From: Xenorhabdus griffiniae
GTDB lineage: Bacteria; Pseudomonadota; Gammaproteobacteria; Enterobacterales; Enterobacteriaceae
Direction of reading: 5' to 3'
DNA length: 64,000 nucleotides
Assembly (NCBI RefSeq): GCF_001028135.1
Contig: NZ_LDNM01000028.1
Location: forward strand, 1-64,000
Shown here: piece after piece, positions 1-64,000 of the stretch
How positions within the stretch are numbered: the stretch's first letter is position 1
Layout: each line of letters starts with the position of its first letter
Notes under the pieces: generated by a model
Told to the model about the DNA's origin: nothing
The model's database searches: none
What the model saw: the letters and a program-made list of their open reading frames with translations, nothing else
Position numbers and translations under genes: made by a program

Positions 1-68
1 ACAGGTATTACAAGCAGGATTTTCTAACCTGAATGTTATTTGATCATTCATGCGGTTGCCCTGTATAC

Positions 69-120
69 CTCCCCGCTGCGCGGGGAAATATAACACGTAT
101 CTTGAAGTTGGATTGGTATA
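69..120 (+). repeat. Palindromic intergenic repeat, copy 1
   Basis: A GC-rich hairpin core (CCCCGCTGCGCGGGG, 71-85) is followed by a conserved arm reading AATATAACACGTATCTTGAA and ending GTTGGATTG. The same core and arm recur at 14677-14730 and, reversed, at 37459-37513, always between genes. It looks like a small dispersed, non-coding palindromic element. The rest of 1-177 shows no gene. Confidence 0.7.
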
Positions 121-177
121 AATAGTATGCTTCTATTCAGCCATTTCATTAGCGTGTATATTTATATCACGATCCAT

Positions 178-600
178 TTAATCAATAATCAATCGTTTGC
201 TAAACATGACATTTTCTTGGCCCAAATAATCATATTCCATTTTTTCACACATGCAGATTGTTGCATCATTTTCTTCTGGAACCACAATCAAAATACCAGG
301 GCAACCTCTGGCCAATAATTTTTTTTCCAGGCGGGAGATCAATGCATTGGCGATCCCTCTGCCCCTGAATTCAGGATGGACTCCCAGATAATAGGCATGA
401 CCACGGTGTCCATCATAACCGCCCATCACTGTACCAACCACTTCTCCCGCAACTTCAGCAACCAGAAATAAATCAGCGTCATGGGTGAGTTTGCGCTCAA
501 TATCTATTTCTGGATCATCACCAGAGTTAATCAAATCACAACGTTCCCAAAGTGTGATAACGGCTTCAAAATCGTCTTGCCGAAATACCCGAATTTCCAT
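178..600 (-). CDS. ypeA: GNAT-family acetyltransferase YpeA
   Basis: A 140-residue single-domain GNAT acyltransferase, closely resembling E. coli YpeA (141 residues) from the first residue (MEIRVFRQ) onwards. The acetyl-CoA pyrophosphate-binding motif is visible as RGRGIA at residues 79-84, preceded by the typical strand [12 protein letters not shown] enzymes transfer an acetyl group from acetyl-CoA to an amine; the substrate of YpeA is not established. The gene is divergent from hemF with 128 bases between them. In E. coli the amidase gene amiA lies between ypeA and hemF; it is missing here. The C-terminus differs from E. coli in the last 25 residues. Identification is secure; biochemical role unknown. 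Confidence 0.9.
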
Positions 601-641
601 AGTTAGTCAGCCTATTTAATAAGCAGTTGAATCAATGTTAA

Positions 642-1649
<1,008 letters not shown>

Positions 1650-1655
1650 CAATTC

Positions 1656-1693
1656 AAAACAGGAATACAAGACAATTTCTTTATTCCTGTTTT
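1656..1693 (+). terminator. Terminator after hemF
   Basis: A perfect 12-bp stem, AAAACAGGAATA (1656-1667) with TATTCCTGTTTT (1682-1693), lies 7 bases after the hemF stop. The T-rich right arm supplies the U-tract. Confidence 0.75.
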
Positions 1694-1811
1694 ATTCCTT
1701 ATTTATAAAAAATCAACCTAAAACAGATGGGTTATTTGTCATAATTCTGATAAAAATATTTATTATTTTTCATTAACAATACCCTGCCATAAAAAGTCAA
1801 TACTTACACTA

Positions 1812-1840
1812 ATGACTCGCCTATTCATTACAGCTAGTAT
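1812..1840 (+). promoter_or_regulatory. Predicted promoter of the first M4 protease gene
   Basis: ATGACT (1812-1817) and TAGTAT (1835-1840) are separated by exactly 17 bases, fitting a sigma70 -35/-10 pair. Support comes from the homologous region of the third unit, where GTGACT (4393-4398) and TACTAT (4416-4421) have the same 17-base spacing and the same following TTCA. The palindrome CGGGCCCG lies just downstream at 1847-1854. Confidence 0.5.
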
Positions 1841-1897
1841 TCAATCCGGGCCCGAAAAAAACGAATACAACATCTAACAACAAAATAGGGTATTATG

Positions 1898-2971
1898 ATG
1901 AGCAATAATCAAACCAACATATACAGCTTAATCCCTCCATTTGTTCTGGAAAATATCTCTGATGATTGTGATACATATACTAATCAATATGTATTAAAGA
2001 CATTAGATCATGTTTATCAATTGATGAGTACGCCTGCTGAAGAAATTATTTCTCAACAGAATAAACAAGAAACTAAAAAAGAGGTGAACGATAAACCGCA
2101 TCGCACTATCTATGACGCTAAAAATAAAGAGGAATTCCCAGGGGAAGAGTTATCTCGCAGTGAAGGTATGCCAGAGAGTTCAGATGATTCAGTTAATGAG
2201 GCTTATGAGTATATTGGTAAGACTCATGAATTCTATAAAAAAATTTTCGGGCGTAATTCTCTTGATAACAAAGGAATCAAGTTAGTTGCTACCGTACATT
2301 ATGGAAAAAATTATCTGAATGCATTCTGGACCAGAAAACAAATGATATTTGGTGATGGTGATGGAAAATACTTCAATCGTTTTACCTCTGCCATTGATAT
2401 TATCGCTCATGAGTTAACCCACGGTGTTATCGAAAGCGAAGCGGGACTGGATTATATCTATCAGTCTGGTGCACTTAATGAATCTATCTCAGACGTATTT
2501 GGTATTATGGTAAAACAATATGTTAATAACCAAAAAGTCGATGAATCCAATTGGCTATTGGGCCAGGGTCTACTGGGGCTAAAATTTAATCCAGAAAATA
2601 AATCCGAGGTTGGCTTACGCACCTTTATTAACCCCGGAAGCGCATTTTCCGGCGATAAGCAAGTAGGTCATATGGATCTATATGAAGACCTTCCCTTCAT
2701 CATTGATAATGGCGGCGTTCACATACATTCAGGCATTCCTAACAGGGCATTTTATTTAGTGGCGATGGCGTTGGGAGGCTACGCCTGGGAAAAAGCAGGA
2801 AAAATTTGGTATGAAACGTTACTGGACAAACGTCTATCTTCAGATGCAGATTTTGAAGATTTTGCCAGACTGACGATTGATAATGCTGAAAAATTATTCA
2901 GCAAGAAAACGTCAGATATTGTTAGTCATGGTTGGAAAGAAGTTGGTGTTCCACTTTCCGAAGATAAATGA
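1898..2971 (+). CDS. Protealysin/PrtS-like M4 metalloprotease, copy 1
   Basis: A 357-residue zinc metalloprotease of the thermolysin (M4) family. Catalytic features are all present: HELTH at residues 171-175, the third zinc ligand Glu195 in GALNESISD, and the later active-site His near residue 275 in DNGGVHIHSG. There is no signal peptide. Instead the N-terminus carries a short protealysin-type propeptide (IPPFVLENI near residue 12, then LKTLDHVYQLM near 33-43) and a charged linker up to about residue 69. Protealysin-like enzymes are made as cytoplasmic precursors, mature by removal of the propeptide, and include virulence-linked PrtS and actin-cleaving grimelysin. ATG 1898 is preferred over ATG 1895 because the third unit starts at the equivalent ATG (MSNN). 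AGGG serves as ribosome-binding site. Copy 2 lies 229 bp downstream. Confidence 0.92.
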   Translation: MSNNQTNIYSLIPPFVLENISDDCDTYTNQYVLKTLDHVYQLMSTPAEEIISQQNKQETKKEVNDKPHRTIYDAKNKEEFPGEELSRSEGMPESSDDSVNEAYEYIGKTHEFYKKIFGRNSLDNKGIKLVATVHYGKNYLNAFWTRKQMIFGDGDGKYFNRFTSAIDIIAHELTHGVIESEAGLDYIYQSGALNESISDVFGIMVKQYVNNQKVDESNWLLGQGLLGLKFNPENKSEVGLRTFINPGSAFSGDKQVGHMDLYEDLPFIIDNGGVHIHSGIPNRAFYLVAMALGGYAWEKAGKIWYETLLDKRLSSDADFEDFARLTIDNAEKLFSKKTSDIVSHGWKEVGVPLSEDK

Positions 2972-3037
2972 AATTACCATTAACAAAATACCAATTCATA
3001 TTTTATGCAGTAGCATTAAGATAATCCTAAAATAAAT

Positions 3038-3065
3038 AATAAAGGGTTAATCACAACCCTTTATT
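3038..3065 (+). terminator. Terminator after protease copy 1
   Basis: A perfect 11-bp stem, AATAAAGGGTT (3038-3048) with AACCCTTTATT (3055-3065), is followed by a T-rich stretch. It is very similar to the hairpin at 4962-4989 beyond the third unit. Confidence 0.75.
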
Positions 3066-3200
3066 ATGTTTATAAATTAATATTTCAGATCCCAACAAAA
3101 ACACCTCCCATTAGTAGAAAATATTATCATTTAGATTAATAATTAATTAAAGTCCCTAGAGATAAAATATGCACAACACCTAAAAGCCGGGGGTATCATT

Positions 3201-4259
3201 ATGCGGAATCATCAAGGTAAATTAAATAAATCTGGCATCATCCCACCATATTTATTGGAATACGTTGTTAAAATTTGTGGCCAAACAGATAAAGCATATA
3301 TATTAAAAACATTAGATCATGTTTACAATCTAATGAATAATCCTGATGAAATGGATATATTAATTCATGGATATCGGCCAGGTTTTGACAATAAATTAAA
3401 TAGAACTATTTACAATGCTGAATATAATGATAAATATCCAGGACATAAATTAATTTTATGCGAAGGCATGACTGTAATTGATGATATTGTAGCCACCGAG
3501 GCTTATAATTATCTTGGTAAAACATATGAGTTTTACAAGGAAATTTTTGGCCGTAATTCTATAGATAACAAGGGGCTTAAATTAGTTGCTACTGTGCATT
3601 ATCAAAAACACTATATGAATGCATTTTGGGATAATAATCAAATGGTCTTCGGTGATGGTTATGCCCCTTATTTTAACTGTTTCACCTCCTGCATTGATAT
3701 TACTGCGCATGAACTCACTCACGGAGTCACTGAAAGTGAAGCAAACCTTGATTATGCCTATCAATCGGGTGCATTAAATGAATCTATCTCAGATGTATTC
3801 GGTATTATGGTAAAACAGTATGCAAACAACCAAAAGGTTAATGAATCTGATTGGTTGATAGGTCAGGGAATATTTGGCCCGGCACTTAATCAGGACAATG
3901 ACCCTAATGTTGCCTTGCGCTCATTCAAAAATCCTGGAACAGCAAATCCGAAAGATAATCAAGTTGGTCATATGGATCAATATCAGGATTTATCCGTCAG
4001 AGATGATAACGGCGGTGTCCACAAGTATTCTGGTATTCCTAATAAGGCATTCTATTTATTGGCAACAGCGTTGGGAGGGTATTCTTGGGAGCAAGCTGGA
4101 AAAATTTGGTATCACACATTATTAGATAAACGATTATCCCATAAAGCCAGTTTTAATGATTTTGCACAGCTAACCGTTGACAATGCTGACACATTATTTG
4201 GCAAGGAAATTTCAGATATTGTGACTCATTCATGGAAACAAGTCGGAACTTTACTCTAA
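3201..4259 (+). CDS. Protealysin/PrtS-like M4 metalloprotease, copy 2
   Basis: A 352-residue tandem paralogue of the preceding protease with an intact active site: HELTH at residues 170-174, Glu194 in GALNESISD, and the downstream histidine in DNGGVHKYSG. The propeptide motifs IIPPYLLEY (near residue 13) and LKTLDHVYNLM (near 35) are kept. There is no signal peptide. The linker between propeptide and catalytic domain differs from copy 1 and is more tyrosine- and asparagine-rich, so the two enzymes may mature differently. The promoter region lacks the conserved -35/-10 arrangement of units 1 and 3, which suggests separate control; a terminator separates it from copy 1. The ribosome-binding site is GGGGG, 9 bases upstream. 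The two enzymes may differ in specificity or timing, but nothing here shows which. Confidence 0.92.
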   Translation: MRNHQGKLNKSGIIPPYLLEYVVKICGQTDKAYILKTLDHVYNLMNNPDEMDILIHGYRPGFDNKLNRTIYNAEYNDKYPGHKLILCEGMTVIDDIVATEAYNYLGKTYEFYKEIFGRNSIDNKGLKLVATVHYQKHYMNAFWDNNQMVFGDGYAPYFNCFTSCIDITAHELTHGVTESEANLDYAYQSGALNESISDVFGIMVKQYANNQKVNESDWLIGQGIFGPALNQDNDPNVALRSFKNPGTANPKDNQVGHMDQYQDLSVRDDNGGVHKYSGIPNKAFYLLATALGGYSWEQAGKIWYHTLLDKRLSHKASFNDFAQLTVDNADTLFGKEISDIVTHSWKQVGTLL

Positions 4260-4283
4260 AAATTGTAATACCTCTCTCATCAT

Positions 4284-4305
4284 TCAAGACCAGGGAAGGT
4301 CTTGA
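4284..4305 (+). terminator. Terminator after protease copy 2
   Basis: A perfect 8-bp stem, TCAAGACC (4284-4291) with GGTCTTGA (4298-4305) and a 6-base loop, lies 24 bases after the stop codon. The following T-run is weak and interrupted. Confidence 0.5.
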
Positions 4306-4392
4306 TTACGTTTATATATTTATCCTTAATTTAATTAAGCTAATCATCTTATCCCGCCATGCCATATCATAAAAAAATTTACATTTTTAGTA

Positions 4393-4421
4393 GTGACTAA
4401 CATGGTTAGTTTGGCTACTAT
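4393..4421 (+). promoter_or_regulatory. Predicted promoter of the propeptide-only gene
   Basis: GTGACT (4393-4398), a 17-base spacer and TACTAT (4416-4421) match the arrangement upstream of protease copy 1 in sequence and spacing. A start of transcription near 4428 would place the CATAA repeat tract inside the untranslated leader. Confidence 0.5.
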
Positions 4422-4460
4422 TCATATTCGGCCAAATATACACCAACACCATAACATAAA

Positions 4461-4515
4461 CATAACATAACATAACATAACATAACATAACATAACATAA
4501 CATAACATAACATAA
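4461..4515 (+). repeat. CATAA pentanucleotide tandem repeat, 11 perfect units
   Basis: Eleven uninterrupted copies of CATAA run from 4461 to 4515, with imperfect copies on the left (ATAACATAAA, 4451-4460) and a degenerate CATAG on the right. The tract lies between the predicted promoter and the ribosome-binding site (AAGG near 4530) of the propeptide-only gene. The equivalent leader of protease copy 1 has no such tract. Short tandem repeats of this purity change length readily by slipped-strand mispairing. Confidence 0.95.
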
Positions 4516-4540
4516 CATAGATACAAAATAAGGCATTATC

Positions 4541-4762
4541 ATGAGTAATAATAAAGCAATAAAACAAAATATAATCCCCCCTTATTTATTGGAGTATCTT
4601 GCAAAAACCTGTAATGCTAATGACAAAGAGTATGTTTTGAACACATTAGATCATGTCAATAAACTCATGAAGCAATCAACCAAAGAAGAGGCCTTAAACT
4701 CTGAGGATGATCCTTTATTGTATAAAAACAGAAAAAATCCTGAACCAGAAGATAGCTATTAA
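4541..4762 (+). CDS. Standalone protealysin-type propeptide (73 aa)
   Basis: A 73-residue protein matching only the propeptide of the two upstream M4 proteases: IIPPYLLEYLAKTC near residues 11-24 and LNTLDHVNKLM near 33-43. It then ends with its own acidic, proline-containing tail (NPEPEDSY). No HExxH or other catalytic sequence follows before the terminator. The start region (AAGG, then ATGAGTAATAAT) matches protease copy 1, as do the promoter and terminator. The unit therefore looks like a copy of unit 1 from which the catalytic domain was removed while the reading frame stayed open. In M4 proteases the propeptide inhibits and helps fold the enzyme. A free propeptide acting in trans on copies 1 and 2 is an inference; a non-functional remnant is the alternative. 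Confidence 0.75.
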   Translation: MSNNKAIKQNIIPPYLLEYLAKTCNANDKEYVLNTLDHVNKLMKQSTKEEALNSEDDPLLYKNRKNPEPEDSY

Positions 4763-4961
4763 TTATCAGGAAATTAACGTTACCCTCTGATTTTCATGAT
4801 TTTTTATATAACAAAAAAGAAATACCGAAATTAATAAAATTAAATATACAGTAGGTTCATTGATAAACTTGAAATATTTTAAAGCTAATTAGCTTAATTC
4901 TTAAAATTATTTCTATCTGCTCTGTTTAATAATGGCTAAACTATGCTTTAAATACAGGAAT

Positions 4962-4989
4962 AATAAAGGGCTAGGAATAGCCCTTTATT
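4962..4989. terminator. Bidirectional terminator between propeptide gene and der
   Basis: A perfect 12-bp stem, AATAAAGGGCTA (4962-4973) with TAGCCCTTTATT (4978-4989) and loop GGAA, has A/T-rich flanks on both sides. It sits between convergent genes and can serve both. Bases 4763-4961 show no gene. Confidence 0.8.
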
Positions 4990-5010
4990 TATATTAATAT
5001 TTTTAAACAA

Positions 5011-6507
5011 TTACCGTTTTTTCATATGTTCCATTAAACGTTTACGTTTACGGAGCTGAGTTGCTGTTAATGTATTTTTCTTATCCGCATAAGGGTTAGC
5101 CCCTTCTTTAAATTGGATGCGGATAGGTGTTCCCATCACTTTCAAAGAACGACGGAAATAATTCATCAAATAACGCTTATAGGAATCAGGTAAATTTGTT
5201 ACTTGATTACCGTGGATAACCACGATAGGTGGGTTATGGCCACCCGCATGGGCATATTTCATTTTCACCCTACGACCACGGATCATTGGCGGCTGGTGAT
5301 CATCTTCTGCCATGCGCATTATACGAGTCAATAAGGAAGTACTAACGCGGCGGGTTGCACTTTCATAGGCTTCCTGAATTGATTCAAATAAATTCCCGAC
5401 ACCACTACCATGTAGCGCGGAAATAAAGTGAAGACGGGCAAAATCAACAAAACCCAAACGCAGCTCAAGCATATCTTTGACATGATCTTTGTCTTCCTGA
5501 CTCATACCATCCCATTTGTTGATGGCGATAACCAGAGAACGACCACTGTTAAGAATAAAACCAAGCAGAGAAAGATCTTGATCAGAAATGCCTTCACGGG
5601 CATCCACTACCAGTAATACAACATTGGCATCTTCAATCGCCTGGAGCGTTTTAATCACAGAGAATTTTTCAACTGTTTCAGTGACTTTTCCACGCTTACG
5701 AACGCCCGCTGTATCAATCAGAATATATTCACGGCCATCACGCTCCATGGGAATATAAATGCTGTCACGGGTCGTACCTGGCAAATCATAAACGACAACA
5801 CGCTCTTCACCGAGGATACGGTTGGTTAATGTGGATTTACCCACATTAGGGCGGCCAACAATCGCAAGTTTCAGAGGCAAGGTTGTGGGATCAAATGCCT
5901 CCTCCTCTTTTTCCTGTTCAGCAGAAGCCTCCAATTCGGCTTGCTCCATTTCGGCCCAATAAGCTGCGTTTGCTTCTTCTTCCGTTAATTCAACGTCTTC
6001 TTCTGTTTCTTCTTTGTCAGAAAACGGCAACAACACACGTTCAATCAGTTGTGTTACCCCCCGGCCGTGAGAAGCCGCGATGGAATAAACATCCCCTAAA
6101 CCGAGTGAATAAAACTCAGCTACCGAGATATCAATATCGATACCATCGGTTTTATTCGCCACCAGAAAAGTTGCTTTTTCACGGCTACGCAAATGCTTGG
6201 CAATCGCATGATCAGCAGGCATCAATCCCGATCTGGCATCAACCATAAATAGAACAATGTCCGCCTCTTCTATGGCCATCAGGGATTGCGTAGCCATATG
6301 CGTTTCTACTCCCTCTTCCATACCATCGATACCGCCCGTATCAATGATGATGAATTCTTGCCCTTCAACCTCTGCCCGTCCATATTTACGATCACGGGTT
6401 AAGCCAGGGAAATCCGCTACCAGCGCATCTCTGGTTCGGGTTAATCGGTTAAATAAGGTGGATTTTCCAACATTGGGGCGCCCAACCAGCGCAACGACAG
6501 GTATCAT
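5011..6507 (-). CDS. der: Ribosome biogenesis GTPase Der (EngA)
   Basis: Der is the essential double-GTPase that binds the 50S ribosomal subunit during its maturation. The 498-residue protein has two tandem Era-like G domains, each with the P-loop GRPNVGKST (residues 8-16 and again near 218), DTGG/DTAG switch motifs, and NKTDG/NKWDG base-recognition motifs. A C-terminal KH-like domain ends in a strongly basic tail ([13 protein letters not shown]). An acidic linker rich in Glu separates the two G domains. The gene follows bamB on the same strand as in E. coli, with a terminator between them. Confidence 0.97.
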
Positions 6508-6609
6508 TTTCTTGATGCCTCATGACTAGATTTAAATCGATATCCTGCTGAAAGTGACGTCTCAATATTGTTCACCACAGCAAGATACAAAGAGTCTAAA
6601 AAGACGAAA

Positions 6610-6635
6610 CGGCCCCTGTTATTGTCCAGGAGCCG
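6610..6635 (-). terminator. Terminator between bamB and der
   Basis: Read on the minus strand, CGGCTCCTG and CAGGGGCCG form a 9-bp stem (6610-6635) with one G-U pair, followed by TTTCGTCTTTTT. It lies 32 bases past the bamB stop. Confidence 0.65.
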
Positions 6636-6667
6636 TATAATTCCGTGTTATTTAAACACGCACGAAG

Positions 6668-7840
6668 TTAGCGGGTATACAGATAAACTGTCCCGTCCTT
6701 CGCTTGTAGCATCAGTTTATCGCTGGCAACAACCGGACGACTCAACAGGCCGGAACTATCAACCTTATTCTGCGCTACAAATTTGCCATCAGCCATATTC
6801 AACCAATGCAAGTAACCTTCAGCATCACCAACAACCAGATAGCCATTGTACATTTCCGGTGCCGTCAGGTTACGGTGCATGAGATCATTTTGCGACCATA
6901 GTGTCACACCATCACTCTTGCGCAGGGACAAGATACGGTCATCTTGATCAACAATGAAAATATTGCTGTCAGTGACCACCATATCATGCACCGATCCCAG
7001 ATCACGTTTCCAGATGATCTGGCCTGAACGCATATCCATTGCCACCAAATTGCCGTTATAAGCAATCGCATAAATAACATTGTCAGAAATGACCGGACTC
7101 ATATCGACATCATTCAGGCGATCTATTTCGGTAGAACCTGTTACCTGAGAAATACGCTGTTGCCAAATTAGTTGCCCCTCAGACAACAGCACCGCACTAA
7201 TACGGCCATTGTCACCACCTACAATCGCTGCACCATAGGCTACGGCAGGAGCGGATTCACCACGAACGGACAACGAAGGTGTCTCCATATTAACTGACCA
7301 GGCAATACTACCATCGGTTTCGTTTAATGCCTGCAACATACCATTGCCGGTATGAATCAAGACAAAACCATCACTCACTACAGGACGGGACAACGCTTCG
7401 CCAGCAACCGTCGATTCCCATTCAACCTTACCGTTCGTTGTATCCAGCGCGATGACTTTTGCTTGTTCTGTTCCGACATACAGACGATCACCGGATACAG
7501 TCAAACCACCAGAAAGCAGCGCTGGCAAACGGGATGACAATAAACCTGCTTTTTCTGACAAATCCGTTGCCCATATCTCTTTGCCGCTGTCTATATCAAA
7601 TGCTTTGACAACACCATGACGGTCAGCAACGTAAGCGGTTGAACCCTGCCAGGTTGGTGATAAATGAGAGTAATACTTCCCCGTACCACTCCCAACGGAC
7701 TTATCCCAAACGATACGAGGTTTGAATTGATTTTCAACCTTCGGTAACGGTGACATTGTTACCGTATCCTGTTCACTTGAACAACCTGCTAGCAGAACAG
7801 AAGCAACCAGCCCAACCAAGAGTGTTTTTCGCAGCTGCAT
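6668..7840 (-). CDS. bamB: Outer-membrane assembly lipoprotein BamB
   Basis: BamB is a periplasmic lipoprotein of the BAM complex, which inserts beta-barrel proteins into the outer membrane; it binds BamA through POTRA domains. The 390-residue precursor has a lipoprotein signal peptide with lipobox LLAGC, the modified cysteine being residue 20. The rest is an eight-bladed PQQ-type beta-propeller, seen as repeats such as AFDIDSGKEIWATDL, ALDTTNGKVEWES and AMDMRSGQIIWKRDL. Length matches E. coli BamB (392). It lies 16 bases after yfgM in the same direction. Confidence 0.96.
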   Translation of the reverse strand: MQLRKTLLVGLVASVLLAGCSSEQDTVTMSPLPKVENQFKPRIVWDKSVGSGTGKYYSHLSPTWQGSTAYVADRHGVVKAFDIDSGKEIWATDLSEKAGLLSSRLPALLSGGLTVSGDRLYVGTEQAKVIALDTTNGKVEWESTVAGEALSRPVVSDGFVLIHTGNGMLQALNETDGSIAWSVNMETPSLSVRGESAPAVAYGAAIVGGDNGRISAVLLSEGQLIWQQRISQVTGSTEIDRLNDVDMSPVISDNVIYAIAYNGNLVAMDMRSGQIIWKRDLGSVHDMVVTDSNIFIVDQDDRILSLRKSDGVTLWSQNDLMHRNLTAPEMYNGYLVVGDAEGYLHWLNMADGKFVAQNKVDSSGLLSRPVVASDKLMLQAKDGTVYLYTR

Positions 7841-7856
7841 TATGAAGTTGGCTCCC

Positions 7857-8477
7857 TTAGTTGGATAAATTATTAAGTTTGATTTTCATAAAATCCTTAA
7901 TTACCTGCGGGCCATCAAGTCCAAGCCCTGTGGAATAGGCTGCACGTGCACCAGCAATATCCCCTTTTTTAGCCAGAATATCCCCACGAATATCCTCAAC
8001 CATAACCTGCCAGCCTTTGCCTTTGACCAAATCCAGCGTTTTCAATGCAACATCTGTTTTATCTTCCGCTAATTGAACCCGAGCCAGACGAAGGTTAGAC
8101 AATGCCTGCATGTTTCCATCTTTGGCTTTACCGGATGCCGCTCGCAAATTTTTCTCTGCCTGAGCCAGATCATTCTGAGCAATAGCCTGTTTTGCCAGTT
8201 CCAGATCAGCCATAACACCGTAGACATTGTCTGTCTCATTAGCGAACTTTTCTACGGCAATAACATTTTCTTTCGACCCCGACGCCAGTGATTTGTTCAA
8301 CTCTTCAAATACTGCGGCCGTATTATACAATTGGTTGGTTTGATGAGACTGCCAGTAACGCCAACCCAACAAAACACCAACACCTAGCACCAGACCAACA
8401 GCAAGGTATTTACCGTTAATAGCGAAAAAACGCTTGATCGCGTCAACTTGTTCAGTTTCTGTGGTATAGACTTGCAC
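7857..8477 (-). CDS. yfgM: YfgM, ancillary SecYEG-associated TPR protein
   Basis: A 206-residue inner-membrane protein with one N-terminal membrane segment (about residues 23-41, GKYLAVGLVLGVGVLLGWRY) and a periplasmic TPR-like domain. In E. coli YfgM associates with PpiD at the SecYEG translocon and is linked to periplasmic chaperone networks and the Rcs response. The start is a GTG (8475-8477) with GGAGAG upstream; this start aligns with E. coli YfgM. The gene is 14 bases after hisS and 16 before bamB, so probably one transcript. Confidence 0.93.
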   Translation of the reverse strand: MQVYTTETEQVDAIKRFFAINGKYLAVGLVLGVGVLLGWRYWQSHQTNQLYNTAAVFEELNKSLASGSKENVIAVEKFANETDNVYGVMADLELAKQAIAQNDLAQAEKNLRAASGKAKDGNMQALSNLRLARVQLAEDKTDVALKTLDLVKGKGWQVMVEDIRGDILAKKGDIAGARAAYSTGLGLDGPQVIKDFMKIKLNNLSN

Positions 8478-8491
8478 TAGAGTTTCTCTCC

Positions 8492-9769
8492 TTAGCCTAA
8501 CAGTTCGCTCAAACGCGCTGCGACCGCTTGTTGTGACAACGTTTCTTGTTCACCGTTGCGTAAATTTTTCACTGTAATATTGCCTGCCTGAATTTCATCT
8601 TCTCCCAGGATCAAGGCAACTTTGGCACCGTGCTTACTCGCACGCGTCAGCTGTTTCTTAAAGTTACCACCGCCATGATTGGTCATCAGACGTAATTCTG
8701 GCAATTGATCACGGATTTTTTCGGCCAATATTAATGCCGCTTGCTGGCTACCTTCACCAAAGGAAGAGAAATAGACATCGGCAACAGCCAAATCAGCAAC
8801 AAAGTCAGGATTGACTTCCTGCACCAACAGGACCATACGTTCCAGGCCCATGGCAAAACCAACTGCGGGTGTTGCCTTACCGCCCAATTGTTCAACCAAG
8901 CCATCGTAACGACCACCCGCACAGACGGTTCCCTGTGCCCCCAACGCCGATGTCACCCATTCAAAAACAGTACGGTTGTAGTAATCAAGGCCGCGAACCA
9001 GACGCTGGTTGATGCGGTATTTGATCCCTGCACTATCCAGTAGCTGACACAGTCCATCAAAGTGCTCTTTTGACTCGCTATCAAGATAATCAAACAGCTC
9101 CGGTGCATCATTCAGAAGCTGCTGAATTTCAGGGTTTTTAGAGTCCAATACACGCAATGGGTTGGTATACATGCGGCGTTGACAATCTTCGTCCAGTTTC
9201 TCTTTATGCTGTTCAAGGTATGCCACCAGCGCCTCACGATAATTGGCACGGGCTTCTAATGAACCAATTGAGTTCAATTCAAGTGTAACGTGATCAGCAA
9301 TGCCAAGCTCGCGCCACCAACGTGCTGTCATTAAAATAAGTTCAGCATCAATATCTGGCCCTTGTAAGCCAAACACTTCAGCCCCTAACTGATGGAATTG
9401 ACGGTAACGGCCTTTTTGGGGGCGCTCATAACGGAACATCGGCCCGATATACCATAAGCGCTGTTCCTGATTGTACAGCAGACCATGCTGAATACCGGCA
9501 CGGACACATCCTGCGGTATTTTCTGGGCGCAGGGTCAAACTTTCACCATTGCGATCATCAAAGGTATACATCTCTTTTTCGACCACATCAGTGACTTCCC
9601 CAATTGCACGTTTGAATAACGGGGTCTGCTCTACAATCGGTGTCCGAATTTCGCTGAAACCGTAACCTGACAGCACACGCTTCATCGTAGATTCAACTCG
9701 TTGCCAGATGGCCGTTTCAGCAGGAAGGCAGTCATTCATGCCACGAATAGCTGGGATATTTTTTGTCAC
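8492..9769 (-). CDS. hisS: Histidyl-tRNA synthetase
   Basis: HisRS charges tRNA-His with histidine in the cytoplasm. The 425-residue protein has class II motifs: the motif 2 region around [16 protein letters not shown], the histidine-specific segments [13 protein letters not shown] and AGGRYDGL, and motif 3 near [11 protein letters not shown]-terminal anticodon-binding domain begins around residue 330. Length equals the E. coli enzyme (424). Translation begins at GTG (9767-9769), as in E. coli. The order ispG-hisS-yfgM-bamB is conserved. Confidence 0.98.
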
Positions 9770-9872
9770 GTTTTATCTCTTATTAATATTTATACAATGC
9801 CAACGATTATAAAAGCGAATACTTGCAAGGTTCAATCTGCAAGCAAATCTATATGCTTATATCCCCAATAAA

Positions 9873-10994
9873 CTACTCATCAAGCTGAGTGATGCCGATT
9901 CGGTTCTTAACATCGAGGATAGCGGCCTTCGCCCGAATTTTCGCCTCAAGTTGATCAATCAAGTTGTTATTGTCAAAACGCTCTTTTTGACGAATGCCAT
10001 CTTCATAAAAGCCGCTTTTTGTTTTCGCCCCCGTTACGCCAAGCGTTGAAACTTCTGCTTCTCCCGGACCATTCACGACACAGCCAATGATAGAAACATC
10101 CATCGGGGTGACTAAGTCTTCAAGACGCTGCTCAAGGGCATTAACCGTACCGATAACGTCAAATTCCTGGCGTGAACACGTTGGACAGGCAATGAAATTA
10201 ATCCCCCGTGAACGAATACGCAATGCTTTCAGAATATCAAAACCGACTTTAACTTCTTCCACGGGATCTGCGGCCAACGAAATACGCAGTGTATCGCCAA
10301 TTCCTTCTGACAACAAAATACCAAGGCCAATTGAAGATTTCACCGCACCCGCACGGGCTCCACCTGCTTCCGTAATACCCAAATGCAGCGGTTGATCAAT
10401 TTTTTGTGCCAGTAAACGGTATGCCCCAACCGCCAGAAAAACGTCAGAGGCCTTAACGCTCACTTTAAATTGGTCGAAGTTCAGGCGATCAAGAATATCC
10501 ACATGACGCATTGCCGATTCAACCAACGCTTCTGGTGTGGGTTCACCATATTTTTCCTGTAGATCTTTTTCCAGTGATCCACCATTAACCCCAATGCGAA
10601 TTGGAATATTATTGTGGCGGGCGCAATCCACAACCTGACGAATACGATCTTCATTACCAATATTGCCAGGATTGATGCGCAGACAGTCAACACCATATTC
10701 CGCAACTTTCAGGGCTATGCGGTAATCGAAATGAATATCGGCAACAAGAGGGACATTGACTTGCTGTTTGATGGACTTGAACGCTTCGGCTGCATCCATT
10801 GTTGGAACAGACACCCGAACGATATCAACACCTACACGCTCTAACGCGTTAATTTGATTGACTGTTGCTTCAACATCAGTTGTTCGTGTGTTAGTCATTG
10901 ATTGCACTGCAATCGGTGCGCCATTCCCGATAGGCACATTACCGACATAAATCCGTGTAGACTGACGTCTTTTTATCGGTGATTCAATATGCAT
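9873..10994 (-). CDS. ispG: 4-hydroxy-3-methylbut-2-enyl diphosphate synthase (flavodoxin)
   Basis: IspG (GcpE) converts methylerythritol cyclodiphosphate to HMBPP in the MEP isoprenoid pathway, using a [4Fe-4S] cluster. The 373-residue protein has an N-terminal TIM-barrel and a C-terminal cluster domain with the ligands visible in [11 protein letters not shown] (two Cys) and in [11 protein letters not shown] (third Cys). Length matches E. coli (372). It sits between rodZ and hisS with about 100 bases on each side. Confidence 0.98.
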
Positions 10995-11085
10995 TTTTAC
11001 ATTACTCCCCTACATCCCTGTATTTTTGTTTATAAGAATGACAACTATGCTGTGGTGAATAATTTGGCCAAAACAGTTAAGGCAT

Positions 11086-12036
11086 TTATTTCAGAGTCAG
11101 TTTAGCCGTGACGCCTTTCTTCACGAAGGAACTTAGATCCACGGGTTTTCCCTGAAACTGAACCTTAACCTTAGCGGGGGCGCCAATATTCACCAAATAA
11201 GGTAAATTACCGGAAAGTTTCAGGCTATCCCCTTTCTTTTTTATGCCACTAAACAACACTTTACCTTTAGCATCTTCGACTGCTAGCCAACATTCACCGC
11301 TGAAATCTATCACTAATTCACCGTTGTTCGCCGTGCTGATACTATTTACATCAGTCGATGAGGGACTCACAACAGCACTATTTATCTCTGCATTGGCAGC
11401 AGTAGCCGTATTTTCTGGTATTGCATTGGTTGCAGGCTGATTGGTTGCTGTGGATACCGGCGCACTGGAAGATATGGGAGCATTGCTGTTTACTTCTGTG
11501 CCATTTGCCTCTGCCAACAATGTTTTTTCCTGGAAAACATCAGATTGAGCATTAGTTTCAGAACCTGTTACCTGATTATTCTGGGCATTTGATTGTGTGG
11601 ACATTGAAGACAGTTCTGTTTGTTGTACTTTATAGTTCTGCCACCACCACAGGAATGTCATTCCCAACAACACAACAATAACAGCCCATGTTATTTTCAT
11701 TAACCAACCGTCGCGTTTCTTGCGTTTTTTCCCCGCTGAAAAACTTTGCATGGGGGCCGTTTTTATGTCCCTGGAAGGTATCTGTTTATCCAGGGTACTC
11801 AAGATTTCAGTTTCAGGCACCTGAACCAATTTTGCATAGGCGCGAATATATCCACGAAGGAATGTTGGTGAAATATTTGACGAGATATTATCTTCTTCAA
11901 TATCACGAACAGTGGACAGTTTAAGACACAAGCGATCTGCCACAGTTTGCTGAGAAAGCTCATGTTTTTCACGAGCCTGACGCAAAATCTGACCTGTTGT
12001 CAGATTGGCTTCTTCTGGATAAGTTTCAGTCTTCAT
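11086..12036 (-). CDS. rodZ: Cytoskeletal protein RodZ
   Basis: RodZ links the MreB cytoskeleton to the elongation machinery and maintains rod shape. From ATG 12036 it has 316 residues: a cytoplasmic helix-turn-helix domain (LSQQTVADRLCLKLSTVRDIEED), a basic juxtamembrane patch (KKRKKRDGWL), one membrane helix (WAVIVVLLGMTFLWWW), a long Ser/Thr/Asn/Ala-rich periplasmic linker, and a C-terminal beta domain ending in RLTLK-like TAKLTLK. The frame stays open to 12126, but the extra 30 residues have no counterpart in E. coli RodZ, whose N-terminus aligns with MKTETYPEEANLTTG. No strong ribosome-binding site is visible at either start. Confidence 0.92.
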   Translation of the reverse strand: MKTETYPEEANLTTGQILRQAREKHELSQQTVADRLCLKLSTVRDIEEDNISSNISPTFLRGYIRAYAKLVQVPETEILSTLDKQIPSRDIKTAPMQSFSAGKKRKKRDGWLMKITWAVIVVLLGMTFLWWWQNYKVQQTELSSMSTQSNAQNNQVTGSETNAQSDVFQEKTLLAEANGTEVNSNAPISSSAPVSTATNQPATNAIPENTATAANAEINSAVVSPSSTDVNSISTANNGELVIDFSGECWLAVEDAKGKVLFSGIKKKGDSLKLSGNLPYLVNIGAPAKVKVQFQGKPVDLSSFVKKGVTAKLTLK

Positions 12037-12152
12037 TAGCAAGGGATACTGGTACTGTTCTGGGTTAAAGAATTTACACAAATTAAATGAACAGAACATA
12101 TCATTTAATTTGTGTAGCGAAATCATCTAAATACTGCGTTGGACACAGAAAA

Positions 12153-12572
12153 TCATTTATCACAGCGATAATGGCCTGTGTTACTTTTCATACTTTTCAT
12201 GATCAACTGTTCAGCCTTTTCATACTGCTTTTGCTCACAAAGAAAAATATGGTAGTGATGTACTACGGTATCACTTTCAGCCGCATACTGCATAGCCATT
12301 CTATAATGCTGACTGGCGGTTTCCGGGCGACCTGCATATTGTTCATGCCGTGCCATGCCTAAATGTGCCTCTGAATGATGAGGTTCCGCCAGCAGAATTT
12401 TTTGAAAATGATATTTAGCGGCCGATAAATTTCGTTCCGTCAAATAAGCTTTCCCTAGCTGCAATCGTGTATCTATGGCAACAACCTGATGAGCGCGATG
12501 CGTTGATTGTTCCACACACCCCGTTAACAGGCCAAAACAAACTATAGACCAAATTATTGATTTCCGTATCAT
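12153..12572 (-). CDS. Shortened PilW/PilF-type TPR lipoprotein
   Basis: A 139-residue lipoprotein with signal peptide and lipobox LLTGC (Cys19), followed by TPR-like repeats (LQLGKAYLTERNLSAAKYHF, AHLGMARHEQYAGRPETASQHY, VVHHYHIFLCEQKQYEKAEQL). Position between rodZ and rlmN and the sequence type match PilW/PilF, the type IV pilus biogenesis lipoprotein, which binds the outer-membrane secretin. Family members are usually about 240-250 residues with more TPR units; this one stops about 100 residues early and only 26 bases separate it from the extended rodZ frame. It may be a decaying gene or a short functional adaptor. Annotation as PilW rests on context and TPR pattern. Confidence 0.7.
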   Translation of the reverse strand: MIRKSIIWSIVCFGLLTGCVEQSTHRAHQVVAIDTRLQLGKAYLTERNLSAAKYHFQKILLAEPHHSEAHLGMARHEQYAGRPETASQHYRMAMQYAAESDTVVHHYHIFLCEQKQYEKAEQLIMKSMKSNTGHYRCDK

Positions 12573-12643
12573 ACCATCTTCATTTATAAGGATATGTTAA
12601 AATTTGCCAAATTTTCGGCCATTAATCGATATTAAACAAAAAA

Positions 12644-13822
12644 TTAGACTGTTTTTACCTGAATAGGTTCACCTGCAAGACGTTTTTTCATGGTTCGCTT
12701 GGTTCTGTCAATGACATCACCGGCAAGCTGCCCACATGCTGCATCAATATCATCTCCCCTCGTTTTACGCACGATGGTTGTAAAACCGTATCCCATCAGG
12801 ACTTTAGCAAAACGATCGATGCGGCTGTTTGAGCTGCGTCCATAAGGTGCCCCCGGGAACGGGTTCCACGGGATCAGGTTGATCTTGCTGGGAGTATCTT
12901 TCAGGCATTCGGCCAACTGATGGGCCTGCTCAACGCTGTCGTTGACATGATCAAGCATCACATACTCCACCGTAACCCGCCCCTGATTAGCATTGGATCT
13001 TGTCAGGTAACGACGTACTCCTGCCAGAAACTCTTCAATATTGTACTTACGGTTAATAGGCACAATTTCGTCACGAATATCATCAGTGGGTGCATGCAAA
13101 GAAATGGCCAGTGCAACATCGATCATATCCCCCAGTTTATCCAGTGCAGGGACAACACCAGACGTTGACAATGTCACACGACGTTTCGACAGACCGAAGC
13201 CGAAGTCATCCATCATAATTTCCATTGCTGGCACGACATTATTCAAATTAAGCAGTGGTTCTCCCATTCCCATCATCACGACGTTGGTAATGGGACGACG
13301 ACCACTGGATTTCAATGATCCTATAATCTTGGCGGCGCGCCAGACCTGACCAATAATCTCGGAAACTCGCAGATTGCGGTTAAAGCCCTGTTGAGCCGTA
13401 GAACAAAATTTACACTCTAAAGCACATCCCACCTGAGATGAAACACACAGTGTCGCGCGATCATCTTCTGGGATATAAACCGTTTCAACCTGTTGATCAC
13501 CGACAGTAATCGCCCATTTGATAGTGCCATCAGCAGAGCGTTGCTCTTCGGCAACTTCGGGTGCTTTGATTTCAGCAACTTGTTGCAATTTTGCCCTGAG
13601 CACTTTGTTAATATCGGTCATCTGCTCAAAATCGTCATAGCAATAATGGTAAATCCATTTCATGACCTGATCGGCACGAAAAGGCTTCTCTCCCATATCG
13701 ACAAAAAATTGACGCATTTGTTTACGGTTAAGGTCGAGAAAATTGACTTTACCGTTTTTCTTTTCAGGTGTGACAGATACGGCGGAAGTTGCAAGTGGTA
13801 CGGTTTCGTTAAGTTGGGACAT
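12644..13822 (-). CDS. rlmN: Dual-specificity 23S rRNA/tRNA (adenine-C2)-methyltransferase
   Basis: RlmN is a radical-SAM enzyme that methylates C2 of A2503 in 23S rRNA and A37 of several tRNAs. The 392-residue sequence holds the cluster motif [14 protein letters not shown] (CX3CX2C), the SAM-binding GMGEPLLN, and a C-terminal catalytic cysteine region (DIDAACGQL). An N-terminal helical domain binds RNA. E. coli RlmN has 384 residues; the extra length is an N-terminal tail. It lies downstream of ndk, separated by a strong terminator. Confidence 0.97.
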
Positions 13823-13966
13823 TGTTACATCGCCTCGTTGTTACACTTTCGGCTCTATGCTGATCTGATTTCAGCATTAAGTTTTCATGCGGTGACTGCC
13901 AATTCAATGATCATTCTCTCTTTTAATCAGAGCCATATTGAATGGACATTGAAATAAAATAATAAA

Positions 13967-13994
13967 CGCCCCGCTGAACCAAATCAGTGGGGCG
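13967..13994 (-). terminator. Terminator after ndk
   Basis: On the minus strand an 11-bp stem (CGCCCCACTGA with TCAGCGGGGCG) is followed by TTTATTATTTTATTT. It lies 50 bases past the ndk stop. Confidence 0.85.
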
Positions 13995-14043
13995 CATCAT
14001 TGTACAAACTTTACTGTTTATATGCTACATGCAGCGAAAAACG

Positions 14044-14472
14044 TTAGCAGCGAGGGAAAATTTCATCATCACTGAAAAAATAAGCAATTTCGCGGTTTGC
14101 AGATTCAATCGAGTCTGAACCGTGAACGGCATTTTCAGTAAAGCTGTCTGCATAATCTGCACGCAGAGTACCTGCCAAAGCATTATCAGGATTAGTCGCA
14201 CCCATCAGATCGCGATGACGTTGAACGGCATTTTCACCTTCCAGAACCTGTACCATTATTGGGCCAGAGGTCATGAATTCCACCAGACCATCAAAGAAAG
14301 GACGGCCTTTGTGTTCAGCATAAAAACCTTCCGCTTGTTCGCGAGTTAAATGTAGCATTTTGGCCGCGATGATTTTAAATCCTGCACTTTCAAAACGGGC
14401 ATAGATAGAACCGATAACATCTTTCTTCACGGCATTGGGTTTAATAATGGAAAAAGTACGTTCAATTGTCAT
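14044..14472 (-). CDS. ndk: Nucleoside diphosphate kinase
   Basis: Ndk transfers the gamma-phosphate from ATP to nucleoside diphosphates through a phosphohistidine. The 142-residue protein has the N-terminal [12 protein letters not shown] motif and the active-site histidine in [12 protein letters not shown] (about residue 117). Length equals E. coli Ndk (143). It is transcribed away from pbpC, which lies 295 bases upstream; that gap contains palindromic repeat copy 2. Confidence 0.98.
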
Positions 14473-14676
14473 TGAGTAACCTCTTTGGCACTTTCAGCGA
14501 TGATTCATTTTAATTTTTATGCCCCAGAGGGGCAACTCTACCCTGAATCTGACAGGGATAAAATAGGCGTTGATTATAGGAGGAGAGTTTCGGCTTGCCT
14601 ACAAAAAACATAACATTTCATTAAGACTTTCTTAGCGAAAATATCATTTTTTAGCATAAATCACATTTCCGCTTAT

Positions 14677-14730
14677 ATTTCCCCGCTGTGCAGGGAAATG
14701 TAACACGCATCTTGACGTTGGAGGGACATA
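14677..14730 (+). repeat. Palindromic intergenic repeat, copy 2
   Basis: A hairpin TTTCCCCGC..GCAGGGAAA (about 14678-14699) is followed by the arm TGTAACACGCATCTTGACGT. It matches copy 1 in order and orientation and copy 3 in reverse. It lies between ndk and pbpC. Confidence 0.7.
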
Positions 14731-14767
14731 TCTTGTTTACTTTCATCAGAGACTATAAATTTTCCTG

Positions 14768-17101
14768 TTACTTCAGCACAAAATTGATTGCGCTAACCTG
14801 CCCCCCCAAATCTAAAACACTAAGTTGGTATTTTCCTGATTGTGATAACGTCTCGCTCCAGGGTTGATTATTTTCTGTCACGGCCACTTGTTCACCATTC
14901 AAAAACCACCATTGCTTGCCGCTGCCTCCTTGTGTTGTGAGCCGCAAATCCAGGCTTATTTTCCCTGGAATACGCTTCAACACCTCTCCTTCCCGTACAC
15001 CAATAATCAATAATGGTGCTACCTCCGTTTTTATGGGCGGACATTGTGGATTAATAAGAGGCAGCCGATTTGCCCGGCGCTCTCTAGCCGGTAGCCAGGC
15101 TTCCAGTGAGATTGGCCATAAGCTTATGGTTTCAGGATGAGCATCCGAGCAATCAGGAGCAACACGCAAGCCATACTTATCTAACCAAATCGGCTCGTTA
15201 ATGCCTGAAATACCTTCCTGCTCTATAGCGGAGAGTGTCGGGGGAATAGTATTATCCAAAATCCAGCTTAAGCGCTGTTGCCGGCAGTTATTACTGCCCT
15301 GAGGCAGGACAGTACCACTCGGCCAGCAAATGGTTGCCTGAGTGACGCGGGCAGGGCGGGGATCAACAGGAATGTGCATTGGACTATAACGCAAGCTCTC
15401 CATTAATAAGTTATTGATTTGGTTCATGATCGGTATCGCCGTAGCATACCCAGACTGACCAATAACCGGCGTTCCATCGGGTCGGCCGACCCAAACCCCG
15501 AAGGTATAACGAGCGTTCAGGCCAATTGCCCATGCATCCCGATAGCCATAACTTGTGCCTGTTTTCCATGCCAGCGGAACACGGGCAGGCAGAATATCAT
15601 CAGGCTGAGGACGTCCCTCACCGGCCATAATTCTTCTGACAATCCAGGCTGCCCCGGCAGAGAACAATTGCCTGTCCCGTATTTTTTGTTGCGGTGTAAA
15701 GCGCAGTGGAGATACTTTTCCCTGACGGGCAAAGGCACTGTAAACCGAGACCAATTCGTCCATTCGAGCAGCTGTCCCTCCCAAGATAAGGGATAAGTTG
15801 GGTTCACTGCCCAACGGGAAACGTAATTTCATTCCTACATTGCGTAAATTAGCCGTGAATCGCTTCGAACCATAGGCTTCAAGAAGCTGTACAGCGGGTA
15901 AATTGAGCGATCTTACCAATGCCTCACTGGCACTCACCGGCCCGTTGAATCCACGGTCAAAATTACCCGGTCGATAATCATTAAAACGACGGGGAACATC
16001 CTGCAATAAAGACTCTGCGTGAATTAATCCATCATCCAACGCCATAGCATATAAAAAAGGTTTCAGTGTCGAGCCGGGTGAACGCCATGCACCGACCATA
16101 TCCACATGCCCAAAGCGACTGTTATCCTGAAAATCGGCGGAACCAATATAGGCTTTAACAGACATATCGGTGTGATCCACCACTAATACGCCAATTGAAG
16201 TTTTGCCCGCCAACTGATATTTCCAGTTAAGCACCATATCTTCTAATTGGCGTTGCAAACCGATATCAATGGTCGTTTGGATCACTTCCGCCTGATTTTC
16301 ATTTGCCATTCGCCTCGCCAATAATGGCGCCAGATGAGGGATCTGACGTGGAGCCAGCCAGATATTTTCTTCCTTAATATCAGCCACTTTCTTCTCTGAC
16401 CAAACATGATATCGCGCCAATCGCTGCAATACTTTGTCACGCGCGGCTTGTGCCCGTTCCGGGTAACGATCAGGCCGTAATCGGCTGGGCGCTTGTGGTA
16501 AGACAGCCAATAATGCCGCTTCTCCGGCTGAAAGTTCTGACGGTGATTTCCCCAAATAAGCCCAACTTGCCGCCCCTACCCCCTGTAATGTTCCACCAAA
16601 TGGCGCACGGTTCAGGTACATCACCAAAATTTCATCTTTTGAATAGTGCCATTCCAGTTGCAATGTGCGCCAAAGTTGTTTGAATTTTCCGGTAAGGGTT
16701 CGTGAGTGTGGCTCAATCAGTCGGGCGACTTGCATGGAAATAGTACTGCCCCCTGACACTATTTTTCCTGCACGAAAGTCTTGCCATGCTGCCCGCAAAA
16801 GAGAGATTGGGTTGATGCCCGGATGCTTATAAAACCAGCGATCTTCATAAGTCAGTAATGCCTGAAGGTATTCAGGAGAAACTTGATCTAATGTAACAGG
16901 GTAACGCCAGACTCCTTCGCGGTCAGCAAAACGCCATAACGGTGATCCATCAGCCCCCACGACTACTCGTGTCATTTTGACGTTATGTATTGGCAACGGC
17001 CAGATTTTATCTGCCAGCCACAGGACGGCGGGAAAAACGAATAAAATGACCAGAAACAGCGCCAAAATAATTTGATGCTTGCGAAAAGGTGATTTTCTCA
17101 T
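14768..17101 (-). CDS. pbpC: Penicillin-binding protein 1C
   Basis: PBP1C is a bifunctional inner-membrane peptidoglycan enzyme. The 777-residue protein has an N-terminal membrane anchor (IILALFLVILFVFPAVLWLA), a GT51 glycosyltransferase domain (SGGSTISMQVARL near residue 115), a transpeptidase domain with active-site serine in SPGSTLKP and KTGTSYGYRDAW, and a C-terminal BiPBP_C domain. As in E. coli it follows yfhM directly (57 bases), an arrangement suggesting that PBP1C repairs the wall while the macroglobulin traps proteases. Confidence 0.97.
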   Translation of the reverse strand: MRKSPFRKHQIILALFLVILFVFPAVLWLADKIWPLPIHNVKMTRVVVGADGSPLWRFADREGVWRYPVTLDQVSPEYLQALLTYEDRWFYKHPGINPISLLRAAWQDFRAGKIVSGGSTISMQVARLIEPHSRTLTGKFKQLWRTLQLEWHYSKDEILVMYLNRAPFGGTLQGVGAASWAYLGKSPSELSAGEAALLAVLPQAPSRLRPDRYPERAQAARDKVLQRLARYHVWSEKKVADIKEENIWLAPRQIPHLAPLLARRMANENQAEVIQTTIDIGLQRQLEDMVLNWKYQLAGKTSIGVLVVDHTDMSVKAYIGSADFQDNSRFGHVDMVGAWRSPGSTLKPFLYAMALDDGLIHAESLLQDVPRRFNDYRPGNFDRGFNGPVSASEALVRSLNLPAVQLLEAYGSKRFTANLRNVGMKLRFPLGSEPNLSLILGGTAARMDELVSVYSAFARQGKVSPLRFTPQQKIRDRQLFSAGAAWIVRRIMAGEGRPQPDDILPARVPLAWKTGTSYGYRDAWAIGLNARYTFGVWVGRPDGTPVIGQSGYATAIPIMNQINNLLMESLRYSPMHIPVDPRPARVTQATICWPSGTVLPQGSNNCRQQRLSWILDNTIPPTLSAIEQEGISGINEPIWLDKYGLRVAPDCSDAHPETISLWPISLEAWLPARERRANRLPLINPQCPPIKTEVAPLLIIGVREGEVLKRIPGKISLDLRLTTQGGSGKQWWFLNGEQVAVTENNQPWSETLSQSGKYQLSVLDLGGQVSAINFVLK

Positions 17102-17158
17102 TAAAGCCGTATCCGAAGTGAAACAGCCCCTACCTTCCGAAATAGGGGCAAACGATGA

Positions 17159-20100
17159 TTAGCGGACAACTTCCAGTCTTGAGTCTGTTTTACCCACCGC
17201 CCGCCAGTCAGGGACATACATGGATTCAACCTGTGGTGCCGGTACTTGATAAATACCAGGTGTAACCGCACGAGCCAAATACAGTAATGTCACTGGGGTA
17301 TAAGATGGCACAGCAACAGCGGCAACAAAACGATCATCGCGGTATTCGATATGGCGGATATCCGCATCCTGCATTTCTTCAACAGAATCGGTCAACCCCG
17401 TCGCACTTTCATCCAAACTGGCACTGCGGGTCGCCAGATTTTGATTCTCTATCTCTAATCCGGCGGGTAATAAATCAACAACCAATGCATCTGGCACTGG
17501 TTGGGTTGCGCTGATCTCCAGCCTCACGGCAACCATTTCACCACTTCTCATACGCTCGATAGAGGCAGGACGGCTTTCCAGATCAAGGTAAGTACGCTTA
17601 ATTTTCAGAACATTTGAGTAAGGGGCAGGAGTATTCAGTGGATACCCGACGATATTCAGGCGTGAATACAGGGTACTGTCGCCACGATTGCTGATATCCA
17701 CACCTTTTAAAAGCTGGCTTGCCGTTAACGTTTCGGTTAACGCACTGTCACGGTTAAGTGGTGGCGTTTGCTGATTAATTACCGCTCTCCACGGTTGTTC
17801 AGTCGCACTGATAAAGTAACGTCCGGCCAGATACAGCGAATTACTTTCCTGAGTTGAGAAATAACGGCGGCCTGACAACTCATTGGATAAGTTGAGCAGC
17901 TTCTCATCACGCTCTTTTTGCAACATCTTGTGCTCTGTCAACAGAGCAACAATCAGTGCGTTATCACGGATAACACTGCCATAGTCCCCCAGCCCATAAC
18001 CCGGTTTGCGGGGTTGATTAATTCCCAGATAAACAGCTTCATCACCCCGGGTATTATCTCCCATCATTTTCAGTGCGATACCCAATTGAACCAAAGATAA
18101 ACCGTTTTCAGCCTGCTTCCGACGTTCATAGAGTTGCCTCAACCCACTCAGCGGTGCTTTTTGCTGACCGGCCAGAACCAGACCAGCATAAGCCTGCACA
18201 GAAAATTGTGTCGCTAAACCTGAACCACTGTAACGATCACTGATGATGGTTCTGTCTTGTAGATAACGTAATAAACGGTTATTAGCTGCTTTCAGGGCAT
18301 CGACAGGAACGCTGTAACCCTGCTGGGTTGCACGGAACAGAAAATCTGTCGCATAAGCCGTCAGCCAAAACTCTTCATTACCATTACGGTTCCACAATGA
18401 AAAGCTGCCATCATAACGCTGCATACTGAGCAGATGGGTAATTCCCACCTCAATGGCCTTCCTGCGCTTTTCGTCACTTTGTGTATTAATACCCAGCTTT
18501 TTCAACTCAGCTTCATTGGAATAGAGTGATGGATAAAGCCCGCTCACTGTTTGTTCCAAACAGCCATAAGGATAAGCGTACAATTCACGAATATAACGGG
18601 CAATTTGCAATGGTGGCCGACTGGTCAGCAATAGCTGCCCTTCTGTTGTTTCTGGTGCCAGACCTGCAATGGCTGACGGGGGTAATTGCCAGCTTTGCCC
18701 TTGATGGATCACGTCAGAAAACGAGATTGTTTTGGCTGGATGAGCAGGACGAACACCGATTTTCCAACTATTTCTATATTGCGTCCGTTTTTCATCGGGC
18801 AGATCCAAGCCATTAATCTTCAAGAAAACTTCACCTTGCCCAAATCCATGCTCTGCTTTAACCGGAATTTGAATGGTTGAACGTTTCCCTTTTTCCAACA
18901 CGAGTTTTTTGCTCGTCACGCCCTGTAATTTAATTAATCCCTTCGCAGAGAAACTCAATGTCAGGGTTTGAGGCTGCTCTGTTAAGTTAGTGAGATCCAA
19001 CGACAATTGGGATTTATCGCCCCCTGCCATAAAACGAGGCAATGACATTTGCGTAATAACCGGTGCGGCGATAATAATTTTACGCTCACTGTGACCGAAT
19101 TTATCATTATTCCAGGCTTGAGCCATCAACCTAAGTTCTCCGTTGAAGTCAGGAATAGACAAGGTCACTTCGCCTTCACCATTGGCGTTCAGGGTGACGG
19201 GTTTAGCCTGCTCTGCGATAATTTTGACTACCGTTAGCGGCTTTTTACCCCCTCGTTCCAGATCATCATTACTACCATCTCCTCCAAAGCGTAGATTGGC
19301 CTGTCGTCCCTCGGCTTCAATCAGATGACCATAAACATCATATTGATCAACGCCATAACGTTTACGACCAAAGAATGCTTCATAAGGATCGGGGGTCTTA
19401 AAGTCTGTAATGCTTAACACGCCTGTATCTACGGCTGAAAGCAGAACATTAACCTGTTGCGGCAGTTGTTGCCCTTGTTGAGGCGTTACTTTGATTTTAA
19501 CTTTGAGATCCTGATTTGGACGCATCTTATCGGGTGCATTTAAGGCTACGTTTAATTTACGTCCTTCATCCATCAGAGGTATGTGCAATACACCGATTGC
19601 CCGCTTAGGTGTTGCCTGACGGGATTTATCACCGGGACGCACAACAACGGCAGTGAGATACAGATCATGACGGGCCCATGCCTGATTCATTGGAATTTCA
19701 ATATCCAGCCCTTTTTCCGGGACGTCTATCTTTTGCCACCATAATGGCCCATCACTAGATTCCACCAGCAAATAACCTTTACCTTGTTGTGGTGCAACCA
19801 AACGCACTTGCATTTTTTCGCCTGGTTTATAGGCAGGTTTATCCAATGACAATTTAACCTGATCCGGACGTACAGCCCCCGTCCCTCCGGTATTATCTTG
19901 CCATGAATAACCCGCCCAGAAATTCAGGCTGGTAACGAGCTGATTTTGAGGGTTAACAACTTCAATACGATAAGACCCAAAATCCACAGGGAAACTGACT
20001 TTAGCTGTTCCATTTTCCGCAATCTGGATATGTTCATCGTCCATAACCAAATCTTTCTGGTCATAATCCGAGTTCCAACCGGTATCGTCTGACCAACGCC

Positions 20101-22162
20101 AATAGTAATCACGCCGTTCATATATCAGACGCGCTCTTAAGTCTGGTGCCGCATATTTTTTACCGCTGGCATTTGCATACACTATTTCAAATTCGGCCAG
20201 TGAGTGTTCATCCACACTATAGCGATCTTCATCACGATCGGTACGGTAATTATAAATGCCCTTTTTGTTGAAAAGAGGACGTATGCCAACCAATTTATCA
20301 GCCGGCCAGATAGCTTGTTCAGCACGGCGTGTCACTGGACGTCCACCCGATTCCAGCAAACTGGCCTGTACAACAACGGTTGCCGGAGATGCCATTGACT
20401 TCCAGTTATCCTTGCTGACAGAAAGGTTCGTCTTCCCTTCACTATTTAGGGTAAGGTCAAATTCATCCAGTGCCCGTCGCAAATCGGTTTCTTTTGCAGA
20501 ACCAAATTCGTATCCCGATAATTTCGCCACAGCATGTCGGGCAGGACGCAGAAACAATTGCCCCTGCAAGCGATTATTAGCGGCAGGCGCACCGTACAGG
20601 TAACGACCCGTTATAGCAAATTCAACATTTTCATTAGTCAATATCGGCTGATTATTAACATTTCCTTTGATCTCCAGCGCCATCCGTTCAGGCATGAAAT
20701 CTTCAACATTAAATTTGTAATAGCGCGGTGTCTTATCTCCTAAATCAAATCGCAGTGACCACATTCCGGTTTCGGCTTCACGAGGGATCAGGTAATGGTA
20801 TTGGTATAATCCGTTTTCCGCTTGCCAAACAAAACTATGGACAACCTGATTATCCGCTTTTAATACATCCACCTTAACGGGTTGTGATTTTAACGGGTGG
20901 CCATCAGCATCACGCAGTAAGCCATTAACGATCAACGTTTCTCCTGGCCGATAAAGATCCCTGGGTCCAAATACAAAAAACTGCTTGCTATATCCTTGCG
21001 GCCCACCAATATCAAATTCAGAGAGATCTAAGGCCGGTGAGTTCAAATCAACCATGCTGGTATGTCCACCCTGGATAGCCAGCAATAGTTTAGCTTTGTT
21101 ATTTTTTTCCAGAGAAGCATGCCCGTCACTGTCTGTCGTCGCTTTTGCCACGAGTTGTCCTTTCGCGTCCAACATGCGGATCTCAACACCTTTCAGGCCA
21201 GAGCCTTGCCCCAAAGATTGGGTGAATACATCAACCCTGTTCAGATAACGGTGCACAGAAACACCAATATCGCTCAGTGTGAACAGCGTAACCGGATTAC
21301 TAGACGTATATTTTCCCGCCTGCTGCATGACTGCCAAATAAACCCCATTTTTTTGCAGTTCTTTGATATTACTTAAGGGCAGTAATATTTTTTCGCGGGT
21401 ATTGGCGGTAGGGTTGAGGTCAAAACGTCCAGTGTAGACTAACTCCGTGTCTCGCAGTAATTCCTCGGAATCCCAATCGTTCATATTACTGCTGTATTGC
21501 CAATTGGCGATGAATTTAGGTAAGGCACCTTCCTTAATCTGGAAAAAATTGACATCTACGCTATCAACATTAAGAGCCAGAACAGGTAATCCTTCTGCTG
21601 CTTTGCCGGGTAACAATAGCCCCCTGCTGGCAAACCCAACGGTAGGTGTAATAGACGCGGTATCAAGCTTTTTCTCATAAGCTTTCATCAATTGACGCTC
21701 ATTGATACCTTTTATGCCCGCGTCAACCGTCAGCTGTAACTTACGAGCAGGCGGCAAATGACGTAACCTGAGTTCCATCTGATTATTGGAAAGTTCCCAC
21801 GCACCATCCAGCTTTCCCGATTTAACATCAACAAGATGTACCTTTTGAGAAAAATCCTGATCAGGTTCCAAAGGAACAGAAAACGTCACGACCATTGCAC
21901 TGGCGCCATCCAATTGCAGCTCGGAAGCATCTAAGATAGTGACATCTTTACCCGCATAGCGTTGTGCCGATATTTTGGTTTGTGCATTATTCGAAGCTGT
22001 GTCCTCTGTCGATTGCACAACTTTATTTTTTGATGCTTCTGATTTCGTTTTTTCAGATTGATCGCAGCCAGCTAATGCAAGAAGCGAAAATAAGATGGCA
22101 AACAGCACGACCCGATATTGTTTTCTCCATGCCACCCATTGCTGCCATTGATATTGATACAT
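17159..22162 (-). CDS. yfhM: Bacterial alpha-2-macroglobulin lipoprotein
   Basis: A very large periplasmic lipoprotein (1667 residues from ATG 22162) of the bacterial alpha-2-macroglobulin family, which traps attacking proteases through bait-region cleavage and a thioester. The lipobox LALAGC lies about residue 32. The thioester motif CLEQ is intact in YPYGCLEQTVSG. MG domains and the terpenoid-like TED domain follow the family order; an Asp after the lipid cysteine favours inner-membrane retention. ATG 22162 is preferred because AAGGA lies 9 bases upstream; the longer frame to 22180 would begin with TTG and run through that ribosome-binding site. It precedes pbpC in an operon. Confidence 0.96.
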   Translation of the reverse strand: MYQYQWQQWVAWRKQYRVVLFAILFSLLALAGCDQSEKTKSEASKNKVVQSTEDTASNNAQTKISAQRYAGKDVTILDASELQLDGASAMVVTFSVPLEPDQDFSQKVHLVDVKSGKLDGAWELSNNQMELRLRHLPPARKLQLTVDAGIKGINERQLMKAYEKKLDTASITPTVGFASRGLLLPGKAAEGLPVLALNVDSVDVNFFQIKEGALPKFIANWQYSSNMNDWDSEELLRDTELVYTGRFDLNPTANTREKILLPLSNIKELQKNGVYLAVMQQAGKYTSSNPVTLFTLSDIGVSVHRYLNRVDVFTQSLGQGSGLKGVEIRMLDAKGQLVAKATTDSDGHASLEKNNKAKLLLAIQGGHTSMVDLNSPALDLSEFDIGGPQGYSKQFFVFGPRDLYRPGETLIVNGLLRDADGHPLKSQPVKVDVLKADNQVVHSFVWQAENGLYQYHYLIPREAETGMWSLRFDLGDKTPRYYKFNVEDFMPERMALEIKGNVNNQPILTNENVEFAITGRYLYGAPAANNRLQGQLFLRPARHAVAKLSGYEFGSAKETDLRRALDEFDLTLNSEGKTNLSVSKDNWKSMASPATVVVQASLLESGGRPVTRRAEQAIWPADKLVGIRPLFNKKGIYNYRTDRDEDRYSVDEHSLAEFEIVYANASGKKYAAPDLRARLIYERRDYYWRWSDDTGWNSDYDQKDLVMDDEHIQIAENGTAKVSFPVDFGSYRIEVVNPQNQLVTSLNFWAGYSWQDNTGGTGAVRPDQVKLSLDKPAYKPGEKMQVRLVAPQQGKGYLLVESSDGPLWWQKIDVPEKGLDIEIPMNQAWARHDLYLTAVVVRPGDKSRQATPKRAIGVLHIPLMDEGRKLNVALNAPDKMRPNQDLKVKIKVTPQQGQQLPQQVNVLLSAVDTGVLSITDFKTPDPYEAFFGRKRYGVDQYDVYGHLIEAEGRQANLRFGGDGSNDDLERGGKKPLTVVKIIAEQAKPVTLNANGEGEVTLSIPDFNGELRLMAQAWNNDKFGHSERKIIIAAPVITQMSLPRFMAGGDKSQLSLDLTNLTEQPQTLTLSFSAKGLIKLQGVTSKKLVLEKGKRSTIQIPVKAEHGFGQGEVFLKINGLDLPDEKRTQYRNSWKIGVRPAHPAKTISFSDVIHQGQSWQLPPSAIAGLAPETTEGQLLLTSRPPLQIARYIRELYAYPYGCLEQTVSGLYPSLYSNEAELKKLGINTQSDEKRRKAIEVGITHLLSMQRYDGSFSLWNRNGNEEFWLTAYATDFLFRATQQGYSVPVDALKAANNRLLRYLQDRTIISDRYSGSGLATQFSVQAYAGLVLAGQQKAPLSGLRQLYERRKQAENGLSLVQLGIALKMMGDNTRGDEAVYLGINQPRKPGYGLGDYGSVIRDNALIVALLTEHKMLQKERDEKLLNLSNELSGRRYFSTQESNSLYLAGRYFISATEQPWRAVINQQTPPLNRDSALTETLTASQLLKGVDISNRGDSTLYSRLNIVGYPLNTPAPYSNVLKIKRTYLDLESRPASIERMRSGEMVAVRLEISATQPVPDALVVDLLPAGLEIENQNLATRSASLDESATGLTDSVEEMQDADIRHIEYRDDRFVAAVAVPSYTPVTLLYLARAVTPGIYQVPAPQVESMYVPDWRAVGKTDSRLEVVR

Positions 22163-22509
22163 AACCATAATCCTTATCAATTTACCGGATATACCGAGAT
22201 ATTATTTTTTGGGTATTTACTATGGTACTTCTTGTTTCGCATGACTAACGCACAGAAAAAATAACTAATTTGCTGACAAAAGAAAAAGTCATCTTATAGT
22301 TATATCCGATGTTTTTGTAGATTTTCGATACTCCTCGCAATATTAGTTTAGCAAATGTTATCAAGTTACATAAACGTAGATCACAAGAAAGTCACAAGGC
22401 GGAATAGGTGAAACAGCAATGTCATGCGTTACGTTTAAAATAAATTCTATTGCTGTAGGCGCTGATTTCATAACGAAGAACACGGTGTCATGGTAAAACA
22501 ATCAAGCCG

Positions 22510-22938
22510 TTATTGATTAATAACTGGGATGGTATTACGCAGCCAGCTCCCTAATTTTCGCTGATAAAAGGGTTGAGTATGATGAAGCAAGAAATGGCTG
22601 ATACCCCCTTCTTGTTCATCAAGCTGGCAAAAATCGACAAATTCATCTTCATCAAGATATTTGCAAGCCAGTTCACCAGCTTCTTGCATCAACAAATTAA
22701 TCTCATTTTCTGTCAGTGTCACACTGAATTCCAAGCCAATTAATACATTGGGTTTTTCATCCACATTTTTATCATGAGCCATAATTAAAAACGCCTGTCG
22801 AACAGGTTTATGTTGTTTAAATAATTCAATGAGTGACTCAATAAGCTGAATCGGCTGTTCTTCTGGCTGACTTAGCGTAATAAGGCTTCCGTCAGGAACT
22901 TCTATTTCGGTAGCAATAGTCCCATTTAATAAGCTCAT
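22510..22938 (-). CDS. sseB: SseB C-terminal domain protein (N-terminally shortened)
   Basis: From ATG 22938 this encodes 142 residues corresponding only to the C-terminal half of E. coli SseB (258 residues), with matching blocks at QMIESL-like PIQLIESLIELF, PNVLIGLE, and GISHFLLHHTQPFYQRK. SseB is linked to enhanced serine sensitivity when overproduced; its molecular role is unclear. The start is supported by GGAG six bases before ATGAGC; the longer frame to 22995 has no such site. Only 41 bases lie between the longest frame and pepB, so the N-terminal half is absent from this locus rather than frameshifted. The 347 bases between this gene and yfhM show no gene. Confidence 0.8.
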   Translation of the reverse strand: MSLLNGTIATEIEVPDGSLITLSQPEEQPIQLIESLIELFKQHKPVRQAFLIMAHDKNVDEKPNVLIGLEFSVTLTENEINLLMQEAGELACKYLDEDEFVDFCQLDEQEGGISHFLLHHTQPFYQRKLGSWLRNTIPVINQ

Positions 22939-23036
22939 GAGCATCTCCGACAATACTGTTTTAATTGAAGTTAAGGTCATCGAAAAATTCAACAATAGCT
23001 CCCCACAAGAGGAGCTATTAAGAAAAGAGTTTCAGT

Positions 23037-24332
23037 TTATTTCGCTTTCGTCAGCAATAAATTGGCAATGGTACGTACACCATATCCCGTTGCTCCCGCC
23101 GCCCATTGTTCAACAGCGGATTTACGGTAAGTTGCTGAACAGTCTATATGTACCCAATCTTTTTTGTAATTTTCAACAAAGTGCGACAAGAATGCTGCTG
23201 CGGTACTTGCTCCTGCCGAATGTGCCGGTGACGCAATGTTGTTCAGATCAGCAAAGTTGGATGGCAGTTGACTACGATGGAATTCAGCCAGCGGTAAACG
23301 CCAGAATAATTCATGTTCATGATCGGCTGCTGCCATTAGGTCAGATACCAGTTGATCATCAAAACTTAAGACTGAGTGGTAATCATTTCCTACTGCGGTT
23401 TTCGCTGCTCCCGTCAAAGTGGCAGCATCAATAATAAGTTGCGCTTTTTCCGCACTGGCTTCAATCAAACCGTCAGCCAGAACCAGACGCCCTTCTGCAT
23501 CCGTGTTCATCACTTCAACCGTTTTACCGTTGCGGTAGTGAATGATATCGCCCAATTTGAAAGCGTTACCGCTCACCATGTTATCTGCAATGCTCAGAAA
23601 CAGCTTTACACGATGTTTCAGACCACGACTAATCGCCAAAGCCAGTGCCCCTGTTAATGTTGCAGAACCCCCCATATCTGATTTCATAGACTCCATGAAA
23701 TTAGAAGGCTTGAGGCTGTATCCACCGGAATCGAAGGTAATGCCTTTACCAACCAAACAGGCGAAGACCGGTGCTTTTGCCTCTTTTGTTGGATTGAAAT
23801 CTAATGCCAGGAACACGGGATCACGAGAAGAGCCACGGCCGACGGTATATACCCCCGCATATCCCTGTTCACGCAACTCATCCCCTTTGATAATGCGATA
23901 ACTCACGGCATCGCCCGCTACCCCGCGCAATAAATCAATCGCTCTCTGAGCAAGTTGTTCTGGTCCTAAATCTTCTGCCGGAAGGTTGATGGTATCACGC
24001 ACCCAATCAATGAATTTGATCCTTCTTTCCAGCTCCTGTTTTTCCGCCGCAGGGAGTTGTGGCCATTCAATGGTGCGCAATCCTTTAGGGGAACGGAAAC
24101 CCAGCCAAAATGACCAACTTTTTTCCAGATCCCAGCCCTCACCCACTAAAGCAATATTGCGAATTCCTTGCCCGTCAATTTTACGTCCAGCACGTTGAAT
24201 TGCACCCAGCTTGCCATTGCCTTCTAAATGGATTGTGATCCCTTGCTCACTTGAGCTAATTAGTGCTTTTTCACCCCAGCAAGCGTTAGCTGGCTCATAA
24301 GACAGTGTTATGGGCATGATTTGCTTTGTCAT
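23037..24332 (-). CDS. pepB: Peptidase B (M17 leucyl aminopeptidase family)
   Basis: A cytoplasmic dimetal aminopeptidase of family M17, 431 residues like E. coli PepB (427). Metal-binding and catalytic signatures are visible: [18 protein letters not shown] around residue 190 and the family signature [13 protein letters not shown] around residue 276. PepB removes N-terminal residues from short peptides. It lies between iscX and sseB as in E. coli, but a terminator at 24403-24424 separates it from the isc operon. Confidence 0.96.
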
Positions 24333-24402
24333 TTTTTCTCACTTCTTATCTTATTGTTCACTGTGTCACATCGGTCACTGTTCCACAGTAAGGGTTTATA
24401 AA

Positions 24403-24424
24403 AAAACTGGCGATTGCCAGTTTT
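24403..24424 (-). terminator. Terminator at the end of the isc operon
   Basis: A perfect 9-bp stem AAAACTGGC/GCCAGTTTT (24403-24424) with loop GATT is followed on the minus strand by TTTTTTTAT-type sequence. It lies about 80 bases past iscX. Confidence 0.75.
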
Positions 24425-24502
24425 CCACTAAATACAGACTATGCCAAGCTCTTGAGCAGGAATCGGTGAAATTGCGCTATTTTTTCTTAGATAAATTGCA
24501 CA

Positions 24503-24697
24503 CTATTCATATTCATCCAGCCACACCAGCAAGATTGCTTCCAATATTTTTTCGTTGGATTTCTGTGGATCATCATCAAAATCCGCCAGCTCACAAATCC
24601 ATTCATGCATATCGGTGAAACGCACTGTTTTGGGATCTAAATCAGGAAATTTATCATACAGCGCTTCGCCAATATCACGACTGTCAGACCATTTCAT
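24503..24697 (-). CDS. iscX: Fe-S assembly protein IscX
   Basis: A 64-residue acidic protein matching IscX (66 residues in E. coli). IscX binds IscS and iron and modulates cysteine desulfurase activity. The family pattern [19 protein letters not shown] and the C-terminal WLDE are present. It is the last gene of the isc operon, 14 bases after fdx. Confidence 0.96.
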
Positions 24698-24711
24698 TTT
24701 CTGTTCTCCTG

Positions 24712-25047
24712 TCAGTGTTCGCGCGCATGGTTAATGGAGTATTTCGGGATTTCAACGACTAAATCCTCATCGGTAACTTTGGCCTGACAGCTCAAACGAC
24801 TTTCAGGCTCCAATCCCCATGCCTTATCCAACATGTCATCTTCCAGCTCAGAGCTTTCTTCCAGTGAGTCAAAGCCCTCCCTGACGATACAGTGACACGT
24901 GGTACACGCACAGGATTTCTCGCAAGCATGTTCAATTTCAATGCCATTACGTAATGCCACATCCAGAATGGATTCGCCTTCCTGTGCGTCCAATACTGCT
25001 CCTTCAGGGCAAAGTTCGTTATGAGGTAAAAAGACAATTTTAGGCAT
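24712..25047 (-). CDS. fdx: [2Fe-2S] ferredoxin of the isc operon
   Basis: A 111-residue adrenodoxin-type ferredoxin that supplies electrons to Fe-S cluster assembly on IscU. Cluster ligands are visible as [10 protein letters not shown] (positions equivalent to Cys42, 48 and 51) and a later Cys in RLSCQAKV (Cys87). It lies 2 bases after hscA and 14 before iscX. Confidence 0.98.
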
Positions 25048-25049
25048 AA

Positions 25050-26897
25050 TTAAATCTCATCCACAGAATGACCCGCCAAAGCCCGGCGGATTGATGTGTC
25101 CATACGGCGTGCTGCAAATTCCTGCGTTTGCTTGTCCAATTGTTTAATTGCACTTTCAATCGCATCAGGGGAGGTTCCCTGAGCACTTTCGATTAATACT
25201 TGTGCGGCAGCATCAATAGCAGCCTGCTCTTCTTGACTCAGTAAATCCGCATCTTTTTCCAATGCGCGGGTTAAACTTTCCAGCATTCGGGCGGCTTCTA
25301 CTTTCTGTTCAGCTAATTTGCGTACCTGAACATCTTCCTGTGCATTAGTCATGGAGTCTCTGAGCATGCGGGCAATTTCTTCATCCGACAGACCATAGGA
25401 AGGCTTAACCTGAATGGAGGCTTCAACTCCCGTGGATTTTTCCAAGGCACTGACGCTCAACAGGCCATCCGCATCAACCTGAAACGTCACACGGATATGT
25501 GCACCGCCAGCCGGTAATGGCGGAATGCCGTGCAGCGCGAAACGCGCCAGTGAACGGCAATCGGTGACTAATTCTCTCTCGCCTTGCACCACATGAATGC
25601 TCATCGCGCTTTGACCATCTTTGAAAGTGGTAAATTCTTGCGCTTTTGCAACAGGAATGGTGGTATTACGTGGAATGATTTTTTCAACCAACCCTCCCAT
25701 TGTCTCCAAACCAAGTGACAACGGGATAACATCAAGTAACAACATTTCGCTGTCTGGCTTGTTACCCACCAGAATATCGGCCTGAATGGCAGCACCAACG
25801 GCCACCACTTTGTCCGGGTCGATAGAAGTTAATGGCTCACGATCAAAGAATTCTCCCACCATGCTGCGCACCAACGGCACGCGCGTTGATCCCCCCACCA
25901 TGACAACCTGCAAAACCTCATCAACGGTCACACCTGCATCTTTCAATGCCCGACGGCAGGAAAGTAGTGTGCGTTTGACCAAAGAGATAATTAATTCGTT
26001 AAATTCGGCACGGGTAATATTACCCTGCCAATTAGCAATATTGATTTCCGCCTTCTCAGCTTCACTCAAGGTAATTTTGGTTTGGGTAGCAATATCCAGT
26101 AATTGACGCTGCAATCCGTGACCGTTATCGCTGATCCCGGCTCGCTCACGTATCCAATCTGCCAGCAGCAAATCAAAATCGTCCCCACCGAGGGCGGTAT
26201 CTCCCCCCGTTGCCAGTACTTCAAACACGCCTCGGCTAAGACGAAGAATGGAGACATCAAATGTCCCGCCACCAAGATCGTAAACGGCGATCACGCCTTC
26301 CTGACCGGAATCAAGCCCATAGGCAACCGCTGCCGCAGTGGGTTCATTCAAGAGACGGAGAACATGCAAGCCCGCTAAACGAGCTGCATCTTTCGTTCCC
26401 TGACGTTGGGCATCATCGAAATAAGCAGGAACTGTGATCACGACCCCATCCAGTTTATCCTCCAACGTTTCTTCTGCCCGTTGTGCCAACGACTTCAATA
26501 TCTCAGAAGAAACCTGAATAGGATCGACTAGCCCCGCCACGGTATTGATCAACGGCAAACCGTTTTCACTGGCCTGAAACTGATATGGCAGGTTGGGATA
26601 ACGTTGTTGCACGTCAGCCAAAGAGCGCCCCAGCAGCCGTTTGACTGAGCTGATGGTATTGGCAGGATCAGATGCAGCTTGCTGACGCGCCTGCCGACCA
26701 ACCAGAATGTCTTCTCTGCGATACTGTACAACAGATGGAAGCAAGTGCTGGTTCTCACTGTCTGCCAATGTTTCTGCCTGACCGCTACGGACAGTCGCAA
26801 CCAATGAGTGGGTTGTACCAAGATCAATCCCCGCTGCCAGCCGGCGTTGGTGCGGTGCGGCAGATAAACCCGGTTCGCTGATTTGTAATAAAGCCAT
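25050..26897 (-). CDS. hscA: Fe-S assembly chaperone HscA
   Basis: HscA is the specialised Hsp70 that, with HscB, binds the LPPVK motif of IscU and drives cluster transfer. The 615-residue protein has the Hsp70 signatures [12 protein letters not shown] near residue 23, [13 protein letters not shown], and [11 protein letters not shown], followed by a substrate-binding domain. Length matches E. coli HscA (616). A 107-base gap separates it from hscB and contains short 11-bp tandem repeats, whereas the E. coli genes are close together. Confidence 0.98.
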
Positions 26898-26980
26898 ATG
26901 TGCCCCTATAAATCTATATCAGCATAAATTTATTCAACTGAAATCCATTCAGCCAAAAATCATGCTAAACAATACGATTC

Positions 26981-27013
26981 AGCTGAAAGTCAGTCAAAAG
27001 TCTGCTAAAAGTC
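26981..27013 (+). repeat. Three 11-bp tandem units across the hscB stop codon
   Basis: AGCTGAAAGTC (26981-26991), AGTCAAAAGTC (26992-27002) and TGCTAAAAGTC (27003-27013) are adjacent 11-bp units. The last includes the hscB stop codon. More degenerate relatives lie to the left, up to about 26935. Confidence 0.6.
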
Positions 27014-27526
27014 ATCCAACAACCGCTCTTCCAGTTGTTCAACCTGCTGTTGCAATTTATCCAGAAAGCGTAATTTACGGACGGTATCGGCTGCAACTGA
27101 CCACTCGGCAGCATTGAGTTGCTGTTCCATCTGCTCACTACGTGTTTTAATCATTTTATTCAAGCGAGATGAAAAATCACTCAATGCTGTTGTTGGATCT
27201 ACGCTACGCCCAATGGCATCAAGCTTTTCACGCAATTCTAATTGCTGCATCAAAAAAGCCGTATCCTGCATCGTGTGCTGTTCACTGGATAGATCGAACC
27301 CGTGCTGAGACAGCATATATTCTGCGCGTTTCAGGGGATGTTTTAGCGTCTGATAACCATCATTGATGGTAGCAGCTTGTTGGAGTGCCAGTGTTTTTTC
27401 ACGTTCTGGCTGATTGGCAAAACGATCAGGATGAAACTGGCGTTGCAATTCCTGATAACGGGTCACCAACTGTTCACGATCAATCGCATAACGTGCAGGC
27501 AGCCCAAATAAAGTAAAATAGTCCAT
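27005..27526 (-). CDS. hscB: Fe-S assembly co-chaperone HscB
   Basis: HscB is a J-domain protein that delivers IscU to HscA and stimulates its ATPase. The 173-residue sequence has an N-terminal J domain with the HPD motif ([10 protein letters not shown], near residue 32) and a C-terminal helical IscU-binding domain. Length agrees with E. coli (171). The gene lies 42 bases after iscA. Confidence 0.97.
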
Positions 27527-27568
27527 AAGTTACTCTTGGTTTCGCAAAATGCGGGTCAAAAAACAGGG

Positions 27569-27892
27569 TTAAACGTGGAAACTTTCTCCACAACCGCATT
27601 CGCTGGAAACATTGGGGTTGTTGAATTTAAAGCCTTCATTCAGGCCCTCTTTAACAAAATCCAACTCAGTACCATCAAGGTAAATGATGCTTTTACCGTC
27701 AACGATGACTTTCACGCCCTTATCTTCAAAAATCTGATCTTCTTCATTTACTGCATCAACAAATTCAAGCACATATGCCATACCAGAGCAGCCGGATGTT
27801 CTCACTCCCAAGCGCAACCCGACACCTTTTCCTCGATTGGCAAGAAAGGCCAAAATACGTTGGGCTGCACTTTCTGTCAGGGAAATTGACAT
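27569..27892 (-). CDS. iscA: Fe-S assembly protein IscA
   Basis: IscA is an A-type Fe-S carrier that hands clusters to apoproteins. The 107-residue form starting at ATG 27892 has the conserved cysteines in [10 protein letters not shown] and in [10 protein letters not shown]. The start has GAGGT five bases upstream and aligns with E. coli (107 residues); the frame extends upstream to 27943 but without family similarity. Confidence 0.98.
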
Positions 27893-27970
27893 ACAACACC
27901 TCACTTTAAAACTAGTAAAGGTGGATATTGCAACAATATCCACCAGAATTATTTTCTTTTTGCGAAAAAA

Positions 27971-28357
27971 TTATTTGGCCTGGCGCTTGCTTTTGTAATC
28001 AGCAATAGCCGCTTTGATAGCATCTTCTGCCAAAATAGAACAATGGATTTTCACTGGTGGTAATTCTAACTCTTCAGCAATCTGAGTGTTTTTTATCAAC
28101 TCAGCTTGTTCCAATGATTTACCTTTCATCCATTCTGTTACCAAAGAACTGGATGCAATTGCAGAGCCGCAGCCATAGGTTTTGAAACGAGCGTCTTCAA
28201 TGATGCCTTCATCGTTGACTTTGATTTGCAGTCGCATGACGTCACCACAAGCCGGTGCCCCTACCATGCCACTACCCACTGTCGGATCTTCGCTATCGAA
28301 TGAACCAACATTACGTGGGTTTTCATAGTGATCAATTACTTTGTCGCTGTAAGCCAT
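27971..28357 (-). CDS. iscU: Fe-S cluster scaffold IscU
   Basis: IscU is the scaffold on which new [2Fe-2S] clusters are built by IscS. The 128-residue protein has the three ligand cysteines (APACGDVM, TYGCGSAIAS, KIHCSILA), the stabilising Asp after the first cysteine, and the HscA-recognition motif LPPVK. It lies 24 bases after iscS. Confidence 0.99.
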   Translation of the reverse strand: MAYSDKVIDHYENPRNVGSFDSEDPTVGSGMVGAPACGDVMRLQIKVNDEGIIEDARFKTYGCGSAIASSSLVTEWMKGKSLEQAELIKNTQIAEELELPPVKIHCSILAEDAIKAAIADYKSKRQAK

Positions 28358-28381
28358 GTCGTTACTCCTGAAACCGTCTGA

Positions 28382-29596
28382 TTAATGATGAGACCATTCG
28401 ATGGTGCTGAGATCCACGCCCTGTTTGAACATTTCCCACAATGGAGAAAGATCACGCAGGTGACCAATTGCGTTGTGAATCAAATTGATTGCATAGTCTA
28501 TTTCTTCTTCTGTGGTAAAACGCCCCAAAGAGAAACGAATAGAACTGTGCGCAAGTTCATCATTCATACCTAGTGCGCGCAGGACATAAGAAGGCTCCAG
28601 ACTCGCTGAAGTACACGCTGAGCCAGAAGAAACGGCCAGATCTTTCAATGCCATCATCAATGACTCACCCTCAACATAGTTGAAGCTGACATTCAGAATG
28701 TGCGGCGCACCCTGTTCTAAATCACCGTTCAGGTAAACTTCTTCAATATCTTTGATACCGTTCCACAAACGCAGACGCAGACCACGCAAACGTACTGCCT
28801 CTGATTCCAGTTCTTCTTTCGCGATACGGTAAGCTTCACCCATGCCAGCAATCTGGTGAACAGGCAATGTACCTGAACGCATACCGCGCTCATGACCGCC
28901 ACCATGCTGTTGTGCTTCAATACGCACGCGAGGCTTACGGCGAACATACAGCGCACCAATCCCCATCGGGCCATAAAGTTTATGGGCCGAAAAGGACATC
29001 AAATCAACTTTTAACTGACTGAGATCGATTGGCAATTTACCAACACTTTGGGTTGCATCCACATGGAAAATAATGCCACGGCTACGGCATAATTCACCAA
29101 TGGTCAGGATATCCTGAACAATACCGATTTCGTTATTGACGTGCATGATGGAAACCAGAATGGTGTCTTCACGCAGGGCCGCTTCCAGTTCTTTCAGATC
29201 AATCAGGCCATTGCTCATTGGTGCCAGATAAGTGATCTCAAAACCTTCGCGCTCCAGCTGCCGACAAGTATCCAAAACCGCTTTATGTTCAGTTTTGCTG
29301 GTGATAATGTGCTTGCCTTTCTTCTGATAAAATTTTGCAGCACCTTTAATTGCCAGGTTATCTGATTCTGTTGCACCTGAAGTGAACACGATTTCACGTG
29401 GGTCCGCACCAACCAAGTCAGCAATTTGATTGCGCGCGATATCAACCGCTTCTTCAGCCTGCCAACCAAAACGGTGTGAACGGGAAGCTGGGTTACCGAA
29501 GACGCCGTCAATAGTCAAATAGTTCATCATCTTTTCAGCAACACGTGGATCGACCGGTGTTGTTGCTGAATAGTCCAAATAAATGGGTAATTTCAT
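28382..29596 (-). CDS. iscS: Cysteine desulfurase IscS
   Basis: IscS is a PLP enzyme that takes sulfur from cysteine for Fe-S clusters, thiolated tRNAs and other cofactors. The 404-residue protein has the PLP lysine in [12 protein letters not shown] (about residue 206) and the active-site cysteine in [10 protein letters not shown] (about residue 328). Length equals E. coli IscS. It follows iscR by 62 bases. Confidence 0.99.
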
Positions 29597-29658
29597 TGCT
29601 CACATGCTCCGTAAAACACTTTTAATACTTTCATTGCCACACAAGTATTTGCCGCAAG

Positions 29659-30159
29659 TTACGCACGCAGATTAACGTTAATCGTCTCTTGAAGTCTGCC
29701 GTTAGGGCCAGGGGTACGGCGCTTATCGCCGTCTTGACGATCAGCAACATCCAATACTTCTTGGTTATTGACTAATTCTTCTAAACTGATGCTACTCAGG
29801 AAACTCGTGATACGATCACTGAGGTCACGCCACAAGGCATGAGTCAAACACCGATCGCCGCCTTGACAACCTTCTCGCCCCTGACAACGAGTGGCATCAA
29901 CAGATTCGTCAACGGCTGAAATCACTTCGGCAACGAAAATTTTACCGGCAGTTCTGCCCAATAAATAGCCGCCACCTGGACCACGGACGCTAGAAACCAG
30001 ACCATTTTTACGCAGGCGGGAAAACAACTGCTCAAGATAGGAAAGAGAAATACCCTGACGTTCAGAAATATCGGCTAACGGCACCGGCCCTTCTTGTGAA
30101 TGCAACGCCACATCTAACATGGCTGTTACCGCATAACGTCCTTTTGATGTCAGTCTCAT
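29659..30159 (-). CDS. iscR: Fe-S cluster-binding regulator IscR
   Basis: IscR is an Rrf2-family transcription factor that represses its own operon when carrying a [2Fe-2S] cluster. The 166-residue protein starting at ATG 30159 has a winged helix N-terminal domain ([19 protein letters not shown]) and the cluster ligands in [14 protein letters not shown]. The start is supported by GGAG upstream and by the E. coli protein (162 residues). A further 20 codons are open upstream but run through the promoter region. Confidence 0.97.
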
Positions 30160-30190
30160 AACAAAAACTCCGTGGTGAAATATGGATGAA

Positions 30191-30247
30191 ATTGTGGCAT
30201 TCCTGAGTATTTTAGTCAACTATTTAACCGAGTAATTTACTCAACTA
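30191..30247 (-). promoter_or_regulatory. isc operon promoter with IscR sites
   Basis: On the minus strand, TTGACT (30219-30214), a 17-base spacer and CACAAT (30196-30191) form a sigma70 promoter. Two similar elements of the form GTTGASTAAAWTACTC occur, one overlapping the -35 and spacer and one just upstream. E. coli PiscR has the same tandem arrangement of IscR type 1 sites, so autorepression is expected. Confidence 0.8.
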
Positions 30248-30411
30248 TTATTTGCCTATCTTTCACGTTTTCACTTGCCTATCCCACGGCTTTCCCAACT
30301 GCTTTCCGCTATTATCCAGTGACCTATTATCCCGTTAAATTGTATTTTCTGGCGACGCTTCCTGTTACTTTCTGCCACAGTTCTGACTATACATTTTTTA
30401 ACTACATCAAA

Positions 30412-31146
30412 TTATTTTTTATCCCACTTCTCCACTGAAGTCAGTATACCACGCAGGATATTCAGCTCTTGGGTTTCTGGCCGGGCACGAGTATAAAGAC
30501 GTCTTAATTTATTCATTATCTGGCCCGGATGCGCTTTGCGAATGAAACCAGACTCTTGCAATACCTGTTCAAGGTGCTGATAAAAACGCTCCATATCTTC
30601 GACAGGGGGATACTCTACTTCGTGCTCTGGTGACGTTGCCTCTTCTAATTGCTCTTGGGTCGCCAGGTATGCCATGCGAATTTCATAGCTAACCAACTGA
30701 ACCGCCATCGCCAAATTCAACGAACCGTATTCCGGGTTGGTTGGGATATAAAGGTGATAATTACACTTCTGCAATTCTTCGTTAGTCAAGCCAACACGCT
30801 CACGGCCAAAGACAATAGCAACGGGAGAGTGGCTGGCGGTTTCGACACAACGTTCACCACATTCACGTGGCTCAACCATCGGCCAGGATAGGGTTCGGGA
30901 ACGGGCACTGGTGCCAATGACTAACTCACACCCAGCCAATGCCTCATCCAACGAATTCACAATCGTTGCACTGCCGATAACATCACTTGCACCAGCGGAA
31001 AGTGCAATAGCGTGAGAATCAGGCTGGACAAGCGGATTCACCAGATACAGGTTGGTCAATCCCATTGTTTTCATGGCCCTAGCGGTTGATCCCATGTTCC
31101 CTGTATGGGAAGTTTCTACCAGAATAATGCGGATATTCTCTAACAT
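30412..31146 (-). CDS. trmJ: tRNA (cytidine/uridine-2'-O-)-methyltransferase TrmJ
   Basis: TrmJ methylates the 2'-O of nucleotide 32 in several tRNAs. The protein is a SPOUT (trefoil-knot) methyltransferase with characteristic segments [20 protein letters not shown] and [17 protein letters not shown] 31146 gives 244 residues, matching E. coli TrmJ (246); the frame extends to 31188 without family similarity. It lies upstream of iscR on the same strand and is divergent from suhB. The 250-base gap to iscR holds the isc promoter. Confidence 0.95.
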
Positions 31147-31213
31147 GACGGCTTTTAAATTCAGTATAAGAGCCGAATATCTTAACACAGCATTAGTTAT
31201 TTTGACGAACTAC

Positions 31214-31222
31214 TGCTATAAT
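31214..31222 (+). promoter_or_regulatory. Extended -10 element of suhB
   Basis: TGCTATAAT (31214-31222) is a perfect extended -10 (TGnTATAAT). A -35 match at the usual distance is weak, as expected for extended -10 promoters. Transcription would start near 31229. Confidence 0.6.
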
Positions 31223-31240
31223 GTGCGCCAATTTATTTCC

Positions 31241-31252
31241 CGTTCTTTAAAA
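31241..31252 (+). promoter_or_regulatory. boxA-like Nus-factor site in the suhB leader
   Basis: CGTTCTTTAAAA (31241-31252) matches the boxA element bound by NusB/NusE, and lies in the predicted 5' untranslated region 22 bases before the suhB start. SuhB is itself a Nus-complex partner, and in E. coli suhB is autoregulated through a leader boxA; the same is inferred here. Confidence 0.6.
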
Positions 31253-31273
31253 TTCTGGTGGAAGAAGATACCC

Positions 31274-32077
31274 ATGCATCCGATGTTAAACATCGCTATA
31301 CGCGCTGCACGTAAGGCCGGCAACTACATTGCCAAAAGCTACGAAACTCCTGATGCTGTTGAAGCAAGCCAAAAAGGCAGTAATGATTTCGTTACTAATG
31401 TTGATCGTGAAGCAGAAAAGCTGATCATTGACATCATCCGTAAATCTTACCCTAAGCATACGATTATCACCGAAGAAAGTGGTGATCACATAGGAGAAGA
31501 GGATGACTTCCAATGGGTTATCGATCCACTGGATGGCACCACCAACTTTATTAAACGTCTTCCCCATTTTGCTGTTTCTATTGCTGTGCGCATTAAAGGC
31601 CGCACAGAAGTATCCGTGGTTTACGATCCAATGCGCAATGAGCTGTTCACTGCAACTCGTGGTCAAGGCGCTCAATTGAACGGTTATCGTCTGCGTGGTA
31701 CTAATGCCCGTGATCTGAATGGAACTATCCTTGCGACCGGTTTCCCATTCAAAGCCAAGCAACACACTATTCCTTATATGAATGTACTGAACAAATTATT
31801 CGATCGCTGTGCCGATTTTCGTCGCACGGGTTCTGCGGCGTTGGATATGGCGTATGTTGCTGCCGGACGGGTAGATGGTTTCTTCGAAATTGGTCTGAAA
31901 CCCTGGGATTTCTTCGGCGGTGAATTGTTGGTACGTGAATCAGGTTGCATTGTCACTGATTTCGTTGGTGGTCATAACTATGTCACCTCTGGCAATATCG
32001 TTGCTGGTAGCCCACGTATCGTTAAAGATATTCTATCTGAAATGCGTGAAGAATTGACTGAAGCATTGAAACGTTAA
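31274..32077 (+). CDS. suhB: Inositol monophosphatase family protein / Nus factor SuhB
   Basis: SuhB has inositol-1-phosphatase activity, but its main role in E. coli is as a partner of the Nus complex in rRNA transcription and folding. The 267-residue product equals E. coli in length. The metal-binding signature WVIDPLDGTTNF is intact near residue 82. The second signature reads KPWDFFGGELLVRESG, with Phe-Gly where E. coli has Ala-Ala; the metal-binding Asp is kept. ATG 31274 aligns with E. coli; the frame is open far upstream through the promoter, so the long form is rejected. A terminator follows at 32122-32146. Confidence 0.97.
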   Translation: MHPMLNIAIRAARKAGNYIAKSYETPDAVEASQKGSNDFVTNVDREAEKLIIDIIRKSYPKHTIITEESGDHIGEEDDFQWVIDPLDGTTNFIKRLPHFAVSIAVRIKGRTEVSVVYDPMRNELFTATRGQGAQLNGYRLRGTNARDLNGTILATGFPFKAKQHTIPYMNVLNKLFDRCADFRRTGSAALDMAYVAAGRVDGFFEIGLKPWDFFGGELLVRESGCIVTDFVGGHNYVTSGNIVAGSPRIVKDILSEMREELTEALKR

Positions 32078-32121
32078 TTCGTTATTATTGAATAAATATA
32101 ATTTGAGCAATGTTATTTTTA

Positions 32122-32146
32122 GGGCACCTCTCAGGTGCCCTTTTTT
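32122..32146. terminator. Terminator between suhB and hcaT
   Basis: GGGCACCT and AGGTGCCC form a stem (32122-32140) followed by TTTTTT. It lies between two convergent genes and ends suhB; weaker T-content on the other strand means service to hcaT is less sure. Confidence 0.85.
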
Positions 32147-32163
32147 CTTATTTTCGTTTTTTG

Positions 32164-33405
32164 TTAGTGCGAAAGTGGATGAGCTTCAACTTTTGGTCTC
32201 AGGAACAGGGCGGGCAACGCAACCAGCGCCATCACCCAAAATATGCCACATCCTATCTGCTCATACATGAAACCCGCAATCATACTCATGACGGCAATAC
32301 CGCCTCCCATAGCTAAAGCAGAGTAAGTTGCCTGCAACCGGATGATTTCGTTTTCTTTTCTGGCACCAATAAAACGCATCGCTGCCAAATGGCAAACGGT
32401 AAAAGTACCACAATGCAGGATTTGAATAATAATCAGCATCGATAATTCCGTTGAGGTTGCCATGAGTCCCCAGCGGACAACCCCACAAATTCCCGACAAT
32501 AACAGCAAATTACGGGCACTCCAACGACGGAATAATTGCTTGCTAAAAGTAAAGATAATAACTTCAGCCACCACTCCCAACGACCAGAGATAACCAATAG
32601 TTGATGAGGAATAACCCGCTTGCTCCCAATAAATGGAACCAAAACTGTAATATCCCGCATGGGCAGCCTGCAATAAAGTTACACAGAGTAAAAACTGCCA
32701 CACTGATTTTTCAGATAAGAGTTCTTTAAAAGAAACGGCATTGGTATTGGCGGCTTTAATCTTACCTACCGGCATGATGGAAGGTTTCAACATCATTCCC
32801 AGTAACATAGCTGTAACGCTGAATAGCAAAAGAGCCAGAATGATATGGTGTGTGCCAAATAACTCGTGGCCAACCCAATGATTCAAACTATCAGACGATA
32901 TATTCCAGCCAAAATTCAGACTGCTGATTGAGAGATTGATACCATTGGCAGACATCAATATGCCCGTCAACGACGAACTAATCACAAATGCAATCGAACC
33001 CCAGACCCTTACTTTGCCATAATCAAAGGTAAACTGCTTTTGCCATGTTCCCGCCAACGCATCTGATAAGGGAACTAGTGGTGAGAAGAATAAGTTGAAA
33101 CCAACCATAATAAAGAAAAGCCATACCCAATAACTACCGAATGCAAAACCAACAGCGAAAAGTAATGCCAGTAATGAGAGGAGACGCAATGCATTAATTA
33201 ATTTAGCGGGGTTTTTTACCGTAGGTGAGATAACCAGGCTACCGACAAAACGAGCTACCATGCCAACACCTAGCAAAACACCTATCATTGAGGCATCAAT
33301 GCCTTCACCTTTTAACCAGACAGACCAAAAAGGCAAAAATATACCGTAGGAGAAAAAATAGGTGAAATAACCCAGGCCCAACCAAAATGTCGATGGAACA
33401 ACCAT
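32164..33405 (-). CDS. hcaT: HcaT-type MFS transporter
   Basis: A 413-residue inner-membrane transporter of the major facilitator superfamily, strongly resembling E. coli HcaT (379 residues), a presumed 3-phenylpropionate permease. The start FWLGLGYFTYFFSYGIFLPF and the block DYGKVRVWGSIAFVI match closely, as does the C-terminal ALVALPALFLRPKVE. About 35 extra residues are inserted after the fifth membrane segment (around residues 150-190, including NFGWNISSDSLNHWVGHELFG). The hca dioxygenase genes for phenylpropionate breakdown are not in this window, so the substrate may differ. Confidence 0.88.
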   Translation of the reverse strand: MVVPSTFWLGLGYFTYFFSYGIFLPFWSVWLKGEGIDASMIGVLLGVGMVARFVGSLVISPTVKNPAKLINALRLLSLLALLFAVGFAFGSYWVWLFFIMVGFNLFFSPLVPLSDALAGTWQKQFTFDYGKVRVWGSIAFVISSSLTGILMSANGINLSISSLNFGWNISSDSLNHWVGHELFGTHHIILALLLFSVTAMLLGMMLKPSIMPVGKIKAANTNAVSFKELLSEKSVWQFLLCVTLLQAAHAGYYSFGSIYWEQAGYSSSTIGYLWSLGVVAEVIIFTFSKQLFRRWSARNLLLLSGICGVVRWGLMATSTELSMLIIIQILHCGTFTVCHLAAMRFIGARKENEIIRLQATYSALAMGGGIAVMSMIAGFMYEQIGCGIFWVMALVALPALFLRPKVEAHPLSH

Positions 33406-33428
33406 CCGAATGCCCCCGTTTTTGATAC

Positions 33429-33466
33429 AAAAAACCCGCTCAAAACTAACGTTATGAGTCGGGCTT
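33429..33466 (-). terminator. Terminator after glyA
   Basis: On the minus strand, AAGCCCGACTCA and TGAGCGGGTTT pair imperfectly and are followed by TTTTTTG. It lies 36-73 bases past the glyA stop. Confidence 0.6.
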
Positions 33467-33501
33467 ATTACTAAACTACATTAAACTACATTTTATTTAA
33501 A

Positions 33502-34755
33502 TTAGGCATAAACAGGATATTTTGCGCAGATGTCCAATACTTTTTGCTTAACACGTTCAATGGTTGCTTCATTATTGATGTTATCCAGCACATCACACAT
33601 CCAGCCCGCCAGCTCGCGAGATTCGGTTTCTTTGAAACCACGACGGGTAATTGCCGGTGTTCCGATACGGATACCAGAGGTGACGAATGGGCTACGCGGA
33701 TCGTTAGGCACACTATTTTTGTTCACCGTGATATTGGCACGTCCCAAGGACGCATCAGCATCTTTACCCGTAATGTCTTTGTCCACCAGATCCAGCAAGA
33801 ACAGATGGTTTTCGGTTTCCCCAGAAACCACTTTGTAACCACGTTGCTGGAATACGTCTACCATCTCTTTCGCGTTCTTGGCGACTTGTTGTTGGTAAAC
33901 TTTGAATTCAGGTTCCATCGCTTCTTTCAATGCAACTGCCTTACCGGCAATCACATGCATCAACGGGCCACCCTGGGAACCCGGGAAGACAGAGGAATTC
34001 AGTTTTTTGTAAAACGCTTCATCGCCACCCTTCGCCAAAATCAAGCCACCACGTGGGCCAGCCAATGTTTTGTGCGTTGTGGTTGTCACAACGTGTGCAT
34101 GAGGTACTGGGTTTGGATAAACCCCAGCGGCAACCAGACCCGCTACGTGGGCCATGTCAACGAACAGATAGGCACCGATTTCATCCGCAATTTCACGCAT
34201 CTTCGCCCAATCGACAACGCCAGAATACGCAGAGAAGCCACCGATGATCATTTTAGGCTGATGTTTTTGCGCTTGATGACGAATATCGTCGTAATCGATT
34301 TTGCCATTTTCATCAATACCATAAGGCACGATGTTATAAAGTTTACCAGAGAAGTTAACCGGGGAACCGTGAGTCAGATGGCCACCGTGCGCCAGGTTCA
34401 TCCCTAAAACGGTATCGCCGGGTTTTAGCAGTGTCATATACACAGCCGCATTTGCCTGAGAACCAGAGTGAGGCTGGACATTAGCATAATCTGCACCAAA
34501 CAGCGCTTTTGCGCGGTCAATCGCAAGCTGTTCAACTACATCGACATACTCACAGCCACCGTAGTAACGTTTACCCGGATAACCTTCCGCATACTTGTTA
34601 GTAAGCTGAGAGCCTTGTGCCTGCATGACTCTTGGGCTGGTGTAGTTTTCAGAAGCAATCAATTCAATGTGTTCTTCTTGACGACAAACCTCCTGTTCCA
34701 TCGCTTGCCACAGTTCGGGATCGTAATTCACAATATTCATTTCACGCTTTAACAT
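33502..34755 (-). CDS. glyA: Serine hydroxymethyltransferase
   Basis: GlyA interconverts serine and glycine with tetrahydrofolate, feeding one-carbon metabolism. The 417-residue PLP enzyme has the same length and start (MLKREMNI) as E. coli GlyA. The PLP-binding lysine lies in [16 protein letters not shown] (about residue 229). It is divergent from hmp as in E. coli; a PurR box at 34864-34879 lies in the shared regulatory region. Confidence 0.99.
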
Positions 34756-34863
34756 TGGGTTCTCCTGACTCAGCTACATCTCTTAAAAAATACCCCTGAG
34801 GGCCAGAATGTCACACAGTGTAAACTCTTTTTATCGAATGAGATAGTCTTGACAAAACAAATT

Positions 34864-34879
34864 ACGCAAACGTTTGCTT
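34864..34879 (-). promoter_or_regulatory. PurR operator of glyA
   Basis: ACGCAAACGTTTGCTT (34864-34879) is a near-perfect 16-bp PurR box, 109 bases upstream of the glyA start codon. glyA is a known PurR target in E. coli. A possible -35 (TTGTCA on the minus strand) lies between the box and the gene. Confidence 0.8.
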
Positions 34880-35051
34880 CATGGGTTAGTGGTCGACTAG
34901 CCGTTAAATAACGGATTGTTTTGCTAATGATTACGGATTTATTACTGATATTTGTGATCCTGATCGGGAACAGCAATGACAATACCCCTATTTTTTTGAT
35001 TTAAAGAAAGATAATCCTCTTTTCTTGGGCTGATATATTCCCAAACCCTAT

Positions 35052-35074
35052 AAGTTGCATTTAAAATACAATTT
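35052..35074 (+). promoter_or_regulatory. NsrR operator of hmp
   Basis: The 23-bp segment 35052-35074 contains AAGTTGCATTT, one spacer base and AAATACAATTT, closely matching the NsrR consensus of two inverted 11-bp elements. NsrR is the nitric-oxide sensor that represses hmp in enterobacteria. It lies 42 bases before the hmp start. Confidence 0.8.
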
Positions 35075-35115
35075 ATAAATTTCAGCATTATGTGAGAAAA
35101 ATTCAGGAGATCCCC

Positions 35116-36306
35116 ATGCTAGATAATCAGGTTATCGCAACCATAAAATCGACCATTCCACTCATTGTTTCTACAGGCCCTAAGCTCACTGCGCATTTTT
35201 ACGAACGTATGTTCAAACACCATCCTGAATTAAAGGATATTTTTAATATGAGTCACCAGATCAATGGTGATCAGCGTGAAGCCCTTTTCAGTGCCCTTTG
35301 TGCTTATGCTGCCAATATCGATAACCTGTCGGCACTCTTACCTGCCGTAGAAAAAATCGCCCATAAACATGCCAGCCTCAGTATTCAACCTGAGCATTAT
35401 CAAATTGTAGGTACGCACCTGCTGGCAACCATTGATGAACTGTTTCATCCCGGTGATGAAGTACTCTCCGCCTGGGGAAAAGCCTACAACGTATTGGCTA
35501 ATGTCTTTATCAATCGGGAAGAGGAAATCTATCAGGGCGGTGAGTCTCTGGAGGGTGGTTGGCGTGATCTGCGTCAGTTCCGTGTCAGCCGAAAACAACC
35601 ACAAAGTGATGTCATTACTAGCTTTGAGTTTGTGCCTGTTGATGGTGGCAAGGTCATGGATTATAAGCCGGGGCAATATTTGGCGATCTATGTGGAAGAT
35701 CCAACTCTTGAAAACCGTGAAATTCGCCAATATTCACTGACCGCCGCGCCAAATGGCACCAGTTATCAAATTGCCGTCAAGCGTGAACCTCAAGGCAAAA
35801 TTTCAAACCATCTGCACGATAAGGTACAGGAAGGGGATATTGTGATGCTGGCTGCACCACACGGTGATTTCTTCCTTGATGTGCAATCTGATACGCCAGT
35901 GACGCTGATTTCTGCCGGAGTTGGTTTGACACCGATGATGAGTATGCTGCAATCCCTGCATAACCAACACCATGCGGGTTCAGTCAATTGGTTCCACGCC
36001 GCAGAGCATGGCGGCCACCACGCTTTCGCGGATAAGGTGAATGAAATTTCCCAGTCCATGCCTGATCTGTATGCACAAGTTTGGTATCGTGAACCCAGAG
36101 ACTTCGATCAGAAAGGCGTACATTATCAACATACCGGGCTTATGGATTTGTCTCTCGTGCGAGACGCAATAACGGTAGCAGGGATGCACTTCTATTTCTG
36201 TGGACCTGTGGCTTTCATGCAACATATCGCCAAACAGTTGCTGGCAATGGGCATTGATGAACAACATATCCATTATGAATGTTTTGGCCCACATAAAGTC
36301 ATTTAG
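35116..36306 (+). CDS. hmp: Flavohaemoglobin / nitric oxide dioxygenase
   Basis: Hmp converts nitric oxide and oxygen to nitrate using NAD(P)H, protecting against nitrosative stress. From ATG 35116 it has 396 residues, as in E. coli. An N-terminal globin domain (residues 1-140, proximal His in the KIAHKH segment) is followed by an FAD domain (REIRQYSL) and an NAD domain ([12 protein letters not shown]). AGGAG sits 9 bases before the start; the frame is open 24 bases upstream. An NsrR box lies just upstream, so derepression by NO is expected. In an insect pathogen this would counter host NO. Confidence 0.98.
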
Positions 36307-36355
36307 TACGGTTTCCCTGATACCCCCGAATGCTGGATAAGAAATTGAACTAAAA

Positions 36356-36465
36356 GCCTGTTCCAAGAGCAGTATCTTAGACCAATAACATACTGATCTA
36401 AAAAGGAACAGGCGATGGACAAAATAGGGGAGCAATTTTGTCTCGACAACAAGTGTCGTCGGTAA
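36356..36465 (+). mobile_element. Possible insertion-sequence remnant
   Basis: GCCTGTTCC (36356-36364) and GGAACAGGC (36405-36413) form an inverted repeat with an inner pair CAGTAT (36370-36375) / ATACTG (36390-36395). An ATG follows at once (36415) but the frame (MDKIGEQFCLDNKCR) stops after 16 codons. This resembles the left end and first codons of a transposase gene, but no family could be named. The gap 36307-36697 otherwise holds only A/T-rich DNA and the loiP leader. Confidence 0.35.
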
Positions 36466-36697
36466 GAGTGTGAGCGGGCATTTGAGAACTCATTTAGATA
36501 AACGAAAAGCCATTTCGTTAAAATAATTTAAACTAAATTATTCTACTTATGATTTGATTATTTTTTAAAAATGTTACTGCACTCACATAATCATAAATAT
36601 TAGAGTTTATTCCTATTGTTATTTCTAGCAAAAGTCATAGTCTTTTAACGCTTTTAAAAAACTATAGTTGCATGTATTACAAAGGAAAAACAATTTT

Positions 36698-37450
36698 ATG
36701 AAAATTAAAGCTCTTGTTGCAGTCGCTGTTTCTGCTGCAATTCTGACAGGTTGTAAGAATATTGATCAGGGAATGCTGGCTCATTCTGGAATGCAATTAT
36801 TCCAGGCGGCAACACTAAGTGATTCTGATGTCAAACAGTTATCTGGCCAAGCATGTAAGGATATGGATGCACAGAATAAAATTGCACCGGCATCCAGCCA
36901 ATACACTAAGCGTCTGAACAAAATCGCCAAAGCATTAGGCCGCGACGTTAACGGTACATCGGTTAACTATAAAGTTTATCTGACTAAGGATGTGAATGCA
37001 TGGGCAATGGCTAACGGTTGTGTGCGTGTATACAGCGGCCTGATGGACATGATGAACGACAATGAAGTCGAAGGCGTTCTGGGTCATGAAATGGGGCACG
37101 TTGCACTGGGCCACACCCGTAAAGCAATGCAGGTTGCTTATGCTACAGTGGCTGCACGTACCGCAGCTGCATCAGCCGGTGGTGTCGCCGCACAACTGAG
37201 CGATTCTCAGCTTGCAGCACTGGGTGAAAAACTGATCAACTCACAGTTCTCACAGCATCAGGAAAGTCAGGCTGATGACTTTTCTTATGATCTGATGAAA
37301 AAACGCAATATCAAAACTGAAGGTTTAGCAACCAGCTTCGAGAAACTGGCTAAACTGGGCAGTGGTGAAACCAGCATGTTTGATTCACACCCACCTTCAC
37401 AGGAGCGTGCTCAACACGTTCGTGATCGTATCGCAGCAGATAAGAAATAA
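36698..37450 (+). CDS. loiP: M48-family metalloprotease lipoprotein LoiP
   Basis: A 250-residue lipoprotein closely resembling E. coli LoiP (YggG), an outer-membrane zinc metalloprotease associated with low osmolarity and with BepA. The lipobox AILTGC gives the lipid cysteine at residue 19. The metal site is HEMGH (in VLGHEMGHVALGH), and the third ligand Glu lies in HQESQADDFSYD. ATG 36698 with AAAGGAAA upstream aligns with E. coli; 10 further codons upstream are open. In E. coli the gene is elsewhere on the chromosome, so its position between hmp and glnB is a local rearrangement. Confidence 0.93.
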   Translation: MKIKALVAVAVSAAILTGCKNIDQGMLAHSGMQLFQAATLSDSDVKQLSGQACKDMDAQNKIAPASSQYTKRLNKIAKALGRDVNGTSVNYKVYLTKDVNAWAMANGCVRVYSGLMDMMNDNEVEGVLGHEMGHVALGHTRKAMQVAYATVAARTAAASAGGVAAQLSDSQLAALGEKLINSQFSQHQESQADDFSYDLMKKRNIKTEGLATSFEKLAKLGSGETSMFDSHPPSQERAQHVRDRIAADKK

Positions 37451-37458
37451 TAAGTTCT

Positions 37459-37539
37459 CTATCAATCCAACGTCAGGATGCGTGTTATATTCCCCCGCTC
37501 TGCGGGGAAATATGAGGACTCGCGTCGTCTTGCGGATTG
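37459..37539 (-). repeat. Palindromic intergenic repeat, copy 3 (double-armed)
   Basis: The reverse complement carries the same core and arm as copies 1 and 2. Here both sides are preserved: CAATCC (37463-37468) on the left and GGATTG (37534-37539) on the right, around the CCCCGCTCTGCGGGG-type core near 37493-37507. The two arms are diverged inverted copies of each other, so the full unit is about 77 bp. Confidence 0.7.
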
Positions 37540-37680
37540 CAATTTGAAGTTTATTGAGTATATATAAGATAAGTAATAACGGATTGAAAAACGGATACCC
37601 CGCACGTCATCTTCCATTAGGGTGTGAGCTAACCGATAATATTTCCGTTATCACTTTTTCAGATGACTTTAGTGACTTGA

Positions 37681-38031
<351 letters not shown>

Positions 38032-38034
38032 TCA

Positions 38035-39657
38035 TTACCAGTTTTTACGTCCGAAACCAGAAGTAATCGGGTAGCGCCGATCTTTACCAAAATCACGCTG
38101 CGTAATGCGTGGGCCAATAGGTGCCTGACGACGTTTATATTCATTGATGTCAACCAGCCGGATCACCTTACGCACAATGACTTCCTCAAAACCTTCAGAT
38201 ACCAGATCAGCCACTGATTTATCTTTTTCAACATACCCTTCGAGAATCGCATCCAAAATGTCATAGGGAGGAAGGCTGTCCTGATCCAGTTGATTGGGTG
38301 ACAACTCCGCTGACGGTGGGCGATCAATCACACGCTGAGGGATCGCTGGGGATACGGTATTACGATATTTAGCCAATGCAAATACCATCGTTTTAGGGAC
38401 ATCTTTCAAAGCATTAAAGCCACCCGCCATATCGCCGTACAGGGTTGAATACCCTACTGCCGATTCACTTTTGTTGCTGGTGGTCAATACCAAACGGCGG
38501 CGTTTATTAGACATTGCCATCAAAATGACTGCGCGGCAACGTGCCTGCAAATTCTCTTCTGTCGTATCTTTTTCTGTTCCCGCAAACATCGGTTCAAGCT
38601 GTGCCATAAATGCATCAAACATGGGTTCGATGGAGACAACGTCAAATTCAACCCCCAGCAATTCTGCTTGTTCTCTGGCATCGTGGATACTCATTTCTGA
38701 GGTATAGCGGAATGGCATCATGATCGCCTGCACGTGATCTTTGCCCAAAGCATCCACAGCAATCGCCAATGTCAACCCTGAATCAATCCCGCCGGACAAA
38801 CCAAGCAAAGCGCCGTTAAAACCGTTTTTTTGCACATAATCACGTACAGACAGCACCAGCGCCTTATAAATTTGCGCCAGAGGTGGCAAGTGAGGGATCG
38901 GATTTGCCATTGGTTCAATGTCCATTTCATTGAAACAACATTGCTCAACCTGTTCCTCAAATGCCGCCATGCGATGGGTTATTTCACCATGGGCATCAAA
39001 GACTTTAGAACAGCCATCAAAGATAAGCTGATCTTGCCCCCCCACCTGATTAAGATAGATAATGGGCAAATGAGTACGCTGGCAGTGGGACTTAATTAAT
39101 GTACTGCGGATATTCGGTTTTTCACGATTAAAAGGAGAGGCGTTAATCGACAAGATGATTTCTGCACCCGCCTGTTTCAAGGCATCAATTGGTGCGTCAA
39201 ACCACAAATCTTCACAAATCAATAAACCGAGGTTATAACCTTTGAATGGTATAACACAGTGTTGATCCCCCGCTTTGAAATAACGCTCTTCATCAAAAAC
39301 GCCATAGTTTGGCAGTAATTGTTTGAAGTAACGAGCCACAATTTCCCCTCGCCAAAACAGGGAAAGCGCGTTGTAAAGTTTGCCATCCTGTTGCCACGGA
39401 TGCCCCACCAAAATACCAACCTGAGCGCTTGCTTGTTGCAAACGTACCAATTGTTCACAACAACGCTGATGTAAATCAGATCGGAATAACAAATCTTCAG
39501 GAAAATAGCCAGACAGCGACAGCTCAGAAAACATGACCAGATCAGCGCCTTTTGCCTGCTGCTCCTGAACTGTCTGCAACATACGTTCGCTGTTGCCTTC
39601 AATGTCTCCTACCAACCAATTTAACTGGGCAAGAGCAATTTTAAGAGTACGACTCAT
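38035..39657 (-). CDS. nadE: Glutamine-dependent NAD+ synthetase
   Basis: This two-domain enzyme makes NAD+ from deamido-NAD+, ATP and glutamine. An N-terminal nitrilase-like glutaminase domain shows the catalytic set Glu (FSELSLSGYFPED), Lys (FKQLLPNYGVFDEE) and Cys (LLICEDLWFD). The C-terminal synthetase domain has the P-loop GLSGGIDSGLTLA. From ATG 39657 it has 540 residues. E. coli uses a different, ammonia-dependent 275-residue NadE, so this is a distinct type; its place beside glnB suggests linkage to nitrogen status. The frame extends 30 bases upstream. Confidence 0.95.
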   Translation of the reverse strand: MSRTLKIALAQLNWLVGDIEGNSERMLQTVQEQQAKGADLVMFSELSLSGYFPEDLLFRSDLHQRCCEQLVRLQQASAQVGILVGHPWQQDGKLYNALSLFWRGEIVARYFKQLLPNYGVFDEERYFKAGDQHCVIPFKGYNLGLLICEDLWFDAPIDALKQAGAEIILSINASPFNREKPNIRSTLIKSHCQRTHLPIIYLNQVGGQDQLIFDGCSKVFDAHGEITHRMAAFEEQVEQCCFNEMDIEPMANPIPHLPPLAQIYKALVLSVRDYVQKNGFNGALLGLSGGIDSGLTLAIAVDALGKDHVQAIMMPFRYTSEMSIHDAREQAELLGVEFDVVSIEPMFDAFMAQLEPMFAGTEKDTTEENLQARCRAVILMAMSNKRRRLVLTTSNKSESAVGYSTLYGDMAGGFNALKDVPKTMVFALAKYRNTVSPAIPQRVIDRPPSAELSPNQLDQDSLPPYDILDAILEGYVEKDKSVADLVSEGFEEVIVRKVIRLVDINEYKRRQAPIGPRITQRDFGKDRRYPITSGFGRKNW

Positions 39658-39764
39658 AGAATGCGGCTCTCCTGGGCCATAAATCATCTATCTGCCTTAC
39701 TGGATTTCAACAGCAAAGCAATTCATTTCTATTCAGTGTAAAAATTTCTGCGGTGGCAGAAAAG

Positions 39765-41102
39765 TTATTCCTTAAAATCGTTAGCATCCAGCTCGTGGCG
39801 TGCCAGCAATTTATAAAATTCTGTCCGATTACGCCCTGCTATACGGGCGGCATGGGTCACATTACCTTTGGTTATCTGCAACAATTTACGCAGGTAATTC
39901 AGTTCAAACTGCCCACGGGCTTCCACGAATGTCGGCAATGCCGTATTTTCCCCTTCCAATGCCTGAGTGACCAGAGCATCACTAATGACCGGTGCCATCG
40001 TCAATGCCACACACTGTTCGATGACATTAACTAACTGACGAACATTGCCCGGCCAACTTGCCGCCATCAGGCATTTCATAGCCGTGGTGGAAAAACTGCG
40101 AACAAAAGGTTTATGGCGTTTGACAGCGTCACGTAGCAGATGATTAGCCAATAGAGGAATATCTTCTGCGCGTTCGTTCAAAGCAGGAATTTTCAAATTA
40201 ACAACGTTCAACCGATAGTAGAGATCTTCCCGAAACTCATTACGCTGCATGGCCTTAGGCAGGTCACGGTGAGTGGCAGAAATAATTCTGACATCAATGT
40301 CGATATCCCGGTTACTCCCCAATGGGCGAATCTTACGCTCCTGTAGCACCCGCAAAAGCTTAACTTGCAATGCCATCGGCATATCGCCAATCTCATCAAG
40401 GAACAATGTTCCTCCTTGTGCCGCTAAAAATAGCCCTTCCCGACTACTGACGGCCCCCGTAAATGCGCCTTTGGCATGACCAAATAATTCAGATTCAAGT
40501 AATTGCTCCGGTAAGGCACCACAGTTAATAGCAATAAAAGGCTTTTTCACTCTGGGACTTGCCCGATGAATAGCCTGAGCCAATACCTCTTTACCGGTTC
40601 CACTTTGCCCGTTAATCAGAACACTCACATCGGATTGAGCCACCATCTTTGCCTGTTCCAATAAACGCAACATTAAAGGGCTTCGGGTGACGATTTTCTC
40701 GCTCCATTGTCCATCGATGGCTGGCGTTGACAATTCCAGCGCATTATCAATGGCTTTATAAAGTGCGTCACGATCAACAGGCTTGGTCAGAAAACTAAAT
40801 ACACCTTGCTGCGTTGCTGCCACTGCATCAGGAATAGAGCCATGGGCAGTCAGAATAATGACAGGCATACCGGGATGCTGTTTCTGGATCTCGGCAAACA
40901 GTGCCATGCCATCCATTTCATCCATGCGTAAATCACTAATCACTAAATCTACTTTTTCTCTCACCAGTATGCGTAACGCTTCATGACCACTCTCTGCGGT
41001 CGTGACACGAAAGCCTTCACTGGTCAAACGCATTCCCAAGAGTTTGAGCAAGCCAGGATCATCATCAACTAAAAGAAGATGAGCGGAATTGCGAACTGTC
41101 AT
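39765..41102 (-). CDS. glrR: Sigma54-dependent response regulator GlrR
   Basis: GlrR (QseF, YfhA) is the response regulator that activates the sigma54 promoter of glmY. The 445-residue protein has a receiver domain with phosphorylated Asp in [14 protein letters not shown], an AAA+ domain (Walker [10 protein letters not shown]; sigma54-contact [18 protein letters not shown]), and a C-terminal Fis-type helix-turn-helix ([20 protein letters not shown]). Three TGTC-N10-GACA operators lie upstream of glmY at 43.9-44.0 kb. It follows qseG by 2 bases. Confidence 0.97.
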
Positions 41103-41104
41103 GA

Positions 41105-41965
41105 TTATTCGGCTCCTTTTTCTTCTGCTTTTTCTTCTGAAGGATTGGCTTCCGCGTTTGTTGCGGGGTTGTCTTTCGGTTCTGCTTTATTATCCGATGA
41201 AGTGTTTGTGTTAGGAGTCACAACACCACTTTGTTCTTGTTTACGGGAGGAAAGTTGGCGTTCAATATCGGTCAGATTTTCTAGTTTGCGGGACATTAAA
41301 TGAAGCTCATATTCTAAACGTGCTCGTGTTTCTTTCAGACGATCAATTTTGTTATCACTGTCAAACTGGAAGCGCTGAAATTTGGCTCTTTCTTCGGCAA
41401 GATTAATTTTCAGATATTGCTGCTCACGCCACAATTGGAGTAATGGCCGCAAAGCGATAGGAAATTGTGTACTATACCGATTAAAGTTTTCCACCGTTTT
41501 CCGGCGTTCAGCTAATACAGAAGTCGCCCTGCCCATTAAAATACTTTGCTTAAGCACTTGATGCCAATCAGTCGGCGTCTCTGAGGTAAACCGTTTCGCC
41601 GTCTCACGTGCTTCTGCCGAAGACAATCGATCCGTGCAATCAATGAACCTCAGCCAATAAAGCCCGTTTTCCATCGCCGCTGGCTTCGCAATGTCCCAGA
41701 TTGAATCACAATCCTTAAGACGATAATCCGTGACACTCTGCTCTGGCAAGATAGACTGTGCCAGGGTTGTCAAATTGTCTGAACCACTCGTTTTAACGCA
41801 TCCTGCCAGCAAATAGGGAACGAACAATAGCAATATAGCCCGTAAGCGCAGGATCGAAGTACGTGCCAAGATAGATGGCCTGACAGCCGTTTTTTTCATT
41901 GGGTTAGCCACAATATTTTGCTGTTCCGTCTCCGTCATAAAGCGGTAAGTAAACCTGTTATACAT
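41105..41965 (-). CDS. qseG: Lipoprotein QseG
   Basis: QseG is the outer-membrane lipoprotein encoded between GlrK and GlrR, reported to interact with the sensor kinase. The 286-residue frame includes a signal with lipobox YLLAGC (Cys about residue 56), which is far from the N-terminus; internal starts at Met10 or Met23 would give a more normal signal length. The conserved part YWLRFIDCTDRLSSAEAR and RKLENLTDIERQLSSRKQ matches E. coli QseG. The Glu/Pro/Ala/Asn-rich tail is low complexity. Confidence 0.9.
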   Translation of the reverse strand: MYNRFTYRFMTETEQQNIVANPMKKTAVRPSILARTSILRLRAILLLFVPYLLAGCVKTSGSDNLTTLAQSILPEQSVTDYRLKDCDSIWDIAKPAAMENGLYWLRFIDCTDRLSSAEARETAKRFTSETPTDWHQVLKQSILMGRATSVLAERRKTVENFNRYSTQFPIALRPLLQLWREQQYLKINLAEERAKFQRFQFDSDNKIDRLKETRARLEYELHLMSRKLENLTDIERQLSSRKQEQSGVVTPNTNTSSDNKAEPKDNPATNAEANPSEEKAEEKGAE

Positions 41966-41970
41966 ATTAT

Positions 41971-43410
41971 TTAGTCATTCTCTGCGGTTAATGGCAGTTC
42001 AATTCGAAAACATACATCAGCAAATTCGGATTCTGCCAGGCAAAGCTCCCCCTGCATTTGTTTAATACAATCTTGCGCGATGCTCAAGCCAAGACCACTT
42101 CCTTTAACGGCACCTTTTCGTTGAAGTTTTCCTTGGTAAAATGGCTCAAAGATCATACTTTTCTCTAACTCTGGGATGGGCGTTCCTGTATTGGCAATGT
42201 CAATTTGAAGGTTTTTCCCCACTTGCCGACTCGAAATCCAGATGTTACCGGATTCAGCGCCATAGTGCACTGCATTGGAATAGAGATTATCAATCACCCG
42301 TGTTAATAAGCCAGGCTCCGCCCAACAATAATCCATATCCAATTGAATTTCTGTATAAATATTTTTTGCCCGTGCCGGCAATTGATGTGAAAGTACGACA
42401 CTATCCACAATTTCTTTTAGGGAAATAATCTGATGTTCGGCTGCGCCATCGGCTAATTTGCGGTTATATTCCAGTAATTGCTCAATGAGCTGCTGTAAAT
42501 GCCTGCTACTGCTATCCAGGATACTGACAACTTCTCTCTGGTCTGCCGTCAGAGGCCCTGCAATTTCATCAGCCAACAGCTCCGTTCCTTCACGCATACT
42601 TGCCAGAGGGGTTTTCAGTTCATGGGAAATATGGCGTAAAAACTCATGACGCTGAGACTCAAGCCAGGATAAACGCTCACTCAACCAAATAATGCGTTGG
42701 GCCAGTGATCGTAACTCCCGTGGTCCTTTAAAGGAATCAATCTGATTTTCCAATGATTGCCCTTCTCCAAGCCGATTGATCATCCGCTCAATGCCTTTTA
42801 CTGGCCCAATGATCATACGCGTAAACAAGGTTATCAAGAAGGCACTTAACAAGAATAAAATAAGGCTCTGCCAACCGAAAAATTGTCCTTTATCGGCAAT
42901 GTCTTTTTGCAGCTGTTCACCACGGCTAAAAATAATATTACGGGTTTCCTGTACCAAAAGATTATTGGCCCTGGAGAATTCTTCAAGTAATTTAGACGAA
43001 GTTGCTTCTGGTGCCCCATTACTACAAGAGATTTTGCTCAAGCCCGACAGTAATTCATTGAATTTCTTTGTATACTCGGCATTAGCTAACATCGCCATCT
43101 GATTACCAAGCATATTCATATACTGCCGATATTGGCGTTGATAAAGCTTTTCTAGCCGACTATCGCCTAATACACAGTATTGGCGGTAACTGCGTTCCAT
43201 CTCAAGGGCGACGCCAACCATCGCCTCGCTACGGCGGGCATCCACCAGCGTTGAACGATTAATCTCAGCAGCCTGAGTACTAAGCTGATCAAGACTTTGA
43301 TAAGCCTGATAAGCCAAAACTAAGAGTGGCAATAACACTAACCAGAAAGCCATAACAACCAACTGGCGCAATGAGCGTGGAAATAAACGCCATTTTTTCA
43401 AAGAAATCAT
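41971..43410 (-). CDS. glrK: Sensor histidine kinase GlrK
   Basis: GlrK (QseE, YfhK) phosphorylates GlrR. The 479-residue inner-membrane protein has two membrane segments (about residues 15-35 and 175-195) around a periplasmic helical domain, a HAMP linker, the phospho-acceptor His in FLRHISHELKTPLASM, and a HATPase domain (DNLYSNAVHYG, GSGLGLSIAQ). It is the first gene of glrK-qseG-glrR; glmY lies immediately upstream on the same strand, as in E. coli. Confidence 0.97.
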   Translation of the reverse strand: MISLKKWRLFPRSLRQLVVMAFWLVLLPLLVLAYQAYQSLDQLSTQAAEINRSTLVDARRSEAMVGVALEMERSYRQYCVLGDSRLEKLYQRQYRQYMNMLGNQMAMLANAEYTKKFNELLSGLSKISCSNGAPEATSSKLLEEFSRANNLLVQETRNIIFSRGEQLQKDIADKGQFFGWQSLILFLLSAFLITLFTRMIIGPVKGIERMINRLGEGQSLENQIDSFKGPRELRSLAQRIIWLSERLSWLESQRHEFLRHISHELKTPLASMREGTELLADEIAGPLTADQREVVSILDSSSRHLQQLIEQLLEYNRKLADGAAEHQIISLKEIVDSVVLSHQLPARAKNIYTEIQLDMDYCWAEPGLLTRVIDNLYSNAVHYGAESGNIWISSRQVGKNLQIDIANTGTPIPELEKSMIFEPFYQGKLQRKGAVKGSGLGLSIAQDCIKQMQGELCLAESEFADVCFRIELPLTAEND

Positions 43411-43560
43411 CTCATAACCTGTAATGACATTGATGCTACAGTGACTTTTCTTTTATTGAAAATGGTCAGAATAATAGTTGAAAACGGCGGATAATTGAAA
43501 CAATCAGTCATTGAAAGCGATGCGAATGCATACATAAACAGGGTGGGCTGCCATAATGAC

Positions 43561-43779
43561 GGCGGGACAGTAACTTTTTTTACCATCCCGCCAGTGAGGA
43601 TCCTGCATGTGAACATGTAGGCGGTGCCTCACTCCACGTGTCGCCCTGTGTTTGATAAGGCCCAAAGGCGAATATCATTAAGTTGGACGGTAGGCACCTT
43701 ACTTTGGCGTCATTCTGAGGCTTATGTGGCATGTTTCCACCCAATTGCGGGCCGACATAACAATGTTGAATGAGCAACT
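43561..43779 (-). ncRNA. glmY: Small regulatory RNA GlmY
   Basis: On the minus strand, starting near 43779 (AGTTGCTCATTC), the sequence follows E. coli GlmY: CTCATTC, TTATGT, ACATAAGCCT, GAATGACGCC, GGTGCCTACCGTC and a late GAGTGAGGCACC occur in the same order. GlmY binds the adaptor RapZ and so protects GlmZ, which activates glmS translation and controls amino-sugar supply for the cell envelope. It lies between purL and glrK as in E. coli and has the expected sigma54 promoter. The 3' end is uncertain: a long hairpin (GGCGGGA with TCCCGCC, 43561-43592) lacks a U-tract. Confidence 0.85.
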
Positions 43780-43790
43780 GCCTTGTATTA

Positions 43791-43807
43791 TGCATATTAC
43801 ATGCCAA
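43791..43807 (-). promoter_or_regulatory. Sigma54 promoter of glmY, with overlapping sigma70 -10
   Basis: TTGGCATGTAATATGCA on the minus strand (43807-43791) has GG and GC at the -24/-12 spacing of sigma54 promoters, with one change in each element. CATAAT just downstream could be a sigma70 -10, as overlapping promoters drive glmY in E. coli. The start would fall near 43779. Confidence 0.75.
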
Positions 43808-43910
43808 TTTGAAAAGAAATTTTTAACCAATTGATATTGTAAGAAATAAATAAAAATACAGACTTATTGCATTTTCTTATCGGTATTTATTCATTTTTAA
43901 TAAACATTAG

Positions 43911-43928
43911 TGTCGCCTATTTATGACA
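43911..43928. promoter_or_regulatory. GlrR operator 1 upstream of glmY
   Basis: TGTC-N10-GACA exactly (TGTC 43911-43914, GACA 43925-43928), the recognised GlrR/QseF site. It lies about 130 bases upstream of the glmY start. Confidence 0.8.
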
Positions 43929-43973
43929 CTTTACCCCAGAAAAAAAATTCCCAAACTATATCAATGTATTAAG

Positions 43974-43991
43974 CGTCTCTTTTTTGAGACA
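43974..43991. promoter_or_regulatory. GlrR operator 2 upstream of glmY (one mismatch)
   Basis: CGTC-N10-GACA (43974-43991) departs from the consensus in one base and lies between operators 1 and 3. Confidence 0.6.
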
Positions 43992-44005
43992 TCCAGAAGC
44001 ATCAT

Positions 44006-44023
44006 TGTCGTGATATAGAGACA
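44006..44023. promoter_or_regulatory. GlrR operator 3 upstream of glmY
   Basis: TGTC-N10-GACA exactly (44006-44009 and 44020-44023). It is the most distal of the three sites, next to the purL terminator. Confidence 0.75.
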
Positions 44024-44035
44024 CGGTAAAAAAAT

Positions 44036-44064
44036 AAAGGCCCTGATGCATTTTCAGGGCCTTT
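44036..44064 (-). terminator. Terminator after purL
   Basis: An 11-bp perfect stem (AAAGGCCCTGA with TCAGGGCCTTT) is followed on the minus strand by ATTTTTTT. It starts 5 bases after the purL stop. Confidence 0.9.
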
Positions 44065-44068
44065 GCTA

Positions 44069-47000
44069 TTAACCTAACTGTTTGCGGGCATTACGGAAAA
44101 TGCGCATCCACGGACTATCTTCTCCCCATTCTTTAGGATGCCAGGAATTGCTAACAGTACGGTATACCCTTTCAGGATGAGGCATCATCACTGTGACTCG
44201 GCCGTCAAGGCTGGTCACAGAAGTAATGCCGTTCACAGAACCATTCGGATTTGCCGGATAGCTTTCTGTCACTGAACCGTAGTTATCCACAAAACGCAAT
44301 GCGACTTGCTGATGCTTTTCAAGTTCCATCAAACTCAGGTCGTTTCTAAACTCCACCTGCCCTTCACCATGAGCCACTGCGATCGGCAAACGAGAACCGG
44401 TCATGTCTTTCAGGAACAATGAAGGGCTGTTTACCACTTCCACTAAGCTAAAGCGGGCTTCATAGCGTTCTGAACGGTTACGGACAAAGCGCGGCCAGTG
44501 TTCTGTGCCAGGGATCAATTCATGCAAGTTGGACATCATCTGACACCCGTTACATACACCAAGTGCTAAGGTATCCGGCCTTGCGAAGAAACTCGCAAAA
44601 TCATCACGTACCCGTGGATTAAACAGAATGGATTTCGCCCAGCCTTCACCGGCACCAAGCACATCCCCATATGAGAAGCCACCACAGGCAACCAATGTTT
44701 GGCATTGATCTAATGTGATCCGCCCCGCCAATAAGTCACTCATATGAACATCCACCGCCTCAAAGCCTGCCCGGTGGAATGCCGCCGCCATCTCAACATG
44801 GGAATTAACGCCCTGTTCACGCAATACCGCAACGCGCGGACGCACTTGTTTTGCAATATAACAAGCAGCAATATCTTGCGCAGGATTGAAGGTTAATTCC
44901 ACATTCAAGCCCGGATCATTCACATCCTGTTTTGCCTGATGCTCTTGATCTGCGCACTCAGGGTTATCACGCAGGCGCTGCATTTGCCACGTTGTTTCTG
45001 CCCACCATAAGCGCAATGTGCTGCGCTTCTGATGATAAACTTCCATATTGCCACTGGAAATCACAAAATCATCGCCCGCCCGGGCTTTACCCAGATAATG
45101 CACACATTCATTTAATCCATAATCTGCCAACAGGTTCTCAATCTGCTCTCTGTCAGTCTCACGAATTTGGATCACCGCCCCCAATTCTTCATTAAATAAT
45201 GCGGCCAGAATATCTTCATCAAATGCACTGATATCGGCATGCAATCCGCAATGGCCGGCAAAAGCCATTTCAGCCAATGTCACCAATAATCCACCATCCG
45301 AACGGTCATGGTAAGCCAGCAATTTTTGTTCTGAAATCAACTGTTGGATCGCATTAAAGAAACCCGCTAATTGTTCGACGCTGCGAACATCTGCGGTTTT
45401 ATCCCCCAGTTGGCGATAAACCTGCGCCAATGCTGTCCCACCCAGCGCATTCTGCCCTTTACCCAGATCGATTAGCAGCAACGCATTGTCATCTTCAGTA
45501 GATAACTCTGGCGTCACGGTACAGCGCACATCTTCTACTCGCGCAAACGCACTGATAACCAATGAAAGTGGTGACGTCATTTCACGCTCTTCCCCATTTT
45601 GACGCCAGCGGGTTTTCATTGACATCGAATCCTTACCAACCGGAATGGTCAATCCCAAGGCTGGGCACAGCTCCTCACCCACAGCTTTGACGGCGGCATA
45701 CAACCCCGCATCTTCACCAGCATGGCCTGATGCCGACATCCAGTTAGCGGATAACTTCACGCGTTTCAGATCCTGGATATAAGCGGAGGCAATATTGGTC
45801 AGTGCTTCACCCACCGCCATACGCGCTGATGCTGCAAAATCCAATAATGCAATCGGCGCTCGCTCGCCCATTGACATGGCTTCGCCATAATAGCTGTCCA
45901 AACTGGCGGTAGTCACAGCACAATCTGCGACTGGAATTTGCCAGGGGCCAACCATCTGGTCACGGGCAACCATACCGGTTATGGAACGATCCCCTATCGT
46001 AATCAGGAATGTTTTTTCCGCCACGGCAGGCAAATGCAAGACACGTTTTACCGCTTCTGCGAGATCAATCCCCTTGCGATCCAAACCTTGCCCTTGAGCT
46101 TGCAAAACCTGTACATTTTTCAGCATCTTCGGCGTCTTACCGAGCAACACATCCAGCGGCATATCGATTGGCTGATTATTAAAATGGTTGTCATTCAACA
46201 GCAAATGTCGCTCTTCCGTTGCTTCCCCAATCACAGCGTAAGGCGCACGTTCACGACGGCATATTTCTTCAAACAGAGCTAATTGCTCTGGTGCTACCGC
46301 CAAAACATAACGTTCCTGGGATTCATTGCACCATAACTGCAATGGACTCATGCCGGGTTCATCGTTAAGAATATTACGTAACTCAAAACGCCCGCCTCGA
46401 CCGCCATCACTGACCAATTCGGGCATAGCATTTGACAAACCGCCAGCGCCTACATCATGAATAAATAAAATCGGATTTTTATCCCCCAATTGCCAGCAAC
46501 TGTCGATCACTTCCTGACAACGACGCTCCATCTCCGCATTGTCACGCTGTACAGAGGCAAAATCCAGGTCAGCATCAGACTGACCGGATGTCATTGAAGA
46601 TGCCGCCCCGCCCCCTAAACCGATATTCATGCTTGGTCCACCCAACACAATCAATTTTGCACCGTCCGAAATCTCCCCTTTCTGGACATGTTCTTCACGG
46701 ATATTGCCGATCCCGCCTGCCAACATGATGGGCTTGTGATAACCACGCAATTCTGAACTGTTATGGGAACAAATTTTTTCTTCATAGGTTCTGAAATACC
46801 CGAGCAATGCCGGACGCCCAAATTCATTATTAAACGCTGCGCCGCCTAATGGGCCTTCCAGCATGATGTCCAATGCACTGACAATGCGATCAGGTTTACC
46901 AAAATCCTCTTCCCACGGCTGTTCAAACCCAGGAATTCTCAGGTTTGAAACTGAAAAACCGACCAGCCCGGCTTTCGGTTTGGCTCCTCGTCCGGTTGCA

Positions 47001-47956
47001 CCTTCATCACGAATTTCACCACCGGAACCCGTCGCTGCACCGGGCCAGGGCGAAATGGCGGTCGGATGGTTATGAGTTTCCACTTTCATCAAGATGTGGG
47101 CTGGCTCTTGATGATAGTCATAAACCCCGGTTGCAGGATCAGGGAAGAAGCGGCCAACATCAGAACCTTCCATAACCGCTGCGTTATCTTTATAAGCAGA
47201 AAGCACGTAATCTGGCGTCTGTTCAAACGTGTTTTTGATCATTTTGAACAAAGATTTGGGTTGAGTCTGGCCATCAATAATCCAATCTGCATTGAAAATT
47301 TTGTGGCGACAATGCTCAGAATTTGCCTGGGCAAACATATACAGCTCAACATCCGTTGGATTGCGTCCTAACGCCTGAAAAGCGCTCATCAGATAATCAA
47401 TTTCATCGATAGCCAGAGCCAGCCCTAATTCAATATTTGCTGATTCCAGTGCGGCCCGTCCCGATTGCAAGATATCAATCTGTTTTAACGGCGCAGGGGG
47501 CTGGTGAGAAAACAGGACTTCGGCTTGTTCACACTGAGTGAACACACGTTCCATCATGCGATCGTGCAGTAATGCCGACAACGTTTGCCATTGCCCGTCA
47601 TCCAGGCCAACACTCTGAATATAATAGGCAATCCCTCTTTCTAAACGGACAACCTGCTTCAGTCCACAATTGTGGGCAATATCTGTCGCTTTCGATGACC
47701 AAGGGGATATCGTGCCAGGGCGAGGCGTGACTAATATAAGTTGTCCTTTAGGCTCAAGTTCGGCCAAAGAGGGACCATACTTTAATAGTTTATTTAATTT
47801 CTCTCGCTCATCTTCCGTGATGGGGGCATTAACTTCGGCAAAATGCACATATTCTGCATAAATGTCAGTAACTGGGAGATGTTGATCTTGACACTGGGAA
47901 AGGAGCTTAGTGATGCGAAATGCCGATAAAGCGGGTGAGCCACGCAGAATTTCCAT
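44069..47956 (-). CDS. purL: Phosphoribosylformylglycinamidine synthase
   Basis: PurL converts FGAR to FGAM with glutamine and ATP in purine synthesis. From ATG 47956 it has 1295 residues, exactly as in E. coli, beginning [13 protein letters not shown]. Domains follow family order: small N-terminal PurS-like domain, linker, two ATPase halves, and a C-terminal glutaminase with nucleophile Cys in [13 protein letters not shown]. The frame is open 63 bases upstream but passes into the promoter. A PurR box overlaps the promoter region. Confidence 0.99.
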
Positions 47957-48017
47957 AATAATAGGTTCTCTCATCTTAGAAGCAAAGCCTGACTGATGCC
48001 TCAGGGAAACAGCAAGC

Positions 48018-48056
48018 ATTATAGAGGAATGTTTCCTCTGACGAAACCGTTTGCGC
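48018..48056 (-). promoter_or_regulatory. purL promoter with PurR box
   Basis: GCGCAAACGGTTTCGT on the minus strand (48056-48041) is a PurR operator of the E. coli purL type. It overlaps the likely -35, 17 bases before a perfect TATAAT (48023-48018). An inverted repeat, AGAGGAA/TTTCCTCT, lies within the spacer. Confidence 0.8.
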
Positions 48057-48221
48057 GGTGATTTATCCCCCCAATAATAGACTCAATAAAACGCCAAAAT
48101 AGGTTTAATAGGGTTGCACATCCCCCTTTTGTTACGCAAAATTCTCGATTACTGGAAATTTAACCATGCTATTATCTTGCACTTCACACGATTACTAATC
48201 GTTCTGGAAAGAGATAACTAT

Positions 48222-49757
48222 TTGAATAACATAAAGATAAATTATTTTGTTATCATAATTATCACGCTCCTCTCTGCTGCCATCATCGGCCTGAATATCA
48301 ATTGGCCCAATAAACAGCAGGAGCAGATAAACAAAATTCTGGCACGAGGAGAGCTACGGGTTAGTACCATCAGCTCTCCTCTGATCTCTCTTAACAACAA
48401 AAATGAGCCAACAGGATTCGACTATGAGTTAATCAAGCGGTTTGCCAATTATCTGGGCGTTAAACTGGTGATTAAGTTTCGTCCTAACATTAAGCAACTT
48501 TTTGACGACTTGGAAAACGATAAAGCCGATTTCCTGGCTGCCGGGCTTATCTACAATAAAGACAGGCTGAACCAGACACGCACTGGCCCAGCCTATGTTT
48601 CAGTCATACAACAACTGGTGTATCGCAAGGGGGCGACACGTCCACATTCGTTTGGTGATTTAAAAGGTAGACTCATCGTCACGGCAGGCTCAGCTCATGT
48701 AAGCGAACTGAAAAAGTGGAAAGAAAAGTCTTATCCTGAGTTAACCTGGGAAGAAACACCACACGAGAATACGCAGCAATTGCTCGAACAACTCTCCGAG
48801 GGAAAAATCGACTATACCATCAGTGACTCCCTCAGTTTGGCCTTGCAACAGCGCATTCATCCCAATCTGGCAGTTGCTTTTGATGTCAGTGAAGAAAGCC
48901 CTTTAACCTGGTATTTAAAACGTAATGGCGATTATAGCCTCTACTCCGCTATGCTCGATTTCTTCAGTATGTTGACTGAAAACGGCATCATGTCGCGGCT
49001 ACAAGAAAAATATTTCAGCCATGTCGGTTCATTCGATTATTTCGATACCCTTTCATTTATTCGTGCCATCAATACGCTCTTACCAACCTATCAACCCATT
49101 TTTCAACAATACGCGGGATCGCTTGATTGGCAATTGGTGGCTGCCATTGCATGGCAAGAATCACATTGGGATCCACAAGCCACTTCACCTACTGGTGTTC
49201 GTGGATTGATGATGCTCACACGCCCGACAGCAAAATGGGCTGAAATTCACGATCGGCTGGATCCAGAAGAGAGTGTAAAAGGGGGAATGGCTTATCTGCA
49301 CTACCTGATGGCGCGTTTGCCAGAAACCATTCCTGAGGATGAGCGCATTTGGTTTGCCCTTGCCGCTTACAACATGGGGTATGGGCACCTTCTTGACGCC
49401 CGTAAATTAACCGCGGCACAAAAAGGGAATCCAGACAGCTGGCTGGATGTTAAAACGCGCCTGCCCCTGCTCAGCAAGAAAAGATATTACGCCAATACAA
49501 CCTATGGCTATGCCCGTGGCTATGAAGCTTATCGTTACGTTGAAAATATTCGGCGTTACTATTTGAGCCTGGAGGGATACCTTAGAGCGAAAGCCAACCG
49601 CGAGAAAACGGAAGAGAGTGAAGTGGCAACGGATACCACGACCATCAATACTCCTCAAGCTGAGAATGACAAAATAACCAGCAATAACGCTGGATCTCAC
49701 GAAAAAGCGTCGGAGAATAAAACACCGACGCCATCTGAAACGACCACTAAACCATAA
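48222..49757 (+). CDS. mltF: Membrane-bound lytic transglycosylase F
   Basis: MltF cleaves peptidoglycan glycan strands at the outer membrane. The protein has an N-terminal hydrophobic segment ([20 protein letters not shown]), a solute-binding-like domain (RGELRVSTI onward, about residues 45-270), a lytic transglycosylase domain with catalytic Glu in [18 protein letters not shown], and a low-complexity Thr/Asn/Glu tail. No ATG lies near the conserved start. TTG 48222 has AAAGAGAT upstream and matches the E. coli start (KINYLFIG); it gives 511 residues (E. coli 518). The far ATG at 48114 would add 36 unrelated residues and is rejected. Confidence 0.9.
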
Positions 49758-49761
49758 CTGA

Positions 49762-50286
<525 letters not shown>

Positions 50287-50359
50287 TTATGAAAATTCCG
50301 CCTATTATACTCAATCACCTCAATCTGCCGGTTCAATCTGAATCTCAGCTGGAGTGGTA

Positions 50360-51265
50360 TTAATATCCACTACTGGATTGCTGTTGCCATAAGTGCGCAC
50401 CTACCAACGCCTTCCAGGGAGAAAAATCTGCCAGCCATTTTTCTGCCTGTTCCGCACTCACTTTGTTTTCCTGGTTGAGCAAATATTGGAGATTACGCCT
50501 GACGGCAACATCGCCATGTAGTGAGCCATCCAGGTAACTGAATCCTCGTAATAATGCATAATTCACTGTCCACATGCCAATGCCCTTGATAGCAAGTAAG
50601 CTATCCGCCAACCGTTTCACGCCATTTTCTCCTTCTGGAATATTGAGTTCCAATAACCCAGAGTCAATAAGTTGACAAACATGCAATAACGCATTGGCTT
50701 TACTCTCAGAAAAACCACACTGACGGAGATCATGCTGGGAATATTGCATCACCTGCTTATAATTCGGGAAACACAGTAACCCAGAAGAGTGCTGGCGCCC
50801 CACCGCCTGAATAAAACGCCGCCTGATGGAAATTGCTGCGCTTAAACTAATTTGTTGCCCAATAATCGCCCAACTCAGCGCTTCAAAAGGTGTCGCGGAT
50901 TGATAAATGCGCAAGCCTGTTTGTCGGTTAACCAATTCGCCAATAACGGGATGATCATGATAGATGGATTCAAATACATCAACCGGTTGTTTCAAACCAA
51001 GCATATGGGAGGCTAGCGTCAATAACGCTTCACGTTGTGAAGGACAATCTTTATCACCATCAATATCAAGCTCTATTTTTGCCCTATTCTTTTCTATTGT
51101 GATGGTCAAAAGGGCCGGATTTTCATACCAAATAATCCCTTTTTTAATTTGATTATGTTGTACGATCTCAGAAATACCCATTTCATCCCTCTGATGAAAG
51201 GCCAAAAAATCGCTCGTGTGATAATTATTGGGTAATATAACTTCCGTTAAACAGCTTGATTTCAT
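50360..51265 (-). CDS. AlkA-type DNA-3-methyladenine glycosylase II
   Basis: A 301-residue HhH-GPD superfamily base-excision enzyme. The helix-hairpin-helix is seen as AIKGIGMWTVNYALLRG and is followed by the catalytic Asp in LHGDVAVRR, in the position expected for AlkA. An N-terminal region (about 1-110) resembles AlkA_N. These enzymes remove alkylated purines from DNA. ATG 51265 is chosen over the longer frame to 51301 because the additional residues are hydrophobic and have no ribosome-binding site. E. coli alkA is at another chromosomal position. Confidence 0.85.
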   Translation of the reverse strand: MKSSCLTEVILPNNYHTSDFLAFHQRDEMGISEIVQHNQIKKGIIWYENPALLTITIEKNRAKIELDIDGDKDCPSQREALLTLASHMLGLKQPVDVFESIYHDHPVIGELVNRQTGLRIYQSATPFEALSWAIIGQQISLSAAISIRRRFIQAVGRQHSSGLLCFPNYKQVMQYSQHDLRQCGFSESKANALLHVCQLIDSGLLELNIPEGENGVKRLADSLLAIKGIGMWTVNYALLRGFSYLDGSLHGDVAVRRNLQYLLNQENKVSAEQAEKWLADFSPWKALVGAHLWQQQSSSGY

Positions 51266-51351
51266 TGGGTAGCTCCAGAAGACACGCGAAATGAATATCA
51301 CTATCTAACAGACTTTACGTTTAGATACAATGACAATTCAACCCATACCGT

Positions 51352-52002
51352 CTATAAAGAAATATCATCGATTTTATATTTAATTAATTCCTTATTTAAT
51401 TTTCTTATTTGATATTTTGACGGGCTTAACATCAATAAATAGATACCAATCCCCATCAGTAAAATCATACTTAATATGACAAAAAAGAAATCTAAAGCAT
51501 TGCTGATGGTATTACTCAAGGCATCAACTTTGAATAAAAATGCTACCAATACAACGAATGCCAATGTGAAAAAATACGTTGAAAATACTCTTTCAAAACA
51601 ATACGTAAAATAATAATAATAAGAACCAATATTAACTTGCACCACGCCAGAATTTGATACAGTGTATGCTTTCAACTTTTTAAGAATATCCATATATTCC
51701 TGGCTCAACCCATCTTGTTTCAGTTTAATAAATAGCTTTCTAAATTTATCAGGTTTTATCTTTGTAACATCAAACATTATTTCAGATGCAATTTGACGTT
51801 TAATATATTCTTTACTCAAATCATCTAAATAAACATTATATTCATTGAGGTATTTTATATACTTTATGGCCTTTCTCTCTCTAAACACACACACATCGGC
51901 ATAAAGCTTCTTTAATACAGACAGAATAATACCAATAAAAGTCCCGATAGATCCCAAAACTTTCACAATATCATTGCCATGTTTTACGATGTATTCAAGC
52001 AT
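51352..52002 (-). CDS. Uncharacterised membrane protein (216 aa)
   Basis: I do not recognise a family. The 216-residue product has an N-terminal membrane segment (VLGSIGTFIGIILSVL, about 16-30), a charged central region rich in Lys (about 31-125), a Tyr/Phe-rich segment (SYYYYFTYCF) and two further membrane helices (about 140-160 and 168-190), ending in a Lys-rich tail. The gene is more A/T-rich than its neighbours and sits between alkA and yfhL, which are normally parts of conserved blocks. Local acquisition is likely. The 250 bases between it and yfhL show no other gene. Confidence 0.6.
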   Translation of the reverse strand: MLEYIVKHGNDIVKVLGSIGTFIGIILSVLKKLYADVCVFRERKAIKYIKYLNEYNVYLDDLSKEYIKRQIASEIMFDVTKIKPDKFRKLFIKLKQDGLSQEYMDILKKLKAYTVSNSGVVQVNIGSYYYYFTYCFERVFSTYFFTLAFVVLVAFLFKVDALSNTISNALDFFFVILSMILLMGIGIYLLMLSPSKYQIRKLNKELIKYKIDDISL

Positions 52003-52243
52003 ATTTTTACTCTAATGAATTGAAAACATACTTAAGTATATACCATGATAAATGTACTGGACTGCTTTCTGATGTGTTAATATCTGCCCCAGATAGCTTT
52101 TCTTTGCACAATGCATTTAGTTGTAACCATGTTTTTGTAAAATATATTTTTTGTAAATATATTGTATGAGCTAACAAAGGATGGTCTGGAGCAACAAATC
52201 AGGAAGAATTAAGTCTGCAATTTAAAAGACTTAATTGATGTAA

Positions 52244-52513
<270 letters not shown>

Positions 52514-52515
52514 AT

Positions 52516-52896
52516 TTAATTTTCCAATATCACTGTCGCACAGGCATAACGCCGTTCATCTGCGAGTGTGACATGCATGGATTTTACCCGCAGTTTGTTA
52601 GCCAGCACTGCGGCCTCTCCATGAAGTTTCAAAGTGGGTTTTCCCAGTGGATCATTAGTCACTTCAAATTGATTAAAGGCCAGTCCATTGCGGATACCTG
52701 TTCCAAACGCTTTAGCTGCCGCTTCCTTGACAGCAAACCGTTTTGCCAGGAAGCGGACAGGCTGATTATGCTGTTGATATTGCTGCCATTCCCTGTCACT
52801 CAGAATTCGCCTTGCCAGACGTTCGCCTGAACGCCCGACAATTTCTTCAATGCGGGATATTTCAACAATATCTGTGCCTAATCCAAGAATGGCCAT
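52516..52896 (-). CDS. acpS: Holo-[acyl-carrier-protein] synthase
   Basis: AcpS attaches 4'-phosphopantetheine to apo-ACP. The 126-residue protein has the signature GLGTDIVEI at residues 4-12 and the conserved [14 protein letters not shown]. Its start overlaps the last base of the pdxJ stop, so translation is probably coupled. Last gene of the recO-pdxJ-acpS block. Confidence 0.97.
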
Positions 52897-53627
52897 TAAC
52901 GGCGAGCTTCCCGCAATAAAGTTTTCATATCCGCAACAGCCGCAGATAAGCCACTGAATACAGCACGACCAATAATGGCATGTCCTATATTCAATTCATA
53001 AATTTCAGGTAAGGCGGCAATACGCTGCACATTGTGGTAGGTCAAGCCGTGGCCTGCATTGACTTTAAGCCCTTTAGCGGCTGCGTAAGTTGCAGCTTCT
53101 CTGATACGCTGAAATTCTTTTTCCTGCTGTACCTCATTCCCTGCATCTGCATACGCACCCGTGTGAATTTCAATAAATGGCGCTCCAACTTCGACAGCAG
53201 CATCAATTTGCTGGTGATCCGCATCAATGAACAAAGACACTAAAATCCCCGCCTCTGATAAAATCTTAACCGCCGCAGCAATGTGCGCTTTTTGTCCAGA
53301 CACAGCCAATCCCCCTTCGGTTGTGACCTCTTGACGCTTTTCAGGGACTAAACAACAGAAAGCAGGTTTGATTTGGCAAGCAATCTCCACCATCTCATCT
53401 GTGACCGCCATTTCAAGGTTCATGCGGGTTTGGATTGTATTTTTTAATAATTGAACATCTCTGTCAGTAATATGGCGGCGATCTTCACGTAGGTGAACGG
53501 TTATACCATCTGCACCCGCTTGCTCTGCAACAAATGCAGCCTGAACGGGATCAGGGTATTGTGTCCCACGGGCATTACGCAAGGTTGCAATGTGATCAAT
53601 GTTGATACCTAACAATACCTCAGCCAT
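52896..53627 (-). CDS. pdxJ: Pyridoxine 5'-phosphate synthase
   Basis: PdxJ joins 1-deoxyxylulose-5-phosphate and 3-amino-2-oxopropyl phosphate to make pyridoxine 5'-phosphate. From ATG 53627 the protein has 243 residues, matching E. coli, with [15 protein letters not shown] near the start and [14 protein letters not shown] precedes the start by 5 bases; the longer frame to 53642 would read through it. Confidence 0.97.
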
Positions 53628-53695
53628 TTTTAGCTCCTGCAATAATATAAGATTTAATAAAGTCTACACTCTTCATCATGAAAAAGTGGCTTACT

Positions 53696-54433
53696 TTAGT
53701 TTTCATTTTTCTTGTTGGGGTTATCCGTTTTTTTACGTACGAATTGACGAAACAGCTCACGGCTTTTTAATGGTTTCCCCCCCAGATAAGGTTTCAAGGC
53801 AATGCGAGTAAAACGCTTCGCTGCTTTCAAGGTTACCTGATCGGGAAATTCACGACTTGCCAATGCCTTGAGTTCATAACCTGTAAAACAGTAATGATCC
53901 ACAACCAAACTGGCGATAAACCCTTTTTCTTCACGATAACGGTATGTCATGGTATCCGATACCGGTTCACCACTGCCCGCACAGTGAAGATAATCTATCC
54001 CGTATCCCATATTGGTGAGTAGCGCTAATTCAAAACGACGCAATGCACATTCTGGTGTGTATTCACTCGCTGCAAGCGCTTGTAAACATTGGAGGTAATC
54101 AAAAAAAAGTGCGGGATATGCCGTTCCGTGCTCAAGGAGTCGGGATAAGAGTTCATTCACATACAAACCGCTGTAGAGCACACTTCCCGTTAAGGGGAGA
54201 GCCAATGAGACAGGCTCTGCATCTCTTAATGTCTTGATTTCACCCCGCCCACTCCAACGAATAAGCAGCGGGGTGAAAGGTTGCAAGCAACCTTTAAGGT
54301 TGGAGCGACGGCTGCGTGCCCCTTTCGCTAAAACACGTACCCGCCCTTCATTTTCAGTAAAAAAATCCAGCAATAAACTGGTTTCACTGTAAGGGCGCCC
54401 ATGAAGCACAAAGGCTCTCTGCCAGCCGTCCAC
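53696..54433 (-). CDS. recO: DNA repair protein RecO
   Basis: RecO loads RecA on SSB-coated DNA in the RecFOR pathway. The 245-residue protein begins at GTG (54433) with [18 protein letters not shown], aligning with E. coli RecO (242). It has the OB-fold N-terminal domain and helical C-terminal domain of the family. It follows era by 9 bases. Confidence 0.96.
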
Positions 54434-54442
54434 ACATCAGCC

Positions 54443-55348
54443 TTATAAGTCGTCGATGTAACCGAGGCTACGCAGCGCTCGTTCATCATCAGCCCAACCC
54501 GCTTTCACTTTCACCCACAATTCTAGGTGGATTTTCATATCAAACAGCTTTTCCATATCTTGACGGGCTTCCATGCCAATCTTCTTGATTTTGCTTCCTT
54601 TATTACCAATCACCATTTTCTTCTGGCCATCGCGCTCTACCAGAATCAAACCGTGGATGGTGTAACCGCCACGTTCATTGGTAACAAATTGCTCAATTTC
54701 CACTGTCACGGAATAGGGGAGTTCCTCACCCAAAAAACGCATCAGTTTTTCACGGATGATTTCTGACGCCATAAAACGCTGTGAGCGATCAGTAATGTAA
54801 TCCTCAGGGAAGTGATGATCCGCCTGGGGCATATGATCACGCACCAGGTTGGCAATGGTATCAACATTCATGCCTTTTTCAGCGCTAATCGGCACAACAT
54901 CGATAAAATTCATCTGTTGGCTAAGAAAACCGATATGTGGCAGAAGAAGGGTTTTATCCGTCACATTGTCCACTTTATTGATAGCCAGTAAGACGGGACA
55001 ACGCAAATGACGTAACTTATTCACCACCATTTCATCATCAGGTGTCCAATGCGTACCTTCTACAACAAAAATAACCAGTTCGACATCACCAATGGAGCTG
55101 CTCGCCGCACGGTTCATCAGGCGGTTGATCGCCCGCTTTTCTTCAATATGCAGACCCGGTGTATCAACATAGATGGTTTGATAAGCCCCTTCCGTATGGA
55201 TCCCCATGATGCGATGCCGCGTTGTTTGAGGTTTACGGGAAGTGATGGATACTTTTTGGCCCAATAATTGATTCAATAACGTTGACTTACCAACATTAGG
55301 CCGACCGACTATTGCAACGAATCCGCAATAGTTTTTTTCTTCGCTCAT
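54443..55348 (-). CDS. era: Ribosome maturation GTPase Era
   Basis: Era binds 16S rRNA near its 3' end and couples 30S maturation to growth. The 301-residue protein has the P-loop GRPNVGKST (about 14-22), DTPG, NKVD, and a C-terminal KH domain containing [13 protein letters not shown]. Its start overlaps the rnc stop by 4 bases, as in E. coli. Confidence 0.98.
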
Positions 55349-56025
55349 TCAAGCTCCAGTTGTTTTAATGCTTGTTCCGCAGCCGCCTGTTCTGCCTTGC
55401 GGCGACTGGAACCGACTCCTCTGACAGGTTGTTCAAATCCACTGACCTGACAGTGAATTGTAAATTCCTGATCGTGTGCTTCCCCACGAACCTGAACAAC
55501 CAGATATGTAGGCAACGGCAGATGGCGCCCTTGCAAATATTCTTGTAAACGTGTTTTAGGATCTTTTTGCTTATCGCCCGGGCTAATTTCATTCAAACGG
55601 GTTTCATACCAATTCAGGATAATCTTTTCGACTGTCTGAATATCGCTATCAAGAAAAGTAGCACCAATCAAAGCTTCAATACTATCCGCTAAAATGGATT
55701 CGCGACGATGTCCTCCACTCTTTAACTCACCCGGTCCCAAACGCAGGCATTCACCTAACTCAAACTCTCTGGCTAGCTCCGCCAGAGTATTACCACGCAC
55801 CAATGTTGCCCGCATGCGACTCATGTCCCCTTCATCAACACGGGGAAAACGATGGTAAAGGGCATTAGCAATGACAAAACTCAGGATTGAGTCACCAAGA
55901 AATTCCAAACGTTCATTATGCTTACTGCTGGCACTGCGGTGAGTCAACGCTTGAAGCAACAAATCGTGCTGTTTAAAGCTATATCCTAGCTTATGTTGTA
56001 ACCGGCTCGTTATTATGGGGTTCAT
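55345..56025 (-). CDS. rnc: Ribonuclease III
   Basis: RNase III cleaves double-stranded RNA in rRNA and mRNA processing. The 226-residue protein has the catalytic signature [11 protein letters not shown] (about 38-48) and a C-terminal double-stranded-RNA-binding domain (about 155-224). Length equals E. coli. A long imperfect hairpin at 56152-56189 lies in the probable leader; in E. coli RNase III represses its own operon by cutting such a structure. Confidence 0.98.
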
Positions 56026-56151
56026 GTGCTACCAATTCAGTTAGAATTCATCAAATAAAAGCACACGCAACAAACCTGTGAGGCGATACCCATTCACAAT
56101 TTATCTTGGGAACATTTTTTGCGATATGCCTTACAAAACTGTTGCGTTTGC

Positions 56152-56189
56152 ACTGGTTCCCGAAGTATTCATCCTCTTCAGGAACCAGT
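56152..56189 (-). promoter_or_regulatory. Candidate RNase III autoregulatory hairpin upstream of rnc
   Basis: ACTGGTTCC/GGAACCAGT plus GAAG/CTTC, with one mismatch, form a 14-bp stem and a 10-base loop (56152-56189). It lies about 127 bases upstream of the rnc start, in the gap after lepB. No U-tract follows it, so a leader structure fits better than a terminator. Confidence 0.5.
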
Positions 56190-56252
56190 CATCTCGTTTG
56201 AAAGAATATTCTACACTGTGAGATAAATTAATGCTGCGCTAATATATAAATA

Positions 56253-57224
56253 TTAGTGAATTCCACCAATTCGACTGAAACGCACGCCAGTAGGCCATTC
56301 ACCTTCCTGTTTTTCAAAGCTCATCCAAATGGCGGTTGCACGGCCTACCAGATTTTTCTCCGGTACAAATCCCCATGAACGACTATCATCACTATTGTCA
56401 CGGTTATCACCCATGGCAAAATATTGCCCCTCAGGAACAACCCAAGTCCCCATTGGCAAGCCTTCTTGAGAGAAACCAGGGAAACGTTGTATTACAGGAA
56501 TGGTCAAAATATGATGCGACACATGACCTAAAGTTTCGACTCTTTCATCCTGGCGAAGAGCGTATGGCCCGACGGGTTCATCGACAGGCACTTGATAAAC
56601 ACCACCTATACGAACGCCTTCTGGTGTCATATTTTCTTTTATTGTCCATTCACTTGGGAACACATTCCGGTAAGTAACAGGTAAATCGCCCTTACATTGT
56701 GTATTCCAGCCACAGCCAGGGTAAACCTGAAGCTCTTTATTGACGTAATCGTAAACGATCTTATCCCCAGGCAAACCAATAATGCGTTTTACAAAATCTA
56801 TGCTTGGGTTCTTCGGATATTTGAAAACCGCAATATCTCCACGTTTAGGCTCGCCAGTCTTAATTAAGGTTGTTTGCGTAATGGGATCTTTTAAACCATA
56901 AGCAAATTTTTCAACCAGAATGAAATCCCCGATCAACAATGTCGGCATCATTGAACCAGAAGGGATCTGAAAAGGTTCATAAACGAAAGAACGCAGGATC
57001 AACACAATGGCTAACACCGGAAAGACAGAGGCAAGTGTTTCAACCCATGACGGTTTGTTAAGTCCTTTAGCCACAGCTTCCTGAGCTTCTGCGCCTGTCG
57101 CCTGTTCCTGAATATGAGCAAGTTTTTTCTTACGTTCAGGTGCGAACTTAAATCGTTCTATGCACCAAAGAATACCGGTAATTAACGTTGCTAACGTTAA
57201 TATCAAGGCAAAAGTGTTAGCCAT
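56253..57224 (-). CDS. lepB: Signal peptidase I
   Basis: LepB removes signal peptides from exported proteins. The 323-residue inner-membrane protein has two N-terminal membrane segments (FALILTLATLITGILWC and SVFPVLAIVLILRSFV). The catalytic serine is in IPSGSMMPTL and the lysine in FVKRIIGLPGDK, with GDNRDNSDDSR as box E. It follows lepA by 22 bases. Confidence 0.98.
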   Translation of the reverse strand: MANTFALILTLATLITGILWCIERFKFAPERKKKLAHIQEQATGAEAQEAVAKGLNKPSWVETLASVFPVLAIVLILRSFVYEPFQIPSGSMMPTLLIGDFILVEKFAYGLKDPITQTTLIKTGEPKRGDIAVFKYPKNPSIDFVKRIIGLPGDKIVYDYVNKELQVYPGCGWNTQCKGDLPVTYRNVFPSEWTIKENMTPEGVRIGGVYQVPVDEPVGPYALRQDERVETLGHVSHHILTIPVIQRFPGFSQEGLPMGTWVVPEGQYFAMGDNRDNSDDSRSWGFVPEKNLVGRATAIWMSFEKQEGEWPTGVRFSRIGGIH

Positions 57225-57246
57225 TTGAACTCCTTACGACCTTGTG

Positions 57247-59043
57247 TTAATTATCTTTGCCAACATGCAGAATCGCTAAGAAGGCTTCCTGCGGCAGTTC
57301 AACATTTCCGACCTGCTTCATGCGTTTTTTACCTTCTTTCTGTTTCTGCAATAATTTTTTCTTACGACTGACGTCACCACCATAACATTTCGCCAGTACG
57401 TTTTTACGTAATTGCTTAACGGTAGAACGCGCAATAATGTGAGTTCCTATGGCAGCCTGAATGGCAATATCAAACTGCTGGCGTGGGATAAGCTCCTTCA
57501 TTTTTTCCACCAGCTCACGACCACGATATTGAGAATTCTCGCGGTGAGTAATCAATGCCAGAGCATCAACTCGCTCATTGTTAATCAAGACATCCACACG
57601 AACCATGTCCGAGTCCTGGAAACGGATGAAATTGTAATCCAACGAGGCGTAGCCACGAGAGGTTGATTTCAAACGGTCAAAGAAATCCAGAACCACTTCA
57701 GCCATTGGAATTTCATAAGTCAGTGCAACCTGATTACCGTGATAAACCATATTTGTCTGCACACCGCGTTTTTCTACGCAGAGTGTAATGACGTTACCAA
57801 GGTACTCTTTCGGCAACAACATGTGACATTCTGCAATCGGTTCACGCAGCTCCTCAATATTGTTCAATGGCGGCAACTTGGATGGACTATCAACGTAAAT
57901 AATATCACCACTGGTTGTCTCAACTTCATAAACAACGGTTGGTGCCGTTGTGATCAAATCGAGATCATATTCACGCTCCAGACGTTCCTGAATGATTTCC
58001 ATGTGCAGCAAGCCGAGGAAACCACAACGGAAACCGAAACCCAATGCAGTGGAACTTTCTGGTTCATAGAATAATGAAGCGTCATTTAAGCTCAATTTAC
58101 CCAACGCATCACGGAATGATTCATAGTCATCAGAGCTTATTGGGAACAGACCCGCATAAACCTGAGGTTTGACCTTTTTAAAACCAGGGAGTGCTTTTTC
58201 CGCAGGCTGACGGGCCGTTGTCAGGGTATCCCCAACGGGTGCCCCCAAAATATCTTTGATGGCACAAACCAACCAGCCCACTTCACCGCAATTCAATATA
58301 TCACGGTCAATACGTTTCGGTGTGAAGATACCCAGACGATCAGCGTTATATACCTGTCCGGTGCTCATGACCTTAATTTTGTCACCCTTACGCAACGTAC
58401 CGTTTTTGATGCGGACAAGTGAAACAACACCAAGGTAATTATCAAACCATGAGTCAATAATCAGGGCCTGTAATGGCGCGTCAGGATCGCCTTCCGGTGA
58501 CGGTATTTCTTTCACCAGACGTTCAATAACATCCTGTACACCTACCCCCGTTTTTGCAGAACAGCGAACAGCATCTGTTGCATCAATACCAACAATGTCT
58601 TCGATTTCTTCAGCAACACGCTCTGGTTCGGCAGCTGGGAGGTCAATTTTATTCAGAACCGGAACCACTTCCAGATCCATTTCAATGGCGGTATAGCAGT
58701 TAGCCAATGTTTGGGCTTCCACTCCCTGGCCTGCGTCAACAACCAGCAAGGCTCCTTCACAAGCCGCCAGTGAACGGGAAACTTCGTAAGAGAAGTCAAC
58801 ATGCCCCGGCGTATCGATAAAGTTTAATTGGTAAACTTGCCCGTCATTTGCCTTGTAATCAAGTGTGACACTTTGTGCTTTGATCGTGATCCCACGTTCA
58901 CGTTCCAGATCCATTGAATCCAGTACTTGTGCTGCCATTTCGCGATCAGACAGTCCACCACAGATTTGAATAATCCGGTCAGAGAGCGTGGACTTACCGT
59001 GGTCAATGTGGGCGATAATGGAGAAATTTCTTATTTGCTTCAT
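57247..59043 (-). CDS. lepA: Translation elongation factor 4 (LepA)
   Basis: LepA is a translational GTPase involved in ribosome initiation and assembly, acting on the 30S subunit. The 598-residue protein has G-domain motifs AHIDHGKST near residue 10, DTPGH and NKIDLP, followed by domains II, III and V and the LepA-specific C-terminal domain ([23 protein letters not shown]). Length is one less than E. coli. The 228-base gap before rseC contains two adjacent near-repeats of AAACCCGCGAAAACC but no gene. Confidence 0.98.
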
Positions 59044-59271
59044 TATTAAATCTTTTTGCCTTAATATTTCTGAATCATTCGCCTATGGACACATTGATGG
59101 ACATAAAGCGACAGTTTATTGGTTCGGCCACTGGCCTGAAGCGCTGTATTCTACATGCCAAACCCGCGAAAACCAAACCCGTGAAAACTTAGCCATGTCT
59201 GTCATTTTCAGTATGCCCCAGTTATTTTCAGTAATGATAAATTAAAATTGAAACTCATAGGGTAAAACAGA

Positions 59272-59736
59272 TTATTCTTGCTGTAGAACCTTAATCGAAT
59301 CAGGCGGTAAGCCAATTTGTAACACGACAGGCTGGTACGCTTGCAAATTATCCCAATATGCAGCAATTTTGCGGGCAATGAAGAAACCAGCGACTCCACC
59401 GCCAATCCCCCCTAAGCAGATCCATAATTGGACAGGCGTCCAAAATTGGAAAAGTACTGCCCCCAAAAACAAACCCAACAAGGGTGTCAAATAAACCAAC
59501 ATAGCTGAACGTAGCAGGCTGCTTTCAGGAATGCCTACTTCCACCTTCTGACCCGGTTGGAGGGGTTGAGAAATTTCCAGTTCCAACTGATGGATGCTTT
59601 CTGGCCCTATTTTTTCCAGTAAATAAGAACCACAGGCTGTTTTGGTTTGACAGCTACCGCAGCCTGAAGATGAACCATAACGTAATAATGCCCGGCCTTT
59701 GTGCCAACGGATAACCGTTGCCCACTCTTTAACCAT
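59272..59736 (-). CDS. rseC: SoxR-reducing / sigma-E operon protein RseC
   Basis: RseC is an inner-membrane protein whose homologues take part in reducing SoxR. The 154-residue protein has an N-terminal cysteine-rich region (GCGSCQTKTACGS, about residues 25-37) and two membrane helices (SAMLVYLTPLLGLFLGAVLF and QLWICLGGIGGGVAGFFI). It overlaps the last base of the rseB stop codon. Confidence 0.95.
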   Translation of the reverse strand: MVKEWATVIRWHKGRALLRYGSSSGCGSCQTKTACGSYLLEKIGPESIHQLELEISQPLQPGQKVEVGIPESSLLRSAMLVYLTPLLGLFLGAVLFQFWTPVQLWICLGGIGGGVAGFFIARKIAAYWDNLQAYQPVVLQIGLPPDSIKVLQQE

Positions 59737-60695
59737 CAGTTTTTCCCCGTAATCGTCACACTTGCTGCAATTTGTTCGGCTGTTGAGAAAGGCAGCTCAC
59801 CAATGACTGTTATGCTGTTTTTGCCTCTGGCCAAAGTATAAACCGTTCTTCTGCCTTGTCGAAATGGTTGTTCATCAACCACCTTTTTATCTGAGTTCAC
59901 CACATTGACAGAAAAATTAAACAATCCATCACTATACATGATGGATTCTAACCATTCTGTCTCTGATAGTTTCCGACTGTTACGTGAAATTTCTTTGAAG
60001 CCGTCAGGCATTTTTCCAACCAGCCAATTGAATTTCAACTTATCAGCCGGAGGAATAAGTAGCATAGGAGGTAGTTTCAAATCAGTAATCACATTCAATT
60101 CCGTTTTAATATAGCCATTCACCGTTGATGACACGACACGGAATTGCTCAATGACTGTTTTATTATCCTTATCTAATAGGTCTATCAGCAAAGGGAGATG
60201 ATTTTTCTCATCAATCAGCAGGTTATAGTTATAGCGGGATTTATCTTTCGATATGATGCGTACAAAATTCACAGGATGATCGCCGACATTCGTGCTGCCT
60301 GCATCAATAAAACGATAAAATTTTTGCAATTGAGCAAAATCGGCAAAGATGATCGGCGGAAGATAATCGACGATATAAGCGCCACGGATACTAAATGAGT
60401 CTAATCCAGGTTCGTAATAGCTGATTTGGTCACCGCGCTGGATAATCTCTCTACGTGAGCCATCCATTTGGATGATTTGAGCAATAACCTGCCCATCAAT
60501 AATGGCATGACGGTAACGTAAGGGAATGAGAAATTGCTGTGCTAAGATGATGAAGCCAAGCTCATAATCCAGCGTTTGCACGGACTTACTCATATCCTGT
60601 AACAAAGCCTCAGCGTTGTTTTGTTGCGCTGAGGCCTTTAGAGGATTTACCAGGCTACTCGCCAATAAAAAAACGACAACCCAAGTCCGTTTCAT
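59736..60695 (-). CDS. rseB: Sigma-E regulatory protein RseB
   Basis: RseB binds the periplasmic part of RseA and blocks its cleavage until LPS signals release it. The 319-residue precursor has a signal peptide (TWVVVFLLASSLVNPLKASAQ) and the two lipid/peptide-binding domains of the family. ATG 60695 is preferred over GTG 60698, since it overlaps the rseA stop as TGATG. Confidence 0.95.
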   Translation of the reverse strand: MKRTWVVVFLLASSLVNPLKASAQQNNAEALLQDMSKSVQTLDYELGFIILAQQFLIPLRYRHAIIDGQVIAQIIQMDGSRREIIQRGDQISYYEPGLDSFSIRGAYIVDYLPPIIFADFAQLQKFYRFIDAGSTNVGDHPVNFVRIISKDKSRYNYNLLIDEKNHLPLLIDLLDKDNKTVIEQFRVVSSTVNGYIKTELNVITDLKLPPMLLIPPADKLKFNWLVGKMPDGFKEISRNSRKLSETEWLESIMYSDGLFNFSVNVVNSDKKVVDEQPFRQGRRTVYTLARGKNSITVIGELPFSTAEQIAASVTITGKN

Positions 60696-61342
60696 CACGG
60701 TTGTTGTGACGGTTGTGGCACTTGCGCTTCAGGAACCGGATTAGCCTGAATGACACCATGATTTTTTTCAGAGTGAATGCGCCGGGCGAGTTCATATTGC
60801 TGCAACATCGCATCAATTCGCTTATTGCTTTCTCGCACTTGCATACTCAAATCACCACCGAAAGTTTCTTCTTCGGCTGGGGAAGCTAAACCAACTGTTG
60901 AGGCTGTCCCCATCACAGGCAATGTGTTAAAAGCGGGTGCCTCAAATTGGTTATCTGTTTCAACACTGCTATTACTATTATACTGCTGGACACCGATAAT
61001 CACGGTCAGCGATACACAGGCTGCAACACCAATTTGTGCAATTTGGCTCTTCCATGCGCGGATTTTATGCCAGAATGGCATGTTAGCCCATGTTTCAGGT
61101 TTTGGCTGAGATTCCAGAACAGCCGCTGGATTAATATGAATGGGTTCTTTTTCAAGCGCCAACGCGACTTGACTTGCAATATCCAAATGCAATACATCCC
61201 CCACATCGCCACGCAGCACATCACGCACCAGATGATAGCGTTCCCACTGTTTCTGCATGACCGCATCTTCAGAGACCAAATGAATTACTTCACTATCAAG
61301 AGCTTCTCCATCCATTAATGCGGAAAGTTTTTCTCTTTGCAT
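60695..61342 (-). CDS. rseA: Anti-sigma-E factor RseA
   Basis: RseA is the single-pass anti-sigma factor that holds RpoE at the membrane until DegS and RseP cleave it. The 215-residue protein has the cytoplasmic sigma-binding domain (MQREKLSALMDGEALD start), a membrane helix (IGVAACVSLTVIIGVQ, about 100-115) and a periplasmic RseB-binding domain. ATG 61342 aligns with E. coli; the frame continues to 61384 and would add 14 residues. It lies 45 bases after rpoE. Confidence 0.96.
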   Translation of the reverse strand: MQREKLSALMDGEALDSEVIHLVSEDAVMQKQWERYHLVRDVLRGDVGDVLHLDIASQVALALEKEPIHINPAAVLESQPKPETWANMPFWHKIRAWKSQIAQIGVAACVSLTVIIGVQQYNSNSSVETDNQFEAPAFNTLPVMGTASTVGLASPAEEETFGGDLSMQVRESNKRIDAMLQQYELARRIHSEKNHGVIQANPVPEAQVPQPSQQP

Positions 61343-61387
61343 GCCAAAGTACCCTTCAATATTGTTTTGTCCCACTGTTTCCACTAT

Positions 61388-61963
61388 TTATTGTTGGATC
61401 AGTGGTTGAACTTTATTATCAATTGCTTCCCTTGCCCGAAAAATTCGTGAACGCACAGTACCTACAGGGCATTCCATGATGTCGGCTATTTCTTCATAGC
61501 TCAATCCATCCAATTCCCTCAATGTAATCGCGACTCGCAAATCTTCTGGAAGCGATTCAATAGTGCGGAAAACCACTTCCTTCAATTCTTCAGACAACAT
61601 TAAGTTCTCAGGGTTCGAAATTTCTTTTAATGAACTTGACGTATCATAATTCTCTGCATCGTTGGCATCCAGATCATTGGATGGTGGACGGCGCCCCTGA
61701 GCAACTAAATAATTTTTCGCAGTATTAACGGCAATACGGTACAACCATGTATAAAATGCACTATCACCCCGGAAAGAAGAAAGTGCCCGATAAGTCTTAA
61801 TAAAAACCTCCTGAGCAACATCGGGAACGTCGCTTTGAGGTACGTAACGAGCAATCAGGCTCGCTACTTTGTGCTGGTATCTCATCACCAGCAAATTAAA
61901 TGCTTTTTGGTCGCCCTTCTGGACGCGTTCAATCAGCATTTGATCCGTTAACTGCTCGCTCAT
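61388..61963 (-). CDS. rpoE: Envelope-stress sigma factor RpoE
   Basis: RpoE (sigma-E) directs the response to misfolded outer-membrane proteins and LPS defects. The 191-residue protein equals E. coli in length. It has region 2 (DVAQEVFIKTYRALSSFRG, with the promoter-melting part ending YTWLYRIAVNTAKNYL) and region 4 (LDGLSYEEIADIMECPVGTVRSRIFRAREAI). It heads the rpoE-rseABC operon and is preceded by a sigma-E promoter. Confidence 0.99.
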   Translation of the reverse strand: MSEQLTDQMLIERVQKGDQKAFNLLVMRYQHKVASLIARYVPQSDVPDVAQEVFIKTYRALSSFRGDSAFYTWLYRIAVNTAKNYLVAQGRRPPSNDLDANDAENYDTSSSLKEISNPENLMLSEELKEVVFRTIESLPEDLRVAITLRELDGLSYEEIADIMECPVGTVRSRIFRAREAIDNKVQPLIQQ

Positions 61964-62049
61964 CCGAGGTTCACTCTCCTGAGGTAAAACTCCACATTTA
62001 TACTTAAATTAAACCAATATGATGTTCTGATTTCCCGAACAAGCATGAC

Positions 62050-62076
62050 TTTGAGTATCAGTTCACTGTGAAGTTC
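62050..62076 (-). promoter_or_regulatory. Sigma-E autoregulated promoter of rpoE
   Basis: On the minus strand GAACTT (62076-62071), a 16-base spacer and TCAAA (62054-62050) match the sigma-E promoter of E. coli rpoE in sequence and spacing. It lies about 87 bases upstream of the start codon. The gap 61964-62241 holds no gene; nadB, present here in E. coli, is missing. Confidence 0.75.
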
Positions 62077-62241
62077 AACTTTAGTTGTCATTTTGATTAC
62101 AACCACCTGTTATTTTCGTATTGTATTTTCTAAATCATAGCCACTATTTCACAGGACACGCGATTTTAAACTGAGAAAAAGAAAACCTTTGTTTTATTAT
62201 ACCGAAAAATCCAATCCCCCATCTCAATGGTGCTAACATCG

Positions 62242-63009
62242 TCAATAATAAAGATAAAAATCCGTTATTAACTGACGAAAGTCGTCTGAATATGTGTCAT
62301 CTGAGGAACGAATCGTTAATTCACTCACTTGGATGTCCTGTTCTTGCCGTGACAAACCCAATAATAAACGATGCAACGGCTTATCTTGCCTGTCACGAAC
62401 ATTGACGCGGAAATGGGTAAACCACCCCAAATCTGACGCCATTTTTTCAAATTGTTCACCAATTTCATAAGGGAGTACCAGACAAAATAACCCTGTCGGC
62501 GTAAGCAATGACCGTACACACGCCAATAACCCCTGATGCGTCAATGACTCCGTATAACGCGCCTGATTGCGAGCTTTGTTTCGACATGCAATAGCAGGCT
62601 CAAAGTAGGGAGGATTGCTAACAATCAAATCGTATTGCGCGTTAATTTTCCGCAACGCATTTTGTTGCATATGTTGTCGCACGAAACCGTGAATATCCTG
62701 CTGATATACCGTAATGCGGGAAGGCCACGGTGATTGCTGTACATTATCCACAGCCTGCATTGCAGCAAGGCCATCCAGCTCCACCGCATCAATAAAGGTA
62801 TCTTCTTTTGTACGTTGGGCTATCATCAACGCAATCAAACCACTGCCACATCCAATATCCAGACATCTTTTCCTGTTATATACTGGTGCCCAGGCGCCCA
62901 ACAACACACCATCCGTCCCGACTTTCATCGCACATTTATCATGTCCAACAAAAAACTGTTTAAATGTAAAACCACCGCGGCGAAAAGCGGGTTTCTGTAT
63001 CGATGCCAT
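62242..63009 (-). CDS. trmN6: tRNA1(Val) (adenine37-N6)-methyltransferase
   Basis: TrmN6 (YfiC) methylates A37 of tRNA-Val(1). The 255-residue class I methyltransferase has the SAM-binding motif LDIGCGSGLIALM (about 48-60) and the adenine-N6 motif SNPPYFEP (about 130). Length is close to E. coli (245). Its usual neighbour srmB is absent; prophage-like genes follow instead. Confidence 0.95.
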   Translation of the reverse strand: MASIQKPAFRRGGFTFKQFFVGHDKCAMKVGTDGVLLGAWAPVYNRKRCLDIGCGSGLIALMIAQRTKEDTFIDAVELDGLAAMQAVDNVQQSPWPSRITVYQQDIHGFVRQHMQQNALRKINAQYDLIVSNPPYFEPAIACRNKARNQARYTESLTHQGLLACVRSLLTPTGLFCLVLPYEIGEQFEKMASDLGWFTHFRVNVRDRQDKPLHRLLLGLSRQEQDIQVSELTIRSSDDTYSDDFRQLITDFYLYY

Positions 63010-63167
63010 AACCTATTCTGCTGAAATTAGAATTTCTCATAGCATAAATCTTATGGACGATGGATAAAAGTAACCTGCCTATTGGATGCTTTTATAGGAT
63101 GAAGAATACGACTAACCTGTTTATAATCGCTGTCATTATTTTATTAATCAATAATATATATAACACA

Positions 63168-63201
63168 GGGGTGCTATTGGGGTGCTGATACTATAGCACC
63201 C
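63168..63201. repeat. Direct and inverted GGGTGCTAT repeats at the island edge
   Basis: GGGGTGCT occurs twice (63168-63175, 63179-63186), and GGGTGCTAT (63169-63177) is inverted as ATAGCACCC (63193-63201). It lies between trmN6 and the PrtN-type gene. Such motifs can be attachment or excisionase-binding sites, but no integrase or second copy is visible here. Confidence 0.45.
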
Positions 63202-63227
63202 ATATAGTTTTGACGGGTTTTTCTAGC

Positions 63228-63494
63228 TTATTTTTTAGCCTGCATTCTTTCCACTTCTTTTACGGCCAGCTCTCTTTGTTCGTCAATGTATGCAGCCAGA
63301 TCATTCACATGAACGATTCTCGGTGATTTTTGACTGTCAGTTAATTTGTATGTAGGAATATTCAGCTTTCCTTCATTTGCTTTGCGTTCCGCAGTTCCGG
63401 GACTCATTTTGAGGTATCTTTCTGCTATGGCCGACAAAGGAATTTGCGAAGTTTCAAATTCCGCCATTAACAAGAACGTCGTGTTCATCTTCAT
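63228..63494 (-). CDS. PrtN-type pyocin/prophage activator
   Basis: An 88-residue protein matching the pyocin activator PrtN family: an FLLMAEFETSQIPLSAIAERYL start and a helix-turn-helix with a Lys/Arg-rich middle, then IVHVNDLAAYIDEQREL. In Pseudomonas PrtN switches on pyocin genes after RecA activation; in enteric prophages similar proteins sit at integration edges and may act as AlpA/Xis-like factors. AAAGGAG precedes the start by 7 bases. Its start overlaps the stop of the preceding 37-codon frame (ATGA). Confidence 0.8.
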   Translation of the reverse strand: MKMNTTFLLMAEFETSQIPLSAIAERYLKMSPGTAERKANEGKLNIPTYKLTDSQKSPRIVHVNDLAAYIDEQRELAVKEVERMQAKK

Positions 63495-63604
63495 TTCTCA
63501 ACTCCTTTCCGGTATCCTGCCTGCCAGATTGCATCGGTGATATCAGCCGGATCGCCCCATACTGAGGCGATGATTTGTGTGAGGTGTAGGTCAATTGTTG
63601 TCAT
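63491..63604 (-). CDS. Small overlapping ORF in the prophage cassette (37 aa)
   Basis: From ATG 63604 to TGA 63491, a 37-residue frame (MTTIDLHLTQIIASVWGDPA...) has GGAGAGG upstream and overlaps its neighbours: 14 bases into the preceding gene's end, and ATGA with the PrtN-type start. The overlaps on both sides suggest a real, translationally coupled gene. I do not recognise a family. Confidence 0.55.
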   Translation of the reverse strand: MTTIDLHLTQIIASVWGDPADITDAIWQAGYRKGVEK

Positions 63605-63971
63605 CGCTTGCCGCCTCTCCTTTTGAACACCAAAGTAAAACTTGCTCTACAAAATGCTTGATGTGCCGTCCGTGATAACCTTCGTCAACATGAAACAGAA
63701 TTGACTTAACAAATTCACTGATATTGTCTATAGCCTCTTTAAAAGCCTGGTTTTCACGTCGTTCTTTTTCTAATGCCTGAGCGGTATAGAACAAAACATG
63801 AAGAGGCAGTTTATCCATGTCGTCATCGCTTAGCGGTTCATTTAGATCAGCCACAACCGCTTTTTTCATGTCACGCCAATCATTAGAGCCATCGGTAACT
63901 GCGACGGTTAGGCTGTCTGCATGACTCTCATGGATATTAACCAGAATAACGGGGTTTTTAATTTTGCTCAT
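63591..63971 (-). CDS. Uncharacterised prophage-type protein (126 aa)
   Basis: The 126-residue product has no motif I recognise: an N-terminal beta-like part (NPVILVNIHESHADSLTVAV), then helical segments (LFYTAQALEKERRENQAFKEAI) and an acidic end (SKGEAASDDNN). Context suggests an early-region phage gene. It is followed by the overlapping 37-aa frame and the PrtN-type gene on the same strand. The rest of the island continues beyond the window. Confidence 0.6.
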   Translation of the reverse strand: MSKIKNPVILVNIHESHADSLTVAVTDGSNDWRDMKKAVVADLNEPLSDDDMDKLPLHVLFYTAQALEKERRENQAFKEAIDNISEFVKSILFHVDEGYHGRHIKHFVEQVLLWCSKGEAASDDNN

Positions 63972-64000
63972 GACCGCTTTCCTCCAAATGCATCACAAAC

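Follow-up and report, generated by a model that had tools for sequence, protein, structure and literature searches.

Why should a bacterial genome carry a gene for the propeptide of a protease, and for nothing more of that protease, beside two genes for the complete enzyme? The question is raised by a locus of Xenorhabdus griffiniae within the first 64,000 nucleotides of contig NZ_LDNM01000028.1 (the window, as we call this whole stretch of DNA), in which two proteases of the protealysin type, P1 and P2, are followed by a small open reading frame, F. The initial annotation had proposed that F is a free propeptide that could inhibit or chaperone its neighbours in trans. The locus is made up as follows.

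729..1649, forward strand: open reading frame that we take to be HemF, the upstream border of the locus.
1895..2971, forward strand: P1, protealysin-type M4 protease with its own propeptide (Pfam Peptidase_M4 and Peptidase_M4_C; P1 clade in the catalytic tree).
3201..4259, forward strand: P2, protealysin-type M4 protease with its own propeptide (Pfam Peptidase_M4 and Peptidase_M4_C).
4284..4305, forward strand: terminator-like stem-loop after P2 (pattern scan; weak, as 2 such sites were found where shuffles predict 1.8).
4374..4423, forward strand: conserved block of 50 bp, probably the own promoter of F (nhmmer).
4450..4519, forward strand: pentanucleotide repeat (CATAA), 13.8 copies, between the block and the start of F (TRF).
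4541..4762, forward strand: F, stand-alone protealysin-type propeptide of 73 aa (open reading frame with ATG start; PF16485, 1.7e-14).
4565..4687, forward strand: PLN_propep domain of F, residues 9-49 (Pfam; AF2 model).
4571..4597, forward strand: IIPPYLLEY of F, in which lies the PPL-type motif seen in protealysin propeptides.
4673..4759, forward strand: variable C-terminal tail of F, residues 45-73, standing in for the linker and the RxIY start of the mature enzyme.
5011..6507, reverse strand: converging open reading frame, presumably the Der GTPase, the downstream border of the locus.

The product of F carries IPPYLLEY and LNTLDHVNKLM, just as the initial annotation had described, and its residues 9-49 match PLN_propep (PF16485) with 53.7 bits against a cut-off of 28.1, thereby outscoring the cis propeptides of both neighbouring enzymes (42.6 and 36 bits). 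A Shine-Dalgarno-like AAGG, read from the sequence, ends 7 bases 5' of its ATG. The claim that a catalytic domain is lacking holds as well: Pfam finds no Peptidase_M4 match in F, which ends after propeptide and tail, and confirms the two upstream enzymes as M4 proteases; nor does it find an emfourin (PF20242) match in F of the window or in the 28 F proteins of the genus described below. The AF2 model predicts helices at residues 14-23 and 26-53, that is, a two-helix core following the PPL-type motif, with block means of 88-93 over residues 11-40, and predicts disorder for residues 54-73 (pLDDT <50). When the isolated model of F was used in a fold search against the PDB, zero matches were returned at E <= 0.001, the protealysin precursor (2vqx) being absent from the list; the pro-form of P2 does retrieve 2vqx. 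This structure is the best solved relative of P2 (E 1.2e-90), whose AF2 model (pLDDT 84) aligns with it over 344 columns (TM 0.91 by target length), and the HExxH motif and the downstream Glu are invariant in an alignment of 43 rows, P1 and P2 included. By eye, F, P1, and P2 are all devoid of an obvious signal peptide, which fits a cytoplasmic role. The sole other listed Pfam match of F in the window (4559-4684) is to BrxL_N, the N-terminal domain of the BREX Lon-like protein, at 16.9 bits, below the family cut-off; similarly weak matches are present in 17 of the 28 F proteins (best E 5.4e-4), and the two domains are possibly distantly related.

Searching 30 Xenorhabdus genomes with the PF16485 profile uncovered the open homologues in related strains on which the first proposal depended. 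An open F of 63-80 residues is encoded in 28 of them, X. thuongxuanensis, X. sp. BG5, X. kozodoii, and X. lircayensis among the confirmed loci, and it is always found downstream of at least one protealysin-type protease (28/28); the other two (G008 and G015) cannot be scored, as their contigs end about 100 bp after P1. All 28 genome matches exceed the PLN_propep cut-off, all 28 proteins have the Pfam match (best 4.8e-21), and F outscores the other PLN_propep matches of its own genome in 27 cases, the exception being G025, where a protease scores 0.4 bits higher. HemF is located upstream in 30/30 genomes and Der downstream of F in 27/30, with contigs ending in the other three, so that the order HemF-protease(s)-F-Der is seen in 27/30. 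Five genomes have kept one protease type, either P1 (G003, G004) or P2 (G021, G024, G026), and F is present in all five. In G007 (L073, 3530-3922) the P2 frame is interrupted after approximately 130 codons, P1 and F being open.

The PPL-type motif of the covalent propeptide is conserved in nearly all F proteins, and the RxIY start of the mature enzyme is found in none. PP..L/I is kept in 27/28 F, 27/27 P1, and 19/26 P2 sequences, and the stricter PP[YFH].L/I in 25, 27, and 11 of these, respectively, while an II/IV pair precedes the PP motif in 28/28 F. The RxIY-type motif with which the catalytic part of P1 and P2 starts is present in 27/27 P1 and 26/26 P2 and in 0/28 F. The rows from other genera in this count (28 of 30) were picked for holding IPPY, and their 28/28 thus says little. 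The P2 propeptides from which PP..L/I is missing (7/26; for example, L068, L070, L071, L074, and L090) suggest, as far as sequence can tell, that inhibition in cis has been relaxed in some P2 lineages.

The purifying selection anticipated for F is found in its core, where the median dN/dS is 0.195 (Nei-Gojobori; 222 usable of 378 pairs), compared with 0.160 and 0.158 for the cis propeptide cores of P1 and P2 and 0.098 and 0.086 for their catalytic domains (P2 of G024 and the interrupted P2 of G007 are not part of this set). The ends of F are its fastest-evolving parts: the median is 0.73 at the N-terminus and 0.79 in the tail. In 13 near-neighbour pairs, picked greedily by distance rather than from a tree, synonymous changes are in excess in the core at p = 2e-11, 1.8e-7, and 7.8e-5 for kappa of 1, 2, and 4, and the same test gives p = 0.00057, 0.023, and 0.2 for the tail. 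F is a real, conserved gene under purifying selection in its core and is probably functional as a stand-alone propeptide.

The gene also appears to have its own regulatory region. The 50-bp block lies before the F start in 28/28 genomes, of which the 24 used in building the nhmmer model match by construction and the four held out (the window, G010, G013, and G017) match as well. The distance from block to F is 44-71 bp in 25 genomes, 239 in G025, and 275 in G012, these last two (L090 and L074) having some 200 bp of extra sequence in between, and in the window it is 118 owing to the expansion of CATAA, a repeat that none of the other 27 intergenic regions compared contains and that could tune or switch the expression of F. 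By eye, the block resembles a promoter (GTGACT at 4393-4398, 17 nt, TACTAT at 4416-4421), with a palindrome, CTAACatgGTTAG (4397-4409), in the spacer; a scan with a consensus promoter did not flag it (7 sites versus 18.3 expected in shuffles). A promoter common to F and P1, suspected by eye, is a possibility with which weak nhmmer matches are consistent (0.0071 in G003, 0.11 in G004, 2.4 in G019). As P2 and F are separated by about 280 bp, with a terminator-like site in between, expression of F may not be coupled to that of the proteases, and this weak site, along with the conserved block, suggests that F probably has its own transcript.

What F might be doing in this position is best seen from the relatives of Xenorhabdus. 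The protealysin operon of Serratia is reported to encode emfourin, an inhibitor of protealysin that binds the active-site region of the enzyme 1:1, and actin cleavage went from 40% to 65% in Serratia extracts without emfourin (PMC9505478, excerpt). In a sample of 149 genomes of the GTDB family, approximately one per genus, PLN_propep was found in 39 non-Xenorhabdus genomes, with one match each, in frames of 146-406 aa, and emfourin in 40 genomes. In 38 of the 39 the two are present together; they share contig and strand, and the emfourin match begins 1002-1323 bp downstream of that to PLN_propep. In an order-level sample of 394 genomes, partly overlapping with the former, PLN_propep and emfourin occur, outside Xenorhabdus, in the same 15 genomes. 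Both are also present in 12/12 genomes of the nearest genus sampled, probably Photorhabdus, a representative of which (G166) shows 76, 85, and 88% identity to the window locus in HemF, GNAT, and Der, respectively, and has the order GNAT-HemF-protease-emfourin-Der, matching that of the window; protease-emfourin-Der is the order in 9/12 fetched loci from other genera. In Xenorhabdus, emfourin exceeds the cut-off in 0/30 genomes, with six weak matches below it, and a six-frame search with a model built from six emfourins revealed no remnant in the 30 loci, the held-out controls (L151 and L154) being detected. F and emfourin are thus mutually exclusive in these genomes, and, the slot between protease and der being the same across the relatives and Xenorhabdus, F stands where emfourin stood. 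As the swap is one event in one genus, the genome counts overstate its statistical weight. Other arrangements were also encountered. In G042 (L152, 4480-5030) a protealysin-type protease is followed by Der, with neither an emfourin match nor a free propeptide and with an unrelated-looking gap before Der, indicating that loss of emfourin needs no replacement. Two genomes, G054 and G140 (L153 and L154), have emfourin and no PLN_propep match, and emfourin adjoins Der in L153.

Free propeptides of this kind appear to be a property of Xenorhabdus in all the samples searched. The family sample contains no short free PLN_propep frame outside this genus, and no free propeptide above the cut-off was detected outside it in the order sample or in the 12 genomes of the nearest genus, so that the search initially suggested for Xenorhabdus and Photorhabdus succeeded in the former (beside proteases in 28/30 genomes) and gave nothing above the cut-off in what is probably the latter. 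A sub-cut-off frame of 53 aa with a stop was noted in G923, at a distance of some 86 kb from the protease and on the same contig. No other short frame was found among the PF16485 matches of a class sample (369 genomes), and the three found in a phylum sample (299 genomes) are all below the cut-off, two of them with a stop. Used as a query, F retrieved few short frames from the 149 family genomes, all weak (E 0.28 or more), and no match from plasmids in a protein search at E <= 0.01; of 21 pattern hits of the F alignment in viral contigs, none was confirmed. Weak class-level hits of PF16485 (20-25 bits) were discarded; of eight such loci below the cut-off that were translated (L143-L150), three (L145, L148, and L150) encode a protein that we take to be similar to tryptophanyl-tRNA synthetase. 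A weak fourth PLN_propep hit in the genome of the window (C87, E 0.018), inside an open reading frame of 701 aa presumably resembling a tail-specific protease, was taken as chance.

The explanation that we favour, at a probability of roughly 60%, is that F is a dedicated propeptide and inhibitor acting in trans, encoded by a gene of its own that was born by partial duplication and that replaced emfourin. Since F retains the PPL motif and the II/IV pair, the simplest assumption is that it binds in the manner of the covalent propeptide and is inhibitory in trans: its two-helix core would sit on mature P1 or P2, the PPL motif occupying the active-site cleft, and it would keep inactive, in the cytoplasm, enzyme that is without its own propeptide. 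In the 2vqx structure, this motif reportedly contacts the S' subsites. As it lacks both a catalytic domain and a maturation site, F would escape consumption by self-processing, and it would have taken over the slot of emfourin and probably its job. The protease may trim F before II-PP, and a cleavage site before the PPL motif of protealysin propeptides is described in an excerpt of PMC6778150. We would go further with less assurance than this, at somewhat under even odds, and suggest that one lineage dropped emfourin and rebuilt its function from the propeptide of the enzyme itself, released as a separate gene and furnished with its own promoter, and that protease-trimmed F may be a product-like inhibitor reporting active protease.

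Propeptides assist the folding of proteases, and F could instead be an intermolecular chaperone helping P1 and P2 to fold, for example by offsetting the drift of P2 propeptides, a proposal with which the loss of PP..L/I from 7/26 of these, as opposed to its retention in 27/28 F, would agree. We consider it unlikely, as the dN/dS of about 0.16 in the P1 and P2 propeptides indicates continuing selection for help in cis, F is also found in G003 and G004, where P1 is the one protease type and has a propeptide with the motif intact, and the emfourin swap is left unexplained. Slightly less probable still is that F has acquired a new target, such as another protease of the cell, a protease of the host, or a non-protease partner, its position beside the proteases being simply inherited. 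The conserved upstream block and variable tail, both its own, and the weak BrxL_N matches could be read in this way; the constant association with at least one protealysin-type protease, the positions shared with protease propeptides, and the emfourin slot all argue for the same target. It has also been suggested that protealysin is an effector in interbacterial competition, with emfourin as its immunity protein (PMC9505478, excerpt), and by extension F could protect from protealysin-type enzymes of neighbouring cells rather than control those of its own; this we regard as improbable, since self-control explains the linkage to P1 and P2 more simply. The least credible proposal, that F is what remains of a third protease gene in decay, draws on the homology of F to the 5' portion of its neighbours and is rejected, together with a chance origin of the frame, by a frame open in all 28 scorable loci of the 30 genomes, by purifying selection on the core, and by the conserved upstream block. 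The initial annotation had also argued against simple decay, and its conclusion stands on the core and the block; the distinct tail on which it had relied, fast-evolving and predicted to be disordered, is a weak argument.

As to the origin of F, in a quick tree of catalytic domains (a short search with 17/30 genomes of the genus and 15/30 loci from other genera, of which L121 dropped out), P1, P2, and the proteases of other genera each occupy one side of a branch, with supports of 78, 99, and 100, and the protease duplication thus appears to be internal to the Xenorhabdus line. In a propeptide tree, weak with its 40 columns, F is not one group when the search is free; held as one clade it is not rejected (p-AU 0.518, log-likelihood 1.9 higher). 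This tree includes 29/30 loci from other genera, two of which, L120 and L123, have very long branches, their slice probably being out of register. F may have arisen near the base of Xenorhabdus, probably once, its source being a duplicated 5' part of a gene for a protealysin-type protease (the ribosome binding site and the propeptide, perhaps with the promoter).

Judged by its sequence, F is a member of the stand-alone propeptide-like class, being encoded by a conserved gene of its own, with homology to a propeptide and no catalytic domain. The release of a propeptide domain as a separate protein is known from the inhibitor families I9 and I29, which are eukaryotic stand-alone propeptide inhibitors, and from free PepSY-domain proteins, all of which belong to other protease families or contain a different propeptide domain. 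F shares with the protealysin propeptide (PF16485; 2vqx) the domain, as recognized by the profile, the PPL-type motif, and, in the models of F and P2, a similar order of helices, but differs from it in being a separate gene, without a catalytic domain or an RxIY start and with an extra variable tail. It shares with Serratia emfourin (M4in, PF20242) the slot between protease and der, the small size, and, as we propose, the job, but not the domain, as F matches PLN_propep and not emfourin. A precedent is SUB1-ProM of Plasmodium, a stand-alone propeptide-like inhibitor encoded by a conserved syntenic gene beside its proteases, and thus an example of such inhibitors already known in eukaryotes; it belongs to the subtilisin family, with an unrelated fold, and is reported to inhibit (PMC6993865, excerpt), F being a putative inhibitor. 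In the open-licence literature we found neither a report of a stand-alone propeptide inhibitor for M4 or protealysin-type enzymes or in bacteria, nor an account of a bacterial M4 free propeptide replacing an unrelated inhibitor.

If the proposed replacement is true, the Xenorhabdus locus presents a natural experiment, in which two unrelated proteins have been employed at one locus for one task, and exchanging them would test whether that task is the intracellular control of protealysin. F would also be a candidate for a short inhibitor of enzymes of the protealysin type, which draw interest through their probable involvement in pathogenesis (PMC6778150, excerpt).
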